From: an uncultured Bacteroidota bacterium
GTDB taxonomy: Bacteria; Bacteroidota; Bacteroidia; B-17B0; Aurantibacillaceae
Length of the DNA stretch: 64,000 nt
Assembly: GCA_937873155.1 (NCBI GenBank)
Contig: CALMVZ010000011.1
Span: forward strand, 124,001-188,000
Reading direction: 5' to 3'
In this document: one piece after another, positions 1 to 64,000 of the stretch
Numbering within the stretch: position 1 is the stretch's first letter
Layout: each line of letters starts with the position of its first letter
Notes under the pieces: model-generated
Databases searched by the model: none
What the model was told of the DNA's origin: nothing
The model's input: the letters and a program-made list of their open reading frames with translations, nothing else
Program-made: the position numbers and the translations under genes

Positions 1-1
1 T

Positions 2-1900
2 TGCGGAAGCGACGAACACGGGGTTCCTATTACCATAAAAGCAAAAAAGGAAGGTATCACACCCCAGCAGGTGGTAGATAAATACCATAAAATAATGGGA
101 GATGCCTTTAAAGAATTCGGGATCTCTTTCGATATTTATTCCCGTACTTCAAGTAAAGTTCATCACCAAACCGCTTCCGACTTTTTTAAGACACTTTACA
201 ATAAAGGTTCGTTTACTGAACAAGTGACCGAACAATATTATGATGAGGAAGCGAAACAATTCTTAGCCGACCGTTATATCACAGGTGAATGTCCTAAGTG
301 CGGAAATCCTTCTGCATACGGCGATCAGTGTGAAAAATGCGGATCGAGTTTGAGTCCGACTGATCTTAAAAATCCAAAATCTGCTTTATCAGGAAATGTG
401 CCTGTATTGAAACAAACTAAGAACTGGTTCTTACCATTAGATAAATTACAACCGAAAATTGCGGAATACCTTGCGAAACATACAGATTGGAAAACGAATG
501 TCTACGGCCAGTGTAAAAGTTGGTTAGATAGCGGCGATGGATTACAGCCGCGCGCAATGACACGTGACCTGGATTGGGGGGTGCCTGTCCCGGTTGAAGG
601 TGCAGATGGAAAGGTATTGTACGTTTGGTTCGATGCGCCCATCGGTTATATCTCTGCGACAAAAGAATTATTGCCAAATGACTGGGAAAAATACTGGAAA
701 GATAAAGAAACGCGTTTGATCCATTTTATCGGAAAGGATAACATTGTTTTCCATTGCATCATTTTCCCGGCGATGTTAATGGAGCAAGGTGAATTCATTG
801 TGGCGGATAATGTTCCTGCGAATGAATTTTTGAATTTAGAAGGTGATAAAATTTCCACTTCACGTAATTGGGCAGTGTGGTTACATGAATATTTGATTGA
901 CTTTAAAGACAAGCAGGATATTTTACGCTATACACTTTGCGCAAATGCGCCTGAAACAAAAGACAACGATTTTACCTGGAAAGATTTCCAAACTAAAAAT
1001 AATAGTGAACTCGCTGATATCTTAGGGAATTTTATTAACCGTGTTATCGTTCTTACCAATAAGAATCATAACGGCCAGGTGCCTGAGGCGAGTGAATACA
1101 CGAAAGCCGATCTTCTGGTTCTGGAGGAAGTTGCTAAAGCGCCGGATAAAATTGCAGAAGCATTAGATAAATTCAAATTCCGCGAAGCTTTAGCAGAAAT
1201 GATGAATTTAGCCCGTATAGGCAACAAATATTTAGCGGAACAAGAGCCGTGGAAATTAATAAAGAGCGATGAGAAACGTGTCCGCACGATCATGAATATC
1301 TCATTGCAGATCTCAGCGAACCTTGCCATCGTTTGCGAGCCATTCATTCCGTTCACCAGCAAAAAATTGTTCAGTTTATTGAATTTAAGTCAGCTGAAAT
1401 GGAATTCTGCCCGTAATACCAATAACATTGCAGCCGGACATAAGATCAGTTCTGATTCAGGCATTCTCTTCACAAAAGTAGAAGATACAGATATTCAAAC
1501 ACAATTGGATAAATTGGAAAATGCTAAAAAACAGAACGCAAGTGAGAACGTAAGCCTGACTCCCGCTAAAGCCGAAACATCGTTTGATGATTTCAGTAAG
1601 ATGGATATCCGTACCGGAACCATTTTAGAAGCAGAACGCGTTCCGAAAACTGATAAATTATTAAAATTGAAAATTGATACCGGTATCGATAAACGTACAG
1701 TTGTGAGTGGTATTGCCGAATGGTATAAACCGGAAGATATCATCGGACAACAAGTTAGTATTTTGGTCAACCTTGCTCCCCGCAAGATCAAAGGAATCGA
1801 AAGCCAGGGCATGATCCTGATGGCTGAAAATTCACAAGGTGAACTGAGTTTTGTTTTACCAAGTAAACCAAATATGAATAATGGCTCTATCATTAAATAG
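2..1900 (+). CDS. metG: Methionyl-tRNA synthetase, 5'-truncated by window edge
   Basis: Charges initiator and elongator tRNA with methionine. The reading frame is open from base 2, so the N-terminus, including the HIGH motif, lies outside the window. The first visible residues, [10 protein letters not shown], belong to the Rossmann catalytic domain. A zinc knuckle follows (CPKCG...CEKCG, about bases 290-345). The signature loop reads KISTS at bases 848-862, where most bacteria have KMSKS; this variant is common in Bacteroidota enzymes. After the anticodon-binding helices comes a C-terminal Trbp111-like tRNA-binding OB fold ([14 protein letters not shown], from about base 1600). The stop overlaps the next gene by 20 bases. 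Identification is firm. Confidence 0.97.
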
Positions 1901-2708
1901 ATCTTTTTTACTTTTCTTTGTTTTTATTTCAGTTTGTGCGGTGTCACAGACCGGAAATAATGCGGATCATGTTTTTCGTCCGCAGGAATATAAAGACCAG
2001 AAGCAATTCGAGCACTTTATGAGAAGGAGAAATGCTATTGGAAAATGGCAGATCAATCAGTTAAAGACCGGCGCGCTGGTGGTCCGCCTTCATAATAATA
2101 AGAATTTAGTTGAGAGTTTAAAGAAAATGGGGAAAGCGGATCTTGCCGCACAAAAAGAATTAGAATTGATGGCAGTGAACAAGAATATTGTGATGGCGTT
2201 CACCAGGTTCTATAAATTTTCAAAGGTGTATTTCTTTTTCGCTGATCATAGCGACACATTGCTGAAAGGCGCACGCAGCGGTATTTTTTTAGATACCAAC
2301 CTGGTGATTGATCCTAAAATTGAAATGAAAGAAACTTTTTATTTATTGGCCGAACGGGACGTCGCTTACAATTCATCCATCGGGTTTGTGAAAGAAGATA
2401 CTGCAAGATTTGTAAAAGAAACAGGTAACGCCTCCAAAGAAGCGGCAATTGTTGTAAAAAACAAATATGGTCACCAATTAAAAGACCCTTTCCCGTTTTT
2501 CGTGTTAAATAAAAGTACAATAACGGGTACACCTGTGGTTAATGTAATGATCGGTGGAGTAATAGTACCGGTAACCCTTGAGAAAAAACAACGTTTAGAG
2601 AGGCATTATGCCTATGTGAGCAGCCTCAATAAGTCTTTTACTAAATTCTTTTTAGAAAATCAGGGATACGAGGCTACTGATCCGGATCTAAAGCCATTCC
2701 TGTATTAG
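1881..2708 (+). CDS. Hypothetical secreted protein
   Basis: 275 residues with an N-terminal signal peptide (about residues 7-24, ending near AVSQT). No T9SS tail, lipobox or known catalytic motif was seen. The mature part is mixed and basic, with a stretch [15 protein letters not shown] near residue 110 that looks like alternating strands. The ATG overlaps the end of metG by 20 bases in another frame, so translation is probably coupled. I do not recognise the family, and the function is open. The signal peptide and coherent length argue for a real gene. Confidence 0.75.
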
Positions 2709-2729
2709 GATTCCTGTTTTTTATCCTTA

Positions 2730-2761
2730 TTTGCGTTTTTAATCCGGTTTCTTTATCTTTA
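2730..2761 (+). promoter_or_regulatory. Possible promoter for the metalloprotease gene
   Basis: TTTG at 2730-2733 and TATCTTTA at 2754-2761 resemble the Bacteroidota -33 TTTG and -7 TAnnTTTG elements with about a 20-base spacer. The last base of the -7 box deviates. The start codon lies 23 bases further on. Confidence 0.35.
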
Positions 2762-2784
2762 TTTAGATAAAAATCTGACCCCCC

Positions 2785-5031
2785 ATGAAAAAATTATACG
2801 TTTTAGCGGCTTGCTGTTTTTTAAGCACAATTTCAAATGCTCAGAACAACGCAAAAGCATGGACACCGATCGCTGAGAACAAGATCACTCCGAAAGGACA
2901 TCGCGAGATCGTTCCTCAAAAATATTTAACCTACAACCTGGATCTTGCTGAATTGAAAACTCAGTTAGCAACAGCGCCATTAGATGCGATCGTTCCGATA
3001 AACGAATCTAATTGCATAATCCATTTACCAACCGCGAACGGAGAGATCCAGGCTTTCAAAGTTGTTGAAGCGCCGATCATGGAAAAACCATTAGCGGATG
3101 CGTATTCAAATATTAAAACCTATTCCATCCGTGGTATAGACGATATTTATGCTAATGGAAAAATAGATTATAATGAATTTGGTTTTCACGGAATGATCCG
3201 AAGCATACATGGTGATGTGTTCATCGATCCTTTCTGCCGGGGCAATGTGAATGATTATATTACTTACTACACACACGATTTCAAAAAAGATCCTTCGCAC
3301 ATGTTACCTGAAATTGGTGTACTTCAAAATCCGGAATACAAACAAAACCCGACTGTACAATCTCCACCCGCAACTTGTGTAGGCGCAAATCTCCGTACTT
3401 ACCGTTTAGCGGTTGCATGTACCGGTGAGTATGCTGTTGCCGCTACAGGTTTACCTGCTCCTACTGTTGCCCAAACTTTAGCGAAGATCGTTACTACTGT
3501 GAATCGTGTTGATGGTGTTTATGAAACAGATGTTGCCGTAAGATTAGTGTTAGTAGCTACCCAAACCAATGTTGTTTTTACATCAGCAGCTTCTGATCCG
3601 TTTACAGGAAATAATAATGCCGGTGTTCTCATTGGTGAAAGTCAAACAGTATGTAATGCAAATATCGGAAGTGCGAATTATGATATCGGGCACACCTTCA
3701 GTACAGGCGGCGGCGGGTTGGCACAATTAGGTTGTGTTTGCGGTTCAAGTAAAGCGCGAGGCATCACAGGAAGTTCAAATCCCGTTGGTGATCCTTACGA
3801 TATTGATTATGTAGCTCACGAAATGGGACATCAATTTGGCGGAAATCATACTTTCAATGCAGTAACCAGTTCTTGCAGCGGAAATCGTAATGCTGCCACA
3901 TCTGTTGAACCCGGAAGCGGAATTACAATTATGGCTTACGCAGGTATTTGCGGAACAACAAATAATTTAGCGCCTAACAGTATCGCTTATTTTCATGCGA
4001 TCAGTTATGATGAGATCGTGAATTTTACAAACTTAGGAGGCGGTAATTCATGTGCAGCTACCACAACTACAGGAAATAATCCTCCTGTTGTAACAGGTCC
4101 CGGAACATACAACGTTCCAAGATCAACTCCGTTCACACTAACCGGGTCCGCAACTGATCCTAATGGTGATCCTTTAACTTTTTCATGGGAAGAAACAGAT
4201 CCGGGAGCATCGGGTGCCAGTTGGAATTCAGGCGCAAAACCTTATTTTATGACTTACACACCTACTCCTTCCCCGTCACGCACATTCCCTAAATTAAGTG
4301 TGATCTTATCCGGAAATTTAACCGGAACAAAAGGAGAATATTGTCCCGGCACTGCACAAACATTGAACTTCCGTTTAACTGCGCGCGATAATAAAATGGG
4401 CGGCGGAGGCGTTTGTTATGTGAACCAACCGGTGATTATAGCAAACTCAGGCCCGTTTGATATCACGTATCCAAACACAACAGGTATCACCTGGGCTGCT
4501 GGTTCTGCACAAACAATCACATGGAATGTGAATGGTACAGACCTTAGCCCGGTGTCTTGCGGAACAGTTGATGTTATGATCTCTTACGACGGAGGAAATA
4601 CTTTCACCACCTTAATGGCCGGGGTAGCAAACTCAGGAACATTGAACATAACGGTTCCTACACCTACTGCAACAATAAATACTTGTCGTATCAAAGTATT
4701 ATGTCCAAGCAATATTTTCTTTGACATCAACAATGCGAATTTTACGATCTCAACTTCAACAGGCATCAATCAATTGTCAGCTAACAATACACTTGGCTTA
4801 TCCGTTTCTCCTAATCCGTTTAACGAAAGCATTGTAATTAATGCAGCTAATATCAGTGATGAAGCAACGTTGACTATTACAGATGTTTTAGGAAAAGTGA
4901 TCAGATCCGAAACGATAACGGGAAGTTCGCTTAGTAAAGAATACAATTTAAGCGCTTATCATTCGGGGATTTATTTTGTGACCCTTAAAACCAAAGACCA
5001 TCAATCGGTAGCGAGGATCATTAAGCAGTAA
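2785..5031 (+). CDS. Secreted reprolysin-like (M12B-type) zinc metalloprotease with T9SS tail
   Basis: 748 residues. The signal peptide covers about residues 1-20 (ends SNAQ) and a propeptide-like region runs to about residue 190. The metzincin catalytic domain carries HEMGHQFGGNH at residues 345-355: three zinc histidines, with E346 as general base. A Met-turn (ITIMAYAG) follows. Two beta-sandwich domains come next; one has PKD-like features (ATDPNGDPLTFSWEETDP). The last 80 residues form a T9SS type A sorting domain (VSPNPF...GIYFVTLK). It is therefore probably released or anchored outside the cell and degrades proteins. The substrate is unknown. A rho-independent terminator follows directly, so the gene is probably monocistronic. 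Confidence 0.93.
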   Translation: MKKLYVLAACCFLSTISNAQNNAKAWTPIAENKITPKGHREIVPQKYLTYNLDLAELKTQLATAPLDAIVPINESNCIIHLPTANGEIQAFKVVEAPIMEKPLADAYSNIKTYSIRGIDDIYANGKIDYNEFGFHGMIRSIHGDVFIDPFCRGNVNDYITYYTHDFKKDPSHMLPEIGVLQNPEYKQNPTVQSPPATCVGANLRTYRLAVACTGEYAVAATGLPAPTVAQTLAKIVTTVNRVDGVYETDVAVRLVLVATQTNVVFTSAASDPFTGNNNAGVLIGESQTVCNANIGSANYDIGHTFSTGGGGLAQLGCVCGSSKARGITGSSNPVGDPYDIDYVAHEMGHQFGGNHTFNAVTSSCSGNRNAATSVEPGSGITIMAYAGICGTTNNLAPNSIAYFHAISYDEIVNFTNLGGGNSCAATTTTGNNPPVVTGPGTYNVPRSTPFTLTGSATDPNGDPLTFSWEETDPGASGASWNSGAKPYFMTYTPTPSPSRTFPKLSVILSGNLTGTKGEYCPGTAQTLNFRLTARDNKMGGGGVCYVNQPVIIANSGPFDITYPNTTGITWAAGSAQTITWNVNGTDLSPVSCGTVDVMISYDGGNTFTTLMAGVANSGTLNITVPTPTATINTCRIKVLCPSNIFFDINNANFTISTSTGINQLSANNTLGLSVSPNPFNESIVINAANISDEATLTITDVLGKVIRSETITGSSLSKEYNLSAYHSGIYFVTLKTKDHQSVARIIKQ

Positions 5032-5056
5032 TTATTTTACACTTCAAGAACTTTTT

Positions 5057-5088
5057 AAAACCCTTCAGATACCCGGAGGGTTTTTTGT
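5057..5088 (+). terminator. Rho-independent terminator after the metalloprotease
   Basis: AAAACCCT (5057-5064) pairs with AGGGTTTT (5077-5084), extended by a C-G and a G-U pair, and is followed by a T run. Confidence 0.85.
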
Positions 5089-5136
5089 TTACATAAAGTT
5101 CAAATAATTTAATCTTATGGTAACGTGGCTTAAATA

Positions 5137-5164
5137 TTGAATTCCTTCATCTTTAGTAGTTTTG
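5137..5164 (+). promoter_or_regulatory. Bacteroidota-type promoter for the 74-residue protein
   Basis: TTG at 5137-5139, a 17-base spacer, and a perfect TAnnTTTG box (TAGTTTTG, 5157-5164) lie 20 bases ahead of the ATG at 5184. This supports the small downstream gene. Confidence 0.6.
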
Positions 5165-5183
5165 AACGTAATACCATTTAAAC

Positions 5184-5408
5184 ATGAGATCAACAGACAT
5201 TCAGGATCTGATAAAACAGAAAAAATCAGGACAAAACATATTTTTTATGGATTGTCCGCAATGCAAACGTTTTTTTGGAACCGACAAAAGAGGTGTAGAA
5301 ACTTGTTCGATAGAATGTGATGCAGAGTATGCTCTTACAAATCTGCGATTACAAATTAACAGAAATGACCGCGTGACAATTCTGTCTTTATCTAAGCCTT
5401 ACATTTAA
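5184..5408 (+). CDS. Small zinc-ribbon-like protein
   Basis: 74 residues without signal peptide or membrane segment. Four cysteines are arranged as CPQC (residues 24-27) and CSIEC (about residues 41-45), a layout that suits a treble-clef or ribbon zinc site. The C-terminal third is basic and contains NRNDRVTIL. A good promoter sits upstream and a terminator isolates it from the protease gene, so it appears to be its own transcription unit. The family is not recognised; nucleic-acid or protein binding is only a guess from the cysteines. Confidence 0.6.
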   Translation: MRSTDIQDLIKQKKSGQNIFFMDCPQCKRFFGTDKRGVETCSIECDAEYALTNLRLQINRNDRVTILSLSKPYI

Positions 5409-5705
5409 CGGGCTTTAGCTTTTCTTTCTGCTTTTTAGTTTACACGCAACTCCGTTAGGAACCCGGCTGGTGTTAACACTATTTTAACTTCACTTAATGT
5501 TCCCGGGATCTTAGTAAGATTAAAGTCTTTTTTCGAATTAATCAAAACCCATGTTATAATTTTCTGAGAAAAGTAAATTATATACTTTGCTAAAGTAGCT
5601 TTCGTGTAACATTTAATTTACGCTCCGAATCGATTCTATAACACCTTCATCAAATTCAAATAAGACAGCCGTTACAACACATGACTTAATTTGTGAAAAA
5701 AATTC

Positions 5706-8615
5706 ATGAAAACAATCTCCGGGTACACGTTAGGCATTTCTATTTTCTTCTCGCTTTTCTTAAGCACAACTTTTCTAAGGTCTCAAAACCCCGGAATGGT
5801 GATCTCTGAACTTTTTATTAATCCTGCAAGCACCGATTCGTGTAAAGAATATGTAGAGCTATTGGTTACACAATACACTGATTTTTCTCTTACGCCATAT
5901 ACCGTAATTGTAACTAATAACGGCAGTGCTACAGCAAACGGTTGGATAAATGGCGGCGCTATAACTTACGCCTTCGCGATAACAAGCGGAACGGTTGCGG
6001 CAGGAAATGTTGTTTATGTAGGCGGCTCATGTATGGCGCCTGCAGGCGTTAAGATAAGAACCATTAATGTAAAAAATGCTGGCGGCGATGGAGGCATAGG
6101 AAATCCTGCAGCTGCTGGTGTATTTGGGAACGGCGGTGGTAATGCAGATGGTGTAGCGGTATTTAAAAGCAGTGTTGCTAATATTACCAGCAGTACAGTT
6201 CCAACTGATGTTGTTTTTTTCGGAACAGGCATTGGGTCGGCATCACTTACAACAACTACAGGTTATGAACTTCCGGTTAACGATCTATACTCAGGCGGAA
6301 AATTACAAGGATCAAGTTTTTTTACTTTTGACCCCGCATCCGATGATATTATTACCGCAACCGGTGTATACAATACGACAACAAATTCCTGGACAACACC
6401 AAGGACATTTTCGGTAACACTTGCTGCGGCACACACAGCTGCTTCTTCAGTATCTTTGACCACTTCTGCATCACCGGCTACAATTGCATTCTTAAGTAAT
6501 GATTCCACAGCTGCTGAATCTGCAGGAATAGCTAACATTTATGTGCGTTTAACTACGAGCAGTACTTTTTCAAGTTCTATTGATGTTACTGCCACAGCCT
6601 GGTCAAATGCAACTGCTTCAGATTATACTATAGCTGCTGCAACTGTAACTTTTGCAGCAGGAGCACCGGTGAACACAACAGCTCCTATTAATATTACCAT
6701 CAATAACGATGCGATCACTGAAAGTTCAGAATACATTATTTTAAAAATGACTTCTCCTGTTAATGCCAACATAGGTACCATTCAGCAAATGGCTTTTTAT
6801 ATTAAAGATGATGATAAAGTGATTCCTTCCCCATCCAATGCGCTTAGTTTGAATTTACTCACCAGTTTCTCTAATACAGTTTCAGGCAGCAACTCCGCTG
6901 AAATTGTTGTTCATGATCCTACCACACAACGTCTTTATATCGCAAACAGCTTAGGTGCCAAATTAGATATCGTAAATTTTATTAATCCATCGGCCCCTGT
7001 ACTTATAACCTCGATCCCCATGACAGCGTATGGTAACATTAATTGTGTGGCTGTTAAGAATGGAACTGTAGCATGCGCGATCGAAAATTTGAATCCACAG
7101 GATACAGGTAAAATTGTATTCTTTGATAAAGACGGGAACTTTTTAAAACAAGTAAAAGCCGGAGCCATGCCCGACATGATCACTTTTAATAATGCAGGCA
7201 CAAGAGTTATTACTGCTAATGAAGGTGAACCAAATGCTGCTTACACTAATGATCCTGAAGGATCGGTTACCATCGTAGATATTTCCGGAGGAATTGCAAG
7301 CCTAACTCAATCTAATGTTACTCAAATAACTTTTGGGGCATATAATGGTCAGGAATCCATTCTCCGTTCCCAGGGAATCCGCATTTACGGAGGGGCTTCT
7401 CCAACTTCTTCCAAAGATTTTGAGCCTGAATATGTGACAGTAGCAAAAGATGATTCGAAAGCCTGGGTAACCTTACAGGAAAATAATGCGATCGTTGAAA
7501 TAAACCTTTCCTCAAATACGATCACAAACATCCGCGCCTTAGGAACCAAAAACCACATGATGCTCAACAATGGCATGGATGCCTCAAACCTGACCAAAAA
7601 AATAAACATTGCAAACTTTCCTGTTAAAGGTTTCTTTTTGCCGGACGCGATCGCCAGCTATACAGTTGGAGGAATAAATTATTTAATTACCGCTAACGAA
7701 GGAGACACCAGGGCTTATGCCGGTTTTACAGAAGAGACGCGTGTTAAATCTTTGATACTTGATCCCGTGAAATTTCCAAACGCATCTGAATTAAAAAATG
7801 ATTACACTTTAGGAAGATTAACCGTTACAGATAAGAACGGAGATAACGAAATGGACGGCGACATTGATACTATCTATTCGATAGGGGCGCGTTCATTTTC
7901 AATTTGGAATGGTTTAACAGGACAATTGGTTTATGACAGCGGTGATGATATTGAACAAATAACAGCTTCTAATTCTTTTTCTGTTATGTTCAACGCAAGT
8001 AATGGCGGAAGTGCAACACCTAAAGACAGAAGTGATGATAAGGGTCCCGAAGCTGAAGGGATAGCGCTTGGGGAAATAAGCGGCAAAACTTATGCTTTTA
8101 TTGCGCTTGAGAGAATTGGCGGAGTAATGGTTTATGATGTAAGTAATCCGAATGCTCCCATTTACGTTACTTATGTTAATAACAGAAGTTTGGCAACTAA
8201 CGGTCCGGACAGAGGTGCAGAAGGGATCATATTCATTCCGCAGTCTGAAAGTCCTAACGGGCAACATATAGTTATTGCGGCCAATGAGATCAGCAGCACT
8301 TTGAGCATTTGGGGAATTCCGGGTTGCACCACTCCATTATCAAGTGTGCTGTCTGTAATGGGAGGAACAATTGGTTGCGCAAATACACCTACTTTATCCG
8401 TACCACTTAGTGCCGGGTTAAATTATCAGTGGAGCGTGAACAGTTCAACTATAACAGGAGCGACAAACAATACTTTATCTGTAACCGGGAGTGGTAATTA
8501 CATGGTTTCGATAACAGGCGGCACTAATTGTTCAACCAGTTCACTAACGCAAAGCATAACTATTGATCCTTCACCAACTCTTGCCATTACTTCAGGAACC
8601 GCTATTTGTATCTGA
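5706..8615 (+). CDS. Surface choice-of-anchor I / phosphoesterase-like protein, N-terminal part of a gene split by TGA
   Basis: 969 residues up to an in-frame TGA at 8613-8615. Signal peptide at residues 1-27. A lamin-tail-like beta domain follows (VISELFINPASTDSCKEYVEL). A Calx-beta-like domain (SNDSTAAESAGIANIYVRL) starts near residue 263. A long beta-propeller-like region of the choice-of-anchor I type then runs from about residue 375 to 870 (TANEGEPNAAYTNDPEGSV; DRSDDKGPEAEGI). Relatives are often annotated as alkaline phosphatases, but I see no proof of activity here. Ig-like repeats begin near residue 880. The frame is open beyond the stop and continues to a T9SS tail at 9698, so the unbroken product would have been 1330 residues. 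As it stands this half lacks the export tail. Confidence 0.85.
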   Translation: MKTISGYTLGISIFFSLFLSTTFLRSQNPGMVISELFINPASTDSCKEYVELLVTQYTDFSLTPYTVIVTNNGSATANGWINGGAITYAFAITSGTVAAGNVVYVGGSCMAPAGVKIRTINVKNAGGDGGIGNPAAAGVFGNGGGNADGVAVFKSSVANITSSTVPTDVVFFGTGIGSASLTTTTGYELPVNDLYSGGKLQGSSFFTFDPASDDIITATGVYNTTTNSWTTPRTFSVTLAAAHTAASSVSLTTSASPATIAFLSNDSTAAESAGIANIYVRLTTSSTFSSSIDVTATAWSNATASDYTIAAATVTFAAGAPVNTTAPINITINNDAITESSEYIILKMTSPVNANIGTIQQMAFYIKDDDKVIPSPSNALSLNLLTSFSNTVSGSNSAEIVVHDPTTQRLYIANSLGAKLDIVNFINPSAPVLITSIPMTAYGNINCVAVKNGTVACAIENLNPQDTGKIVFFDKDGNFLKQVKAGAMPDMITFNNAGTRVITANEGEPNAAYTNDPEGSVTIVDISGGIASLTQSNVTQITFGAYNGQESILRSQGIRIYGGASPTSSKDFEPEYVTVAKDDSKAWVTLQENNAIVEINLSSNTITNIRALGTKNHMMLNNGMDASNLTKKINIANFPVKGFFLPDAIASYTVGGINYLITANEGDTRAYAGFTEETRVKSLILDPVKFPNASELKNDYTLGRLTVTDKNGDNEMDGDIDTIYSIGARSFSIWNGLTGQLVYDSGDDIEQITASNSFSVMFNASNGGSATPKDRSDDKGPEAEGIALGEISGKTYAFIALERIGGVMVYDVSNPNAPIYVTYVNNRSLATNGPDRGAEGIIFIPQSESPNGQHIVIAANEISSTLSIWGIPGCTTPLSSVLSVMGGTIGCANTPTLSVPLSAGLNYQWSVNSSTITGATNNTLSVTGSGNYMVSITGGTNCSTSSLTQSITIDPSPTLAITSGTAICI

Positions 8616-8633
8616 GAAACCGCAACGCTTAGT

Positions 8634-9698
8634 GTGTCCGGCGCGTCAACTTACACATGGAATACAAGTGCTACAACAAACAGCATTACAGTTTCGCCAA
8701 CCATAACCACAACCTACTCTGTTGCGGGAACAGGAACAAACACCTGCGAAAGTTCCGCGACTTTTACATTAATCGCGAATTCAAACCCAACGGTTTCTAT
8801 AAGTCCATCTTCCCCTACTTTATGTGCAATGCAAACCGCAACATTGACAACAAGCGGTGCATCAACCTATAGCTGGAGTACAGGCGCAACCACAACAAGC
8901 ATTACAATATCACCTTCTGTAGCTACAGTTTACACAGTCATGGGAACAGATGCCAACAATTGCAGCAGCACCAATTCGGTGATGATAAACATAAATCCGA
9001 ACCCTACTGTAACAGCTGTGGCTTCAAGCAATGCAATTTGCGCGGGACAAAATGCTACATTAAGTGTAAGTGGTGCTAATACTTATTCATGGAGTATAGC
9101 TTCATCAACTGCAACTTCATTAGTAGTTTCACCGGGCGCAAACACAACATACACCGTTACCGGAACCGACCTCAATAATTGTAAGAATACCAGTGTTGTA
9201 GGCGTCACCGTGAATCCAATACCTTCTTTAAATATATCTTCTTCTAATAGTTTAATATGTGTTGGGCAAACAGCCAGTTTAACTGTTACCGGAGCCTCGA
9301 CATACTCATGGAACACTTCGGCAACAACTTCTGTTATTGCTGTTTCGCCAAGTGTGACAACTACCTATTCAGTTACAGGAACTGACCTTAACAATTGTTC
9401 TAACCTGACACTGATAACACAAAATGTTTCGGCATGTACAAGTATCCGGGAAACAGCTTTATCAAAGGCGATAAAAGTATATCCGAATCCGGCCGGCGAT
9501 CTGGTGATCATTTCATCTGGCTTTGATGCTGAGATGCACTTCGACATAACAAATGCTCTGGGTGAAACAGTTTACACCAAAATGAAATTATCGAAAGGTG
9601 AAACAACCATTGATATCTCTGATTTCAAGAAAGGAATTTATTTTATAAACTCATATTCGGATGGGGAAAGAGCAAATACCATCCTTATTGTTCAGTAG
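8634..9698 (+). CDS. C-terminal part of the split surface protein: Ig-like repeats plus T9SS tail
   Basis: This is the same reading frame as the preceding piece. Coding really resumes at 8616, right after the TGA, and the GTG at 8634 is only the first possible start codon. There are four repeats of about 80 residues with the pattern C.GQ.ATL..SGA.TYSW followed by TGTD.NNC. The final 75 residues are a T9SS type A sorting domain (KVYPNPAGD...KGIYFINSY). It has no signal peptide of its own and cannot be secreted if translated alone. It is best treated as the stranded 3' end of a pseudogene, or as one gene if the TGA is a sequencing error. Confidence 0.7.
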   Translation: MSGASTYTWNTSATTNSITVSPTITTTYSVAGTGTNTCESSATFTLIANSNPTVSISPSSPTLCAMQTATLTTSGASTYSWSTGATTTSITISPSVATVYTVMGTDANNCSSTNSVMININPNPTVTAVASSNAICAGQNATLSVSGANTYSWSIASSTATSLVVSPGANTTYTVTGTDLNNCKNTSVVGVTVNPIPSLNISSSNSLICVGQTASLTVTGASTYSWNTSATTSVIAVSPSVTTTYSVTGTDLNNCSNLTLITQNVSACTSIRETALSKAIKVYPNPAGDLVIISSGFDAEMHFDITNALGETVYTKMKLSKGETTIDISDFKKGIYFINSYSDGERANTILIVQ

Positions 9699-9711
9699 TT
9701 ATAGTTAAGGA

Positions 9712-9745
9712 GGGGCAGGTTTGGTTTATCCTGCCCCATTTTATT
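9712..9745 (+). terminator. Rho-independent terminator after the split surface gene
   Basis: GGGGCAGG (9712-9719) pairs perfectly with CCTGCCCC (9730-9737), followed by ATTTTATT. Confidence 0.85.
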
Positions 9746-9757
9746 AAAAGAATTATC

Positions 9758-9907
9758 ATGAAAAGAATCGACGAGAATACTTTATCTAATACCTTATTAG
9801 TATGCCTGCTAACCTTAATTTTTTTAGCGAGCCTTACCTATAAGAAAAGAACCGATTCACGCATTAAAACTAATATGCCGGCACGCGCTGTTCACAGCAC
9901 ACATTAA
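9758..9907 (+). CDS. Possible 49-residue single-span membrane protein
   Basis: The ATG at 9758 opens a frame with a polar N-terminus, one hydrophobic stretch (LLVCLLTLIFLASL, residues 13-26) and a basic tail (YKKRTDSRIK), the layout of a small N-out or N-in membrane peptide. It starts 13 bases after a terminator, and I see no clear promoter. No family is recognised. It may be chance. Confidence 0.35.
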   Translation: MKRIDENTLSNTLLVCLLTLIFLASLTYKKRTDSRIKTNMPARAVHSTH

Positions 9908-10115
9908 CGCTTAGTTTGCTTAAGGTTATTATAATGTTAGCCCTTTTTTGATCACTATACACTTTCCGTAGCCCGCAATTTTTTTTCATCTTAAATATTA
10001 TCTTATTCATCGCTGCTAAAGCAGTGAACTTCGAGCTTTAAACGAAAAACTGAAATTGAACAATGATCATGCCCACATTTAACATTGCCTTTCACTGGTT
10101 GTAATACTCGCCAAA

Positions 10116-10123
10116 TACCTTTG
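10116..10123 (+). promoter_or_regulatory. -7 box for the histidine kinase gene
   Basis: TACCTTTG matches TAnnTTTG exactly and lies 26 bases before the ATG at 10150. TTG at 10099-10101 is a poorly spaced -33 candidate. Confidence 0.5.
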
Positions 10124-10149
10124 CTACATAGCAATTATAAAACAAGCAT

Positions 10150-11976
10150 ATGTTCCAAAGTATTAAATCCAGATTATTCGCGTTACTTCTTTTATCAGGT
10201 CTTACCAGTATTACGTTATTCCTGGTTTCATTTTACTACATACAAAAAAACCAGAATGAACTTTCGGATATCAATCGCCGTATAGATAAAGTATATAACC
10301 TGATGTTACGTGATATAAAAGTGACACGCGATTTCTTCTCAAATGAAACCATTAACAGTAACTACTTCAAAACAGGAAAGAGCATTTTTCTGGAAAAACA
10401 CAAACAAATTGGAAGTGAGATCCGTAATTTATTATTGTCGCTTTCGGAGGAAAAAGGACTTGACCCGGTTTTAAATGATAAGTGTGAAATGGCCATTGCG
10501 CAGTTCAAGATCTATTCGAAAATGTTCGACTCGATCGTATTCAAGATCAACATAAGAGGCTTTAAAGATCATCGGCTAGAAGGGCGGATGAGGACATTAG
10601 CACACAACCTTGAGGATCTTAGTGATGAACTCGGCCCGGACAATATTTTAAAACTCCGGAAACACGAAAAAGATTTTATTATCCGTCAGGATGAAATATA
10701 TATTTCCAAATTCCATGCGCAGGCTAATGCGATAAAAAAAGAACTGGCATCAAAACCACTCACCCGCGAGCGAAAAAAATACATTCTTGAAAACCTGATA
10801 GGCTATGAATCGAAATTTGACAGTTTATCCCTATACGATAAACTGATCGGGCTTAAAAACCAGGGAGGATTAAAAATACAGATCGACCGGCAAGCCGAAA
10901 TCACAGAAACTACTCTGCAATCGGCCCATACACTCGCAGCGGAACAAGGACAAGCTGCCTTGACAAAAATATGGCGCTTGTCTGTGTTTTTTTGGCTGTT
11001 AATTGTTTTACTAGGCATTTTTGTTTCCCTGGTCCTTTCCTCTAAACTCTCGCTCTCTGTTATTTCATTAAAACAACATATTACTGAATTTGTTGAAAGC
11101 GATTTTACCAAACGTACCATACTCCCTATTAAAAATTCGACTTACGAAGTAGATGTGCTCACCAATCATTTCAGTGTTCTGGAACAGCATATAGTGAACC
11201 AGATGCGTACCTTAAGAGTAAAGAATAAAGAACTGGAAATGTTCATCTACAGGGCATCTCATGATATTAAAACCCCGCTATCCTCTATTGTAAAAACTTT
11301 TGACCGTATTAAGGCTGATACAACAAATAAAAAGAACATAGAAGACCTGACACGGGCCGGTAATACAATAGAAGCACTTACTGATATTATTGAAGAGTTG
11401 TCGATAGTAATGTCGCTTAAGACCAACGAGGTTGATGTGAATGAAATTGACCCTTTAGAACTAACAAAAAAATGCATCAATGGCTTCCAGGCCAGTCCGG
11501 GCTTTGAAAATATTGTATTCAGGACTAATGTTCAAATGACAAATGCATTTTACTCCGACAAGAGATTCATAAAAATAATTCTCCGTAATCTGATAGAGAA
11601 CAGTATCAAGTATCAAAATCCGGCTAGAAAAAACCCGTTTATAGACATATCCTTCGAAGAATTCGAAAACCAAATGGTTAAGATCACGGTAAGTGATAAT
11701 GGGATTGGTATCAAGAAAGACCTCCAAAAGAACATCTTCGACATTTTCTTTAGGGCGAACGATTCTGTTAAAGGAAACGGGTTAGGTTTATATATAGCAC
11801 AAAATGCCCTTCAAAAATTACAAGGCGCGATAAAAGTAAAAAGTGAAGAAGGTGTTGGAACCGGCTTTGTGATCTATTTGCCGGATGCCGCCCGAAAAAC
11901 GAATCATGCGCAACGTATTATTGAGAACAAAAGCGTTTTTCCTTCTAGGGAAGAATTTGCATTGGATTACTTATAG
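10150..11976 (+). CDS. Transmembrane sensor histidine kinase, orphan
   Basis: 608 residues. TM1 spans about residues 8-29. A helical periplasmic sensor of about 245 residues follows, then TM2 (residues 277-301) and a HAMP linker. The HisKA motif SHDIKTPL has the phosphoacceptor H371. The HATPase_c domain has the N box (NLIENSIKY, about 480-489), G1 DNGIGI (from residue 516) and G2 GNGLGLYIA. All catalytic motifs look intact. No response regulator is adjacent; the nearest is more than 30 kb away, so the partner is not shown by context. A -7 box lies upstream. The signal sensed is unknown. Confidence 0.93.
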   Translation: MFQSIKSRLFALLLLSGLTSITLFLVSFYYIQKNQNELSDINRRIDKVYNLMLRDIKVTRDFFSNETINSNYFKTGKSIFLEKHKQIGSEIRNLLLSLSEEKGLDPVLNDKCEMAIAQFKIYSKMFDSIVFKINIRGFKDHRLEGRMRTLAHNLEDLSDELGPDNILKLRKHEKDFIIRQDEIYISKFHAQANAIKKELASKPLTRERKKYILENLIGYESKFDSLSLYDKLIGLKNQGGLKIQIDRQAEITETTLQSAHTLAAEQGQAALTKIWRLSVFFWLLIVLLGIFVSLVLSSKLSLSVISLKQHITEFVESDFTKRTILPIKNSTYEVDVLTNHFSVLEQHIVNQMRTLRVKNKELEMFIYRASHDIKTPLSSIVKTFDRIKADTTNKKNIEDLTRAGNTIEALTDIIEELSIVMSLKTNEVDVNEIDPLELTKKCINGFQASPGFENIVFRTNVQMTNAFYSDKRFIKIILRNLIENSIKYQNPARKNPFIDISFEEFENQMVKITVSDNGIGIKKDLQKNIFDIFFRANDSVKGNGLGLYIAQNALQKLQGAIKVKSEEGVGTGFVIYLPDAARKTNHAQRIIENKSVFPSREEFALDYL

Positions 11977-12256
11977 CAGATTAACCCAGGTTTATGGGCG
12001 TATTAATTTTTTCAATATTTATTCAGTTCATGTGTTAGTTGAAGGTTAACAAAACGAAAATATAAAATTTACTTATGGTAAATTCTTTGTGCATTATATA
12101 ACCATTCGGTAAATTGTTGCTAATGTTCATATCATGCTAAAAAGGAAAATTTGTAAAACCCCACTAACGTGAAATGAAGCTGAAATTTTGTTATAACAAT
12201 TCCCTGAATACATCAAGCTTCATTCCATGCGGCCTTAACAGGAAAATTTTATACGC

Positions 12257-13078
12257 ATGAAAACATATTATCGCACTATTGTTCTGTCTGATATCCATCT
12301 TGGCACCCAAACATCAAAGGCCAAAGAAGTAGTTCATTTTTTAAAGCGCCACAAATGTGATACGCTGATCCTGAACGGTGATATCATCGACGGATGGCAA
12401 TTAAAAAAATCCGGTAAGTGGCGGAAACAACACACCAATTTTTTTAAGCACATTATTAACCTCGCTTCTAAAAATAAGTGCGATGTAATTTACCTGCGCG
12501 GCAACCATGACGATTTTCTTGAGGAAATGATCCCTTTCACTTTCGGGCGGTTTCAAATAAAGAAATATTATATCCATTTTGGAGTTGAAAAAAAATACTT
12601 TGTTACGCATGGCGACATGTTCGACAGTATTACTTCGAAATTAAAATGGATCGCTAAACTTGGAGATGTCGGTTATACCTTTTTATTATGGTTCAATCAT
12701 CACTACAATAAATACAGGGAGAAACGCGGGTTACCTTATTATTCCGTTTCGCAGGCCGTGAAAGCTAAAGTTAAGTCGGCCGTATCCTTCATTGATGATT
12801 ATGAAAAACAGTTAGTAAAAGTAGCCCGCAGCCGGAAATGCCATGGCATCATTTGCGGTCATATTCACCAGCCGGTAGTAAAGACCATTGACAATATAGA
12901 GTATTTGAATTCCGGCGACTGGGTTGAAAGTTTAACAGCGCTTGTGGAAGATTTTGAAGGCAACTGGAAGATCGTTTACTATCATGACTGGATAAAATTA
13001 GAAGAGGCAATAAAGAAGGTTTCCCTTAAAAAAGATATTGATGATATTTTGCCTCCGGGCGTAACATTACAAGGATGA
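12257..13078 (+). CDS. LpxH-family metallophosphoesterase (UDP-2,3-diacylglucosamine diphosphatase-like)
   Basis: 273 residues, cytosolic. Calcineurin-like metal ligands appear in the expected order: SDIHLG (D12, H14), GDIIDG (D42), GNHDD (N83, H84), THGD (H118) and GHIHQP (H202, H204). The family removes UMP from UDP-diacylglucosamine in lipid A synthesis. Several Bacteroidota relatives of the same family act on other substrates, so I leave the symbol empty. The stop overlaps the next start (ATGA, 13075-13078), so it is translationally coupled to a glycosyltransferase. The pair may act on one glycolipid. The 280 bases upstream hold no gene and only weak promoter-like sequence. Confidence 0.85.
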   Translation: MKTYYRTIVLSDIHLGTQTSKAKEVVHFLKRHKCDTLILNGDIIDGWQLKKSGKWRKQHTNFFKHIINLASKNKCDVIYLRGNHDDFLEEMIPFTFGRFQIKKYYIHFGVEKKYFVTHGDMFDSITSKLKWIAKLGDVGYTFLLWFNHHYNKYREKRGLPYYSVSQAVKAKVKSAVSFIDDYEKQLVKVARSRKCHGIICGHIHQPVVKTIDNIEYLNSGDWVESLTALVEDFEGNWKIVYYHDWIKLEEAIKKVSLKKDIDDILPPGVTLQG

Positions 13079-14166
13079 CAAAGAAAAAATATTTATTAGT
13101 TGTTCAGGGCGAAGGCCGCGGCCATGTAACGCAGGCTATGACACTTTATGAATTGTTAGTTGAGAACGGGCATGAAATCTGCGGCATAATTTTAGGCTCC
13201 AGCGGCTTGAGGGATGTTCCCACATTTTTCATAAATAGGGTAAATGCACCTATAACTCAGGTACAAAGTCCTAATTTTCTTACTGACAAAAAGAATAAGT
13301 CCATCAACTTAACTAAATCCGTCATTCACAATTTCAGAAAATTAAAAACGTTCCGGAAAAGCTTAAAGACCATTGATGAAATTGTTAAACGTGAAAAACC
13401 TGATGTTATCATCAATTTCTTTGATCTGTTGATAGGATTGTATTATAAATTCAATAAGCCAAATATTCCTTTGATTTGCATTGCTCATCAATACATTTAT
13501 TTACATCCTGAATTCGAATTCCCGAAAGGATTTTTGATGGATCGTATGGCCATTAAATTTTTCACAAGGATCACCTCAACACATTCCAAAAAGAAACTGG
13601 CTCTCTCGTTCTATAAAATGGGCGGTACACAAAATAATGTTACCGTGTTGCCCCCTCTATTACGAGATGATCTGTTCACGCTAAAACCCGAAACAAAAAA
13701 TTATTTTTTGATCTACCTTGTGAACAATGGCTATTTTGACGAGATCGTGAGCTGGCATAAACGACACCCAAGAGTCGAATTGCATTGTTTTACTGATAAT
13801 CCAAAATTCATTGAAGAAAATTTTGAATATAATAAAGAGGTTCTTTTCGTACATGCGATAAACGATAAGTTATTTCTCGAAAAAATGAGTGGGGCAAATG
13901 GTTTAGCAACTACTGCGGGTTTTGAATCTGTTTGCGAGGCCATGTATTTTGGTAAGCCGGTTTTAATGGTCCCTATCAAAGGTCATTTTGAACAATTCTG
14001 CAATTCACGTGATGCATATAAGGCGAGCGCAGGGATCTATGATGATAGCTTCAATCTAAGTAAATTGGTTGACTATTCTTCCCATTACAATTATTCAAAT
14101 CCTTCTTTTCAGAATTGGGTTAAAAATGCAAAGGGAAAAATATATAAGGAAATTATCACCTTATAA
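13075..14166 (+). CDS. Glycosyltransferase, GT28/GT-B-like
   Basis: 363 residues with no membrane segment. The N-terminal Rossmann fold begins QGEGRGHVTQA (residues 10-20), a glycine-rich loop typical of MurG/GT28-type and related GT-B enzymes. The C-terminal half carries the nucleotide-sugar site pattern TTAGFESVCEAMYFGKPVLMVP and a following HFEQ. It overlaps the LpxH-like gene by four bases, which argues for a shared pathway in envelope glycolipid metabolism. Donor and acceptor cannot be read from sequence. Confidence 0.82.
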   Translation: MTKKKYLLVVQGEGRGHVTQAMTLYELLVENGHEICGIILGSSGLRDVPTFFINRVNAPITQVQSPNFLTDKKNKSINLTKSVIHNFRKLKTFRKSLKTIDEIVKREKPDVIINFFDLLIGLYYKFNKPNIPLICIAHQYIYLHPEFEFPKGFLMDRMAIKFFTRITSTHSKKKLALSFYKMGGTQNNVTVLPPLLRDDLFTLKPETKNYFLIYLVNNGYFDEIVSWHKRHPRVELHCFTDNPKFIEENFEYNKEVLFVHAINDKLFLEKMSGANGLATTAGFESVCEAMYFGKPVLMVPIKGHFEQFCNSRDAYKASAGIYDDSFNLSKLVDYSSHYNYSNPSFQNWVKNAKGKIYKEIITL

Positions 14167-14320
14167 TTCCCATTGTATAGTTTCTGTTAACTCATTCTTT
14201 ATTCCTTAAGTTTTACTTTACAATTTGCCATTATGCTGTGATACTGGTAATAAAAGCATAATGTTTTCAGGCGTCAAGGTTTATAAAACAGTAATAGTTT
14301 TGCTTTATAAAACCTCAGCC

Positions 14321-17300
14321 ATGAAAAAAATATTTAAGACCATTATTCTATTCCTTATTTCAGGTGTTGCTTATACCCAATCAACTACACTAATTCCCTA
14401 TGGTTCAAACTGGAAATATCTTGATAACGGATCAAACCAAGGTTCGGCCTGGTACGGCACAACTTTTAACGATGCAGCATGGTCGTCAGGTAATGCGGAA
14501 CTCGGTTACGGAGACGGAGACGAAGCTACTGTTGTAAGTTATGGTCCAAGTTCTACAGCAAAATATATAACTACTTATTTCAGAAAAGTGATCAATACAC
14601 CAACCGCTTCTTCCTTTTTGCAATTCACTATGAACTTACGGCGTGATGACGGAATTGTAGTTTATATAAATGGAGCGGAAGTTTATAGAAACAATATGCC
14701 TGCGGGGCCACCGGCTTTTACAACAGGAGCTACTATTGCCTGTATAGATGACGGCGGAACCGTTTTAACAACAACTTTAGCGGCAGGCACTTTAACCAAT
14801 GGGAACAATTTAATTGCAGCAGAAATCCATCAAAACAATGGAACAAGTTCCGATATCACATTTGAGTTTGAGTTAATTGGCGTAACCTCTATTCCTCCTG
14901 CCAGTTTAGTAAAAGGCCCTTACTTACAAATCGGCACACAAAACTCAATGATCTTACGTTGGGAAACTAATATTGCTACCGATACAAAAGTGGCTTATGG
15001 AACAAGTTCAGTTGCACTTACTTCATCTGTAAGTAATCCGGCGGTTTCGGTATCACATAGCATTCAGGTAACGGGATTATCCCCTTTAACTAAATACTAT
15101 TACAGTATTGGCACAACAACAGCAGTTATACAAAGCGGCGCCGATAATTATTTTTTAACTTCTCCAGTTCCCGGGACTGAAGGGCCGTATCGCTTTTGGG
15201 TTACAGGTGACTGCGGAAATTCTTCAACCAACCAAACCAATTGCAAAAATCAATATTTAGCTTTTACGGGAACAACAGTAACTAACGGTTGGCTGTTGCT
15301 TGGTGATAACGCTTACAGCAGCGGAACGAACGGTGAATTCAATTCTGAATTCTTTGCCTATTATCAAAATGACATTATGAAAAAAGCAGTGTTGTGGCCT
15401 GCACCCGGAAATCATGATTATAGTAACGGGGCTTCAACAGCTACAACCGTTCCTTACTATAGTATTTTTTCTACTCCAAAAAACGCAGAAGCCGGCGGAC
15501 AACCTTCAGGCAATCCGGCATACTATTCTTACGACTATGGAAATATTCACTTTTTATCCTTGGATTCATATGGCACGGTTGGTTCTATGAAAATGTATGA
15601 TACCACAGGTGCACAAACTTTGTGGATAAAAAACGATCTTGCAGCCAATACCAAAAAATGGGTGGTTGCTTACTGGCATCATCCTCCATACACTATGGGA
15701 TCACACAATTCAGATTCTGAAGGTGATCTTGTGAATATTCATACTCGCTTTATAAGAATATTAGAACGAATGGGAGTTGATCTGATCTTATGCGGACATA
15801 GTCACGATTACGAACGCTCGAAATTAATGACGGGGCATTATGGAAATGAAGCTTCATTCAGCGCAGTCACTCATCATTTAAGTTCATCTTCTGCTTTATA
15901 TGATGGAAGCGCAAACTCTTGTCCTTATTTAAAAGATTCGGTGAATGTTAAAAAAGGCACTGTATATGTAGTAGCAGGTTCGGCCGGACAATTAGGCGGC
16001 ACACAAGGTTCTTTCCCTCATAATTCAATGTATTATTCAAATGCAACACAAGGCGGATCTTTAGTATTAGATTTCAACGCTAACCGTTTAGATGCTAAAT
16101 GGGTTTGTGCAGATGGAGTTATACGTGATAAATTCACCATGTTCAAAGATGTTAACAGGGTAAAAACCTTCACAGTGACGCCAACACAAACTACAAACAT
16201 TTCTGCTTCTTGGCCCGGAACATTCTTATGGAACAATGCAGCAACTTCACAAAGCATTTCAGTAACTACTTCTGTAAATACAACTTTCTGGGTGAAGGAT
16301 CCAAACAATTGCGTAGCTGATACATTTAAATTTGTTATGGCCGGTTTGCCTCCGACGGCCAATTTCGGTTATACCGGACCGTATTGTGAAGCAGTTGCAG
16401 TATCATTCAATGATATGTCGACAAGTTCTCCAACATCATGGTCGTGGTCAGTTACACCATCTGCTGGTGTAACAATAAGTTCACCCACATCTCAAAATCC
16501 TAATATTACATTCAATACAGCTGGAATCTATACAGTTACCCAACAATCAATAAATAGCTTTGGATCAGGTACGATTTCAAAAACACTTACAATAAATTCA
16601 CTTCCTCCTGTTACTGCGGTTTCCAATCCCACAACCGGTATAATATGTATTGGCAGTTCAATCACACTGTCAGGAAACGGAGCAAACACATATACATGGA
16701 GCGGAGGGATCACAGATGCCGTTGCTTTTAGTCCGACAGTAAGCGCTACTTATTCTGTAATAGGGACCGACCTGAATGGCTGCAAAAATATTGCCGCAAG
16801 ACCAATAACCGTTAATCCGCTTCCAACCGTTACTGCAATTTCAAACCCCACATCAGGAATTATTTGTTCCGGAGCTCCAATAACATTATCAGGAAGCGGT
16901 GCAATATCTTATACATGGACAGGCGGAATAACAAACGCTGCTCCATTTTCACCAACCACAAGTGCATCTTATACTGTAACAGGGACGGATGCTAATGGTT
17001 GTCAGAATACAGCAATTAAAAGTATAACAGTAAACAATCTGCCGGGTATTACTATTTCATCTACACCCGTTAGTGCGGTCATTTGTTTAGGCAACTCTGT
17101 TACCTTATCCGGAAATGGTGCTAATACATATACATGGACAGGAGGGATCAGTGATGGAGTGGCATTCTCTCCGACTGTAAGTGCAACTTATAGCGTTACA
17201 GGAATGGATGCGAACGGATGTCAAAATACAACATCACAGGCCGTCACAGTAAATTCATTACCAACTATAAGTGCAAACACAACTAATAGTTTAATGTGCG

Positions 17301-17734
17301 TTGGTCAAACCGTAACTATTACTGCAAGCGGCGCCACAAGTTATGTCTGGAATACAAGTGCAACTACAACGGCAATTGCTGTGAGCCCGACTATCACTAC
17401 TACTTATTCGGTGACGGGAACTGACGCGAACAATTGCGTTAACAGTACATCATTTACACAAAGTGTAAGTACCTGCGCCGGGATTACTGCATTCACTCAA
17501 AACCATCATATCAATGTTTATCCAAATCCTAATCACGGGATCTTCACTATTGAAATGAATGTGAACGGAGATTTTGAAATTGAAACGTATAATGTTATTG
17601 GTGAATTGATCCATACTACTAAATTACAGACAGGATCGAATACTATTGACCTAAAAACAAAACCCGGGACCTATTACTACAATGTACTCGATAACAAAAA
17701 AATAATTCACCAGGGTAAATTGATAGTTGAATAA
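14321..17734 (+). CDS. Surface purple-acid-phosphatase-like metallophosphoesterase with Ig-like repeats and T9SS tail
   Basis: 1137 residues from the ATG at 14321; an upstream in-frame ATG at 14237 would bury the signal peptide, which covers residues 1-19 and ends AYTQS. A beta-sandwich N-domain comes first. A fibronectin-like PAP N-domain follows (LVKGPYLQIGTQNSMILRW). The catalytic domain has GDCG (D297), GDNAYSS (D329), GNHDY (N364, H365), WHHPPY and GHSHDYER (H493, H495), so the metal ligands are complete. Four Ig-like repeats and a T9SS type A domain (VYPNPNHG...GTYYYNV) close the protein. It probably hydrolyses phosphate esters at the cell surface. Its last Ig repeat is strikingly like that of the split gene at 9.3 kb. 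Confidence 0.9.
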   Translation: MKKIFKTIILFLISGVAYTQSTTLIPYGSNWKYLDNGSNQGSAWYGTTFNDAAWSSGNAELGYGDGDEATVVSYGPSSTAKYITTYFRKVINTPTASSFLQFTMNLRRDDGIVVYINGAEVYRNNMPAGPPAFTTGATIACIDDGGTVLTTTLAAGTLTNGNNLIAAEIHQNNGTSSDITFEFELIGVTSIPPASLVKGPYLQIGTQNSMILRWETNIATDTKVAYGTSSVALTSSVSNPAVSVSHSIQVTGLSPLTKYYYSIGTTTAVIQSGADNYFLTSPVPGTEGPYRFWVTGDCGNSSTNQTNCKNQYLAFTGTTVTNGWLLLGDNAYSSGTNGEFNSEFFAYYQNDIMKKAVLWPAPGNHDYSNGASTATTVPYYSIFSTPKNAEAGGQPSGNPAYYSYDYGNIHFLSLDSYGTVGSMKMYDTTGAQTLWIKNDLAANTKKWVVAYWHHPPYTMGSHNSDSEGDLVNIHTRFIRILERMGVDLILCGHSHDYERSKLMTGHYGNEASFSAVTHHLSSSSALYDGSANSCPYLKDSVNVKKGTVYVVAGSAGQLGGTQGSFPHNSMYYSNATQGGSLVLDFNANRLDAKWVCADGVIRDKFTMFKDVNRVKTFTVTPTQTTNISASWPGTFLWNNAATSQSISVTTSVNTTFWVKDPNNCVADTFKFVMAGLPPTANFGYTGPYCEAVAVSFNDMSTSSPTSWSWSVTPSAGVTISSPTSQNPNITFNTAGIYTVTQQSINSFGSGTISKTLTINSLPPVTAVSNPTTGIICIGSSITLSGNGANTYTWSGGITDAVAFSPTVSATYSVIGTDLNGCKNIAARPITVNPLPTVTAISNPTSGIICSGAPITLSGSGAISYTWTGGITNAAPFSPTTSASYTVTGTDANGCQNTAIKSITVNNLPGITISSTPVSAVICLGNSVTLSGNGANTYTWTGGISDGVAFSPTVSATYSVTGMDANGCQNTTSQAVTVNSLPTISANTTNSLMCVGQTVTITASGATSYVWNTSATTTAIAVSPTITTTYSVTGTDANNCVNSTSFTQSVSTCAGITAFTQNHHINVYPNPNHGIFTIEMNVNGDFEIETYNVIGELIHTTKLQTGSNTIDLKTKPGTYYYNVLDNKKIIHQGKLIVE

Positions 17735-17738
17735 ACAG

Positions 17739-19649
17739 ATGCATACATCACCACTTAAAAAAATAATTCTCACTTTTCTTGTTCTGGGCGCTTCTTTGCC
17801 TCTTTTGGTTTCATTTTCCGGTAATGGTTCTTCGGCTAGCCCCGAAGAACTGTGCCGGAAACTTGTTTTAACCAATATCGAGAAAATTATTGATGAGCTT
17901 GAAGATGCTCAAAAATTAAGCGGATTAAGTGCGAAAAAAAAACAAAAAAAACTTATAAAACTTTATAATAAATCAAGAAAGCACTACAAAGAGATAGAAT
18001 TTTTTATTGAATACTACTCCACATTTGACGCCAAGTATTATATAAACGGCCCGCTTGTCCCTAAGAGCGAAATTGAATTTGGCCCTACCGTTTTCGAACC
18101 AATGGGCTTCCAGGTACTGGAAGAGAATTTATTTAGTAAAGCCCCTGATTTTAAAATTATAGATAAACAATATGAGATCCTGAGCGATAAATTCGCCAAA
18201 CTCAGGGATTATTATTCAACTATAACTATTGACCGATCGAATCTTACTGAAGCTTTGCGTTTGCAGGTTATCAGGGTTATGTGTCTTACGTTAAATGGCT
18301 ACGATTGCACAGTTAATAAAGAAACTACAAAAGAATGTGTATATGTTTTAAATAGCCTAAATATTGTTCTTTCTTATTATAATCTGGAAACTAACTCAAC
18401 GCCATTTGCGGAAATGAATTCGTTAATAAAAAGAAGCATTGAGTTATTGAATAAAAATCCGGATTCGGATAAATTCGACCGCTTAAATTTCACTGCCAAT
18501 TATCTTCAGCCTTTATACTTAAGTGTTTGTAATTGTGTTGAAGAATTAAATGCCGGTCGCTCTCAGGTTAACTATGCTGTCAATTTTAAACAGCGTTCCA
18601 TTTTCGACATTAACTCTTTAGACAAACAACACTTTTCGTTATACCGTGATGATACTTTACACCAGAAAGAACAATCTGAATTAGGCCGTTTACTTTTCTT
18701 TGATCCGGTTCTTTCCGGAAATAACAAAAGAGCCTGTGCCTCTTGTCATAAACCTGAACTGGCCTTTACTGATGGCTACGACAAGAGCTTTGGATTTGAA
18801 GAAAAAACAAAGATCACCCGTAATGCCCCTACGCTTTTAAATGCTGCTTATCAGAAATCATATTTTCACGACGGACGCATTTTTAACTTAGAAGAGCAAG
18901 CTGCCCGGGTTTTTAATAACGCTTTTGAAATGAATTGCTCAGGAGATGAGATCGTTAAAAAACTGAAACAAAGTCCGGAATACGTTACATTATTCAGGAA
19001 CGCATTTAAGGGAAGAATGGATTCGGCTATAACTTTTTACGGCGTAATGAAATCGTTAGCTGAATATATTAAAACACTTGATTCGAAGAATAGCAAGTTC
19101 GACAAATATATTAAAGGTGATCATACCCAACTTACCAGGAACGAAATAAACGGCTATAATTTATTTGCAGGGAAAGCACTTTGCGGATCCTGTCATTTTT
19201 ATCCTTTGTTCAATGGTTTAGTGCCGCCCATGTATAATGATAATGAATTTGAAGTGATCGGTACGCCTGAAGACTCCATCAATAAAAAATTAGATCAGGA
19301 TGCTGGCCGTGAGAATATCACGCATAGTTCCATTCACCGTTTCGCTTTTAAAACACCGGGAATAAGGAATATTGCCTTAACAGCGCCTTATATGCACAAC
19401 GGTGCTTACAGGACTTTAGATCAGGTGTTGGATTTCTATAATAAAGGCGGAGGCGCCGGTTTGAAATTGAAAGTTGAAAATCAAACCTTACCCTTTGATT
19501 CTTTAGGCTTGAAGAAAAGCGAATTGAATGACATTAAATCATTTTTACTGACGCTGACTGATACCTCGGCCACAAAAAAAGTGCCTTCTAAACTTCCGCG
19601 TTTCAACAATGAGTTGTTGAATAAAAGAAAGATCGGCGGTGAATATTAG
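17739..19649 (+). CDS. Di-haem cytochrome c peroxidase / MauG-like protein with long N-terminal extension
   Basis: 636 residues from ATG 17739, four bases after the previous stop; a TTG at 17727 is an alternative. A signal or anchor segment covers about residues 7-28. The first 290 residues are helical and of no family I recognise. The C-terminal part is a CCP/MauG domain with haem sites CASCH (residues 333-337) and CGSCH (482-486) and a distal Met candidate in YMHNGAYR. It is periplasmic and either reduces peroxide or oxidises a protein or cofactor. The tight spacing suggests co-transcription with the surface phosphatase gene. A terminator follows. Confidence 0.9.
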   Translation: MHTSPLKKIILTFLVLGASLPLLVSFSGNGSSASPEELCRKLVLTNIEKIIDELEDAQKLSGLSAKKKQKKLIKLYNKSRKHYKEIEFFIEYYSTFDAKYYINGPLVPKSEIEFGPTVFEPMGFQVLEENLFSKAPDFKIIDKQYEILSDKFAKLRDYYSTITIDRSNLTEALRLQVIRVMCLTLNGYDCTVNKETTKECVYVLNSLNIVLSYYNLETNSTPFAEMNSLIKRSIELLNKNPDSDKFDRLNFTANYLQPLYLSVCNCVEELNAGRSQVNYAVNFKQRSIFDINSLDKQHFSLYRDDTLHQKEQSELGRLLFFDPVLSGNNKRACASCHKPELAFTDGYDKSFGFEEKTKITRNAPTLLNAAYQKSYFHDGRIFNLEEQAARVFNNAFEMNCSGDEIVKKLKQSPEYVTLFRNAFKGRMDSAITFYGVMKSLAEYIKTLDSKNSKFDKYIKGDHTQLTRNEINGYNLFAGKALCGSCHFYPLFNGLVPPMYNDNEFEVIGTPEDSINKKLDQDAGRENITHSSIHRFAFKTPGIRNIALTAPYMHNGAYRTLDQVLDFYNKGGGAGLKLKVENQTLPFDSLGLKKSELNDIKSFLLTLTDTSATKKVPSKLPRFNNELLNKRKIGGEY

Positions 19650-19768
19650 ATCCTGCTAAAACAAAAATTTACATTCTGCTCGATTAGTTTACATCCACTT
19701 TTTTGAGAGCGGCGGATCAATCAAAAACCGGCGATCCGGGAATAATGATGTTTTACCTTAACTTTATT

Positions 19769-19801
19769 AAAAAGCCCTTGTGAAAGACGGGCTTTTTTTA
19801 T
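19769..19801 (+). terminator. Rho-independent terminator after the peroxidase gene
   Basis: AAAAAGCCC (19769-19777) pairs with GGGCTTTTT (19789-19797) across an 11-base loop, followed by T residues. Confidence 0.9.
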
Positions 19802-19847
19802 TAGAATAAGGCATGTATAAAACGCTAACTTTACATAAAACTCTTTT

Positions 19848-20738
19848 ATGTCGAGAAGGATCCTGTTCATCGTTAATCCAAATGCCGGAAAAAAAATCTC
19901 AGGTAAATTAATTGAAACTATTAAGCAGGAATTTCCTGTAGATATCTATAATGAAATTGCTATCTGGAAAGACCGGGAACACTTTCATGAAATAATTGAA
20001 ACATTAAAAAGCGGGAATTACACCGATGCAGTAGCTGTTGGCGGCGACGGAACAGTTAACCAGGTTGCGAAAACAATATTAAACACAGGCATTACATTAG
20101 GTATTGTACCTGCAGGTTCCGGTAATGGTTTGGCGCGTTCATTAGGGTTATCCATGAGACCCGAAGAAGCAATAAAGCAAATTGCAAAAGGAAACACAAC
20201 ACTAATAGATTCAGGGACCGTAAACGGAACGCCGTTTTTCTGCACCAGTGGCGTTGGGTTCGATGCACATATCGGAAAATTATTCGCAACTTCAATAAAA
20301 CGCGGCTTACAATCGTATGTAAAAATTACTTTGAAAGAATTTTCTTCTTACAAAGAACAGGATTATAAAATTCTTGTCGACGGAAAAGAATTAGACAGAA
20401 AAGCATTTTTAATTACGATCGCGAATGCCGGGCAATACGGTAATAATTTTTATATAGCACCCCAAGCTAAATTGAACGATGGCCTGTTTCACATTGTTGT
20501 GTTGAAACCTTTTAATTTGTTTGCAGGAACGGGAACTGTTATAAAAGTATTACGGCGAAAAGCGAATGAGGCTAAATTAATTGAAACATTCACCTGTAGG
20601 GAATTAACTATCAGGCGTACGAAAAGCGATAGTATTCACTTCGATGGCGAGCCACAAACAGAAGGTGAAGAACTTCATTATATACTCCATCCGAAATCAC
20701 TCAAAGTTATAGTGGGAAACACCTTCGACGGGGTATAA
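19848..20738 (+). CDS. Diacylglycerol / lipid kinase (DgkB-YegS family)
   Basis: 296 residues, cytosolic, of normal family length. Conserved pieces: FIVNPNAGKK at residues 6-15, the nucleotide loop GGDGTVNQV near residue 65, PAGSGNGLARSLG near residue 88, and a C-terminal half ending in SIHFDGEP. The family phosphorylates diacylglycerol or related lipids and so feeds phospholipid recycling. It starts about 50 bases after a terminator with its own weak -7-like box (TAACTTTA, 19826-19833). The next gene starts 23 bases after its stop and may be co-transcribed. Confidence 0.92.
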   Translation: MSRRILFIVNPNAGKKISGKLIETIKQEFPVDIYNEIAIWKDREHFHEIIETLKSGNYTDAVAVGGDGTVNQVAKTILNTGITLGIVPAGSGNGLARSLGLSMRPEEAIKQIAKGNTTLIDSGTVNGTPFFCTSGVGFDAHIGKLFATSIKRGLQSYVKITLKEFSSYKEQDYKILVDGKELDRKAFLITIANAGQYGNNFYIAPQAKLNDGLFHIVVLKPFNLFAGTGTVIKVLRRKANEAKLIETFTCRELTIRRTKSDSIHFDGEPQTEGEELHYILHPKSLKVIVGNTFDGV

Positions 20739-20761
20739 AAGATTTATGCGTAAATTTGTTT

Positions 20762-22852
20762 ATGCGCGGGTTTGTACTTCTGTTCACTTTTTTGTCTGCT
20801 TTTTGTTTGGCGCAAACAGGCAGCATTTGCGTTTTAGATCTCACTAAAAAAAATGCAGAGACAACCAGCGGAAATCTTTTTTCATTAGAACATCTTTTAA
20901 GGTCCGGTGGTTTTTCTTATACCGTTACTGATTCTGTTGACCTCGCTATAAAGAATCAAGTAATATTGAGTACTTCAAATTTTGAGACCACAACTTTTAA
21001 TAGTAAAGAAAGAGATTCTATAAAACAGTATATAAGAAAAGGCGGCATTCTTATCGCAACTAATAATAAAGAACCTTTGCTGGATAGTATTTTCGGGATC
21101 TCAGCCACCTCATTTAATTACAACCGCTTCTACCTGAATTTTAAAACACAATACGATGCTGTTATTTTTAAATTATTCGATGATAATTGGGAGAAGCAGA
21201 TCCGTTTTGGTGATACTTCAGATTATAGCACTTGTATAGGTACAAGAGCATTCACTTGCAATACTGCTGATACTTTAGCAATGTACGAGACCAATGAGGT
21301 GGCGGCCACTCATAATAAATTCTATGCCGGGCATACTTACATGTTAGGTACACAATACAAAGAAGTTATTTTGCGTCCGCAAATGAAACAGGATTTTGGG
21401 GCCGCGCGTGATTATTCTAATAATTTTGAACCGGCACAGGATGTGTATGTTTTTTTTATTGCAGGGATCTTAAAGAAACACCAGAAATACATTGTGAACA
21501 AACACACGGCCCCATGTAATTTCAAATCTTCCCTGATCCTGACACATGATGTAGATGCAACCACTTCAATGGATTTTTTTGATGACCATGCTAATTATGA
21601 AATTCAAAATAATATCCGTTCTACTTACATGATCACCACACATTACGTGCACGATGAGTTAGCAAAGAATTTTTTTGATGGCTACGAAAATGATATCCTC
21701 GGTGTTTCTCACATGGGACATGATATTCAGAGTCACAGTGTATCACACGTTCCTGATTTTGATATTGAAAGTGTTGTTCCCATGGGTGCAGCCGGCAATA
21801 CTAGAACAACTTATCAGCCTTATTACAATGGAGCTGTTTCAAGTAACGTAACTGTTTTTGGTGAGGCTGAAGTGAGCAGGGACCTCCTTCAATCCATCAC
21901 AGGAAAAAATGTTTCTTTCTTCCGTCCGGGTTACCTCGCGTTTCATGATAAACTCGTGAATGTTTTGGATAGTTTAAATTATCCTTTTAGCAGCAGTCAC
22001 AGCGCGAACGATGTAATGACTCATTTCCCTTTTTTCCAGCACACTGATCTAAGCATGAATGGACGTTTAACCAACCTGCTAGAGATCCCGAATACGATCT
22101 CTGATATTTTTTCAGGTGATCCGATGACCGAACAGAATTTCAATTCAAAAGTGGATGAATGGAAAACTGTTTTTACTAAGTGTCACAACAATTCAACCAA
22201 TACTGTTCTCTTAATTCATCCCACGCGTTATTACAAATTATTCGCGCAGCAACAATTTGTTTCATTCCTTCCGCAGGATGTTGTCGTTACTAATTTATCG
22301 GATTTCGGAAATTATTGGCTGAACCGGAACGATGTTGAAGTAACAACAACTATTAACAATGATACCATGACTGTCTTTTTATCGAAACCAAAAGATCAAA
22401 TTAATTCGTGGTTATCATTTGTAGTGAATAACGGTCAAGACTTTTCGAAATTGAAAGTTTATTCTTCAGATATGCAGTTAATTCCATTCACAAAAAATTA
22501 TTGGGGGACGAACGATGTGATCTTGCACAATGCGTGTGCGCGTCCGAACTACAATGTTTACAGCATTACTGAACAACCGGAATTGAAGAACGTGTATGTT
22601 TACCCGAATCCATCTGATAAAGATCATGGCTGGCTGCATTTTGAATTAATGGAAGAAACGTTGATCGAAGCTGACATCGTCGATATGCGGGGCGCATTGG
22701 TGAACAAACTGATCCCGCTTCAAAGTTTCAATATTGGGATGTACAATATCAATTTACCAACCACAGTTTTGGCGGAAGGCGCGTATAACATTCGTTTGAA
22801 GATCGCCGACAACAATTATAAGTTGAAATGGGTATTATCTAAAAGCAAATAA
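20762..22852 (+). CDS. Secreted protein with polysaccharide-deacetylase-like (CE4) domain and T9SS-like tail
   Basis: 696 residues from ATG 20762; a TTG six bases earlier is possible. Signal peptide at residues 1-18 (ends CLAQ). Residues about 20-245 are a mixed domain in which a ThuA/glutamine-amidotransferase-like fold is conceivable (RKGGILIATNNKEPLLDS). The CE4-like barrel starts with LTHDVD (D263, D265), then HDIQSHSVSH and FFRPGYLAF, the usual order of metal and catalytic motifs of NodB-type deacetylases. The C-terminal 80 residues (VYVYPNPSDKDHG...GAYNIRLKI) form a T9SS-type sorting domain. A substrate such as a poly-GlcNAc-like polymer is an inference. It sits next to the exopolysaccharide operon on the same strand. 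Confidence 0.8.
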   Translation: MRGFVLLFTFLSAFCLAQTGSICVLDLTKKNAETTSGNLFSLEHLLRSGGFSYTVTDSVDLAIKNQVILSTSNFETTTFNSKERDSIKQYIRKGGILIATNNKEPLLDSIFGISATSFNYNRFYLNFKTQYDAVIFKLFDDNWEKQIRFGDTSDYSTCIGTRAFTCNTADTLAMYETNEVAATHNKFYAGHTYMLGTQYKEVILRPQMKQDFGAARDYSNNFEPAQDVYVFFIAGILKKHQKYIVNKHTAPCNFKSSLILTHDVDATTSMDFFDDHANYEIQNNIRSTYMITTHYVHDELAKNFFDGYENDILGVSHMGHDIQSHSVSHVPDFDIESVVPMGAAGNTRTTYQPYYNGAVSSNVTVFGEAEVSRDLLQSITGKNVSFFRPGYLAFHDKLVNVLDSLNYPFSSSHSANDVMTHFPFFQHTDLSMNGRLTNLLEIPNTISDIFSGDPMTEQNFNSKVDEWKTVFTKCHNNSTNTVLLIHPTRYYKLFAQQQFVSFLPQDVVVTNLSDFGNYWLNRNDVEVTTTINNDTMTVFLSKPKDQINSWLSFVVNNGQDFSKLKVYSSDMQLIPFTKNYWGTNDVILHNACARPNYNVYSITEQPELKNVYVYPNPSDKDHGWLHFELMEETLIEADIVDMRGALVNKLIPLQSFNIGMYNINLPTTVLAEGAYNIRLKIADNNYKLKWVLSKSK

Positions 22853-23028
22853 CTTTTTAGGTAAGACTTATAATAGTCTGATTATCTATTCTTTACAGAT
22901 TTTTAGTTAGATTTTTTCACTAAAAAAACCATCAGATTATTAATTTGTTCGACCAATCCTGTTTACACTCCGATTAATTTCCCTGTCTGCGCTATTTTTA
23001 GTAATTTCAGTCCCCTTTTATTTTTGGA

Positions 23029-25137
23029 TTGTATACTCTGAAACGCATATTATTCCTGGCCCTTTTTTTGGGGTTGAAACAACTTTATGTTTCAGCGCAG
23101 ACCGATCCGCAAAAAGATGAGGCTGTATCTAAACTGATCAAAGAACTTTCTGTTCTGTGGGATAACAATAAAGAAGAAACTTTTAATCATTTGTTAGATA
23201 ACAAAAGCAAGAAAGCAACGAACTTAAAGATCACATTTCCAACTATTATAAAAAATGATCGCGTTGAACTTTTAACACGGCGAAACCTGATCATGCAAAA
23301 ACTTTACAGGAAAGATCTTGGCTTTAACGCAACAGCATCTTATCAACGTAATAGCAATACACCGTTTGTTGATAATGAAGACCTCCTCATCTTCCGTCAG
23401 AAAGCGCAGGTAGGATTAGACTGGGACCTTTTGCGCGGCGGTTTTTTAGATAACCGATTAAAAGCAAAAACACTCAGCAAAGAATTAGATTGGATCAGGA
23501 ATTCGAACTACGCGGTAAAATCATCACGCCCGTTTTTATTGAGTTCGCAACAAGTAGTTACTAATTTCAACAAAAGAAAGATCATCATCCTTGAAAAACG
23601 TTTAGCATTGAACACTAAACAAATGGAACTTATTGAAAAATTATGGGCGCTGAAACATATAACAAAAGACAATTATTTAAAAGCGATCCAAAACAAGGCC
23701 GACATTAACGGCCAATTTGAATTATACAAAGCCTTTTCTGAAAAAGCTGCCCAGTTGAAACTAGAAATACAAGACTCTGTAGAGCTGCCTCTCCTGGACC
23801 TTGATTTTGATAAATTACTTTCGAAAGTAAATTACATCCCAACGACTGCAGATTCTTCTTTACCCGCTTATTTAATCGAGAATGCCAGAAGGGAATCAAG
23901 ATTCGTTCGTGAAATAGGATTGAAAGCGTATGCGCGTTATAGCTACTATGATGTTTACACACAAAATATTCCGAACCGAAGTTTTATGTCGTACGGATTG
24001 AATCTAAGTATTCCGTTGGTATTTAATCAAAAAGAAAAACGTGAATTGTATTTGATCAATAAACAGATTGATAACCTGCAAGCCCCACAGGTGGAACCCG
24101 GTGTAGAATATTTGTTGCTTAATTATTATTACGATTACCGTTACAAGCTTAAAAAATATTACAACCTCGTAGAAAAAAGAAATGTCTTTGCTGAGTTGAT
24201 CAGAACTGAAAGTGTAAAGCAGGAATTTTACGATCTTGAATTCAACCCGAACACTGCCCTTTTGATCTTAGATGATTATTGGAGTAACGCTTTAGAACTA
24301 CTCGACCTTCACCAGGATATGTACAAAACTTTATTGTCTATAAAAGAAAAAGTTCCGGGCTCTGAGATCGCTGATTTTACTTTTCCTGTAACCGTAAAAG
24401 ACAATTTAAAAGACTCTACATTCACCCCACCACCGACCAAAGCTATTTACATCTGGAGCAAATCGTTGACGGGCCCGAGTACATTTACAATGGTAACGGA
24501 TTATATCACGCTTAACGGATTTAACCAGATCGTTGTTTCTTACAAATACGATAAAGTGTATTTGCAAACCTTAACTTCTTTCATCAATAAGAATTACACA
24601 TCTAAGATCTCATTAATGCTCGGGAACAATAAACTGATCAATGGCGGTATCTCTTCTTATTTGGACACTTTAGCAAAAGCAGTTCCACTAACATTTGTAA
24701 AAAGTATTCACCTCGATGTTGAACCTCATGCCCTTGATGATTTTAAAACGAACCAGGCCGCTTACTTCGCAAAATACATTCAGCTCTTAACTGATGCTGA
24801 TGCCTTCTGTAAAAAACAGGGGTTACAATTAGAGGTTTCCATTCCGTTAAATTATCCTGATGATGTATTAGATAAAATATTTTCTGTATGCAATAAAGTT
24901 TATTTAATGGCTTACGAGAATGTAGATCCGGATTTTATTGTGCGTAAATGCGAGGAAGAATTGAAAAGGGGAAAATCAAAGGTTGTCCTTGCGTTAAGGG
25001 CAAAAGATTTTGAGAACCGCGTTAAAATGGATGAACACTATAAAAAATTAGGAATAAAGAACATTGCTTATCACGATTACGAAGCATTATTAGAGTTGGA
25101 TAAAAAGGCTGTGAACGTTAATGATCCTGAAAAATAA
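23029..25137 (+). CDS. TolC-like outer-membrane export protein fused to a glycosidase-like TIM barrel
   Basis: 702 residues. The start is TTG at 23029; the only upstream in-frame space ends at a TAA (23002), and the resulting N-terminus is a signal peptide (ILFLALFLGLKQLYVSAQ). Residues about 25-440 are long amphipathic helices with barrel-like strands (GFNATASYQRN; GLNLSIPLVF) in TolC order. Residues about 455-690 look like a GH18-like or PgaB-like TIM barrel. They carry the acidic strand end HLDVEPH (D563, E565), then LEVSIPLNY and VYLMAYEN. It probably forms the outer-membrane exit and trims or binds the exported polymer in the periplasm. First gene of a four-gene operon. The 176 bases upstream hold no gene. 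Confidence 0.75.
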   Translation: MYTLKRILFLALFLGLKQLYVSAQTDPQKDEAVSKLIKELSVLWDNNKEETFNHLLDNKSKKATNLKITFPTIIKNDRVELLTRRNLIMQKLYRKDLGFNATASYQRNSNTPFVDNEDLLIFRQKAQVGLDWDLLRGGFLDNRLKAKTLSKELDWIRNSNYAVKSSRPFLLSSQQVVTNFNKRKIIILEKRLALNTKQMELIEKLWALKHITKDNYLKAIQNKADINGQFELYKAFSEKAAQLKLEIQDSVELPLLDLDFDKLLSKVNYIPTTADSSLPAYLIENARRESRFVREIGLKAYARYSYYDVYTQNIPNRSFMSYGLNLSIPLVFNQKEKRELYLINKQIDNLQAPQVEPGVEYLLLNYYYDYRYKLKKYYNLVEKRNVFAELIRTESVKQEFYDLEFNPNTALLILDDYWSNALELLDLHQDMYKTLLSIKEKVPGSEIADFTFPVTVKDNLKDSTFTPPPTKAIYIWSKSLTGPSTFTMVTDYITLNGFNQIVVSYKYDKVYLQTLTSFINKNYTSKISLMLGNNKLINGGISSYLDTLAKAVPLTFVKSIHLDVEPHALDDFKTNQAAYFAKYIQLLTDADAFCKKQGLQLEVSIPLNYPDDVLDKIFSVCNKVYLMAYENVDPDFIVRKCEEELKRGKSKVVLALRAKDFENRVKMDEHYKKLGIKNIAYHDYEALLELDKKAVNVNDPEK

Positions 25138-25139
25138 AA

Positions 25140-26294
25140 ATGAAAAGTTTAAATTTTCAAAGAAATAAATCACTCTTTCGTGTAACGAACGAAAAGGAAA
25201 TTAAAAAGCGGAAGAACTGGGACCGGATAGTTTACCTTCTTCTCTTGTTTTTATTTATCCTTTTCATACTTTACTATTTACTAAATAAAGTTTTAATGGT
25301 TCACGCCTACGGGCATGTGATCATTGAGAGCACTAAGATCCGTTTAACTGATGACGCACGTATCTCAGAAATGAGAGTGAATGAAGGTGACAGTGTTTTG
25401 GTAGGAGATACTTTGTTCACATATTCTTTAGACTTAGACCAGGACATCAGCGGCCCTAACGCCGGCGGTGCTGCTTTGTCGATCGCCGGATTATCCGGAG
25501 GAAGCAGAGGGAATACAGATTACTGGTGGCTGAAAGAATTATACAACGTTAAGAAGACTATTGCTATCAACACCATTAAAGTTAACGAGAACACTGAACT
25601 CATTAAAAATTTTGAAGGTGAATTAAAGCGCTTAACAAATGAGGTGATCCTGGATGTAATGCCGAAACAGCGACTCGACTATTTACAGACTGAAATTGTA
25701 AAATTAAAAGCAGAGAATTTGAAATTAGTTGGTGAGAACAACCAGCTTTACGGCTTAATGAAAACGTTAAAACCATTTGATCAACCTAGTGGTAAGCCGG
25801 CAAGTATCGGAAGTATTAAGATCACCACTTCCCAAAAAAATTCAGGTGGCGGTGACCATAAGTTCATGGCGAGCGATCTTTATTTCAGTGGTGAATTGTT
25901 AAGTGACCTGCATTACTTCACAGCGCCAATGGAAGGAATTGTAACACGTATCTTCATTCAGCCTACAGAAACTGCATTAAAGACCGAAGAGATCATGACA
26001 TTGCACAAGAACAGGCCGGCGTATATCAAAGCTTACTTTGAGCAGGAAGACCTGGATAATTTTAAAGAGGGTGATATTTTTAATGTTACATTCCCTGACG
26101 GCTCATCAAGTTATGGCGTGTTGAAACGTTTTTACATTGCTACTTATGTTTTACCGGAGGAGTTCCAGAAAAAATATGAGCCAACAACTCGTTCAGTTGC
26201 AGCAGATATTTATCCTTTAAACAATCAAGATCTTGCTAAATGGAAAGCGTTCTATAAAATGGGTGTCGACATTTCTAAATTTAAATTTCAATAA
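25140..26294 (+). CDS. HlyD-like periplasmic adaptor, single membrane span
   Basis: 384 residues, starting two bases after the preceding stop. One N-terminal span (RIVYLLLLFLFILFILYYLL, about residues 30-49). A split biotinyl-lipoyl-like hairpin follows (ISEMRVNEGDSVLVGDTLF near residue 75 and FTAPMEGIVTRIF near 260) around a coiled coil (about 130-205). A beta-barrel domain ends the protein. This is the layout of membrane-fusion proteins that join an inner-membrane synthase or pump to a TolC-type exit duct. It resembles the role of Alg44 in alginate export, but no PilZ domain is present. A cyclic-di-GMP switch, if any, must lie elsewhere, perhaps in the next gene. Confidence 0.85.
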   Translation: MKSLNFQRNKSLFRVTNEKEIKKRKNWDRIVYLLLLFLFILFILYYLLNKVLMVHAYGHVIIESTKIRLTDDARISEMRVNEGDSVLVGDTLFTYSLDLDQDISGPNAGGAALSIAGLSGGSRGNTDYWWLKELYNVKKTIAINTIKVNENTELIKNFEGELKRLTNEVILDVMPKQRLDYLQTEIVKLKAENLKLVGENNQLYGLMKTLKPFDQPSGKPASIGSIKITTSQKNSGGGDHKFMASDLYFSGELLSDLHYFTAPMEGIVTRIFIQPTETALKTEEIMTLHKNRPAYIKAYFEQEDLDNFKEGDIFNVTFPDGSSSYGVLKRFYIATYVLPEEFQKKYEPTTRSVAADIYPLNNQDLAKWKAFYKMGVDISKFKFQ

Positions 26295-26303
26295 TTTGTT
26301 ACG

Positions 26304-27749
26304 ATGGGCGCAACAACAAAACAAACAAGAATAGAATTTAAAAATAATGTACTTCAGTACAATAATTTTTCGTTCTATCTTTTCGAAAGTTTCGGTGGGC
26401 TGAAGATCGAACATCTTAACGAATACAATGCCATCGTTCTTGAAGCAAATGATCCTGATTTCACAAAATTAATCCTGAGAAGATTCCGTTCACATAATAA
26501 TTCTGAATTTTATTTAAAACCGATCTTCCTTATCAATTACAAAAGTATTAACGATCCTTTAGTAGAAGCATTGCACGATGGCGTGATAGCTTCCTACGAG
26601 CAGATCCCTGAAAAGATCAATGATATCCAGCTGATCACAACACTATCGGCTCATATCGATCATAGTCCTTCCAGTAATTTTGAGGTCTTCCTGATGAAAA
26701 AGATCCTTAATTACATGTACACACGTGAACTCCGTACTTTAAAACCGGTTCCTGATGTGAATTCTGTTATCGGCTTCACATATCCGATAGTGAGTGTGAA
26801 TTTTGAAACACATGAAGAAATGAAAGTGCTGGATCTTTTCGACTGGGCACAAAAAGAAAATTTAATATGGCCGGATTTTTACGACCGTGTTTATTTGTGT
26901 AACGGCTGCGGCTCCGGGCATTTATCCTACCGCGAAATATGTCCTTCATGCGATTCAGCTAATATGCGTTCGGAAGATCTTATCCATCATTTCCCTTGTG
27001 GTTTCATCGGGCCTATCTCTGATTTCAAGAATCAAATTGATAGTGTATTGAATTGCCCGAAGTGTTCTAAATCATTACGTCATATTGGGGTTGATTATGA
27101 TAAACCTTCCATTATTAATCATTGTCAGAACTGTAATGAAGTATTCCAGGATTATTTGGTGAAAGCGCGTTGCGTGAATTGTGGTGTTGATGCTGATGTT
27201 CAATATTTGGTTTCAAAGAATATTAACGTTTACAAACTTACTAAAAAAGGAAGAAGCGCTTCTTCTTCGGGGATTATCACTTCTGAATATATTGGTGCAG
27301 AAGAAGTATATGGCTCGGTAAATCACCGCACCTTCAATACCATGATGCACTACGAACAGGAGCGGATCAAGAACAATCCAACACTCACAACCAATATTGC
27401 ATTGCTATATGTCGAAAATATCTTTGATCTCCTCCGTAAACTAGGAAAATCCAAAGAAAAGAATTTCATCGCAGAGTTAGTTCAACTGATCCGCGAGAAT
27501 ATCACACCCGCTGATTTTATCAATATTTCAAACCCATCATTGATCGTTATTTGTATAAACGATGCCACACAAGCGAAAGCGGAAACTGCTATGATGAAAG
27601 TGTATGATAAAATTGAAGAAATGGTGTTCAACAACTTCAACAAATTCCAATTAGAAATGCATTATAAAGTTGTGCCTTTGAGTACAACAGTTCCGTTCGA
27701 AAAACAATTATTGGATCTGACCAAAGAGTTAACTGAACACCATGACTGA
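26304..27749 (+). CDS. TackOD1 zinc-binding output domain with degenerate GGDEF-like C-terminus
   Basis: 481 residues, cytosolic, nine bases after the adaptor gene. Residues about 1-120 resemble a receiver or nucleotide fold without recognisable phosphoacceptor. The middle (about 165-320) is cysteine-rich: CNGC at 199-202, CPSC, CPKC, CQNC and CVNC, with HFPCGFIGP and LRHIGVDYDKPS between, which I recognise as the TackOD1 domain (thaumarchaeal output domain 1). Residues about 345-475 have the length and helix-strand pattern of a GGDEF domain (IALLYVENI; RENITPADFINISNPSLIVI), but the GGDEF motif itself is gone, so cyclase activity is unlikely. It overlaps the GT2 gene by eight bases. A regulatory role over that synthase is inferred. 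Confidence 0.75.
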   Translation: MGATTKQTRIEFKNNVLQYNNFSFYLFESFGGLKIEHLNEYNAIVLEANDPDFTKLILRRFRSHNNSEFYLKPIFLINYKSINDPLVEALHDGVIASYEQIPEKINDIQLITTLSAHIDHSPSSNFEVFLMKKILNYMYTRELRTLKPVPDVNSVIGFTYPIVSVNFETHEEMKVLDLFDWAQKENLIWPDFYDRVYLCNGCGSGHLSYREICPSCDSANMRSEDLIHHFPCGFIGPISDFKNQIDSVLNCPKCSKSLRHIGVDYDKPSIINHCQNCNEVFQDYLVKARCVNCGVDADVQYLVSKNINVYKLTKKGRSASSSGIITSEYIGAEEVYGSVNHRTFNTMMHYEQERIKNNPTLTTNIALLYVENIFDLLRKLGKSKEKNFIAELVQLIRENITPADFINISNPSLIVICINDATQAKAETAMMKVYDKIEEMVFNNFNKFQLEMHYKVVPLSTTVPFEKQLLDLTKELTEHHD

Positions 27750-29052
27750 AGCCATTGATGATTTTTTTGGTTATATTATGATCGTTGGTCCGGCTAAACT
27801 GATCCGCATCTTCTGGTTCTTCATTTTCTTTGAGTTTCTGCGTTTTTTCGCTTTCGAATTAACCACACTTATAATTTGGTACATTGGAAATAAAAGCCGC
27901 AAGCTAAACTACCAGGTGGCAAGGCGAAAATTATTTATTGACCGTCCTTTAGTTTCTATTATTGTTCCGGGCAAGAACGAAGGGCAACATATTTACAAAC
28001 TGGTGATGTCGATGAAAGAACAGACTTACACCAATTATGAATTCATTGTAATTGATGACGGTTCAGATGATGACACAGAGGCCATTTGTAAAAGTTTACA
28101 GAAGAATGGTTACATCGATCTCTTCCTTCGTAATGATGTGCGCGGCGGAAAAGCTTCGGCGGCTAATTTAGGTTTCCGTTATTCTACAGGAAAACTTGTA
28201 GTGCATTTGGATGCGGATTGTAGTTATGATAACGACGCTTTGGAAAAAATTATCATTCCTTTTTATCTTGACGATAATATTGGCGCTGTTGGAGGAAATA
28301 TTTTAGTCCGTAATTACAAAGACAGCTTATGCGCCACTTTACAAGCCATTGAATATGCAGATACAATTTCTGTTGGCAGGATCACCTCCAGTTATTTAGG
28401 GATCTACCGCGTTGTATCAGGGGCATTCGGTGCGTTTAAACGGGAGGCTCTTGAACGTGTTGGCGGATGGGATATTGGTCCGGGATTAGATGGTGATATT
28501 ACAGTAAAACTTAGAAAGCTGGATTACAAGATCGCGTTCGAACCGGAAGCTATTTGTCAGACCAGTGTTCCGGATACATTCAGGAAGTTAGTGAAGCAGC
28601 GATTGCGCTGGGATAAGTCCATTATCCGTTTCAGGGTGCGTAAACACAAGGATGTTTTCTTTCCCAACTCAACTTTTAAGTTCTCAAACTTTATTTCATC
28701 GTTCGAGAATATCACTTACAATTTAGTTCTTAATTTTAAATGGTGGGTGTATGTGATCGACATGACACTAAACTATCCAACTATTTTAATGTTCATTATT
28801 CCATTCAACATTCTTTTATACACTATCACCAACTTTTTGAAGTTTCTTATTTTTTCTTTGTTTCGTACACGTAAGAATGAGCAGGTGAGTTATTTCATTC
28901 TCTATTTACCTTGCATGGTATTTTATTTTGGATTATACCTGAGAATTGTAAGGACCATTGCTTACATTGATGAATTATTCTTTAAACGTTCTTACGAAGA
29001 CAATTGGAACCCGGCAAAATCATCAGCTCATGCTAAAGAGCTGGGCCTATAA
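27742..29052 (+). CDS. Membrane glycosyltransferase family 2, processive polysaccharide synthase-like
   Basis: 436 residues. N-terminal membrane segment(s) about residues 10-50. Then a GT-A domain with IIVPGKNEGQH, IDDGSDDD, the metal motif DADCSYD, an acid base candidate in GPGLDGDIT, and the QRLRW motif of processive beta-glycan synthases. Three or four membrane helices close the protein (about 320-415). This set matches cellulose, PNAG and hyaluronan synthases. The polymer cannot be named from sequence. It is the fourth gene of the export operon and overlaps the TackOD1 gene by eight bases. Its last codons overlap the convergent mqnA gene by six bases. Confidence 0.88.
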   Translation: MTEAIDDFFGYIMIVGPAKLIRIFWFFIFFEFLRFFAFELTTLIIWYIGNKSRKLNYQVARRKLFIDRPLVSIIVPGKNEGQHIYKLVMSMKEQTYTNYEFIVIDDGSDDDTEAICKSLQKNGYIDLFLRNDVRGGKASAANLGFRYSTGKLVVHLDADCSYDNDALEKIIIPFYLDDNIGAVGGNILVRNYKDSLCATLQAIEYADTISVGRITSSYLGIYRVVSGAFGAFKREALERVGGWDIGPGLDGDITVKLRKLDYKIAFEPEAICQTSVPDTFRKLVKQRLRWDKSIIRFRVRKHKDVFFPNSTFKFSNFISSFENITYNLVLNFKWWVYVIDMTLNYPTILMFIIPFNILLYTITNFLKFLIFSLFRTRKNEQVSYFILYLPCMVFYFGLYLRIVRTIAYIDELFFKRSYEDNWNPAKSSAHAKELGL

Positions 29053-29802
29053 TTGCAAAATGTATTTCAGGAAGAGATCCAAAGCCTTCCTTTTATTTTC
29101 ATCAAGAGTATAATTGATCTTATTGGTCAGATAATCCAAAGGGTTGAAATTTTTTGGATGCTGAATATTTGATGCCTGAATAGCTTTATCCGTATCTTTT
29201 ATTCCTGACTTCAAAGCCTCGTTGAAGGAATCAATAAATTCTGGATCCACATCTGATGTTGTCACCCATGCTGCAAATACAAATGGAAGTCCGGTCATTT
29301 TTTTCCATTCTTCCGCCAGGTCAAATTCATATTTAAAAGTGCCATTCAAAGAAAACGTTCTGTCGCCGATAACAACAGCAGCGTTTGCCCCGGAGATACT
29401 TTGCTCATACCCTGGTTTTGCATCTTTGAATTCGAAATTCTGTTTCCAGTAAAATTTATTAAGGACTTTAGTAAGATTGATAGACGATTTGGATTGATAA
29501 TCCAGTGTCACAATTTTAATTTCATTCAAAGGTACATTGCTGTACAATTTTACGCTGTCCACTTTTCCATTAGTACCAATACAATAATCGGTGATGATCT
29601 TATACTGTTCCAGTTCAGGTAAAAGGGCGACAGGAACCAATCCTATATCAACCTGTTTGAATTTTAATTTTTGAGCGCAGATACTTGGAATATCTTCCTG
29701 AAGATCGATCATGTTCATCAATTCAGAATGCTTTAATCCGTACCTGAATGGTAAAGTATTAAAATAACTTACTATTGATATTTTTATTTTTTGCGAGTTC
29801 AA
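29047..29802 (-). CDS. mqnA: Chorismate dehydratase, futalosine menaquinone pathway
   Basis: 251 residues. The family dehydrates chorismate to 3-enolpyruvylbenzoate, the first committed step of the futalosine route to menaquinone. It has a periplasmic-binding-protein-like fold with the conserved start VSYFNTLPFRYGL (residues 12-24), the LVPVALLPEL stretch, and GLPFVFAAWV near residue 185. The start is TTG at 29802, because a stop lies a few codons upstream in frame and no ATG is available. Its 3' end overlaps the convergent GT2 gene by six bases. No other mqn gene is in the window. Confidence 0.9.
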   Translation of the reverse strand: MNSQKIKISIVSYFNTLPFRYGLKHSELMNMIDLQEDIPSICAQKLKFKQVDIGLVPVALLPELEQYKIITDYCIGTNGKVDSVKLYSNVPLNEIKIVTLDYQSKSSINLTKVLNKFYWKQNFEFKDAKPGYEQSISGANAAVVIGDRTFSLNGTFKYEFDLAEEWKKMTGLPFVFAAWVTTSDVDPEFIDSFNEALKSGIKDTDKAIQASNIQHPKNFNPLDYLTNKINYTLDENKRKALDLFLKYILQL

Positions 29803-29819
29803 AAGAGTGCTGAAGATCC

Positions 29820-30245
29820 TTAATCGGTGATATCAATTTTCTTGAAGAACATACCTTCTCCCTTCATGACGATCAGAACAGCTGTTTTTGCTTCCTTGAT
29901 CAGGTCCATTGGCATAAAAAACTGAACTTCGTCGTTCTCCATTAATTTCTTCTGAAAGATGATCTCACGACCGCCACGCTCCAGGTCCTGGAAAGTGATC
30001 CGTAATATTTCTCCGTACTTACTCTTCCCTACAGTCACAAATTCCTTTTCAACTAATTCGTTCCGTGTGCATTTTATACCTTCATCACTAGCCAATTCCG
30101 CTCGATTAACTTTCGGTACCGCTATCGAAGTATCACCTGTTATGACACTGGTTGTTTCTATTCCCTGGTTCTGCGAAAAGCACGGCACAGCCATTAGGAT
30201 CAATGCCATCATAAAAAGGTTCTTTAAACGTCGCGCTTTATGCAT
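29820..30245 (-). CDS. Hypothetical secreted protein
   Basis: 141 residues with a signal peptide (LFMMALILMAVPCFSQ, about residues 10-25). The mature part of about 115 residues holds predicted strands (EILRITFQDL; AVLIVMKGEGMFFKKIDI) and one cysteine. No T9SS tail and no family recognised. It is upstream of mqnA on the same strand with 17 bases between, so it is likely co-transcribed, but nothing links it to menaquinone synthesis. Confidence 0.7.
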   Translation of the reverse strand: MHKARRLKNLFMMALILMAVPCFSQNQGIETTSVITGDTSIAVPKVNRAELASDEGIKCTRNELVEKEFVTVGKSKYGEILRITFQDLERGGREIIFQKKLMENDEVQFFMPMDLIKEAKTAVLIVMKGEGMFFKKIDITD

Positions 30246-30374
30246 TTCAACTAAAGGTTTCCAAAATTAACATACTATGCGAAATATCCTCTATTTGTTT
30301 GTAAAATGTTATTTATTGGGACTTTTAGGGAATTAAAGGGGTTTCTTATGCGGTATTATTTGGCATTATTTCGT

Positions 30375-30382
30375 TAATTTTG
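30375..30382 (+). promoter_or_regulatory. -7 box for purM, very close to the start codon
   Basis: TAATTTTG fits TAnnTTTG. Only eight bases separate it from the ATG at 30391, so the leader must be only a few bases long. The TTTG at 30359-30362 is too close for a normal -33 element. Confidence 0.5.
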
Positions 30383-30390
30383 CCTCTCAA

Positions 30391-31593
30391 ATGTCAGATT
30401 CTAAATATAATCTCCGTGGCGTTTCTGCCTCTAAAGAGGATGTTCATAAAGCCATTTCCAAACTGGATAAAGGGCTTTTTCCGAAGGCTTTTTGTAAGGT
30501 AGTGCCTGATTTCATAAGTGGCAGCCCCGAACATTGTATTATTATGCATGCTGATGGTGCCGGTACAAAATCATCGTTAGCTTATGCTTATTGGAAAGAA
30601 ACAGGCGACATTTCTGTATGGAAAGGCATTGCGCAGGATGCGGTCATCATGAATGTGGACGATCTGATCTGTTCAGGTGCTGTAAATAATATTTTGTTGT
30701 CCTCTACAATCGGGAGAAATAAAAATCTGATCCCGGGAGAAGTTATCTCCGCAATCATCAATGGTACAGAAGAAGTTCTGGAAATGCTTCGCTCGAATGG
30801 AATTGACATTCACTCAACCGGTGGTGAAACTGCAGACGTTGGCGACCTTGTAAGAACCATTATTGTTGATAGCACTGTTGTTTGCAGATTAAAACGCAAT
30901 GAAGTTATTTCGAATGACGGAATCAAAGAAGGAAATGTAATTGTTGGTTTATCATCATACGGAAAAGCTACCTATGAAAATGAATATAATGGCGGCATGG
31001 GAAGCAATGGTTTAACAAGTGCACGCCATGATGTTTTTGGAAAGGATGTCGCAGAGAAATATCCTGAAACTTATGATAACGCTTTACCTAAAGAAGTGGT
31101 GTACACAGGAAATTTAAAACTGACCGATAAAGTTGAGGTTGAATATACGGACGAAAAACAAAAGTTACACAAAGAAAAAATTGATGCCGCGAAATTAGTC
31201 CTCTCACCTACCCGTACTTACGCACCAATTATAAAGAAAATTTTAGAAGAATTGCCGGAACAGATCAACGGCCTTGTTCATTGCAGTGGCGGAGCACAAA
31301 CTAAGGTGTTACATTTTTTAAATGACGGATTACATGTTGTAAAAGATGATTTGTTCGCTGTTCCGCCTTTATTTAAAACCATTCAAAAACAAAGTCACAC
31401 TGACTACCAGGAGATGTACAAAGTGTTCAACATGGGTCACCGCATGGAGGTTTATGTTCCTGAAGATCTGGCTGAGCAGATCACTTCTATTTCGAAGTCA
31501 TTTAACGTTGATGCCAAAATTATCGGCCGCGTTGAAAAAGGAAAAGGAAAGTCGGTTACCGTAAAGTCTGAGTTTGGGGAGTTTAAATATTAA
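30391..31593 (+). CDS. purM: Phosphoribosylformylglycinamidine cyclo-ligase (AIR synthetase)
   Basis: 400 residues, the longer form usual in Bacteroidota. It closes the imidazole ring in purine synthesis using ATP. Visible family motifs: HADGAGTKSSLAY near residue 54, DDLICSGA near residue 91, HSTGGETADVGDLV near residue 141, and GLSSYGKATYENEYNGGMGSN split over the phosphate-binding loop near residue 190. The C-terminal AIRS domain contains HCSGGAQTK. Standing alone downstream of a -7 box, it is probably monocistronic. An inverted repeat pair follows its stop. Confidence 0.95.
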   Translation: MSDSKYNLRGVSASKEDVHKAISKLDKGLFPKAFCKVVPDFISGSPEHCIIMHADGAGTKSSLAYAYWKETGDISVWKGIAQDAVIMNVDDLICSGAVNNILLSSTIGRNKNLIPGEVISAIINGTEEVLEMLRSNGIDIHSTGGETADVGDLVRTIIVDSTVVCRLKRNEVISNDGIKEGNVIVGLSSYGKATYENEYNGGMGSNGLTSARHDVFGKDVAEKYPETYDNALPKEVVYTGNLKLTDKVEVEYTDEKQKLHKEKIDAAKLVLSPTRTYAPIIKKILEELPEQINGLVHCSGGAQTKVLHFLNDGLHVVKDDLFAVPPLFKTIQKQSHTDYQEMYKVFNMGHRMEVYVPEDLAEQITSISKSFNVDAKIIGRVEKGKGKSVTVKSEFGEFKY

Positions 31594-31601
31594 TTCATGA
31601 A

Positions 31602-31689
31602 GGTGCCTTCGACAAGCTCAGGCACCGCATTTTCAAAAATCTTATTAGTAATCGAATGCCGGTCACTAGGCTTGTCGAAGTGCCGGTTA
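31602..31689. repeat. Inverted pair of TTCGACAAGC-type palindromic repeats
   Basis: GGTGCC (31602-31607) pairs with GGCACC (31621-31626) around TTCGACAAGCTCA. A second copy in opposite orientation (CCGGTCACTAGGCTTGTCGAAGTGCCGG, 31659-31686, given here in two halves: CCGGTCACTAGG and CTTGTCGAAGTGCCGG) completes a BIME-like unit. It lies between two convergent genes and abuts the stop codon of the minus-strand gene. Confidence 0.75.
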
Positions 31690-34296
31690 CTTCAGAAGCA
31701 CGCACTTCAACAGCTTATCCTCCGAAACAATCACGTATTTTTTCCCGTCTTTGAAAAGATCATACACAAGAGGGATTCCTGTTCCTTTTATTTTTTTAGT
31801 TATTGCTTTTGTGCTTGAAGGAATTAAATGGACTTCCCCGCCAACCGTACTCAAAACAAAATACGCACCATCCGTATCATAAAAATAACTTGCCGCCTTG
31901 TAAGTGTAATCCGTGTTTTCATAAGAGAATAATTCGTTAGCCGAAAAATCATAACATATTAGTTTGGACTTGTCCAATATCATAATGTCGGTTTTTTTAT
32001 CATCATCGATCTTTTCAAAACTGTATGTTGCTTCTTCAAATTCCTCTCCCAATTTAGCTGCTGTTTTTTTATCATCCAGGCTGATGCTCTCTAACAAACT
32101 GTTTTTATCATCCAGGTAAACTAATCGTGAGTTTTGGATATTACTTCCAGCATCCACAAAATAATTTCCGGATTGTTCAAGGACATTGTTACTGAAATCT
32201 ATTCTTCCGGCTCCTCTCCTGCTATACACATAGATCTTTCCTGCTGCATCGCAGGCCACTAAATAATCACTTGCTCCTACTTTTACATATTGTACCGGGA
32301 GGCTTGCCTCATTCTGCATTTTGATCGGGGTAAATTTTTCGTTCCTGGTTCCATTGCTGTTGTAATTGTAAATCGTTTTGTCAGCACATGCGATCAGTAA
32401 ACGGTATTCTTTTGTATTCTCATAATCGAATACTGCTAATGGGTTTGTTGCTCTCGCAGGTAATTTAACCGGGAATCCTTCTACATAATTTCCATTGCGG
32501 TCTATCAAGTGTAAATAGTTTGCTGTATTGAATGCTAATTGAAATTTTCCGTTCCTGAAAGCATCAATAGTATAAATATCAGAAGCAATAACTTCATTGA
32601 TCTGTTTCTTCCACAAATTACTTCCTGTCGCATTTACCAGGTACAAGTTATTTTTGGCATCCTGCACAACTAATTCGTTCTCGTTCGATTTATGATTGAT
32701 AAAAGTCCAGGTTTTACTGGTGATCATTGTATCTGCTTCAAAGGTCCAGAGTCCAGGCACCTCTTTGTTATTGGTTGCTTGCTGGTACTTTAAATTGGTC
32801 CTGAATTGCAGTACGTTCTTATAATTACTGAAAGTGATGCTCAGATCACTTAATTTCTCAAAGGCTTTATACTGCTCATCTTTTATAAAGCCAAAAGCAT
32901 TCTTAATAGCAGGAATATCTTTGTTGGGTACAGAATAATACTGATAATTAAATGCCGCGTTCAGGTTATCCTTTGCATAGGTCATGAATGTTTCATTCTG
33001 GCTGGCCATAGCATTGTTTACAACTGAATTTATGTAATACTCATTGGCCTCTTTGTTTTCTGTTACAATAAAGTAATTCCCAAACACAAAAGCATAAGCA
33101 GAAGAAACGTTGAACACTTTTCCACATAACACTTCAACTAAACCTTTACTTCTTATTCGTCCCGTTCTTGTATTCTGGAATATTGAAATGCTGTCAGATA
33201 TAAACTTCAAAACTTCATTTACCTCAGCAGTATCTTTTATTTCGCATACAAATGCTTTTGATAAAATGGCGTTATATTTTATTTGTACCTCTAATAGCTT
33301 TCCTCCAATATTCTCGGTTAATTGCCTTTCAACGTTGTACATGGCGCCGTCGTTGATGCTTTTCCAATACTCCGAAGTTTTCTCTTGCGATATGCTCAAT
33401 TTCTTTTTCCAAAAAGAATAATCACTGATCCCGACAGCTTTGTAACTTATCGTGTTAAAAGGCAGAATTCCCAAAAAGTCGCATGGTTGCGGTTGTTGGC
33501 TTGACAAGGTATTTAAAACAGAATTAGAATCAGGTGAATTAAATCCATTGAATGTTATTTCATCCGGATCAAACTCCACATCACAAATGGCTTGTCCGCT
33601 GAATATCATCTCCGAAGTTTTAATTTTTGTATTTGCAGCTGTTACCCGGTCGAAATTAAAATAAGCGTTACAAATATTTTCTTTGTCCATTAATTTTTTC
33701 AGGGAAGAGAATTCTGTATTTGTTTTTTGTTTCTTGCCTTTTTCGTTGAAGGAATGTTCTATAAGGTGTTTTGCATTGGTGATAGCCACTACTCCCCTTG
33801 AAGCTCTTAAGTAATAATTCGTACTCTCAATTTTAAATTCGAAGTCGCCGGGTGCACTTGAACTGCCCTTAAATGCTGAAGAAACAGTTTTCATGAACTC
33901 TTCCTCTTGCGCTTCATCATTCAAATTAAAAACGACCGTGATCGCTGAAGTATTTTGGTGATCATACACTGCCATGAACAAACTCCGTTTATTAAAAAAA
34001 TCCTTCAGTGCTTGGTTCTCTGCTATAACAGAGTCGAAAACTGTAAGATGATTATTGATCTGTCTGAATTCAGGGATCCCTGTCAATTCCTGCCAGATCA
34101 AATTCTGGTTTGAGATCTTATTGGCAAGTTCCTCGAAATTATTACTGCTGATCACGTAAAGTGCGCTATCCGGCAAAACATCGATCGCATTTAATGATGG
34201 TTTCTTAGTTTGCTTTAAATGAAAATAAGCCCATATTGCCGCACACATACCACCAACCACCAATAACCAGAACAATATGCTTTTAACTTTTCCCAA
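31687..34296 (-). CDS. Large membrane-anchored protein: DUF3352-like region plus beta-propeller-like C-terminus
   Basis: 869 residues from a TTG at 34296; a nearby ATG at 34301 is out of frame. One N-terminal anchor (ILFWLLVVGGMCAAIWAYF, about residues 7-25). Residues about 35-500 resemble DUF3352-like envelope proteins: LPDSALYVISSNNFEELANKI, then two similar halves. Residues about 515-869 contain repeated strand patterns (NNLYLVNATGSNLWKK; GNYVEGFPVKLP; KIYVYSRRG) as in PQQ- or WD-like propellers. It probably faces the periplasm. No catalytic motif was seen. The function is unknown, with a scaffold or protein-quality role as the loosest guess. The stop codon touches an intergenic repeat. 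Confidence 0.8.
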   Translation of the reverse strand: MGKVKSILFWLLVVGGMCAAIWAYFHLKQTKKPSLNAIDVLPDSALYVISSNNFEELANKISNQNLIWQELTGIPEFRQINNHLTVFDSVIAENQALKDFFNKRSLFMAVYDHQNTSAITVVFNLNDEAQEEEFMKTVSSAFKGSSSAPGDFEFKIESTNYYLRASRGVVAITNAKHLIEHSFNEKGKKQKTNTEFSSLKKLMDKENICNAYFNFDRVTAANTKIKTSEMIFSGQAICDVEFDPDEITFNGFNSPDSNSVLNTLSSQQPQPCDFLGILPFNTISYKAVGISDYSFWKKKLSISQEKTSEYWKSINDGAMYNVERQLTENIGGKLLEVQIKYNAILSKAFVCEIKDTAEVNEVLKFISDSISIFQNTRTGRIRSKGLVEVLCGKVFNVSSAYAFVFGNYFIVTENKEANEYYINSVVNNAMASQNETFMTYAKDNLNAAFNYQYYSVPNKDIPAIKNAFGFIKDEQYKAFEKLSDLSITFSNYKNVLQFRTNLKYQQATNNKEVPGLWTFEADTMITSKTWTFINHKSNENELVVQDAKNNLYLVNATGSNLWKKQINEVIASDIYTIDAFRNGKFQLAFNTANYLHLIDRNGNYVEGFPVKLPARATNPLAVFDYENTKEYRLLIACADKTIYNYNSNGTRNEKFTPIKMQNEASLPVQYVKVGASDYLVACDAAGKIYVYSRRGAGRIDFSNNVLEQSGNYFVDAGSNIQNSRLVYLDDKNSLLESISLDDKKTAAKLGEEFEEATYSFEKIDDDKKTDIMILDKSKLICYDFSANELFSYENTDYTYKAASYFYDTDGAYFVLSTVGGEVHLIPSSTKAITKKIKGTGIPLVYDLFKDGKKYVIVSEDKLLKCVLLK

Positions 34297-34412
34297 TCCA
34301 TTAAAATTAGCGGTTATAGAGGCACTGAATAGCAGAAAACCTGTGAATTATTAAACATTGACTGTGAACAAGCTTGCCTGTTTTTAGCAAAATACTATCT
34401 TAGTGGTTCGGG

Positions 34413-35633
34413 ATGGAAGCATTTGCGTTTGTACAGGAAAAAATTGATGCTGCGTTAAATGAAAAAGACGCGAGTATTGAATTTTATAAAGAGATGCTGG
34501 CTAAAATGGTCCATCTTAGCCCACCACAACGTCAAGTGTTGATCGCAAAAGCCGAGCAATTGAATGAACAGGTTCCTGTCGGGCTTGGGAATCTTGCCCT
34601 TATAAAAGGCATGCGCTGTATCTTTGAAGCCGATTTCTATCAGGCAATTCATGATCTGAATAGCGCTAAGGAATATTTCGACAATTCGGAAGCGTATGGT
34701 GGAAGAATGTCGGCCGAAAACCTCTTATCCGTTGCTTACCGTTCTATCGGGCAACTGGAAAAAGCGCAAGTACATATGCAGAACGCGATGAAAGCACTGG
34801 AAAAAGTGGAACGCGGGAATCCTTATTTCTACTTTCTTCCTGTTACATTTTACCAGGCCGGTGAATTAAGCGTCCACATTAAAAACTATGAAGCTGCCCG
34901 AGTTTATTATGAAAGTGGAATGCCATACACCAATGATAATCCTGAATTGGAAGGAAGATTGCTGAGCGGCATGGGAAATTTGCTCATGCTTGGTGAGAAT
35001 TGGGAAGATGCCTTAGATTATTTCACAAGAGCTTTGGTGATCATTAAACAATGTGATAATTATTTACTCGAGTCGAAATTATTTGCCGATGCCGGGAATT
35101 ACTTTTTAAAAAAGAAAGACTACAAGCAAGCGCTGGAGAATCAGAACAAAAGTCTGGATATACGTTTGGCGAAAAACATGGTGAACCCTGCCATCACTAA
35201 TTACATTCAACTGGCTGAAATACATTTGTTGTTAGATAATGTGGATGAAGCAATCCGTTTGGGAAATTTGGCTGTTGAAAATTCCCTGAAATTAAAGACA
35301 GTAATAAAATTATACGAAGCGCACCAGGTACTTTCCCGTGCTTACGAAAAAGCCGGTACCACTGAAAAAGCTTTTGAGCATTTTAAGCAATACCATAAAT
35401 ATAAAGAAGAAGTTCACAATTCGGAAACTGTAAAGAAGATCGAACAATTGCAAAACAACCATAAGGTGGATCTGATGGTTCAGGAAAAAGAAATTTTCCG
35501 TTTACGGAATGTTGAATTGAAAGAAGCCTTTGATGAAATTCACGATAGTTTCCGTTATGCAAGAAGGATACAAACTTCTCTATTACCACCGGAAATTTAT
35601 ATTGAGAAAACGCTGAAGAGGTTGAAAGGATAA
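34413..35633 (+). CDS. TPR protein ending at the linker of a missing SpoIIE-type phosphatase domain
   Basis: 406 residues. Six or seven TPR-like helix pairs (about residues 40-350; for example ENWEDALDYFTRALVI, KKDYKQALENQNKSLDI) and a coiled-coil linker (about 350-385). The end reads DSFRYARRIQTSLLPPE, which in many Bacteroidota proteins opens the SpoIIE/PP2C phosphatase domain (YAKRIQxAxLPPE). Here the protein stops 13 residues later, so the whole phosphatase domain is absent. A restriction-modification gene begins its 3' end at the very next base. I infer a truncated signalling protein. It might still bind partners through the TPRs. Confidence 0.75.
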   Translation: MEAFAFVQEKIDAALNEKDASIEFYKEMLAKMVHLSPPQRQVLIAKAEQLNEQVPVGLGNLALIKGMRCIFEADFYQAIHDLNSAKEYFDNSEAYGGRMSAENLLSVAYRSIGQLEKAQVHMQNAMKALEKVERGNPYFYFLPVTFYQAGELSVHIKNYEAARVYYESGMPYTNDNPELEGRLLSGMGNLLMLGENWEDALDYFTRALVIIKQCDNYLLESKLFADAGNYFLKKKDYKQALENQNKSLDIRLAKNMVNPAITNYIQLAEIHLLLDNVDEAIRLGNLAVENSLKLKTVIKLYEAHQVLSRAYEKAGTTEKAFEHFKQYHKYKEEVHNSETVKKIEQLQNNHKVDLMVQEKEIFRLRNVELKEAFDEIHDSFRYARRIQTSLLPPEIYIEKTLKRLKG

Positions 35634-37391
35634 TTATGACCGTTCGATCTTTCCGTTGACCTTAAGTTTTATTATTTCAATTCCTTCCAGGCCATCATTA
35701 TCTACAACTTTAACTGCAATTTCATGTAAGCCGGGTTTAAATTTCCACGATTGATTGCCAACTTTGTCAAGTAAAATTTCTGCCTTAAATTGATTCTCTT
35801 TGTGGTCAAAATCCCAGGAATAAAATTCAATCCCGGCTTGTGATTTTCCAACTGCTATAAACTCAATTTCTGTTGTACCTTTCTTATCCTTTCCTTTATC
35901 AATTACATTAACGGTAATTGTAGGTTTTTTAGCTATTGGTATAATTTCTTCAACGGTTACAAGTTTAATTATTATACCTTCCTTATTTTTTAACCGGGCG
36001 ATTTCTTCAATTGCTCCTTTGCCAAAAGAAAAAGCTATAATATATCCGATTGGCTCTTTTTGTTTTATATTCTTTTCGAAGAGTTTTTTATCACTCCGCT
36101 GAACTGCAGATAAAAAATTATCAATTACGTTTCTGCCGATTTGATCACTTCTTTTAACCTGGATGGGGGTTCCGTTCTTCATCCTACCATCCAATCCAAA
36201 ATCATTTCTTTGTTTCGGATTTGAGATCCCGCCATACTGTTGAACAATCCAGGCTTCAAATTCAAAGGCGTTTTTATACCGGAGAGTATCATAATCATAT
36301 TTGTATAACTGGAGGATGAAAGGGTTGCTAAACAGATCCTGTTGCTTCTGCATTCTAAGTTCAGTGACTTTAATTGCCTGGACTGATTGATCGATGCCGA
36401 TCCATTTTCGGTTTATTTTATCAGCAACTGCAACTGTGGTTCCGCCGCCGACAAACGGATCCAATACAACATCACCTTCATTACTTGCGGCTTCAATAAT
36501 TCTGTGAAGAAGTAACTCCGGTTTTTGGGTCGGGTATCCGATTAGTTCCGTATTGGCACCTCTTATTTGATCAATATCGTTCCATAGATCCCCAACTACC
36601 GCACCTTTTTGCTCATCCAAAAATCTTTTTAACATTATTCTGCCCGCCTTTTCCTTTGGGAAAAATAATTTATTCTCTGCATCCAATTTTTGCATTGTCT
36701 CTAAAGAATACCTCCAGCCTTTTGCCGGAAAGGAATATCCTTTATATTCATACATCAGATTTGGACGAGGATTTGGGCTAGCCATATTGTCAAGATTAAA
36801 ACGCCTCGCTTTTTTTGGAACCACTTGCATTTCATTCTCCTCTTTTGTCATTTTTCGGATCGTACCATCTTCAAACTCCAGGTATTGATACCATTCCTTT
36901 AGTGTTTTAGGATTGTGTTCGGTGTATTGTGGGTTAAAAGTATAGGTAGCGGTTTTACTATAGAAAAAAACATCATCACAAACATTAGGAAATTGCTTTT
37001 TAGCATCGTTATGTGTATCCGCTCTTTTCCATGTTATTTTATTCCTGAAATTTGACGCTCCAAATATTTTATCAAGGATCTCAACTCTTATATAGCTATC
37101 GGCATGCCAATCACAATGCAAAAAAATAGAACCTGTTGGCTTCAATATTCTATGCATCTCCTCAACTCTTTCTTTAAGCCAGGCAATATAATGATCTATT
37201 CCACCCGACCACCGGTCTTGAAAACTTCTGACCTCACCTTCATCGCCCCAAATAACTTCATAATTCCGATTGCTGAAAAACGGCGGATCAAGGTAAATAA
37301 GGTTAACAGAATTCGGTTCGAGTCCTTTAAGGATCTCAAGATTATCACCGAGTATTAACTTGTTTATTTCCTCCACTAAACTTCCGCCCAC
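35634..37391 (-). CDS. Single-chain restriction-modification protein: beta-class DNA methyltransferase, Mrr-like nuclease, PKD-like tail
   Basis: 585 residues from a GTG at 37391. The methyltransferase has motif IV DPPF (35-38) ahead of motif I DPFVGGGTT (311-319), the order of beta-class N4-cytosine/N6-adenine enzymes. A PD-(D/E)xK, Mrr-like domain follows: FEAWIVQQYGG (E379), FGLDG (D401), QVKRS (Q411, K413). The final ~85 residues read like a PKD/Ig sandwich (FYSWDFDHKENQF; PGLHEIAVKVVDNDG), rare in a cytosolic enzyme. One protein could both modify and cut. The recognition site is unknown. It is divergent from an HTH regulator across a shared region with an inverted repeat, which is typical of a controlled RM cassette. 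Lateral transfer is likely. Confidence 0.82.
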   Translation of the reverse strand: MGGSLVEEINKLILGDNLEILKGLEPNSVNLIYLDPPFFSNRNYEVIWGDEGEVRSFQDRWSGGIDHYIAWLKERVEEMHRILKPTGSIFLHCDWHADSYIRVEILDKIFGASNFRNKITWKRADTHNDAKKQFPNVCDDVFFYSKTATYTFNPQYTEHNPKTLKEWYQYLEFEDGTIRKMTKEENEMQVVPKKARRFNLDNMASPNPRPNLMYEYKGYSFPAKGWRYSLETMQKLDAENKLFFPKEKAGRIMLKRFLDEQKGAVVGDLWNDIDQIRGANTELIGYPTQKPELLLHRIIEAASNEGDVVLDPFVGGGTTVAVADKINRKWIGIDQSVQAIKVTELRMQKQQDLFSNPFILQLYKYDYDTLRYKNAFEFEAWIVQQYGGISNPKQRNDFGLDGRMKNGTPIQVKRSDQIGRNVIDNFLSAVQRSDKKLFEKNIKQKEPIGYIIAFSFGKGAIEEIARLKNKEGIIIKLVTVEEIIPIAKKPTITVNVIDKGKDKKGTTEIEFIAVGKSQAGIEFYSWDFDHKENQFKAEILLDKVGNQSWKFKPGLHEIAVKVVDNDGLEGIEIIKLKVNGKIERS

Positions 37392-37427
37392 ACCTTTAAT
37401 GAGTGAATTACGGCATTAAAACACTAA

Positions 37428-37469
37428 AATAATCATATAATGACGAATATATAGCTTTTAATGATTATT
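37428..37469. promoter_or_regulatory. Inverted repeat operator candidate between the RM gene and its HTH regulator
   Basis: AATAATCAT (37428-37436) is exactly matched in inverse by ATGATTATT (37461-37469), with 24 bases between, in the 109-base divergent region. A dimeric XRE-type controller could bind here and set both promoters. Confidence 0.5.
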
Positions 37470-37500
37470 AGTTTTGGGCCAAGAGGCGGAAATTTGACTT

Positions 37501-37866
37501 GTGAACAAAAAGATCGGGGATAGAATAAGGAAATTCAGACAGTTAGCTGGCTTTAACCAGGAATCGGTGGCTGATGAAATTGGAATGAGTGGTGGTAATT
37601 TTGGTAAGATCGAACGTGGAGAAATTGATATAAATACAGAGCATCTTCAAAAACTGGCTAAGTTGTTCAAAGTAGCGGTGAGCGATTTTTTCGACGACCG
37701 ACCTATATTGGCCACAAATGAGAAAGATCCTAATTACGGTTATGCAAGTCAAACCGATATGAACGCTTTAACTGAAATGGTAAAGAACCTTGCCATTGAA
37801 ATTGAGAAGATCAATGAAAAACTCTCCGATAAAAAAGCGTTGAGGAAGACTAAACCTAAGAAGTAG
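37501..37866 (+). CDS. XRE-family HTH regulator, probable controller of the RM system
   Basis: 121 residues from a GTG at 37501. A lambda-repressor-type HTH covers residues 5-62 (IGDRIRKFRQLAGFNQESVADEIGMS; the recognition helix follows in GGNFGKIERG, then LAKLFKVAVSDFF). A coiled-coil tail (about 88-112) probably mediates dimers, and the end is very basic. It is divergent from the RM gene across an inverted-repeat region, so a role as C-protein or repressor of that gene is the simplest reading. It could also be a general regulator carried by the same island. Confidence 0.85.
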   Translation: MNKKIGDRIRKFRQLAGFNQESVADEIGMSGGNFGKIERGEIDINTEHLQKLAKLFKVAVSDFFDDRPILATNEKDPNYGYASQTDMNALTEMVKNLAIEIEKINEKLSDKKALRKTKPKK

Positions 37867-37939
37867 TATCGTACTGCAATAGAATTTCATTTTAAAGACA
37901 TCTCTCGATCTACGCGCCTTTGGCGACCCCTGAAAAAAA

Positions 37940-38539
37940 TTATAGTTCTAATTCTAATTGACCAGGCAATAACTGAAAACTCATTCTGTGAAGAGGAGTT
38001 GTACCGTGTACGCGTATACCATCGCGATGCAAACCTGTCGGATAACCCATGTTTGTTTCCCAACCATAAACAGGATATTGTTTCGCCGCTTCTTTCATGA
38101 AATCGTCACGGTAAGTTTTTGCGAGAATACTGGCGGCAGCAATGCTTAAAAATTTTGCATCACCTTTTATAATGCATTGATGCGGAATAGTTTTGTAGGG
38201 CTTGAAACGATTGCCATCTATCAATAACAATTCAGGCGTTGTGTGCAATTGATCAACCGCACGGTGCATTCCTAAAAATGACGCGTTCAATATATTTATT
38301 TCGTCGATCTTTGTATTTGAAACTTGTGCAACAGCAAATGCGAGTGCTTCTTTTTCGATGACCTCTCTTAATTCGTAACGGATCTTATCGGTAAGTTGTT
38401 TGCTGTCGTTGAGGATCTTGTTCTTATAGCCTTTCGGTAAAATAACAGCAGCAGCAAATACAGGGCCTGCTAAACACCCGCGGCCGGCTTCATCACAACC
38501 GGCTTCTATTTTAGTTTTATCGAAGTGAGTTTTTAACAT
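37940..38539 (-). CDS. rnhB: Ribonuclease HII
   Basis: 199 residues from the ATG at 38539. An in-frame start at 38572 would add eleven residues encoded by an intergenic palindrome and is unlikely. It removes ribonucleotides and RNA primers from DNA duplexes. Active-site motif CDEAGRGCLAGPV near residues 15-27 holds the first two acidic residues. LLIDGNRF supplies the third and SIAAASILAKTYRD the fourth region. Length is normal. It follows a peroxiredoxin gene on the same strand, but a repeat with terminator-like hairpins lies between them. Confidence 0.95.
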   Translation of the reverse strand: MLKTHFDKTKIEAGCDEAGRGCLAGPVFAAAVILPKGYKNKILNDSKQLTDKIRYELREVIEKEALAFAVAQVSNTKIDEINILNASFLGMHRAVDQLHTTPELLLIDGNRFKPYKTIPHQCIIKGDAKFLSIAAASILAKTYRDDFMKEAAKQYPVYGWETNMGYPTGLHRDGIRVHGTTPLHRMSFQLLPGQLELEL

Positions 38540-38550
38540 TTTTAACCTTG

Positions 38551-38591
38551 CCTGTCTGCCAGAGGCAGACACCCTCGCCTCTAGGAGAGGG
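38551..38591. repeat. Double palindrome overlapping the peroxiredoxin stop codon
   Basis: GTCTGCC-AGA-GGCAGAC (38554-38570) is a perfect hairpin. CCCTCGCCT pairs with AGGAGAGGG (38572-38591). The last codons of the peroxiredoxin gene and its TAG fall inside the second hairpin. Confidence 0.75.
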
Positions 38592-39069
38592 TGATTCCGT
38601 TCTCTAATTTATTTAATGCCCCTTTTATTGCATCAAAGTTCGGGACTTTTCCGGCGTCCTCTAAAACTTCAGCGTATTTAATTATTCCTTTTTTATCAAT
38701 AACGAAAGCCGAACGCTTTGCAACGCCTTTCATTCCCAAAATGAATTCAGAATATAACGAACCGTAGGCTTCCGACACTGTTTTATTCCAATCTGACAGC
38801 AATTCGAAATTCAAATTCAAACTCTCCTTGAATTTTTTCAGAACAAAATGTGAGTCGTTCGAGATCCCGAATACAAGAGCATTCACTTTGTTATAGAACT
38901 CCAGGTCATCGCGTGTAGCGCAGAGTTCAGCGGTACATGTACTCGTAAAAGCCAGTGGAAAGAACAACAATACTACATTCTTTCCTTTATGCTCTGATAG
39001 GGTGATGGTTTTCTTTTCCGTGTTAACCAGCTTAAAATCAGGCGCTTGATCATTTATTTGCAAACTCAT
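38581..39069 (-). CDS. Peroxiredoxin, AhpC/TSA family (BCP/AhpE-like)
   Basis: 162 residues, thioredoxin fold. It reduces hydrogen peroxide and organic peroxides. The peroxidatic motif reads AFTSTCTAELC (about residues 40-50), with the threonine and cysteine in the TxxC arrangement; the second cysteine five residues on could be the resolving one, as in some BCP enzymes. FFPLAF is the preceding strand. The C-terminal residues ENGITLS are encoded by an intergenic palindrome, so the end of the protein has been replaced or extended by repeat DNA. It is divergent from a second peroxiredoxin, suggesting shared oxidative-stress control. Confidence 0.9.
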   Translation of the reverse strand: MSLQINDQAPDFKLVNTEKKTITLSEHKGKNVVLLFFPLAFTSTCTAELCATRDDLEFYNKVNALVFGISNDSHFVLKKFKESLNLNFELLSDWNKTVSEAYGSLYSEFILGMKGVAKRSAFVIDKKGIIKYAEVLEDAGKVPNFDAIKGALNKLENGITLS

Positions 39070-39130
39070 ATCGAATTTTACTTAATATAGAATAAGGCGT
39101 AAATAATTTCTGTTTAAGCAAAGTAAGTGA

Positions 39131-39138
39131 TAATTTTG
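39131..39138 (+). promoter_or_regulatory. -7 box for the 2-Cys peroxiredoxin gene
   Basis: TAATTTTG fits TAnnTTTG and lies 35 bases before the ATG. No clear -33 TTTG is seen, as expected if an activator helps this promoter. Confidence 0.5.
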
Positions 39139-39173
39139 TAGTCTGTTTTATAAACTTAAAAACTCTTAATAAT

Positions 39174-39806
39174 ATGTCAACACTAGTAGGAAAAAAAGCC
39201 CCTTTGTTCAAAGCATCGGCGGTTCTTAACGGCGGAGAAATCGTTCAAAATTTTTCGTTAGAACAATACATCGGAAAAAAGCACGTGATATTTTTCTTTT
39301 ATCCAAAAGATTTTACATTCGTGTGCCCGACCGAATTACATGCTTTCCAGGAAAAGTTAGCGGAGTTCGAAAAACGTAATGTAGCAGTTGTTGCTTGCAG
39401 TACAGATACAGAACAAAGTCACTGGGGCTGGTTACAAATGCCAAAAGCAGCAGGTGGTATCAAAGGCATCACTTACCCGATCGTTGCTGATACTACAAAG
39501 ATCATTTCTTTGAACTACGGAACACTTTCAGGAGATTATGATGTAGATGAAGAAGGCAATTTAATTGCAACAGGGCCAATGATCGCATTCCGAGGATTAT
39601 ATTTAATTGATAAGAACGGCGTGGTTCGTCACCAATTAGTAAACGACCTGATGTTAGGACGTAACGTTGATGAAGCAATTCGCATTGTTGATGCATTACA
39701 ATTCAACGAAGAGAACGGCGAAGTTTGTCCGGCAAATTGGGTGAAAGGTAAAGAAGGGTTAAAAGCTAATCACGAAGGCATAGCTGATTATTTAGCGAAG
39801 CACTAA
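39174..39806 (+). CDS. Typical 2-Cys peroxiredoxin (AhpC/Prx1 group)
   Basis: 210 residues. The peroxidatic cysteine sits in FYPKDFTFVCPTEL (about residues 42-55) and the resolving cysteine in NGEVCPANW (about 180-188). Both are intact, so the enzyme should form the usual inter-subunit disulfide. Length and the motif LNYGTLSGDYDV fit the AhpC/Prx1 group. It probably detoxifies peroxides with a thioredoxin or AhpF partner, neither of which is in the window. A strong terminator follows, so it is monocistronic and divergent from the other peroxiredoxin. Confidence 0.95.
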   Translation: MSTLVGKKAPLFKASAVLNGGEIVQNFSLEQYIGKKHVIFFFYPKDFTFVCPTELHAFQEKLAEFEKRNVAVVACSTDTEQSHWGWLQMPKAAGGIKGITYPIVADTTKIISLNYGTLSGDYDVDEEGNLIATGPMIAFRGLYLIDKNGVVRHQLVNDLMLGRNVDEAIRIVDALQFNEENGEVCPANWVKGKEGLKANHEGIADYLAKH

Positions 39807-39828
39807 TAATAATTTTCTTTTTTAACAG

Positions 39829-39860
39829 GCCGCTCTGCTAAAACAGGGCGGCTTTTTATT
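39829..39860 (+). terminator. Rho-independent terminator after the 2-Cys peroxiredoxin
   Basis: GCCGCTCTG (39829-39837) pairs with CAGGGCGGC (39844-39852) with one G-U pair, followed by TTTTTATTTT. Confidence 0.9.
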
Positions 39861-40108
39861 TTCAATCACTTTTCTTAAAAAACACCATTTTATTTTTGTT
39901 TAAAATCTTTATCTGGTAGGCGTTGTTTTGCAGCATTCCATAAGCAGACCTTCCTGTTTTGCGTTTATCGCAAATCTTTTCCTTAAAATCTGCTAAACAG
40001 CCCGCATTTTGCGTTCCGCATAAAGTCTGGGTTTCGCGGGGCGCAAATCCATTTCCATGGCCCTTTCAACAGCGGTAGTTTTGCTTCATGAATTTTAATA
40101 TAAAACAA

Positions 40109-40741
40109 ATGAGAACGACCGCCATAGTTTTTTTACTTCTTGTTTTGTCACTTCAAAATAATTTGACCGCACAGAACATTAAAGCAGACTCTATCTTTTG
40201 GGATGACGGAAGAACGTCTATATTATCCCAGCTTGGTCCGATCTGGATATTAGTTAAACAAGGAAGTGATAAAAAAGACGTACGCATTGTTGAGATAAAA
40301 AAAGAAAAGGGCATTTTGGTCTATGAACAGGAAAAAACTTTACATGACATCGCAATTCACAATATAGAAAAGATACAACCCGGTAAACACCCGCTTAGTT
40401 CTATGTTGTTCTATCCGGATAACACGCCTTATATAAAAAGAGAATATTTTCGATTGGATGCTTTAGTGAATTACTCTGATTTTAAATACATCAGTGGAAT
40501 AGCGATCCGTTCAACTCAACCACAAGTTCAAAAACCCGAAATAAAAACAGAGATATTCGGCTGCGATACATTAATTGAAGAGAGCGGTCAGGTACGAGTG
40601 GTTAAAATAATTGAGGTCGATTCAAAATTCATCATTTACAAAACATCCGGAAGCGGTCCGAACTATGTAAAATGTACAAATAATGCCGGGATCACACGTT
40701 ATGTGAAGTGCATCACAGTAAACTTTATGAAACCAAAATGA
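40109..40741 (+). CDS. Hypothetical secreted protein
   Basis: 210 residues from the ATG at 40109. An earlier in-frame ATG at 40088 lies only four bases after a -7 box (TAGTTTTG, 40076-40083) and would be at or before the transcript start. Signal peptide about residues 1-22 (VFLLLVLSLQNNLTAQ). The mature part holds two copies of a short beta motif (DVRIVEIKKEKGILVYEQ and VRVVKIIEVDSKFIIYKT), suggesting an internal duplication. No known family. It precedes two other envelope proteins on the same strand. Confidence 0.7.
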   Translation: MRTTAIVFLLLVLSLQNNLTAQNIKADSIFWDDGRTSILSQLGPIWILVKQGSDKKDVRIVEIKKEKGILVYEQEKTLHDIAIHNIEKIQPGKHPLSSMLFYPDNTPYIKREYFRLDALVNYSDFKYISGIAIRSTQPQVQKPEIKTEIFGCDTLIEESGQVRVVKIIEVDSKFIIYKTSGSGPNYVKCTNNAGITRYVKCITVNFMKPK

Positions 40742-40813
40742 AGTAGAGCAAAGCGCACTTCATTACTTAAAAAAAACAAATATAAAATAATAAAAACCAA
40801 AAAAAACAAAACC

Positions 40814-41941
40814 ATGAAAACAAAAGCTACACTGGCAGCCATCCTTTTAGCAACAGGATTGTTTGCTCAAACCAAACCGAGTATCGCTGTTCTTAATATT
40901 GACAGCAAAGGAGTCGTTAATACTTCCGAAGAAATGGGCTATCTCGTGCGCCTGGAAGTTGAAAAAACAGAAGTTTATTCAGTAATGGATAAATACGAAG
41001 TAAGTGAGGTGGTAAAAGCAAATACTATCGATCTGAATTCGTGTTACTCAAAATCGTGCCTGGTAAATGCAGGTAAATTATTAAAGGTCGACAAAATGCT
41101 TAGCGGAAGTGTTGAACGATTTGAAGAAAAAGTGATCGTATCCATGCGCATCATTGATGTTGCAACAGGCACAATCGAAAAAAATGAAACTACCGAATAC
41201 CTTAATTTACCTGAGATCCAAAAAATGTTACGTGTGTCTGTGAAAAAGATAATGGGACAAGAACCTGATCCGATGATGGTAAAATTATTAGTCGATTATG
41301 ACGTGCCTGTTGAAAGTCCGAAGAATACATTACGTTTAAATGGTCCGCGTATGGGCTTTTCATCAACTCTTGGCAAAGCGGGAGAAATTCTTACCAATTC
41401 TGATAAAAGCAAAGGTGGATTTGATATGTTCCCTGTGAATTTTCAATTCGGCTGGCAGCAAGAGATCCAATATATCAACTCGGGAAATTTCCAGGCTCTG
41501 ATCGAGAATATATTTTTAGTAGGCGGGTTAGAGAGCGGTAAATTCCTTCCATCCTATACACCATTACTTGGTTTCCGTTTTGGAAAAGGTGCCTGGGAAT
41601 TTGGTTTTGGCCCTACTTTCCGTTTAGTACAAAAAGCACAAGGCTTTTATGATACTAAAGGTTATCTGGGAGAAAAGAATGAATGGCATTTGAAGAATGA
41701 ATGGAACTCCTCTGATACAATTGCAGGAAAACCAACAACAAATCCTTATGCTATTGAAAGCAGATTAGACAGCAGGGGAAACACAGAAATTTCAACCGGA
41801 CTTGTGATCGCTGTTGGAAAAACATTCCGTTCAGGCTATTTGAATATTCCCGTTAATGTTTATGTTGCGCCGCGTAAAGACGGAACAACAGTTGGTGCTA
41901 TGATCGGTTTCAATATTCAGAAAAAGAAAAGGGTGCAATAA
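40814..41941 (+). CDS. Envelope protein with TolB/CsgG-like N-domain and outer-membrane-barrel-like C-terminus
   Basis: 375 residues. Signal peptide at 1-18 (ends LFAQ). Residues about 20-150 resemble the alpha/beta domain found in TolB-N and CsgG/LpoB-like proteins (PSIAVLNIDSKGVV; EVYSVMDKYEVSEVV; VDKMLSGSVERFEEKVIVSMRIIDVATG read in pieces). The C-terminal ~200 residues show alternating strands and end in VGAMIGFNIQKKKR, consistent with a barrel or beta-rich outer-membrane domain. Function unknown. The next gene starts three bases after its stop. Confidence 0.75.
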   Translation: MKTKATLAAILLATGLFAQTKPSIAVLNIDSKGVVNTSEEMGYLVRLEVEKTEVYSVMDKYEVSEVVKANTIDLNSCYSKSCLVNAGKLLKVDKMLSGSVERFEEKVIVSMRIIDVATGTIEKNETTEYLNLPEIQKMLRVSVKKIMGQEPDPMMVKLLVDYDVPVESPKNTLRLNGPRMGFSSTLGKAGEILTNSDKSKGGFDMFPVNFQFGWQQEIQYINSGNFQALIENIFLVGGLESGKFLPSYTPLLGFRFGKGAWEFGFGPTFRLVQKAQGFYDTKGYLGEKNEWHLKNEWNSSDTIAGKPTTNPYAIESRLDSRGNTEISTGLVIAVGKTFRSGYLNIPVNVYVAPRKDGTTVGAMIGFNIQKKKRVQ

Positions 41942-41944
41942 GTA

Positions 41945-42280
41945 ATGATCAAATATTTTATCGGGGCCATGTTATACCTGGCCATCAGCAACATTCGCGC
42001 GCAAAATGCAGTGAATGATTCCCTCGGCAACCCGCAAAGCAGTTCCGGGGGAATTGCGTATAACAGAATGGGAGATTGCACCATAAAAATGAAAGATGGA
42101 ACCCGCCTGATACATTGTGCAATCAAAGAACTAAAACCGCTTTATGTAATTTATGTGAAGAACCGCGTCATGCACGATATCATGAAAGATAAAGTGAAAT
42201 GCATTGTTCCGGAGAATGAAATTTTTGTTGTGTGGTTCGATGATAAGAATGTACCTATTGTGGGTTCACAATGTCCATAA
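41945..42280 (+). CDS. Small hypothetical secreted protein
   Basis: 111 residues with a signal peptide (FIGAMLYLAISNIRAQ, about residues 5-20). The mature part is about 90 residues with short strands (CTIKMKDGTRLIHCAIKELKP) and three cysteines. It lies three bases after the TolB/CsgG-like gene, so they share a transcript, and a bidirectional terminator follows. The strand pattern faintly recalls the repeat in the protein at 40.1 kb. No family recognised. Confidence 0.65.
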   Translation: MIKYFIGAMLYLAISNIRAQNAVNDSLGNPQSSSGGIAYNRMGDCTIKMKDGTRLIHCAIKELKPLYVIYVKNRVMHDIMKDKVKCIVPENEIFVVWFDDKNVPIVGSQCP

Positions 42281-42284
42281 AAAA

Positions 42285-42308
42285 ATCCCTTCCTAGCCCG
42301 GAAGGGAT
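42285..42308. terminator. Bidirectional terminator between convergent genes
   Basis: ATCCCTTCC (42285-42293) pairs perfectly with GGAAGGGAT (42300-42308). A runs precede it and T/A-rich sequence follows, serving both the plus-strand gene ending at 42280 and the minus-strand gene ending at 42330. Confidence 0.85.
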
Positions 42309-42329
42309 CTAAATTATATTTTGGTAAAA

Positions 42330-42797
42330 TTAATTTACTTGCCCATAATCTTTCGAAGCGAGCAGATCTCCTTTTTCATCCCACTGATTCCACACACCGG
42401 TTTTTTCTCCGTCTTTGTAGGTCATTTCGAAACGTTTTTTTCCGGCATCATCCCATACTAACCAGGTACCGTCTTTTTTTCCGGCTTTATAAGCAGCTAA
42501 TCCGATCATTATTCCTGATTCATTGTAACGGATCCATTTTCCTGATTTAAGGCCGCTCTCGAAGTTTCCGGTTTCCATTAATTTTCCTGAAGCATAATAA
42601 TATCTTGCTTCGCCGTTAATTTGTCCTTCCTTAACTTCGATCATGGATTTTTTAGTTCCGTTCTCATTAGTTTCAAGAATTCCTGTATATAAAGAACCAT
42701 CTGCATTCGCATAAAGGCCTTTGTCGTTTTGTTTTACCTGCGAGACAGCGAATTGCGCTATGACGAAAAATAACAGGGAGATGATCAGTTTTTTCAT
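42330..42797 (-). CDS. Secreted MORN-repeat protein
   Basis: 155 residues. Signal peptide at 1-19 (ends FAVSQ). Five or so MORN-type repeats follow, each with a Y.(S/D)GK....(W/G) pattern (GEARYYYASGKLMETGNFES; SGKWIRYNESGIMIGLAAYK; KDGTWLVWDDAGKKRFEMTY). Such proteins are often labelled YwqK-like antitoxins, but this one is exported and no toxin is adjacent. A -7 box (TAATTTTG on the minus strand, 42862-42855) lies about 58 bases upstream. A role in envelope or surface binding is possible; nothing more can be said. Confidence 0.8.
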   Translation of the reverse strand: MKKLIISLLFFVIAQFAVSQVKQNDKGLYANADGSLYTGILETNENGTKKSMIEVKEGQINGEARYYYASGKLMETGNFESGLKSGKWIRYNESGIMIGLAAYKAGKKDGTWLVWDDAGKKRFEMTYKDGEKTGVWNQWDEKGDLLASKDYGQVN

Positions 42798-42952
42798 AGG
42801 ACTCGGTTTTAGATTGTTAAACGAATCAAATTTGTAATAGATTCATTTCTAATACAAAATTATGAAATTTGAAGAGGGATAACGTTCAAATAATACAGAA
42901 ATAACATCAAGTATACATATACTTAACATTAAATTTACATTCAGGTGATCTT

Positions 42953-43273
42953 TTATTGGATCGGGCTTAAACTTATATCTGTATTAAAGCCTAAATCGTT
43001 GGTTTTGAGCTTTGCCTGCTCGTAACCTACAACATTTGCTTCAATATCTTGCTTCGCGTCTGCGCTAACTGATAAAATGTATTTTCCGTTCAGATCAGTA
43101 TAACAATAAGTGTTTGTTCCTTTTACTTCTACCTTAACCCCGGTTAAAGCTTCACCAGTAACTTTATCAATCACTTTACCGCATAATACTTTTTTACCCT
43201 TATCGCTATTAGAGGCGTTTACGGTTGTGAGTCCTAAGAATAATGTAACCAGTATGATTATTGCGTGTTTCAT
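42953..43273 (-). CDS. Small secreted carboxypeptidase-regulatory-like (CarboxypepD_reg) protein
   Basis: 106 residues from the ATG at 43273; a TTG at 43294 would lie upstream of the -7 box. Signal peptide about 1-20 (AIIILVTLFLGLTTVNAS). The rest is one transthyretin-like beta sandwich: CGKVIDKVTGEALTGVKVEVKG, then YCYTDLNGKYILSV. The same fold forms the N-terminus of SusC/TonB receptors, but here it stands alone. Possible half-sites of the phosphate-type operator lie upstream in the right phase, so it may belong to that regulon. Confidence 0.8.
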   Translation of the reverse strand: MKHAIIILVTLFLGLTTVNASNSDKGKKVLCGKVIDKVTGEALTGVKVEVKGTNTYCYTDLNGKYILSVSADAKQDIEANVVGYEQAKLKTNDLGFNTDISLSPIQ

Positions 43274-43283
43274 TTTACTGATA

Positions 43284-43338
43284 CAAAGCAACAAACTTTG
43301 TATATAGTTACAATTAAGTCGCCATTACGAAATTGTTA
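43284..43338 (-). promoter_or_regulatory. Weaker candidate for the 11-bp phased operator, minus strand
   Basis: On the minus strand, TAAC, TAAT and TAAT begin at 43338, 43327 and 43316. A degenerate fourth site (ATAT) at 43305 lies 18 bases before TTTG (43287-43284). The phase agrees with the five stronger arrays, but the ATG is only about ten bases beyond the box. Confidence 0.45.
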
Positions 43339-43444
43339 AGGGTTAAGAACATTGAGTTAATATTAGCTTAACATTCTTCGTAAGCCATAACTTTCTGAAA
43401 GCGCGTGTCATGGTGATCCCGATAGCTACCTGGATGCCGAACCA

Positions 43445-44128
43445 CTAAAATTCAAACTTATACCCTACGCCTTTTACGGTTTTTATATTGTCTTCTCCTA
43501 ATTTTTCCCGGAGTTTACGAATATGTACATCAATAGTACGGTCTCCAACAACAACCTCATCGCCCCAGATCCTTTCCAGGATAAATTCGCGGGTAAAAAC
43601 TTTGCCGGGTTTTGAAACTAAAAGTTCCAATAATTTAAATTCTTTTTTAGGCAGCATTATTTCTTTGCCCGATTTAAATACAAGGTATTTTTCCAGGTCG
43701 ATCTTTAATTCACCGAACTCCTGTACCTTTTCAACTTTTGGTGTATTATTACCTACTCTTCTTAATAATGCTTTAATACGGCTGATGAATACACGCGGTT
43801 TAATTGGTTTGGTTATGTAATCATCCGCTCCGGAATCAAATCCTGCAATTTGTGTATAGTCTTCGCTACGTGCGCTTAAAAACACAATTAATAAATTAGA
43901 TAGTTCTTTGTTTTCGCGCATGATCCGGCAGGTCTCAATGCCATCCATCTCCGGCATCATTACATCGAGGACAATTAATTGCGGCTTATGTTTTTTTGCC
44001 AAGGCAATTCCATCATGGCCATTAAGTGCAGTGTAAACTTCGTAACCTTCTTTTTTCAGATTGTAGGACAGGAAATTTAGAATATCCTCTTCATCATCTA
44101 CCAATAATATTCTGTTAGTATCACTCAT
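43445..44128 (-). CDS. OmpR/PhoB-family response regulator
   Basis: 227 residues. The receiver domain has D11-D12, phosphoacceptor D55, S85 and K107 (YITKPIKP), so phosphorylation chemistry is intact. The winged-helix output domain covers about 130-227 (LPKKEFKLLELLVSKPGKVFTREFILERIWG in pieces; RTIDVHIRKLREKLG; KTVKGVGYKFE). It is divergent from the TonB receptor gene, whose promoter carries tandem 11-bp-spaced half-sites, the type of array bound by PhoB-like dimers. It is the best candidate in the window for the protein that reads those sites. No cognate kinase is adjacent. Confidence 0.93.
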   Translation of the reverse strand: MSDTNRILLVDDEEDILNFLSYNLKKEGYEVYTALNGHDGIALAKKHKPQLIVLDVMMPEMDGIETCRIMRENKELSNLLIVFLSARSEDYTQIAGFDSGADDYITKPIKPRVFISRIKALLRRVGNNTPKVEKVQEFGELKIDLEKYLVFKSGKEIMLPKKEFKLLELLVSKPGKVFTREFILERIWGDEVVVGDRTIDVHIRKLREKLGEDNIKTVKGVGYKFEF

Positions 44129-44210
44129 AATTGTCAGCTAAAGTATGGCAATTATTAACCGCAGATGTTAAATTAACTTTAAATAATATTCTTTACTTAT
44201 GTCTCACATT

Positions 44211-44265
44211 TAACCTTCTGTTAACATTAAAATTAAGATATCCTTAAATACGAAGCCGTCTTTTG
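44211..44265 (+). promoter_or_regulatory. Phased operator array and -7 box of the TonB-dependent receptor gene
   Basis: Half-sites TAAC, TAAC, TTAA and TTAA start at 44211, 44222, 44233 and 44244, exactly 11 apart. TTTG of the -7 region (GTCTTTTG, 44258-44265) starts 18 bases after the last. There is no -33 TTTG, which suits activator-dependent transcription. Confidence 0.7.
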
Positions 44266-44283
44266 TGTTTTAATTATTGGCCC

Positions 44284-47181
44284 ATGACTAAGTTTTTTTC
44301 TTTTCTATTTATATGTTGCACATTTTACAGTTTTTCCCAAACCGGAAAAATAACAGGCAAGATCATCGATGCAAAGACCGGTGAAACATTACCGGGTGCC
44401 ACCGCGGTTATTGAAGGCACAACAAAAGGTGCAAGCGCTGATTTCGATGGAAATTTTTCTTTGAATAACGTTCCTGCGGGTAAAATAAATATTATCTTCA
44501 GTTATATCTCGTACGACTCCAAGAAATTTACTGATGTAGAAGTAAAAGCAAATGATGTCACCAACATTAATGTACAATTAGAGCCTTCTTCCTCAACCAC
44601 TTTTTCGGAGGTAGTAATTGTAGTAGAGATGCTAAAAGAAAATAATGCCGCCTTAACCTTAATGCAGAAAAACAATATTAGTGTGAGCGATGGTATTTCC
44701 GCCGAAACCATTAAGCGCACTCCTGATAAAAGCACAAGTGATGTTTTAAAGCGCGTCAGCGGTGCCAGTATTCAGGATAATAAATTTGCTATTATCAGAG
44801 GTTTAAATGAGCGTTATAATATTGCTTATATAAACGGAGCGCCTCTGCCAAGCTCAGAAAGCGACCGTAAAGCATTTTCGTTTGACATTTTTCCATCTAA
44901 CATGTTAGATAATATTATTATTACCAAAACCGCAAGGCCCGATTTGCCCGGTGAGTTTGCCGGAGGTATTATTGAGATCAATACTAAAAGTATTCCCGAT
45001 AAAAATTTTATTTCACTTACAGCGGGTGCAGGTTACAATACAATTACAACCGGTAAAGAACAGGTTTATTACAAAGGCGGGAAAACAGATTGGTTGGGAA
45101 TTGACGACGGCACAAGAGCTTTGCCACCCGGAATTCCTGAATACGGGTCATTCTCTAATGATATTCATAAAAACGCGCAACTGGCTCAAGAAGTTAACAC
45201 GGGTGACTGGCGTATTTACAAAAGGAAATTTGATCCCAATACTTCCTTTCAAATTTCAGGAGGATATAATATAAAGCGTAAGGATCGCGATTTTTTTGGC
45301 ATTCTTGCGTCTGTATCTTATAATAAGACGAATAGTTATTTTACAACTAAACGAAACACTTACGATAATAGTCCTTCAATAGATATTCCTTCCTTGCAGG
45401 TAAGGGATTATTTAGATAAAACATATTCTGAACAAACTTTAGCCGGGGCTTTGCTTAATTTATCCTGTAAGTTAAATGAAAATCATTCGATAAGCTTAAA
45501 AAACTTATTGAGTGTGAATTCGGATGACAGAACAGTAAGGCGTGATGGTTCAACCAATTTAGCTGAAGCTAATCCAAGTATACTTAAATCACATACTTTC
45601 TTCTTTACAACAAACCGTATTTTTTCAAGCCAGCTTATTGGCGATCATTACTTACCTAAATCAAAGATAAAATTCACATGGATTGGATCTTATAGCGATG
45701 TAAAAAGAGAAATACCAAACTTAAGAAACATCATCTATACCCGCTTTAAAACTTTCAATGATCCAAGCGATCCATATCTGTTTGATACAGTTTATCAGGC
45801 AAACATGTCAGGCTCTGTTGTTGGCCCTGCTTACAGTGGAGGTATGTTTTGGTCGACTAACACCGAGTCTGTTAAAAGTTTTAAAGGCGACATATCAAGA
45901 TTATTTAAGATCAGTGAAAATTTTAAAACAGATATTAAAATCGGTGGCTTTGCACAAAAAAGAAACAGAAGTTTTAAATCGAGACAATTGGGTTATACAA
46001 CTTATGGTCAGGCCGGACAAGCTTATCAATTTAAAGATAGTCTGCTTTACCTTAGCGAAAATGAAATCTATTCGCAACAGAATATGGGAGCTTTGTATCC
46101 CGGAACACCTGGTGCTGGTGGATTTAAATTAAAAGATGCCACAAAAAATTCCGACAGGTATTTAGCATCCTCCACTTTAATAGCGGGATACTTAATGTTT
46201 AATTCCTCTTACAAAGAATGGGTTAGATTAGTTTTTGGCGCCCGTGTTGAAAGTTACAACCAAACCTTAAACGCAAAAAGAGATACCGGAGATACGCTCT
46301 CAACAGATACAACAGTTGTAGATATATTACCATCAGTTAATTTAATTTTTTCAATTACGCCAAAACAAAATATACGTTTAAGCTATTCGAAAACCATAAA
46401 CAGACCGGAATTCAGGGAGATTGCTCCATTTGCATTTTATGATTTCAATACACAATATGTTTTTCAGGGTAACGATACTATTCAAAGATCCATTATTCAT
46501 AATTACGATTTAAGATATGAATTGTTTCCCGGTCGCGGACAGTTAGCTTCTGCTTCTGTATTTTACAAACAATTTAAAAATCCAATCGAACAAGTTCTTT
46601 TAACCGGAAATGGGAACAATGATGAGTTAGCATATAGTAATGCGCTGGGTGCTACTAATTATGGTTTTGAAATTGAATACAGAGTTATTCCGGGAGCACT
46701 TTTAAAAATGGATTCCTGTAAGTTTCTAAATAATTTATCTCTGTTTACAAATTTTGCTTACGTAGTTTCTAAAGTAGATCTAAGCAATGTGAATGGTGCA
46801 GAAGATCGACCGCTACAAGGCCAATCTCCTTACGTAGTTAATGGTGGCGTTTCCTATATTGATAATGATTATGGATTTAGTATCAGTGCTGTTTACAATA
46901 GAGTTGGTCGCAGAATTTATTTTGTAGGGAATGTTAGAGAACCTCATTTATGGGAGGAGGGCCGGGATGTGCTGGATTTCCAATTCACTAAATCATTCTT
47001 AAAAAATAAATTGGATATACGTTTCACTATAAAAGACGCTTTGGCTAAAAAACAACAACAGTACTTTTATCAGAATAATGTCGCCGGAAAAAGCGAGAAA
47101 CTTGAAAAAGGAGTTGACGATATGATCTGGATAAATACATTTGGCACAACTTACTCGTTCCAATTGTCGTTTAGATTTTAG
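44284..47181 (+). CDS. TonB-dependent outer-membrane receptor
   Basis: 965 residues from the ATG at 44284; an earlier in-frame start at 44263 falls inside the -7 box. Signal peptide about 1-18. A carboxypeptidase-like sandwich follows (GKIIDAKTGETLPGATAVIEG, residues about 23-100). The plug starts with TPDKSTSDVLKRVSGASIQD and contains RGLNERYNIAYINGAPLP and the barrel entry PGEFAGGIIEINTKS. A 22-strand-type barrel ends in the aromatic residue F (TYSFQLSFRF). It imports a ligand with TonB energy. Context (Pit, OprP-type porin, phased operators) suggests a phosphate-containing ligand, but no substrate motif proves that. No SusD partner is adjacent. Confidence 0.92.
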   Translation: MTKFFSFLFICCTFYSFSQTGKITGKIIDAKTGETLPGATAVIEGTTKGASADFDGNFSLNNVPAGKINIIFSYISYDSKKFTDVEVKANDVTNINVQLEPSSSTTFSEVVIVVEMLKENNAALTLMQKNNISVSDGISAETIKRTPDKSTSDVLKRVSGASIQDNKFAIIRGLNERYNIAYINGAPLPSSESDRKAFSFDIFPSNMLDNIIITKTARPDLPGEFAGGIIEINTKSIPDKNFISLTAGAGYNTITTGKEQVYYKGGKTDWLGIDDGTRALPPGIPEYGSFSNDIHKNAQLAQEVNTGDWRIYKRKFDPNTSFQISGGYNIKRKDRDFFGILASVSYNKTNSYFTTKRNTYDNSPSIDIPSLQVRDYLDKTYSEQTLAGALLNLSCKLNENHSISLKNLLSVNSDDRTVRRDGSTNLAEANPSILKSHTFFFTTNRIFSSQLIGDHYLPKSKIKFTWIGSYSDVKREIPNLRNIIYTRFKTFNDPSDPYLFDTVYQANMSGSVVGPAYSGGMFWSTNTESVKSFKGDISRLFKISENFKTDIKIGGFAQKRNRSFKSRQLGYTTYGQAGQAYQFKDSLLYLSENEIYSQQNMGALYPGTPGAGGFKLKDATKNSDRYLASSTLIAGYLMFNSSYKEWVRLVFGARVESYNQTLNAKRDTGDTLSTDTTVVDILPSVNLIFSITPKQNIRLSYSKTINRPEFREIAPFAFYDFNTQYVFQGNDTIQRSIIHNYDLRYELFPGRGQLASASVFYKQFKNPIEQVLLTGNGNNDELAYSNALGATNYGFEIEYRVIPGALLKMDSCKFLNNLSLFTNFAYVVSKVDLSNVNGAEDRPLQGQSPYVVNGGVSYIDNDYGFSISAVYNRVGRRIYFVGNVREPHLWEEGRDVLDFQFTKSFLKNKLDIRFTIKDALAKKQQQYFYQNNVAGKSEKLEKGVDDMIWINTFGTTYSFQLSFRF

Positions 47182-47575
47182 CCCTATTTGCCTTTAATTT
47201 TATTAAAGTAGTGTGTAGAGAAGCCACTATTTCTATTCCGCGCTTTGCTGTATGTTTTAATTTTAATTCAGGATACTGATATTTCAATTCCTTATTGACA
47301 TTCTTATAATCCTTGTTAAACTCACATACATTATTGAACAATGCCTTTTTTAGTTTGCTTTTAAATATGTGGCTTTTTTTATACTCCTGCTTTAAAGTCT
47401 TTATGCAATCAGATAACTTAGGTTTAACTACGCTTAATTGAATCTTTTCCTCAGAAGCAATTTGTTTTAATGCTTTTGTAATAAGTGATTGCGATAAATA
47501 AGCAGACTCAATATAAAAATGTTGAGTATATGCCTTTTTGTTTTTTTCAATCAGTTCTTTGATGCTTAATGCCAT
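47171..47575 (-). CDS. Hypothetical protein, convergent with the TonB receptor gene
   Basis: 134 residues from the ATG at 47575 (an in-frame start at 47593 adds six residues). Lysine-rich and helical, without signal peptide (SIKELIEKNKKAYTQHFYIESAYLSQSLITKALKQ in pieces). The pattern of two long helices with EKNKK and a polar face faintly recalls HEPN-type helical bundles, but I see no RxxxxH motif. Its last 11 bases overlap the 3' end of the receptor gene. Probably a cytosolic gene that happens to lie within the cluster. Confidence 0.6.
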   Translation of the reverse strand: MALSIKELIEKNKKAYTQHFYIESAYLSQSLITKALKQIASEEKIQLSVVKPKLSDCIKTLKQEYKKSHIFKSKLKKALFNNVCEFNKDYKNVNKELKYQYPELKLKHTAKRGIEIVASLHTTLIKLKANRAKI

Positions 47576-47705
47576 AAAATTTTGTTTGTGCAAATATGTT
47601 AATTTATTTATATAGTAATTGTAAAATATAAGTTAATTAAATATTATGAATGTATTGTTTGCATCAATTTAATTATCCGAATTCAGTTGGTTTTATCCTT
47701 TCACG

Positions 47706-47782
47706 TAACCTCCACGTAATTTAAGAATAATCATTTACTAACCAGGTGTTAACCAGAAGATAAATTGTTTGAGATTACTTTG
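47706..47782 (+). promoter_or_regulatory. Six-fold phased operator array and -7 box of beta-helix gene 1
   Basis: TAA triplets begin at 47706, 47717, 47728, 47739, 47750 and 47761: six half-sites with a strict 11-bp period. The -7 box TTACTTTG is at 47775-47782, its TTTG starting 18 bases after the last half-site. The ATG follows 24 bases later. Confidence 0.8.
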
Positions 47783-47805
47783 TGGCAACTAAAAAAAATA
47801 AAATC

Positions 47806-49449
47806 ATGAAAAGAATTTACCAAACATTATTATTAGCATTATCGCTAGGTGCAGCAACAGCGCAAACTGCTTTCTGGACACCAACTACCTACAAAGGTGC
47901 ATTTGATTGCTCTACCAACATGTGGACTGACAATTGGACAAACTTTGATCCTCAGAACACAAACTATCCGGCTCCAACGATGACCGTTAGTTCAAACATT
48001 ACTTCAAACACAACTTGGGCGACAGGCCAAACTGTTTTCTTAAATGGTCAGATCTATGTAACAGGTAACTCTGTATTAACTATTCAGCCGGGTGTTGTTA
48101 TTCGTGGTTCTAGTTTAATTGCAGGTTCTAGTTTAATCATTACTAAAGGTTCACAAATACAGGCATTAGGTACAGCTTCTCAACCGATTGTTTTTACATC
48201 TGATAAAGCACCCGGTTCTCGTGGTGTTGGTGATTGGGGAGGAATTATTGTTTTAGGTCAGGCTACAAATAATCTACCGGGCGGACTTGGAAACATTGAA
48301 GGTTTACCAATTGGGTTTAACTCTGAACATGGCGGAACAAATGATAACGACAACTCAGGCACTTTAATGTATGTGAGAAATGAGTTTGGCGGATATCCGT
48401 ACCAGGTTAACAAAGAAATTAATGGTTTTACATTTGGTTCGGTCGGAAAAGGAACAACTATTCATCATTTACAATGCTCATTTAACAATGATGATGCATA
48501 CGAATGGTTTGGCGGTACTGCTGATGCGAAATATTTAGTTTCTTTCCGTGATCTGGATGATAATTTTGATTGTGATAATGGTTTCCGTGGAAATGTTCAA
48601 TTTGGTTTAATTGTACGCGATCCTTCTTTAGCTGATAATCCATCCATTTCAACATCTGAAGGTTTTGAGTGTGATAACGATGCCGGCGGGACTGCTGCAA
48701 CTCCAAAAACCGCACCAGTGTTTTCAAACATCACAGGAATCGGACCATATCGTGGAAGCTCAGCAACTTCTGTAGCTGCAGGTTTCCGTCGTGCGGCTCG
48801 CTTAAGAAGAAATTGTGAAGTGAAAATTTTCAACTCTGTTTTCACAGATTTTAAAAACGGTTTATTTGTTGATGGAACTGCTGCTGATGCTAATGCAGGA
48901 ACAGGGACTCTTAAATTCAGATTTAATGTTATTGCCACAACATCCGGTGTTACACCTAAAACTATTGAAACAACTACTGCTAACATAGTGGTTAACCCAA
49001 CATGGTTTGCGTCACAACCTAACGATTCATTAATTACCACTTCGGGCTTATTAGTTAATCCCTATAACTACACTGCCGGAGATTACCGCCCGGTTTGTAC
49101 AAACACATTATTGACAGGTGGCGCTAACTTCAGCGATCCTGCTTTTGTTGGCGGTGGAATTACCGGTGTTACAACTATTGATAACGCAATAAGAAATTCT
49201 GCGCTATTTCCAAATCCCGGTAGCAATGAAACAAACTTATTTATCTCTTCTGAAAGTTCGTTTGATCTAAGTGTGCAAATATTATCGGTTACAGGTCAAT
49301 TAATTGCCACACCCTATAACAAAACAACAATTAACGAAGGTTATAACAGTTTACCAATTAATACATCTGAATTATCAACAGGTATTTATTTTGTTTCTGT
49401 ACAATACGGTACAAAAAGAGAAACTATTAAGTTGGTGATTACAAAGTAA
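47806..49449 (+). CDS. T9SS-exported right-handed beta-helix-like surface protein, paralog 1
   Basis: 547 residues from the ATG at 47806; the GTG at 47782 lies in the -7 box. Signal peptide 1-20 (ends ATAQ). The mature protein has repeated short strands with N and G ladders (ILTIQPG-like VLTIQPGVVIRGSS; FTSDKAPGSRGVGDWGGIIVLGQ), typical of parallel beta helices. An acidic metal-binding-like stretch follows (FRDLDDNFDCDNGF; EGFECDNDAGGT). The last 80 residues are a T9SS type A tail (FPNPGSNE...GIYFVSVQY). Function unknown. About 80 percent or more of positions look identical to the next gene, so this is a tandem duplication. The shared operator suggests induction with phosphate uptake genes. 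Confidence 0.88.
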   Translation: MKRIYQTLLLALSLGAATAQTAFWTPTTYKGAFDCSTNMWTDNWTNFDPQNTNYPAPTMTVSSNITSNTTWATGQTVFLNGQIYVTGNSVLTIQPGVVIRGSSLIAGSSLIITKGSQIQALGTASQPIVFTSDKAPGSRGVGDWGGIIVLGQATNNLPGGLGNIEGLPIGFNSEHGGTNDNDNSGTLMYVRNEFGGYPYQVNKEINGFTFGSVGKGTTIHHLQCSFNNDDAYEWFGGTADAKYLVSFRDLDDNFDCDNGFRGNVQFGLIVRDPSLADNPSISTSEGFECDNDAGGTAATPKTAPVFSNITGIGPYRGSSATSVAAGFRRAARLRRNCEVKIFNSVFTDFKNGLFVDGTAADANAGTGTLKFRFNVIATTSGVTPKTIETTTANIVVNPTWFASQPNDSLITTSGLLVNPYNYTAGDYRPVCTNTLLTGGANFSDPAFVGGGITGVTTIDNAIRNSALFPNPGSNETNLFISSESSFDLSVQILSVTGQLIATPYNKTTINEGYNSLPINTSELSTGIYFVSVQYGTKRETIKLVITK

Positions 49450-49462
49450 ATTAACTGATTTA

Positions 49463-49491
49463 AAAAGCCCGTTGAATTCAACGGGCTTTTA
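49463..49491 (+). terminator. Terminator after beta-helix gene 1
   Basis: AAAAGCCCGTTGAA (49463-49476) pairs perfectly with TTCAACGGGCTTTT (49477-49490), followed by ATT. Confidence 0.9.
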
Positions 49492-49568
49492 TTCCTTCAT
49501 TTCAAAAAGTAAATTTTTCACTTATGTAACTATTAAACCTTTTATTTCAGCGTACCGGGATGTTTTGT

Positions 49569-49645
49569 TAATGTTCTCTTAATTTAAGGGTAATTATTTA
49601 CTAACAAACTCTTAATCTAAAGCTAAACATTGTGAGGTTACTTTG
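49569..49645 (+). promoter_or_regulatory. Six-fold phased operator array and -7 box of beta-helix gene 2
   Basis: TAA triplets begin at 49569, 49580, 49591, 49602, 49613 and 49624, exactly 11 apart. The -7 box TTACTTTG (49638-49645) has TTTG 18 bases after the last, the same geometry as the first paralog. The ATG at 49666 follows 20 bases later. Confidence 0.8.
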
Positions 49646-49665
49646 CTTAAATAAAACTTAAAATC

Positions 49666-51324
49666 ATGACGAAAATTTACACATCATTACTGCTTTTTAC
49701 CCTTTGGTTATCCAATGGGTCGGCCCAAACAGCTTTTTGGAATACAACTACGTACAAAGGTGCATTTGATTGCACTGCACCTATGTGGACGGACAACTGG
49801 ACAAATTGGGATCCCCAGAACACAAACTATCCAGCACCAACTATGACTGTGAGTGCTAACATCACAACAAACACAACATGGGCAACAGGTCAAACTATTT
49901 TATTAAATGGACAGATCTATGTTACTAATAATGCTATTCTGACTATTCAGCCCGGAGTTATTGTAAGGGGTTCAAGCATGGTGGCAGGTTCAAGTTTAAT
50001 TATTACAAAAGGTTCACAAATTGATGCGCAGGGAAATGCGTTAAATCCTATTGTGTTTACATCTGATAAAGCTGCCGGCTCCCGAGGCGTGGGTGATTGG
50101 GGCGGAATCATTTTGTTAGGCGACGCTACTAATAATTTACCCGGCGGACTTGGAAACATTGAAGGTTTGCCAATTGGTTTAACTTCTGAACACGGCGGAA
50201 CTAACGACAATGATAATTCGGGAACACTTGCTTACGTTAGAAATGAATTCGGAGGATATCCTTATCAAGTTAATAAAGAAATTAATGCTTTCACTTTTGG
50301 TTCGGTGGGAAAAGGAACATCTATTCATCATTTACAAAGTTCATTTAATAATGATGATGCTTTCGAATGGTTTGGCGGAACAGTTGATGCAAGGTACCTG
50401 GTTTCATTCCGCGATCTGGATGACAATTTTGATTGTGATAATGGATTCAGGGGCAATGTTCAGTTTGGTTTAATTGTACGAGATCCCACTTTAGCTGACA
50501 ACCCAAGCATATCAACTTCTGAGGGATTTGAATGTGATAATGATGCAGGAGGAACAGCGGCTACACCACAAACCCAGGCTGTGTTTTCGAATATAACTGC
50601 TATTGGACCTTATCGCGGAAGTTCTGCAACATCAATTGCTTCCGGTTTTAGAAGAGCGCTTCGTTTACGAAGAAATGTGGGTCTTCGCGTTTTCAATTCT
50701 ATTTTCATGGACTTTAAAAACGGTTTGTTTGTAGATGGAACTGCTTGTGACGCAAATGCAGGAAATGGTATACTTAAATTTAAATACAATGTTATAGCAA
50801 CCACATCCGGCGTTACCCCTAAAACCATTGAAACAACAACTGCTAATACAATAGTAAATCCAACTTGGTTCTCATCTCAGCCAAATGATTCTTTAACTAC
50901 AACATCAGGATTATTGATGATCCCTTATGGTTCAACTAATAATTATACGAATCCTGATTATCGTCCGGTTTGTACAAACACTTTAATTAACGGTGGTGCT
51001 GATTTTACAGATGGTGCATTTCTGGCAGGAGGAATAATCGGAATAAATGAAATTGAAAATAACATTAGTCACGTTTTAGTATATCCTAATCCGGGCACAA
51101 ACAATGTTACGGTCTCAATAAACAGTCATACGAATACAAAAATTAACATGGCTGTTTACAATTCAATCGGACAGCTCATCGATGACTCTTATTTGAATAT
51201 AAATGTTGAAGCAGGAAGTAATGAATTACAAATTAATACAACACAACTAACGGGTGGTTTATATTTTATTAACATTCAAAATGGCATTAAAACAGAAACT
51301 GTAAAGTTGGTTGTAAACAAATAA
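49666..51324 (+). CDS. T9SS-exported right-handed beta-helix-like surface protein, paralog 2
   Basis: 552 residues. Signal peptide about 1-21 (ends GSAQT). It is collinear with the preceding paralog over the whole helix region, including GVGDWGGIILLGDATNNLPGG and the acidic stretch FRDLDDNFDCDNGF. Divergence concentrates in the T9SS tail (VYPNPGTNN...GLYFINIQ) and near residue 430, where this copy has a short insertion (GSTNNYTN). Its own operator and terminator make it a separate unit. The strong conservation of the acidic loops suggests a bound cation, perhaps for phosphate or polyanion capture; that is inference only. Confidence 0.88.
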   Translation: MTKIYTSLLLFTLWLSNGSAQTAFWNTTTYKGAFDCTAPMWTDNWTNWDPQNTNYPAPTMTVSANITTNTTWATGQTILLNGQIYVTNNAILTIQPGVIVRGSSMVAGSSLIITKGSQIDAQGNALNPIVFTSDKAAGSRGVGDWGGIILLGDATNNLPGGLGNIEGLPIGLTSEHGGTNDNDNSGTLAYVRNEFGGYPYQVNKEINAFTFGSVGKGTSIHHLQSSFNNDDAFEWFGGTVDARYLVSFRDLDDNFDCDNGFRGNVQFGLIVRDPTLADNPSISTSEGFECDNDAGGTAATPQTQAVFSNITAIGPYRGSSATSIASGFRRALRLRRNVGLRVFNSIFMDFKNGLFVDGTACDANAGNGILKFKYNVIATTSGVTPKTIETTTANTIVNPTWFSSQPNDSLTTTSGLLMIPYGSTNNYTNPDYRPVCTNTLINGGADFTDGAFLAGGIIGINEIENNISHVLVYPNPGTNNVTVSINSHTNTKINMAVYNSIGQLIDDSYLNINVEAGSNELQINTTQLTGGLYFINIQNGIKTETVKLVVNK

Positions 51325-51342
51325 AATTAAATATCGCTATTT

Positions 51343-51374
51343 AAAAGCCTGTTTAAAAGTAACAGGCTTTTTTT
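51343..51374 (+). terminator. Terminator hairpin directly ahead of the next gene
   Basis: AAAAGCCTGTT (51343-51353) pairs with AACAGGCTTTT (51361-51371), followed by TTT. It ends eight bases before the ATG at 51383, leaving no room for a promoter, so the downstream gene needs read-through or an internal promoter. Confidence 0.85.
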
Positions 51375-51382
51375 AGAAAAAA

Positions 51383-52051
51383 ATGCCATATTCTGCCATC
51401 ATATACTCCGTTAACAATTCTAATTCTGAATTTTACAGGAAAAGTTTAACTAAGCTTACACTTAAGGTTACTAATGTGTATGCTTATGATGACTTTGAAC
51501 GGTTCGTGAAGAATGAAGTATTCGATATCCTGGTGGTTGATCTTGAATTAGATAATACCGATGCCATCACTGTTATAAAAGAGATCAAATCTTTATCCCT
51601 AAAACATCCGCTTCGAATAATTGTTTGTTCAAATAAAGCCGATGACTTTATTCAGATCAGCGCTTTTAATTCAGGTGCCGATGATTTTGTTGATCTTCCT
51701 GTTAACCCAACCGTTTTCGAATCGAAGATCAAGGCTTTGATGAAAAGGATGGAACCTGAAAATGCAGAAAAAGAGAATGGCTACATCTATATTGATCACG
51801 AACGCTATAAGATCATGATAGGTAAAAATGCTTACTCGTTACCAAGATTAGAATTCAGGATGGTGACACTTTTATTCTCGAACCCGAATAAAATATTTTC
51901 GAAAGATGAGATTGCTTCTGAGATCTGGCACAATAAAGATATCTCGTCCAAACGCACAATTGATATTCATATCCGCAACATCCGCCGCGAATTAGGTGAT
52001 GACATCATTAAAACTTACCGCGGACTCGGTTATTGCATAAAGACACCTTAG
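51383..52051 (+). CDS. OmpR-type regulator with degenerate receiver domain
   Basis: 222 residues. The receiver fold is recognisable (FDILVVDLELDNTD with D53; NSGADDFVDLPVNP). However, the acidic pair that binds magnesium is N11-N12 instead of D-D, and the invariant lysine is L105. Only D53 and S83 remain. Phosphorylation as in normal receivers is therefore unlikely. The winged-helix domain (about 125-222) is intact (RTIDIHIRNIRRELG; KTYRGLGYCIKTP). It lies three bases before a Pit permease gene, so it is co-transcribed. It may act as a phosphorylation-independent or partner-controlled regulator of the phosphate genes. Confidence 0.85.
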   Translation: MPYSAIIYSVNNSNSEFYRKSLTKLTLKVTNVYAYDDFERFVKNEVFDILVVDLELDNTDAITVIKEIKSLSLKHPLRIIVCSNKADDFIQISAFNSGADDFVDLPVNPTVFESKIKALMKRMEPENAEKENGYIYIDHERYKIMIGKNAYSLPRLEFRMVTLLFSNPNKIFSKDEIASEIWHNKDISSKRTIDIHIRNIRRELGDDIIKTYRGLGYCIKTP

Positions 52052-52054
52052 TAA

Positions 52055-53455
52055 ATGTTTGGTTTAAGCACGGGCATATTTTTACTCCTCGTTTTCTGCC
52101 TGTTACTGGCCTGCATCTTCGAATTCATTAATGGTTTCCATGATACGGCAAATGCTGTTGCCACCGTCATTTACACCAATACTTTAAAACCAACTATTGC
52201 TGTCGTATGGAGCGGGATCTGGAATTTTATTGGCGTGAACATAGGTGGTATTGCAGTTGCAATGGGTATTGTGAATTTATTACCGGTCGAATTATTAGTG
52301 GATCAAAGTCTGCCACATGGTTTGGCAATGGTGTTTGCTTTATTACTAAGCGCCATCACCTGGAATTTCGGAACATGGTTTGTAGGATTACCTGCTTCCA
52401 GCTCACATGCTTTGATCGGTTCTATTATAGGTATCGGTTTAGCTTATAATTTTATCCCCCACTCTGAAGGTGCTGCTGTTAATTGGGGGAAAGCACAAGA
52501 GATAGGTTTGTCACTTTTAATTTCACCCTTCTTTGGTTTTGCGGCTGCAGTTGCTGTGATGTATCTTTTTAAACGCGTGATAAAGAATGAAGAGATCTAT
52601 AAAGAACCAATTCCCGGAAAAACTCCGCCTTTATGGATACGCAGTATATTAATTGCAACCTGTTCGCTGGTGAGTTTAGGTCATGGCAGTAACGACGGAC
52701 AAAAAGGTGTCGGGTTAATTATGCTGATCCTGATCGGTATTTTACCTGCGCAATTTTCGTTGGATACTTCTTATGAAATTGAAAGGTCTTACAAAAATAT
52801 TGTTATTGTAAATGACCTGATCTCAAAAACTGATCTCTCAAAATTATCTTTTACTGAGATGGCTTTATTGACCAATATAAAAAACAATTGCACTGAGGCT
52901 GAAGCGATATTGAATTCAAAGATCAAAGTGAACGAGATCCCGCTTGAACAACGTTTTGTGATCAGAAAAAACGTTTTAATGATCTCTAAAAATTCCAGGG
53001 TATTGATCGACAAAGGAAATCTAACGGTCTCAAAGAACGATCTGGATACATTGAACACATCATTAAAAGAAATAAAAAGTGTTACCGATTACGCGCCTAA
53101 GTGGGTAACTATTATGATCGCCATTTCGCTTGGATTAGGAACTATGATAGGCTGGAAACGGATCGTGAAAACCGTTGGAGAAAAAATTGGCAAGCAACAT
53201 ATGAGTTACGCACAAGGCGCCAGTGCTGAAATTGTTGCAGCAATTACAGTTGGTCTGTCCTCTTTCAAAGGGTTACCGGTTTCAACAACACATGTATTGT
53301 CATCCGGTATTGCCGGAACAATGGTTGCCAAAAAAGGATTGAAGAATTTACAGAAGAAAACTATCAGGAATATTTTACTGGCTTGGGTATTGACACTTCC
53401 CGTAACAATACTTTTATCAGGCGGATTGTTTCTCCTTTTTAGGGCACTCTTTTAA
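52055..53455 (+). CDS. Pit-family inorganic phosphate permease, copy 1
   Basis: 466 residues, about ten membrane helices. The two inverted signature repeats are present: GFHDTANAVATVIYTN near residue 27 and GASAEIVAAITVGLSSFKGLPVSTTH (in part) near residue 388. A hydrophilic loop of about 110 residues (about 238-348) splits the two halves. The family imports phosphate, usually as a metal-phosphate complex, driven by protons or sodium. It shares a transcript with the degenerate regulator upstream. A second copy lies beyond the porin gene. Confidence 0.93.
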   Translation: MFGLSTGIFLLLVFCLLLACIFEFINGFHDTANAVATVIYTNTLKPTIAVVWSGIWNFIGVNIGGIAVAMGIVNLLPVELLVDQSLPHGLAMVFALLLSAITWNFGTWFVGLPASSSHALIGSIIGIGLAYNFIPHSEGAAVNWGKAQEIGLSLLISPFFGFAAAVAVMYLFKRVIKNEEIYKEPIPGKTPPLWIRSILIATCSLVSLGHGSNDGQKGVGLIMLILIGILPAQFSLDTSYEIERSYKNIVIVNDLISKTDLSKLSFTEMALLTNIKNNCTEAEAILNSKIKVNEIPLEQRFVIRKNVLMISKNSRVLIDKGNLTVSKNDLDTLNTSLKEIKSVTDYAPKWVTIMIAISLGLGTMIGWKRIVKTVGEKIGKQHMSYAQGASAEIVAAITVGLSSFKGLPVSTTHVLSSGIAGTMVAKKGLKNLQKKTIRNILLAWVLTLPVTILLSGGLFLLFRALF

Positions 53456-53488
53456 ATATTTAACCTATTCTTCTTAAAACCAATTGAT

Positions 53489-53563
53489 TAACCTTAAATT
53501 TACTTTGATAACCTTTTCTTAACATTAAGCTTACATTTTGTTGACTTTACGCTGTTTTCTTTG
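53489..53563 (+). promoter_or_regulatory. Phased operator array and -7 box of the porin gene
   Basis: TAAC, TAAC, TTAC and TGAC start at 53509, 53520, 53531 and 53542 (period 11). A further pair, TAAC and TTAC, starts at 53489 and 53500. The -7 box TTTCTTTG (53556-53563) has TTTG 18 bases after the last half-site. Confidence 0.75.
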
Positions 53564-53586
53564 CGTACAATTAACATTAAGTTTAC

Positions 53587-54843
53587 GTGAAACAAAAATT
53601 AAGTTTACTGGTATTTGCGTTTTTCGCAATCCAAACCCTTACAGCACAGGATACTATAACCACTGTTATAAAAGCCACTGAAACCCCAACCGTAAAAGTT
53701 GAAGAAAAAAAAACACACTGGTATGATAAGATCAATATCCGTGGTTATTGCCAGGTACGCTACAATCGTTTAGGAGAATCCAATCCGTTATTAGTTAGTG
53801 AACAAGGCGATAAATCTATTGGTAGTAAGGGAGGTTTTTTTATCCGACGTATGCGCGTCATTATTTTCGGACAAGTAAACGAACATGTTTATTTTTATTT
53901 ACAGCCTGATTTTGCTTCTTCTGCATCTTCAACAGGTTTACATTTCGGTCAGTTGCGCGATGCTTATTTTGATGTGTCGATAGATAAGAACCGCGAATTC
54001 CGTTTCCGTATCGGACAAAGTAAAGTGCCTTTTGGATTTGAAAACCTACAGTCCAGTCAGAACCGTTTGCCTTTGGATCGTAACGACGCCTTGAACTCTG
54101 CTGTATCCAACGAGCGCGATCTTGGTGTATTCTTTATGTATGCTCCTAAAAAAGTAAGGGAGTTATATAGTTCTTTAGTGAATGATGGTTATAAAGGTTC
54201 GGGCGATTACGGTATTTTTGCTTTCGGATTATACAATGGACAAACCGCTAATAAACCCGAATTGAATAATAACTCGCATTGGGTTGCGCGTTTAACCTAT
54301 CCCTTCAAATTAGGTAACCAGGTAATTGAACCGGGAGTCCAAATGTATAGCGGTTATTATACTATGGCAAGCGATCAGTTAACTGCTGCTTCCGGTACAA
54401 AGACCGCTACAAAAACTAATCCAACAAAAGAATATTTGGATGAAAGAATGGCTGCTACATTCGTTCTTTATCCTAAACCATTCGGTATTCTTGCCGAGTA
54501 TAATATTGGTAAAGGACCTGAATACGATATAAACAGGGATTCGATTATAACTAAAGACCTATCAGGCGGTTACGTTACATTAAATTGGATGATAAAGATC
54601 AAAAAACAACTCATTTACCCTTATGTTAGGGGAACAATGTATAAAGGTGGTAAAAAACATGAACTGGATGCCCGTTCTTACGAAGTGCTGGATATAGAAG
54701 GCGGTATAGAATGGCAGCCGGTGAAAAATTTTGAATTCGTTGCGGCTTATATGTATTCTAACCGAACCACCTCTGATAAAGGCAAAGAAAAGAACTATCA
54801 ATTCGGACAACTGCTGCGGTTGCAGGCCCAGCTTAATTTTTAA
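53587..54843 (+). CDS. Phosphate-selective porin, OprP/OprO family
   Basis: 418 residues from a GTG at 53587. Signal peptide about 1-20 (ends LTAQ). A periplasmic linker is followed by a 16-strand-type barrel with family traits: GGFFIRRMRVIIFGQVNEH near residue 80, FRFRIGQSKVPFGFENLQSS near residue 138, and a C-terminal strand ending in F. The family passes phosphate or polyphosphate across the outer membrane. It sits between two Pit permeases and carries one of the clearest phased operators, so outer- and inner-membrane steps of one uptake route are side by side. Confidence 0.92.
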   Translation: MKQKLSLLVFAFFAIQTLTAQDTITTVIKATETPTVKVEEKKTHWYDKINIRGYCQVRYNRLGESNPLLVSEQGDKSIGSKGGFFIRRMRVIIFGQVNEHVYFYLQPDFASSASSTGLHFGQLRDAYFDVSIDKNREFRFRIGQSKVPFGFENLQSSQNRLPLDRNDALNSAVSNERDLGVFFMYAPKKVRELYSSLVNDGYKGSGDYGIFAFGLYNGQTANKPELNNNSHWVARLTYPFKLGNQVIEPGVQMYSGYYTMASDQLTAASGTKTATKTNPTKEYLDERMAATFVLYPKPFGILAEYNIGKGPEYDINRDSIITKDLSGGYVTLNWMIKIKKQLIYPYVRGTMYKGGKKHELDARSYEVLDIEGGIEWQPVKNFEFVAAYMYSNRTTSDKGKEKNYQFGQLLRLQAQLNF

Positions 54844-54847
54844 ACCT

Positions 54848-54891
54848 TAACATTAAATTAACACTCGCCTCTTGAATTAGAAATAGTTTTG
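54848..54891 (+). promoter_or_regulatory. Phased operator and -7 box of the second Pit gene
   Basis: TAAC starts at 54848 and 54859, and a degenerate third site (TCTT) at 54870. The box TAGTTTTG (54884-54891) has TTTG 18 bases after that third position, as in the other arrays. The ATG follows at 54911. Confidence 0.65.
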
Positions 54892-54910
54892 TACGCATTA
54901 AAACCAAATT

Positions 54911-56317
54911 ATGTTCGGATTAACCACAGGCCTCGCCATTTTATTAATAGCATGTTTAGCATTAGCATGTTTTTTTGAATTCATTAACGGATTTCATGAT
55001 ACTGCAAATGCGGTAGCTACTGTAATTTACACAAACTCCATGAAACCAACTGTTGCGGTGGTGTATTCAGGCATCCTGAATTTTATTGGAGTACTTACAG
55101 GTGGTATTGCTGTGGCGATGGGAATTGTTAATTTGCTACCTATGGAAGTTTTGGTGGACAACAATGTCAGTCATGGTATAGCAATGATATTAGCCTTGTT
55201 GATCTCTGCGATCATCTGGAATTTCGGTACCTGGTATTTCGGGATCCCGTCTTCAAGCTCTCATACATTGATCGGTTCGGTGATCGGTATCGGTATGGCA
55301 TTTTATTTTTTGCCGGGTGATATGGGACTAAATGCTGTTAACTGGGACAAAGCAAAAGATACCGGTATGGCTTTATTACTTTCTCCATTAGCAGGATTTA
55401 GTTTAGCGATCATTGTGATGTTCGTTTTTAAACGCCTTATCAAAAATGACACGATTTATAAAGAACCAATTCCGGGCAAGCAACCTCCGATCTGGATCCG
55501 GATGATGTTGTGGACAACCTGTGGACTGGTAAGCTTTTTCCATGGACAAAATGACGGACAAAAAGGTGTAGGTATTTTAATGATGATCTTAATAGCGATC
55601 TTGCCCGGCCAATTCTCATTAGATGAAAAAGTGAATTTACAAAGCGTTGAAGGAAATGTGTTTGAAATTCAAAAGATCATTGCTGCTACTGATACAAGTC
55701 AGTTCGGTAGTGATGAATTCAAGAATTACCGGAATGTAAAAAAACATGCTGCTTCTTATGCAGCCATTGTAGGAACAACAAATACCCGTGCTTCCGAAAT
55801 TGACATTGCACAACGTTTTAATGTCAGAAAAGATATCGTGAAAATTACTAAAGGAGCCGAGAAATTATTGAAGAGTCCGAACTTTGCTATCTCGCTAAAA
55901 GATTCAAAGAAACTGAAAGCAGAGATTAAAGACGCAAAATTATTGGTAGAGTTCGCGCCGAATTGGGTAATTATTTTAATTTCCATTTCATTAGGATTAG
56001 GCACAATGATAGGCTGGAAACGAATTGTGAAAACCATCGGAGAAAAAATTGGTAAGCAGCACATGAGTTACGCCCAGGGCGCAAGTGCTGAGATCGTTGC
56101 TTCGGTTGGTATCGGCATGGCGTCCGCTTACGGGTTGCCTGTTTCAACAACACATATGCTATCTTCAGGTATTGCAGGTTCCATGGTAGCGAAAAAAGGA
56201 TTAAAGAATCTTCAAAAAAAGACTATTACGACTATCGCATTAGCCTGGGTACTTACTTTACCTGCGACAATTTTAATGTCAGGCGGATTGTTCTTACTAT
56301 TCAGAGCTATTCTTTAG
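54911..56317 (+). CDS. Pit-family inorganic phosphate permease, copy 2
   Basis: 468 residues with the same layout as copy 1: GFHDTANAVATVIYTN near residue 27, PSSSSHTLIGSVIG near residue 117, and PVSTTHMLSSGIAGSMVAKK near residue 410. The central soluble loop (about 240-350) is much less conserved between the copies than the membrane parts, which suggests different control rather than different transport. It has its own operator and a terminator downstream, so the two permeases can be expressed independently. Confidence 0.93.
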   Translation: MFGLTTGLAILLIACLALACFFEFINGFHDTANAVATVIYTNSMKPTVAVVYSGILNFIGVLTGGIAVAMGIVNLLPMEVLVDNNVSHGIAMILALLISAIIWNFGTWYFGIPSSSSHTLIGSVIGIGMAFYFLPGDMGLNAVNWDKAKDTGMALLLSPLAGFSLAIIVMFVFKRLIKNDTIYKEPIPGKQPPIWIRMMLWTTCGLVSFFHGQNDGQKGVGILMMILIAILPGQFSLDEKVNLQSVEGNVFEIQKIIAATDTSQFGSDEFKNYRNVKKHAASYAAIVGTTNTRASEIDIAQRFNVRKDIVKITKGAEKLLKSPNFAISLKDSKKLKAEIKDAKLLVEFAPNWVIILISISLGLGTMIGWKRIVKTIGEKIGKQHMSYAQGASAEIVASVGIGMASAYGLPVSTTHMLSSGIAGSMVAKKGLKNLQKKTITTIALAWVLTLPATILMSGGLFLLFRAIL

Positions 56318-56336
56318 TACTAAGTTTTTATGTTTT

Positions 56337-56367
56337 AAAAGCCTTTCCTTCCGGAAGGGCTTTTTTT
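56337..56367 (+). terminator. Terminator after the second Pit gene
   Basis: AAAAGCCTTTCC pairs with GGAAGGGCTTTT (one mismatch) around TTCC, followed by a T run. Confidence 0.85.
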
Positions 56368-56380
56368 ATTTACGCGATCT

Positions 56381-56510
56381 CATTCTCCTTAAGGAGAAGA
56401 TGTCCCGCTAAAGTGGGACAAATAGGGTCTTTTGAAATAGCTATTTGTTCACATCAACCTCACCCCTCCGCCTTTGGCTGATTTGTTCTCCTCCAGGAGA
56501 GGATGATTCG
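56381..56510. repeat. Complex palindromic repeat block
   Basis: It contains the perfect palindrome TCTCCTTAAGGAGA (56384-56397), a hairpin GTCCC...GGGAC (56402-56419), then CCTCACCCCTCCGCC and a CTCCT-CC-AGGAG hairpin. The outer arms (ATTCTCC and AGGAGAGGATGA) face each other. Its CCTCACCCC motif matches the ends of the nuclease insertion in leuS and its AGGAGAGG arm matches the repeat at 38.59 kb. There is no open frame inside. Confidence 0.7.
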
Positions 56511-56540
56511 TGTCCCAAAATTATTTCGTATTTTTAATTC

Positions 56541-56930
56541 ATGGAATCATTAAAACTTTCTATCACACTTCCTGTTAAAGCAGAAAAATTATATAAGGCC
56601 TGGCTGAACAGTAAGGAACATTCAAAATTTACAGGCGCAGAAGCAAAAGCAAGTGCTAAAGTAAACGCGAAACATTCTGCCTGGGATGGTTATATCTCCG
56701 GAAAGAATTTAGAATTAAAAGCGAACAAGAAAATTGTGCAAAGCTGGCGCACCTCAGAATTTCCGGAAGACGTTCCTGATTCTACTCTTGAAATTACGCT
56801 TGAAGAAAAAGCAGGGAAAACAAAATTGAGTTTATACCATCATGGTCTGCAAAAAGGCGATGCAAAAAAATATACGCAAGGCTGGAAGGATTTTTATTTT
56901 ACACCTATGAAGCAGCATTTCTCTAAATAA
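56541..56930 (+). CDS. SRPBCC / AHSA1-type START-like protein
   Basis: 129 residues, cytosolic. Helix-grip fold signature: ITLPVKAEKLYKAWLNSKEHSKFTG at the start (residues 8-32), VQSWRTSEFPEDVPDSTLEI in the middle, and the final helix GWKDFYFTPMKQHF. AHSA1 domains bind Hsp90 in eukaryotes; bacterial members are mostly uncharacterised ligand or stress proteins. It stands alone between two repeat blocks, with no promoter that I can support. Confidence 0.85.
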   Translation: MESLKLSITLPVKAEKLYKAWLNSKEHSKFTGAEAKASAKVNAKHSAWDGYISGKNLELKANKKIVQSWRTSEFPEDVPDSTLEITLEEKAGKTKLSLYHHGLQKGDAKKYTQGWKDFYFTPMKQHFSK

Positions 56931-56947
56931 AATTTAGAAAAATTAGT

Positions 56948-56975
56948 TGCTGAATGACGCCTTCCGGCGTCAGCA
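56948..56975. repeat. Palindrome between convergent genes
   Basis: TGACGCC (56955-56961) pairs with GGCGTCA (56966-56972), and the outer TGCTGA/TCAGCA extends the stem. It may serve as a two-way terminator. Confidence 0.6.
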
Positions 56976-56985
56976 TGACGCTTTG

Positions 56986-57780
56986 TTAGAAGGGGCTTTG
57001 TTTACGAATGATCTTACCGAACCATTTTGGGAAGAATCTTCTTAAGGTAACAGCTTTTAATTCTCTGCCGCCAATTAAAATTTCTTCTGAGTTGCTTGAG
57101 ATCGCTTCAATAATTTGTTTAGCGCATTCTTCTGCTGTCATCGCATTTTCATGACTTTCATCCATCCTTCCATGAGCCCCGCTTGCTGTTGAAGCATTCA
57201 AAGAAATATTTGTTTTTACTTTACCGGGACAAGCCATTAAGATCTTAATTCCTTTTTTCTCAGTCTCTAAACGCAAGCTTTCGAAATAGCCATGAAGCGC
57301 ATGTTTAGCAGCAGAGTATGTTGAACGTAAATAAAAACCAAATTTTCCGGCGATAGAACTCACCACAACTATATGCCCGCCTTTTTGCCTGATCATATAG
57401 GGCAGAACAGCTTTACTTAAATTCACTGCACTGAAATAATTTATCTCGAATAATTTCCGTTCAGTTACTTCGTCCGTTTTAATTGCTTCTTCACGCTGAC
57501 TTTGTCCGCCGTTATTTATTAAAATATCAATCCGTCCGAATTTATTTATTACTTGTGCAGCTAATCCGCTTACTTTTGAAGTATCAGAAAGATCGAAAGG
57601 CAGGATCATAATATCTAATTCTCCTAACACCGTCATCGCGCCTACTCTTTGCAATTCATCCTCACGGCGTGCCGATAAGATCAATCTCGCCTGATGCTTT
57701 GCTAATTCCAAAGCTAAAGCTTTACCAATTCCTGAAGAAGCGCCGGTGATCCAAATGACCTTATCTTTAAAATTACTCAC
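56986..57780 (-). CDS. Short-chain dehydrogenase/reductase
   Basis: 264 residues. Classical SDR: nucleotide loop TGASSGIGKA (residues 12-21), NNGG near residue 90, active-site serine in VVSSIAGKFG near 142, and YSAAKHA near 157 (catalytic Tyr and Lys). LSARREDEL after the second strand favours NADP(H) through the two arginines. The substrate cannot be read; relatives of this DltE/YqjQ-like subgroup are annotated only as oxidoreductases. The basic C-terminus (LRRFFPKWFGKIIRKQ) could touch the membrane. Confidence 0.9.
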   Translation of the reverse strand: MSNFKDKVIWITGASSGIGKALALELAKHQARLILSARREDELQRVGAMTVLGELDIMILPFDLSDTSKVSGLAAQVINKFGRIDILINNGGQSQREEAIKTDEVTERKLFEINYFSAVNLSKAVLPYMIRQKGGHIVVVSSIAGKFGFYLRSTYSAAKHALHGYFESLRLETEKKGIKILMACPGKVKTNISLNASTASGAHGRMDESHENAMTAEECAKQIIEAISSNSEEILIGGRELKAVTLRRFFPKWFGKIIRKQSPF

Positions 57781-57804
57781 GCTTAAATATACAATAATTT
57801 ATAA

Positions 57805-58803
57805 TCAGTTACGTGTGTCATCCTGAGCTTGCCGAAGGGCGTCAACAATTTGTTTTGACTTAATTTCTCTAATGCAATGACAATCTTTGCTTTTCCTGCA
57901 ATCATTACACTCCTTATTCAATACAAGGTATTTGGCTTTTTCTCCAACAGGCATCCATCTTCCGGGATGGATCGGGCGCATTGGCGCAAAAAGACCTATC
58001 GCTTTTTTTCCAAGAGCTGCAGCAATATGCAACGGGCCTGTACTCGCCGCAATTAAAACATCCGCATTATTGATGAAAGAAATGAATTGCTTCAAACTTA
58101 ATTTACCTGTGAGATCTGTAACATGTTTATGCTTTTCGAAAAGAGGTTTTGCCAATTCGCCTTCTTCCTTTGTGCCGCTGATAAAAATTTTGAATTTGTC
58201 CTCGGGAAGGGAATTTATCAACTCAGAAAAATTCTCTAAGCCCCACTCCCTTGCACTACCTTTTGATTTTGGATGCAGAATTACATTCGCTCTTGTTTTG
58301 TCAATTTGTTTCAACCATTCTTCTGCTAAAGGTCCTGCCTTTGTGAATCCGTAATATTTTTTTATGTCTTCTAACTTTACTTCTGTTGGAATATTCAAAA
58401 ACTCCAGTAATTTCATGTTCAATTGCGATTCATGGCGATCAGAATTTTTTCTCGACAACTTTATTAATTTATTGCAGGTGGTCCAGTGAAATAAACGGTT
58501 TGTTGTACCAACTCTTAAACTAATTCCGGTTTCTTTTGCAGCACTTGCAATTTCTTTTACAGGAAATACATGAATGATAAGATCAGCGTTAGGAAGAACT
58601 TTCGTTTCGTCCCAACTGATGAACTCATCAACATATTTTGATAATGCCACAACATCTCTAGTATAATTTCTTCCCAGGAAAATAATTTTACACTTCGGGA
58701 AATATTCTTTCAAATATCCTGCCATCGGTAATGTGAGAACCACATCCCCAATACTGTCGGTGCGACTTAATATAACAGAAAAATTATCCCGCAGTTTTTG
58801 CAT
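57805..58803 (-). CDS. Glycosyltransferase family 9 (ADP-heptose:LPS heptosyltransferase-like)
   Basis: 332 residues, GT-B fold. N-terminal RTDSIGDVVLTLPMAGYLK (residues 14-32) and the C-terminal donor site NNADVLIAASTGPLHIAAALGKK (part; about 245-268) with GLFAPMRPIHPGRW are family marks. It probably adds heptose or a similar sugar to the LPS core. The end carries cysteines (CNDCRKSKDC). The last residues ALRQAQDDTRN are encoded by an intergenic repeat (57819-57840), so the natural C-terminus has been altered. It overlaps the GT2 gene upstream by 20 bases. Confidence 0.9.
   Translation of the reverse strand: MQKLRDNFSVILSRTDSIGDVVLTLPMAGYLKEYFPKCKIIFLGRNYTRDVVALSKYVDEFISWDETKVLPNADLIIHVFPVKEIASAAKETGISLRVGTTNRLFHWTTCNKLIKLSRKNSDRHESQLNMKLLEFLNIPTEVKLEDIKKYYGFTKAGPLAEEWLKQIDKTRANVILHPKSKGSAREWGLENFSELINSLPEDKFKIFISGTKEEGELAKPLFEKHKHVTDLTGKLSLKQFISFINNADVLIAASTGPLHIAAALGKKAIGLFAPMRPIHPGRWMPVGEKAKYLVLNKECNDCRKSKDCHCIREIKSKQIVDALRQAQDDTRN
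57819..57840. repeat. CATCCTGAGCTTG-type repeat inside the 3' end of the GT9 gene
   Basis: CATCCTGAGCTTGCCGAAGG belongs to the same consensus as the repeats at 31.6 kb and 63.98 kb (CTGAGCTTGTCGAAG). It supplies the last codons of the GT9 gene. Confidence 0.7.
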
Positions 58804-59551
58804 TATACAGATCGCGTAATTTTTTATATTTTAAATAAGTAGCGTAAGCCGAGATCTTTGAAATTAAAAATCCCGCCTTCCCATCTAAAAATCCCATATG
58901 CAAAATATAATGATCAATGAATTTAGCAACAGGGTTCACCAGTAATTTAAAAATGTTCGACTTTTTTCCTTTTTCGTAAAAAGCCTTTGCAGCAATAGTT
59001 GTAAAGTATTCCACTTGTTTGTAATGATCATCCACACTATAATAACTGTAATGCAAAATATCACCTTTTAAATGGCCGGTGTTCTTATCGCCGTTAAACA
59101 TGTCGTATTTATCGTGCGGATTTATTCCTCCCCATTTTCCTTTTCGGCTGTCCCACAAACGCAATTTTTTATCCGGATACCAATTACAATGTTTTACCCA
59201 ATGTCCGCAATAACTAGTTAAGCGGTTCATGTAATAACCATCTTTGGTCCAATTCTTTTTTACTTCGAGGATCGACTTTTTTAAAGTTTCATCTAACGCC
59301 TCATCTGAATCGAGTGATAACACGTGCGGAAATTTCGCGAAAGTAATGGCTTTATTCTTTTGCTCGAGGTGTCCTAAAAAATCCTGGTGGAAAACATTTG
59401 CTCCGTAACTCTTGCAAATTTCTTTGGTTTTATCAGTGCTCCCCGAATCCAGCACCACAATATCATCAGCGATATCCTTCACCGACTCCAGGCAGCGGCC
59501 AATGTTCTTTTCTTCGTTAAATGCTATTATTACGACTGAAATTTGAGGCAT
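58784..59551 (-). CDS. Glycosyltransferase family 2 (LPS core WaaE/KdtX-like)
   Basis: 255 residues, GT-A fold. ISVVIIAFNEEKNIGRCLESV (first 22 residues, given here only in part), then IVVLDSGSTDKT and LSLDSDEALDE with the DxD-type metal site. WVKHCNWYPDKKLRLWDSRKG matches the LPS core beta-1,4-glucosyltransferase group. It is cytosolic or peripheral to the inner membrane and probably adds a glucose to the LPS inner core. It overlaps the GT9 gene, forming a two-gene LPS unit, and is divergent from the amidase gene. Confidence 0.9.
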   Translation of the reverse strand: MPQISVVIIAFNEEKNIGRCLESVKDIADDIVVLDSGSTDKTKEICKSYGANVFHQDFLGHLEQKNKAITFAKFPHVLSLDSDEALDETLKKSILEVKKNWTKDGYYMNRLTSYCGHWVKHCNWYPDKKLRLWDSRKGKWGGINPHDKYDMFNGDKNTGHLKGDILHYSYYSVDDHYKQVEYFTTIAAKAFYEKGKKSNIFKLLVNPVAKFIDHYILHMGFLDGKAGFLISKISAYATYLKYKKLRDLYNAKTAG

Positions 59552-59582
59552 TACACAAAGTTAATAATATAATAGTATTCCG

Positions 59583-59590
59583 TACATTTG
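59583..59590 (+). promoter_or_regulatory. -7 box immediately before the amidase start
   Basis: TACATTTG fits TAnnTTTG. Only five bases separate it from the GTG at 59596, which would make the message nearly or fully leaderless. Confidence 0.5.
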
Positions 59591-59595
59591 TACTG

Positions 59596-60390
59596 GTGAA
59601 AGTTACTCTCATACAGACCTCACTTCATTGGGAAGACCGTCAGAAAAATCTGGCTCATTTCGATACATTGGTAAATTCTATTTCAGAGCCCACAGATCTT
59701 ATTGTTCTACCTGAAATGTTCACGACAGGTTTTACAATGAATCCTGCTAAATTCGCTGATCCTTTAAATGGCCCGGGCTTACAATGGATGGCGAAAAAAG
59801 CGAAAGAGAAGAACGCGGCTCTTTGCGGAAGTGTTGCTGTTGGCGATGGCAAATATTATTATAATCGTTTGTTTTGGGTAGAACCAAACGGTTCTGTGAG
59901 CACTTACGATAAACGTCATTTGTTCCGAATGGCCGGTGAAGATAAACACTATGCCATGGGCACACAAAAGATCATTAAACCTTTGAAGGAATTTAATTTT
60001 TGTCCGCTGGTGTGTTATGACCTCCGTTTCCCGGTGTGGAGTAGAAATTCATTTAAGAAAACTAACGGTTTGCCGACTGCCTCCTACGATGTTTTAATTT
60101 ATGTGGCGAATTGGCCGGAGGTAAGATCCTATCCCTGGAAACAACTTTTAATTGCACGCGCTATCGAAAACCAATGTTATGTTATAGGTGTGAACCGCAT
60201 TGGAAAAGACGGAAATGACATTTCACATGCCGGTGATAGTGTAGTGATAAACCCGCGCGGAGAGATCATCTCCAAAACCAAAGCGAACGAAGAAAGTGTA
60301 GAAACTGTAACTCTGGATAAAGCGTATTTAGAAGATTACAGGAGAGCATTTCCTGTAGGGCTTGATTCTGACGATTTTAGGATCATTTGA
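59596..60390 (+). CDS. Nitrilase-superfamily amidase (YafV / omega-amidase-like)
   Basis: 264 residues from the GTG at 59596. The frame is open to 59521, but homologous sequence begins at [12 protein letters not shown] and a -7 box lies in between. The catalytic triad is visible: E in LPEMFTTGF (about residue 43), K in [12 protein letters not shown] (about 106) and C in [13 protein letters not shown] (about 141). The family member YafV hydrolyses 2-oxoglutaramate-type omega-amides in metabolite repair. Length is normal. The next gene, leuS, starts 67 bases after the stop with its own -7 box. Confidence 0.88.
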
Positions 60391-60436
60391 TCCGCTTTTC
60401 TATAGCGATTTTCCCTCTCAATTTCGCAAATTCTTC

Positions 60437-60444
60437 TATCTTTG
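60437..60444 (+). promoter_or_regulatory. -7 box of leuS
   Basis: TATCTTTG fits TAnnTTTG, 13 bases before the ATG at 60458. This supports the 60458 start over earlier in-frame codons. Confidence 0.55.
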
Positions 60445-60457
60445 TACCTCTACAATT

Positions 60458-63400
60458 ATGGAATACCACTTCAGGGAAATAGAAGCAAAATGGCAGAAGA
60501 TTTGGAAGGAAAAAAAACCTTTCAAAGCAGAGAATAATTCTTCAAAACCAAAATATTACGTACTCGATATGTTTCCGTATCCATCAGGAGCGGGACTGCA
60601 TGTTGGCCATCCTTTAGGATATATTGCCTCTGATATCATGTCGCGCTACAAACGCCACAAAGGATTCAATGTATTACATCCGATGGGCTGGGATAGCTTT
60701 GGTTTGCCGGCTGAGCAATATGCCATTCAAACCGGGCAACATCCTGCGGTTACAACAGAACAAAATATTGCACGATACAAAGATCAGATGAATAAGATCG
60801 GTTTCAGTTTCGATTGGGACCGTGAAATAAAAACATCAGATCCGGAATATTATAAATGGACACAGTGGGTGTTCATTCAAATTTTTAATTCGTGGTACAA
60901 TCCACGCTGTAATAAAGCGGAACATATTGATTCTTTAATTAAGATATTTGAAACGGAAGGTTACAAAGGTTTAACGCATGACATTTTAACCGGCGATATT
61001 GAAAAAGAGCTTTCTGCATTTACACCTGAACAATGGAAAGCGTTTGATGAAAAGAAACGCAGCGATATCTTAATGAATTTCCGTCTCGCGTATTTAGGAG
61101 AAGCTTACGTGAATTGGTGTCCCGCCTTAGGAACTGTTCTTGCGAATGATGAAGTGAAAGATGGCGTTAGCGAACGCGGCGGACATCCTGTTGAAAGAAA
61201 ATTAATGAAACAATGGAGCATGCGCATCACTGCTTATGCACAACGGTTGTTGGACGGATTAGATAAAATTGACTGGACTGAAAGTTTAAAAGACTCTCAG
61301 AGATATTGGATCGGAAGAAGTGAAGGAACCAGTTTGAAATTCAGCCTCAACCCCAACCCTTCTCCAAAGGAGAAGGGAGCAAAACCTCACTGGCAAACTG
61401 CGGATCCTTCGATATATGCTGCGCTAAAGCAATTTGCAAGAAGCAATCGCCAACCACAGACTGAGGCTGAAGATAAACTTTGGCAGGCCGTTCGCAATAA
61501 TCAATTGGGTTCGAAATTCAGAAGGCAGCATGCTATAGGAGTGTATATAGCAGATTTTGTTTGTCTTGAGAAATCACTCATCATTGAAGTTGACGGAGAA
61601 ATTCATAATGAAACAAAAGAATACGATGCACAAAGAACTGAAATTTTAAACCGAATAGGGTTTGAAGTGATTCGTTTTACGAATAAAGAGATCATTCATG
61701 ATCTCGAAAAAGTACTTGATGCAATCAAAACAAAACTATCTCTCTCCCCCTCTACTTTGGAGAGGGGGCCAGGGGGTGAGGCGGAAAAGCCATATACGAT
61801 AGAAGTATTTACAACAAGACCCGATACAATTTTTGGTGTTTCGTTTGTTACACTTGCGCCTGAACATGAATTAGTAGATAAGATCACAACCAAAGAACAA
61901 AAAGCGGCGGTTGATGATTATGTTACGAAAGCAAAGAACAGAAGTGAAAGAGAAAGACAAGCGGATGTAAATAAAGTGAGCGGTGTTTTTACAGGAGCTT
62001 ATGTTGAGCATCCATTCTTAAAAAAATTAATTCCTATTTGGGTTGGAGATTATGTATTGGCCGGATATGGAACAGGCGCTGTGATGGCAGTTCCTGCCCA
62101 TGATGAGCGCGATTTTAAATTTGCATCACATTTTGGCCTGGAGAAACCTCAAGTTATTACACCAACGACAGAACATGATTTTGAAAAAGGATCATGGGAT
62201 GAGAAAGAAGGAAAAATGATCAATTCTGATTTCTTAAATGGTCTGGATGTAAAAGCTGCCATTAAAAAAGCGATCGCTGAAATTGAAAATAAGAATTTAG
62301 GAAAAGGAAAAATAAATTACCGTCTACGCGATGCTGTTTTCGGCAGGCAACGTTATTGGGGAGAACCGATTCCTATTTTCTATAAAGATGGGATTCCACA
62401 AGCGCTTCCTGAAAATGAATTGCCTTTAATATTACCTGAAGTAGATAAATATTTACCAACCGAAGATGGCGAACCACCATTAGGCCGCGCGAAAGACTGG
62501 AAATACAAAAACCAATACGACTACGAACTAACAACAATGCCAGGCTGGGCAGGAAGCTCATGGTATTTCCTCCGTTATATGGACGCTAAGAACAGTGGGC
62601 AGTTTGCCAGTAGGCAGTTGGCAGATTATTGGGGGAATGTTGATCTATATATAGGAGGAAGCGAACATGCTACCGGACATCTATTATATGTACGTTTCTG
62701 GACCAAATTTTTGCATGACTTAAATTTTATTTCTGTTGATGAACCAGCGCAGAAGTTGATCAACCAGGGGATGATACAGGGGACTTCTGAGAAAATTTGC
62801 AAACTAGGTATGGCAGGAGTTCAAGCTCCAGATTCAGATAAAATTGGGAAAAACTATGCTATGGCTAATCATGTTTATTACTTAAGTAATAAAAATTTAG
62901 TATCGCATATTATATCTGCAGATAAAAGTTATCACATATTCATTAGTGCGGATTTAATTCAAAAATTTCCAAATAAGTTTAGGTTCGACGGCACATTCTC
63001 TTTGGAAGAAGTCATGGAATCAAGATTAAGACATGACGAAATTGTACGAATACTTTCTCCTTCTAATATTCCAGTTAGTTATATTGATCAAGAAAAAGGT
63101 TTAAACTTCATGCAATTCATTGGTTGGTATAAACAAATAAATAATATATTGACCAATGAAAATCATGGTATTTTTCATCAAAACACAATTTTTGCTTGCG
63201 AAGGTGGTTATTGGCAATTTGATAGTGAAAAATATGATTTTTCGTTTGTTAAGCTAAGTGAAGGTTCAAGTAAGTTTAAAAATTTCCAAGAGCCTGAAAA
63301 AATGTCGAAGTCAAAATGGAATGTTGTTTCTCCTGATGACATTTGCGAAAAGTTCGGCGCTGATACTTTACGTTTGTATGAAATGTTTTTAGGTCCGCTT

Positions 63401-63967
63401 GAGCAAAGTAAGCCTTGGAATACGAATGGCATCACGGGTGTTTCCGGTTTCTTAAAGAAATTATGGAAGTTGTATGTGAATGGGACCAGTGAAGAAGCTC
63501 CTACAAAAGCAGAATTAAAAACATTACATAAAACAATAAAGAAAATTACAGAAGACATTGAGCGTTTCTCTTTCAATACATCGGTGAGTAATTTTATGAT
63601 CTGCGTGAATGAATTGACCGATCAGAAATGTAATAAGCGTCAGATCCTGGAACCGCTTTTAATTTTGGTTTCTCCTTACGCCCCACACATCGCTGAAGAG
63701 TTGTGGGAACAATTAGGCCATAAAGAAAGTATTGCTTTAGCACCATTCCCTCTATTCAATGAAACGTATTTAGTGGAAGATAATTTCAATTACCCTATTT
63801 CTTTTAATGGTAAAACCCGTTTCAATATTGAAATGCCGGTAACACTTACCAATGCTGAAATTGAGAAGTTGGTTATGGAAGCCGAGCAAACGCAAAAATA
63901 TTTAGAGGGAAAACAACCTAAAAAGGTGATCATTGTCCCTAAAAAAATTGTGAATATTGTAGTTTAG
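60458..63967 (+). CDS. leuS: Leucyl-tRNA synthetase carrying an in-frame DUF559 nuclease insertion
   Basis: 1169 residues against about 920-950 usual in Bacteroidota. The catalytic core is intact: HVGH at 48-51, [14 protein letters not shown] near 87, KMSKS at 948-952, and an anticodon-binding domain. The CP1 editing domain begins normally ([15 protein letters not shown], ending at residue 295). It is then interrupted by about 146 residues (297-442) and resumes with [16 protein letters not shown]. The inserted part is a DUF559 domain with D366, E377, D379 and H383. A second region before KMSKS (about 770-940) matches a lineage-typical insertion. Whether editing survives is open. As the only leuS in view it should be essential, so the insertion must be tolerated or removed. 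Confidence 0.93.
61345..61781 (+). mobile_element. Inverted-repeat-bounded DUF559 nuclease cassette inside leuS
   Basis: Left end: CCTCAACCCCAACCC, then a TTCTCC-AAA-GGAGAA hairpin (61345-61377). The right end (61741-61781), read on the opposite strand, starts CCTCACCCCCTGG and continues CCCCCTCTCCAAAG. The two ends are thus imperfect inverted repeats of about 35-40 bases, each with its own hairpin. Between them is a complete DUF559 domain ([56 protein letters not shown]). Codons run through both repeats without a stop (left reads [10 protein letters not shown], right [12 protein letters not shown]), so host translation continues. Mobility is inferred, not shown. Confidence 0.65.
62593..62624. 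repeat. GGCAG-rich direct repeat patch within leuS
   Basis: GGGCAGTTTGCC, TAGGCAGTT and GGCAG follow each other within 32 bases, encoding [11 protein letters not shown] where other enzymes have unrelated residues. It is length-neutral. It may be a short mobile-repeat trace or chance. Confidence 0.3.
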
Positions 63968-63979
63968 CCTACATCCGGT

Positions 63980-63998
63980 CATTCTGAACTTGTTTCAG
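63980..63998. repeat. CATTCTGAACTTGTTTCAG repeat downstream of leuS, cut by window edge
   Basis: Same consensus as the repeats at 31.6 and 57.8 kb. It starts 12 bases after the leuS stop and continues beyond the window. Confidence 0.6.
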
Positions 63999-64000
63999 CA

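Follow-up and report, generated by a model that had tools for sequence, protein, structure and literature searches.

Tandem 11-bp half-site arrays at phosphate genes of Bacteroidota: a candidate PHO box in fixed phase with the -7 TTTG

The promoters of a phosphate gene cluster in a Bacteroidota bacterium carry tandem T(A/T)A half-sites with a period of 11 bp, set in phase with the -7 TTTG of the promoter core. These arrays are very likely PHO boxes of Bacteroidota, predicted to be bound by the PhoB-like response regulator encoded at 43445–44128 on the reverse strand of the window, the 64,000-nucleotide stretch that was analysed (G000:C11:124001-188000, from a 4.85-Mb genome). That the box is a property of the phylum, with one case in Ignavibacteria, and consists of four to six PhoB half-sites of the TTAACATT type which replace the -33 element at a fixed distance of 18 bp from the -7 TTTG, allowing the Pho regulon to be read from sequence, appears probable. 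To our knowledge, few operators have been defined for Bacteroidota regulators outside the polysaccharide systems, and phosphate scavenging by Bacteroidota is important in soil, sea and gut. If the phylum-wide box is real, its regulon would include genes of unknown role, both for secreted proteins and for lipid remodelling. A rule as strict as period 11 and offset 18 from TTTG would allow the Pho regulon to be predicted in many genomes, would suggest candidate functions for unknown secreted proteins, and would show cleanly how an activator can take over from the -33 element in the unusual promoter of Bacteroidota.

The PhoB-like regulator is a member of the OmpR family (Response_reg and Trans_reg_C), and its gene is divergent from that of a TonB-dependent receptor with CarboxypepD_reg and plug domains (44284–47181, forward strand), syntenic with Fjoh_0545, which adjoins phoB. 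Farther along the forward strand lie the genes of a beta-helix-type T9SS-sorted protein (FII-like, 47806–49449) and its 75% identical paralogue (49666–51324), followed by RR2, a second OmpR-type regulator with a degenerate receiver and without an array of its own (51383–52051), the phosphate transporter Pit 1 of the PHO4 family (52055–53455), a member of the phosphate-selective porin O/P family (PF07396, 53587–54843), and Pit 2, likewise of the PHO4 family (54911–56317). A small secreted CarboxypepD_reg-like protein (PF13715, start set at an internal ATG from the sequence) is encoded at 42953–43273 on the reverse strand. Elsewhere in the window, the gene of a PlcP-like calcineurin-type phosphoesterase (PF00149/PF12850, 12257–13078, forward strand) overlaps that of a glycosyltransferase (PF13528, 13075–14166, forward strand). 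The cluster of PhoB, receptor, helix protein and second regulator is retained in relatives, and at a locus of the same genus (L074) Pit 1 is followed by an OprP-like protein and then by PstS, PstC and PhoU. A search of the bacterium's own genome revealed no PhoU-domain protein; because PhoU is missing, Pst is probably missing as well, and the phosphate signal route would therefore differ from that of E. coli.

An earlier note, made from the window alone, had placed arrays in five promoters, and they are present at all five positions that it gave. The two beta-helix promoters (47706–47782 and 49569–49645, both forward) each contain, as described there, six TAA half-sites with an exact 11-bp period (47706–47761 and 49569–49624), the last of them 18 bp ahead of the TTTG at 47779 and 49642, respectively. 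The second scores 29.6 bits with a weight matrix that was trained in part on the promoters under question. As both stand upstream of paralogues, they are not independent evidence. The receptor promoter (44211–44265, forward, TTTG at 44262) had been credited with four half-sites, of which two are strong (TAAC at 44211 and at 44222, 8.9 and 6.2 bits), but the other two are weak (TTAAG at 44233 and TTAAA at 44244, 0.7 and 1.5 bits) and in phase only as TTA, their TAA coming 1 bp late. For the promoter of the OprP-type porin (53489–53563, forward, TTTG at 53560), the description of four half-sites (TAAC 53509, TAAC 53520, TTAC 53531 and TGAC 53542) plus an offset pair at 53489/53500 stands, with TGA as the last; this promoter, which lies outside the training set, reaches 23.2 bits, and its architecture recurs in the relatives L072 and L074. 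The Pit 2 promoter (54848–54891, forward, TTTG at 54888) has two real half-sites, at 54848 (-40) and 54859 (-29), and a degenerate -18 position (TCT), again as described; its score of 8.6 bits is weak alone, and the -40/-29 pair recurs in L073. A spacing of exactly 18 bp, asserted for all five, is thus borne out with a good half-site in two promoters, with a weak one in the receptor (TTA) and the porin (TGA), and with a bad one in Pit 2. None of the five has a TTTG 27–29 bp before the -7 TTTG, so that the reported lack of a -33 TTTG is confirmed, and a half-site at -29 occupies that place. Of the Bacteroidota housekeeping promoter elements -7 TAnnTTTG and -33 TTTG, these promoters have the TTTG of the former and its TA in part, and the latter is absent.

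The five promoters do not form the full set, since a blind matrix scan of the window returned two more. One precedes the PlcP-like/glycosyltransferase operon (12099–12153, forward; half-sites 12099, 12110 and 12121; TTTG 12150; 13.0 bits), the other the small secreted protein (43284–43338, reverse; half-sites 43338, 43327 and 43316; TTTG 43287; 12.2 bits), and the layout of the latter recurs in L072. At the promoter of phoB itself in the window the matrix scan gave no anchored array of at least 8 bits; three distant phoB-like genes do have an anchored array upstream. RR2 promoters carry no array.

Conservation within the family was followed in a footprint aligned on the TTTG that most closely precedes the start codon. 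At -18, -29, -40 and -51, T(A/T)A is present in 67–89% of 18 receptor promoters, and at the positions from -18 to -73 in 50–91% of 22 helix promoters, as compared with 0–12% in 52 background regions. The TAA columns are retained while the spacers vary among relatives, and 204 units yield a directional half-site consensus n(T)TAACATTnn, in which C or T is preferred as the base following TAA. The geometry was further examined in 80 loci from named genomes (Pedobacter, Mucilaginibacter, Chitinophaga, Chryseobacterium, Hymenobacter, Segetibacter, Sediminibacterium and others, plus Ignavibacteria), which provided 74 receptor promoters, mostly outside the matrix training set. No matrix is needed to see that 37 of these 74 orthologous promoters have T(A/T)A at four of four positions with period 11 and offset 18. 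In a grid of periods 8–14 and offsets 8–29 every other pair counts at most one, except for 22 at (11,29), which is the same array shifted one step up. The full pattern at (11,18) is found in other genes in only 5 of 853 cases. With the matrix, a score of at least 10 bits is attained by 63 of 77 receptor genes, 6 of 7 PlcP-like genes, 23 of 81 helix genes, many of which are probably co-transcribed, and 17 of 865 other genes, those tested among the 17 including a Porin_O_P, a phosphodiesterase and a TonB-type receptor. Control geometries (period 10 or 12, offset 15 or 23) gave 0–2 matrix matches. One Ignavibacteria locus (L211) scores 21.6 bits.

Family after family, the array recurs at the TonB receptor/beta-helix cluster by phoB, at the OprP-type porin, which stands ahead of pst-phoU in relatives, at PlcP and at MauG, and the neighbouring genes are almost without matches. 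It is present in 17 of 30 promoters orthologous to that of the PlcP-like gene, with none in the control geometries. Ten named whole genomes contain 15 matches to the exact pattern against 3 in the reversed control, and the matches precede receptors, PlcP-like enzymes, Porin_O_P and a di-haem peroxidase of the MauG family. The association of the array with phosphate-acquisition genes extends across lineages, and from sequence their control by it is putative. In other bacteria, the pair of PlcP-like enzyme and glycosyltransferase converts phospholipids to glycolipids (PMC4796936). The transcriptome of F. johnsoniae, compared through orthology of genes, provides a link to phosphate itself: there the orthologues are induced 40- to 1000-fold under phosphate depletion, with log2 values of 8.0 for the receptor, 9.9 for FII, 8.6 for PlcP, 9.6 for MauG and 5.4 for the glycosyltransferase, and the value for PhoB is 3.1 (PMC8115612). 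On the other hand, the OprP gene Fjoh_0542 is not induced in F. johnsoniae (PMC8115612), which counts against the PHO-box reading, as do the missing PhoU and the lack of an anchored array at phoB. A PHO box of this lineage, as the earlier note had it, is nevertheless the best reading, in that the array marks phosphate genes whose orthologues respond to phosphate in F. johnsoniae.

PhoB is the likely binder because its gene adjoins the array in one family after another, its recognition helix VGDRTIDVHIRK hardly varies among box-bearing lineages, PhoR lies beside PhoB in relatives (L080 and L122), and the present genome has an intact PhoR orthologue (63% identity), unlinked from PhoB at G000:C10. 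The recognition helix presumably resembles that of E. coli PhoB. The best NCBIfam matches of the protein are PhoB models, TIGR02154 and NF053854, with 224.5 of 296.2 and 217.4 of 270 bits, and these scores below the equivalogue cut-offs count against the reading. It seems unlikely that the arrays are instead bound by another OmpR-family regulator, RR2 or an unlinked paralogue in the first place, which would answer to a signal other than, or besides, phosphate. RR2 is indeed co-located with the beta-helix gene in most family members, direct repeats are common for OmpR-family proteins, the clusters of L079, L081 and L084 hold only a stand-alone DNA-binding domain, and a related motif of Riemerella is noted as ArcA-like (PMC9603813). 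Yet the array is kept in clusters that have PhoB and no nearby RR2 (L113, L116 and L126), its targets elsewhere are phosphate genes without RR2, and RR2 combines its degenerate receiver with a different and more variable recognition helix. The RR2 receiver reads SV for DD and LP for KP; since the acidic pair and the lysine are missing, RR2 probably works independently of phosphorylation, and the family has kept it next to the beta-helix gene. The stand-alone domains, seen in one genus, are winged-helix domains of 99–101 amino acids without a receiver (L079 11522–11818, L081 10849–11145 and L084 9075–9377), located between receptor and helix gene, a place taken by full regulators in other genomes.

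A structural origin of the periodic TAA, as phased AT-rich DNA, curvature or a UP-like element that binds RNA polymerase, is very improbable. Upstream elements rich in AT are widespread, and the helical repeat is close to 11 bp, but the period is exactly 11 rather than 10 at some steps and 11 at others, the consensus of the half-site (TTAACATT) is directional, with its preference for C or T after TAA, and the array is found at phosphate genes and not at the 865 neighbours. Curvature was rejected on the exact period and the gene specificity.

The chance level was estimated by looking for strict T(A/T)A runs after dinucleotide shuffling (n = 2000); a shuffled background had been proposed in the earlier note. 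The helix and receptor runs are rare there (P = 0.0005 for the first helix promoter, 0 of 2000 shuffles reaching a run of six for the second, and 0.019 for the receptor), but those of the porin (0.14) and Pit 2 (0.42) are ordinary. By the strict-run rule the porin and Pit 2 arrays are not significant alone; they are supported nonetheless because their architectures recur in congeners and the porin scores highly with a matrix not trained on it. The longest period-11 run in 169 upstream regions of the own genome is four, reached in four regions, and a matrix scan of 400 kb of sampled stretches of this genome, taken as background, found no site of at least 10 bits. A genome-wide search for period-11 runs before TTTG had been suggested earlier with three half-sites as the minimum. 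The exact pattern of four half-sites plus TTTG occurs 4 times in the 4.85 Mb, always in promoters of this cluster. With three half-sites there is no enrichment, 11 occurrences standing against 9 in the reversed control, and both this pattern and a TWAC pattern were rejected as genome-wide markers for want of specificity. That AT-rich intergenic DNA simply yields such runs by chance, as the three-half-site counts and the ordinary porin and Pit 2 runs might suggest, can practically be dismissed given the 400 kb without a 10-bit match and the 37 of 74 promoters against at most one in the grid, and for arrays of four to six sites it is ruled out by the matrix counts and the geometry grid. The array is far beyond chance, and the weaker promoters prove it only via their relatives.

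It can be envisaged that upon phosphate starvation the unlinked PhoR would phosphorylate the PhoB-like regulator, which would then bind along a single face of the DNA in head-to-tail order, each 11-bp half-site taking one protomer. As 18 bp separate the last position of the array from the -7 TTTG, the -29 half-site would lie where the -33 element is missing, and PhoB may replace -33 recognition by contacting sigma. In E. coli and Bacillus, activators contact sigma in place of the upstream element. If protomers follow one another every 11 bp on a single face, with a half-site at the -33 place, such a substitution by PhoB is the most likely arrangement, and we infer that it would activate transcription. 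The number (2 to 6) and quality of the half-sites may set affinity and strength. Predicted targets are the TonB receptor, the two secreted beta-helix proteins, the OprP-type porin and Pit 2, to which the PlcP/glycosyltransferase operon and the small secreted protein may be added.

The principle of an 11-bp direct-repeat PhoB/PhoP operator is known already, the E. coli PHO box consisting of head-to-tail direct repeats with this period (PMC4415409). The likeness to E. coli PhoB sites drawn earlier holds for the 11-bp direct repeats and for their place upstream of the promoter core, where they replace the upstream sigma element. It does not hold for the half-site, which is CTGTCAT in E. coli and TTAACAT here and which, judged by sequence, is closer to the PhoP motifs of Bacillus and Riemerella; up to six units, the Bacteroidota -7 TTTG anchor and the lack of PhoU in the genome are further differences. 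In activated Pho promoters, the Bacillus subtilis PhoP box reportedly comprises TTAACA-like units, usually four, at intervals of about 11 bp; for this box PMC6232261 refers to Liu and Hulett (1998). A TTAACA-like half-site in about four copies is found here too, in another phylum, with another sigma factor and promoter core, and in fixed -18 phase to TTTG. Within the phylum, PhoP of Riemerella anatipestifer, which is induced by phosphate starvation, has a DAP-seq core TTTAACA equal to the present half-site; its 583 peaks include many unrelated to phosphate, and the accessible part of the report describes neither a tandem 11-bp array nor a promoter phase (PMC9603813). The supposition that the box had not been described must be narrowed accordingly to the tandem geometry. 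PhoB of Bacteroides fragilis binds the phosphate-regulated pstC promoter on a 512-bp fragment in which no site was defined (PMC3547664). The PUSIV/phoBR cluster of F. johnsoniae, with PhoB, TonB receptor and beta-helix-type protein, is strongly phosphate-repressed, and the accessible part of that report mentions no operator (PMC8115612). No description of the tandem form of four to six units, of its TTTG phase or of its spread within the phylum turned up in the literature searched, subscription journals lying outside that search.

In the window, four T(A/T)A also follow one another with period 11, without a TTTG anchor, in the divergent promoter region between two peroxiredoxin genes (39069–39173). 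Four Chitinophaga loci (L151, L157, L188 and L209, at about 6.4–7.0 kb) have the array at a gene of 131–148 amino acids between the PlcP-like gene and the receptor; the product from L188, the only one of the four tested, gave no Pfam match. In the own genome, four TTAAC/TAAC units with period 11 (15.5 bits) lie at L217 (G000:C2:12447-12501, forward strand), where the anchor reads TTTC and a TTTG follows a few bases on; the secreted protein of 106 amino acids encoded downstream is a possible further target.
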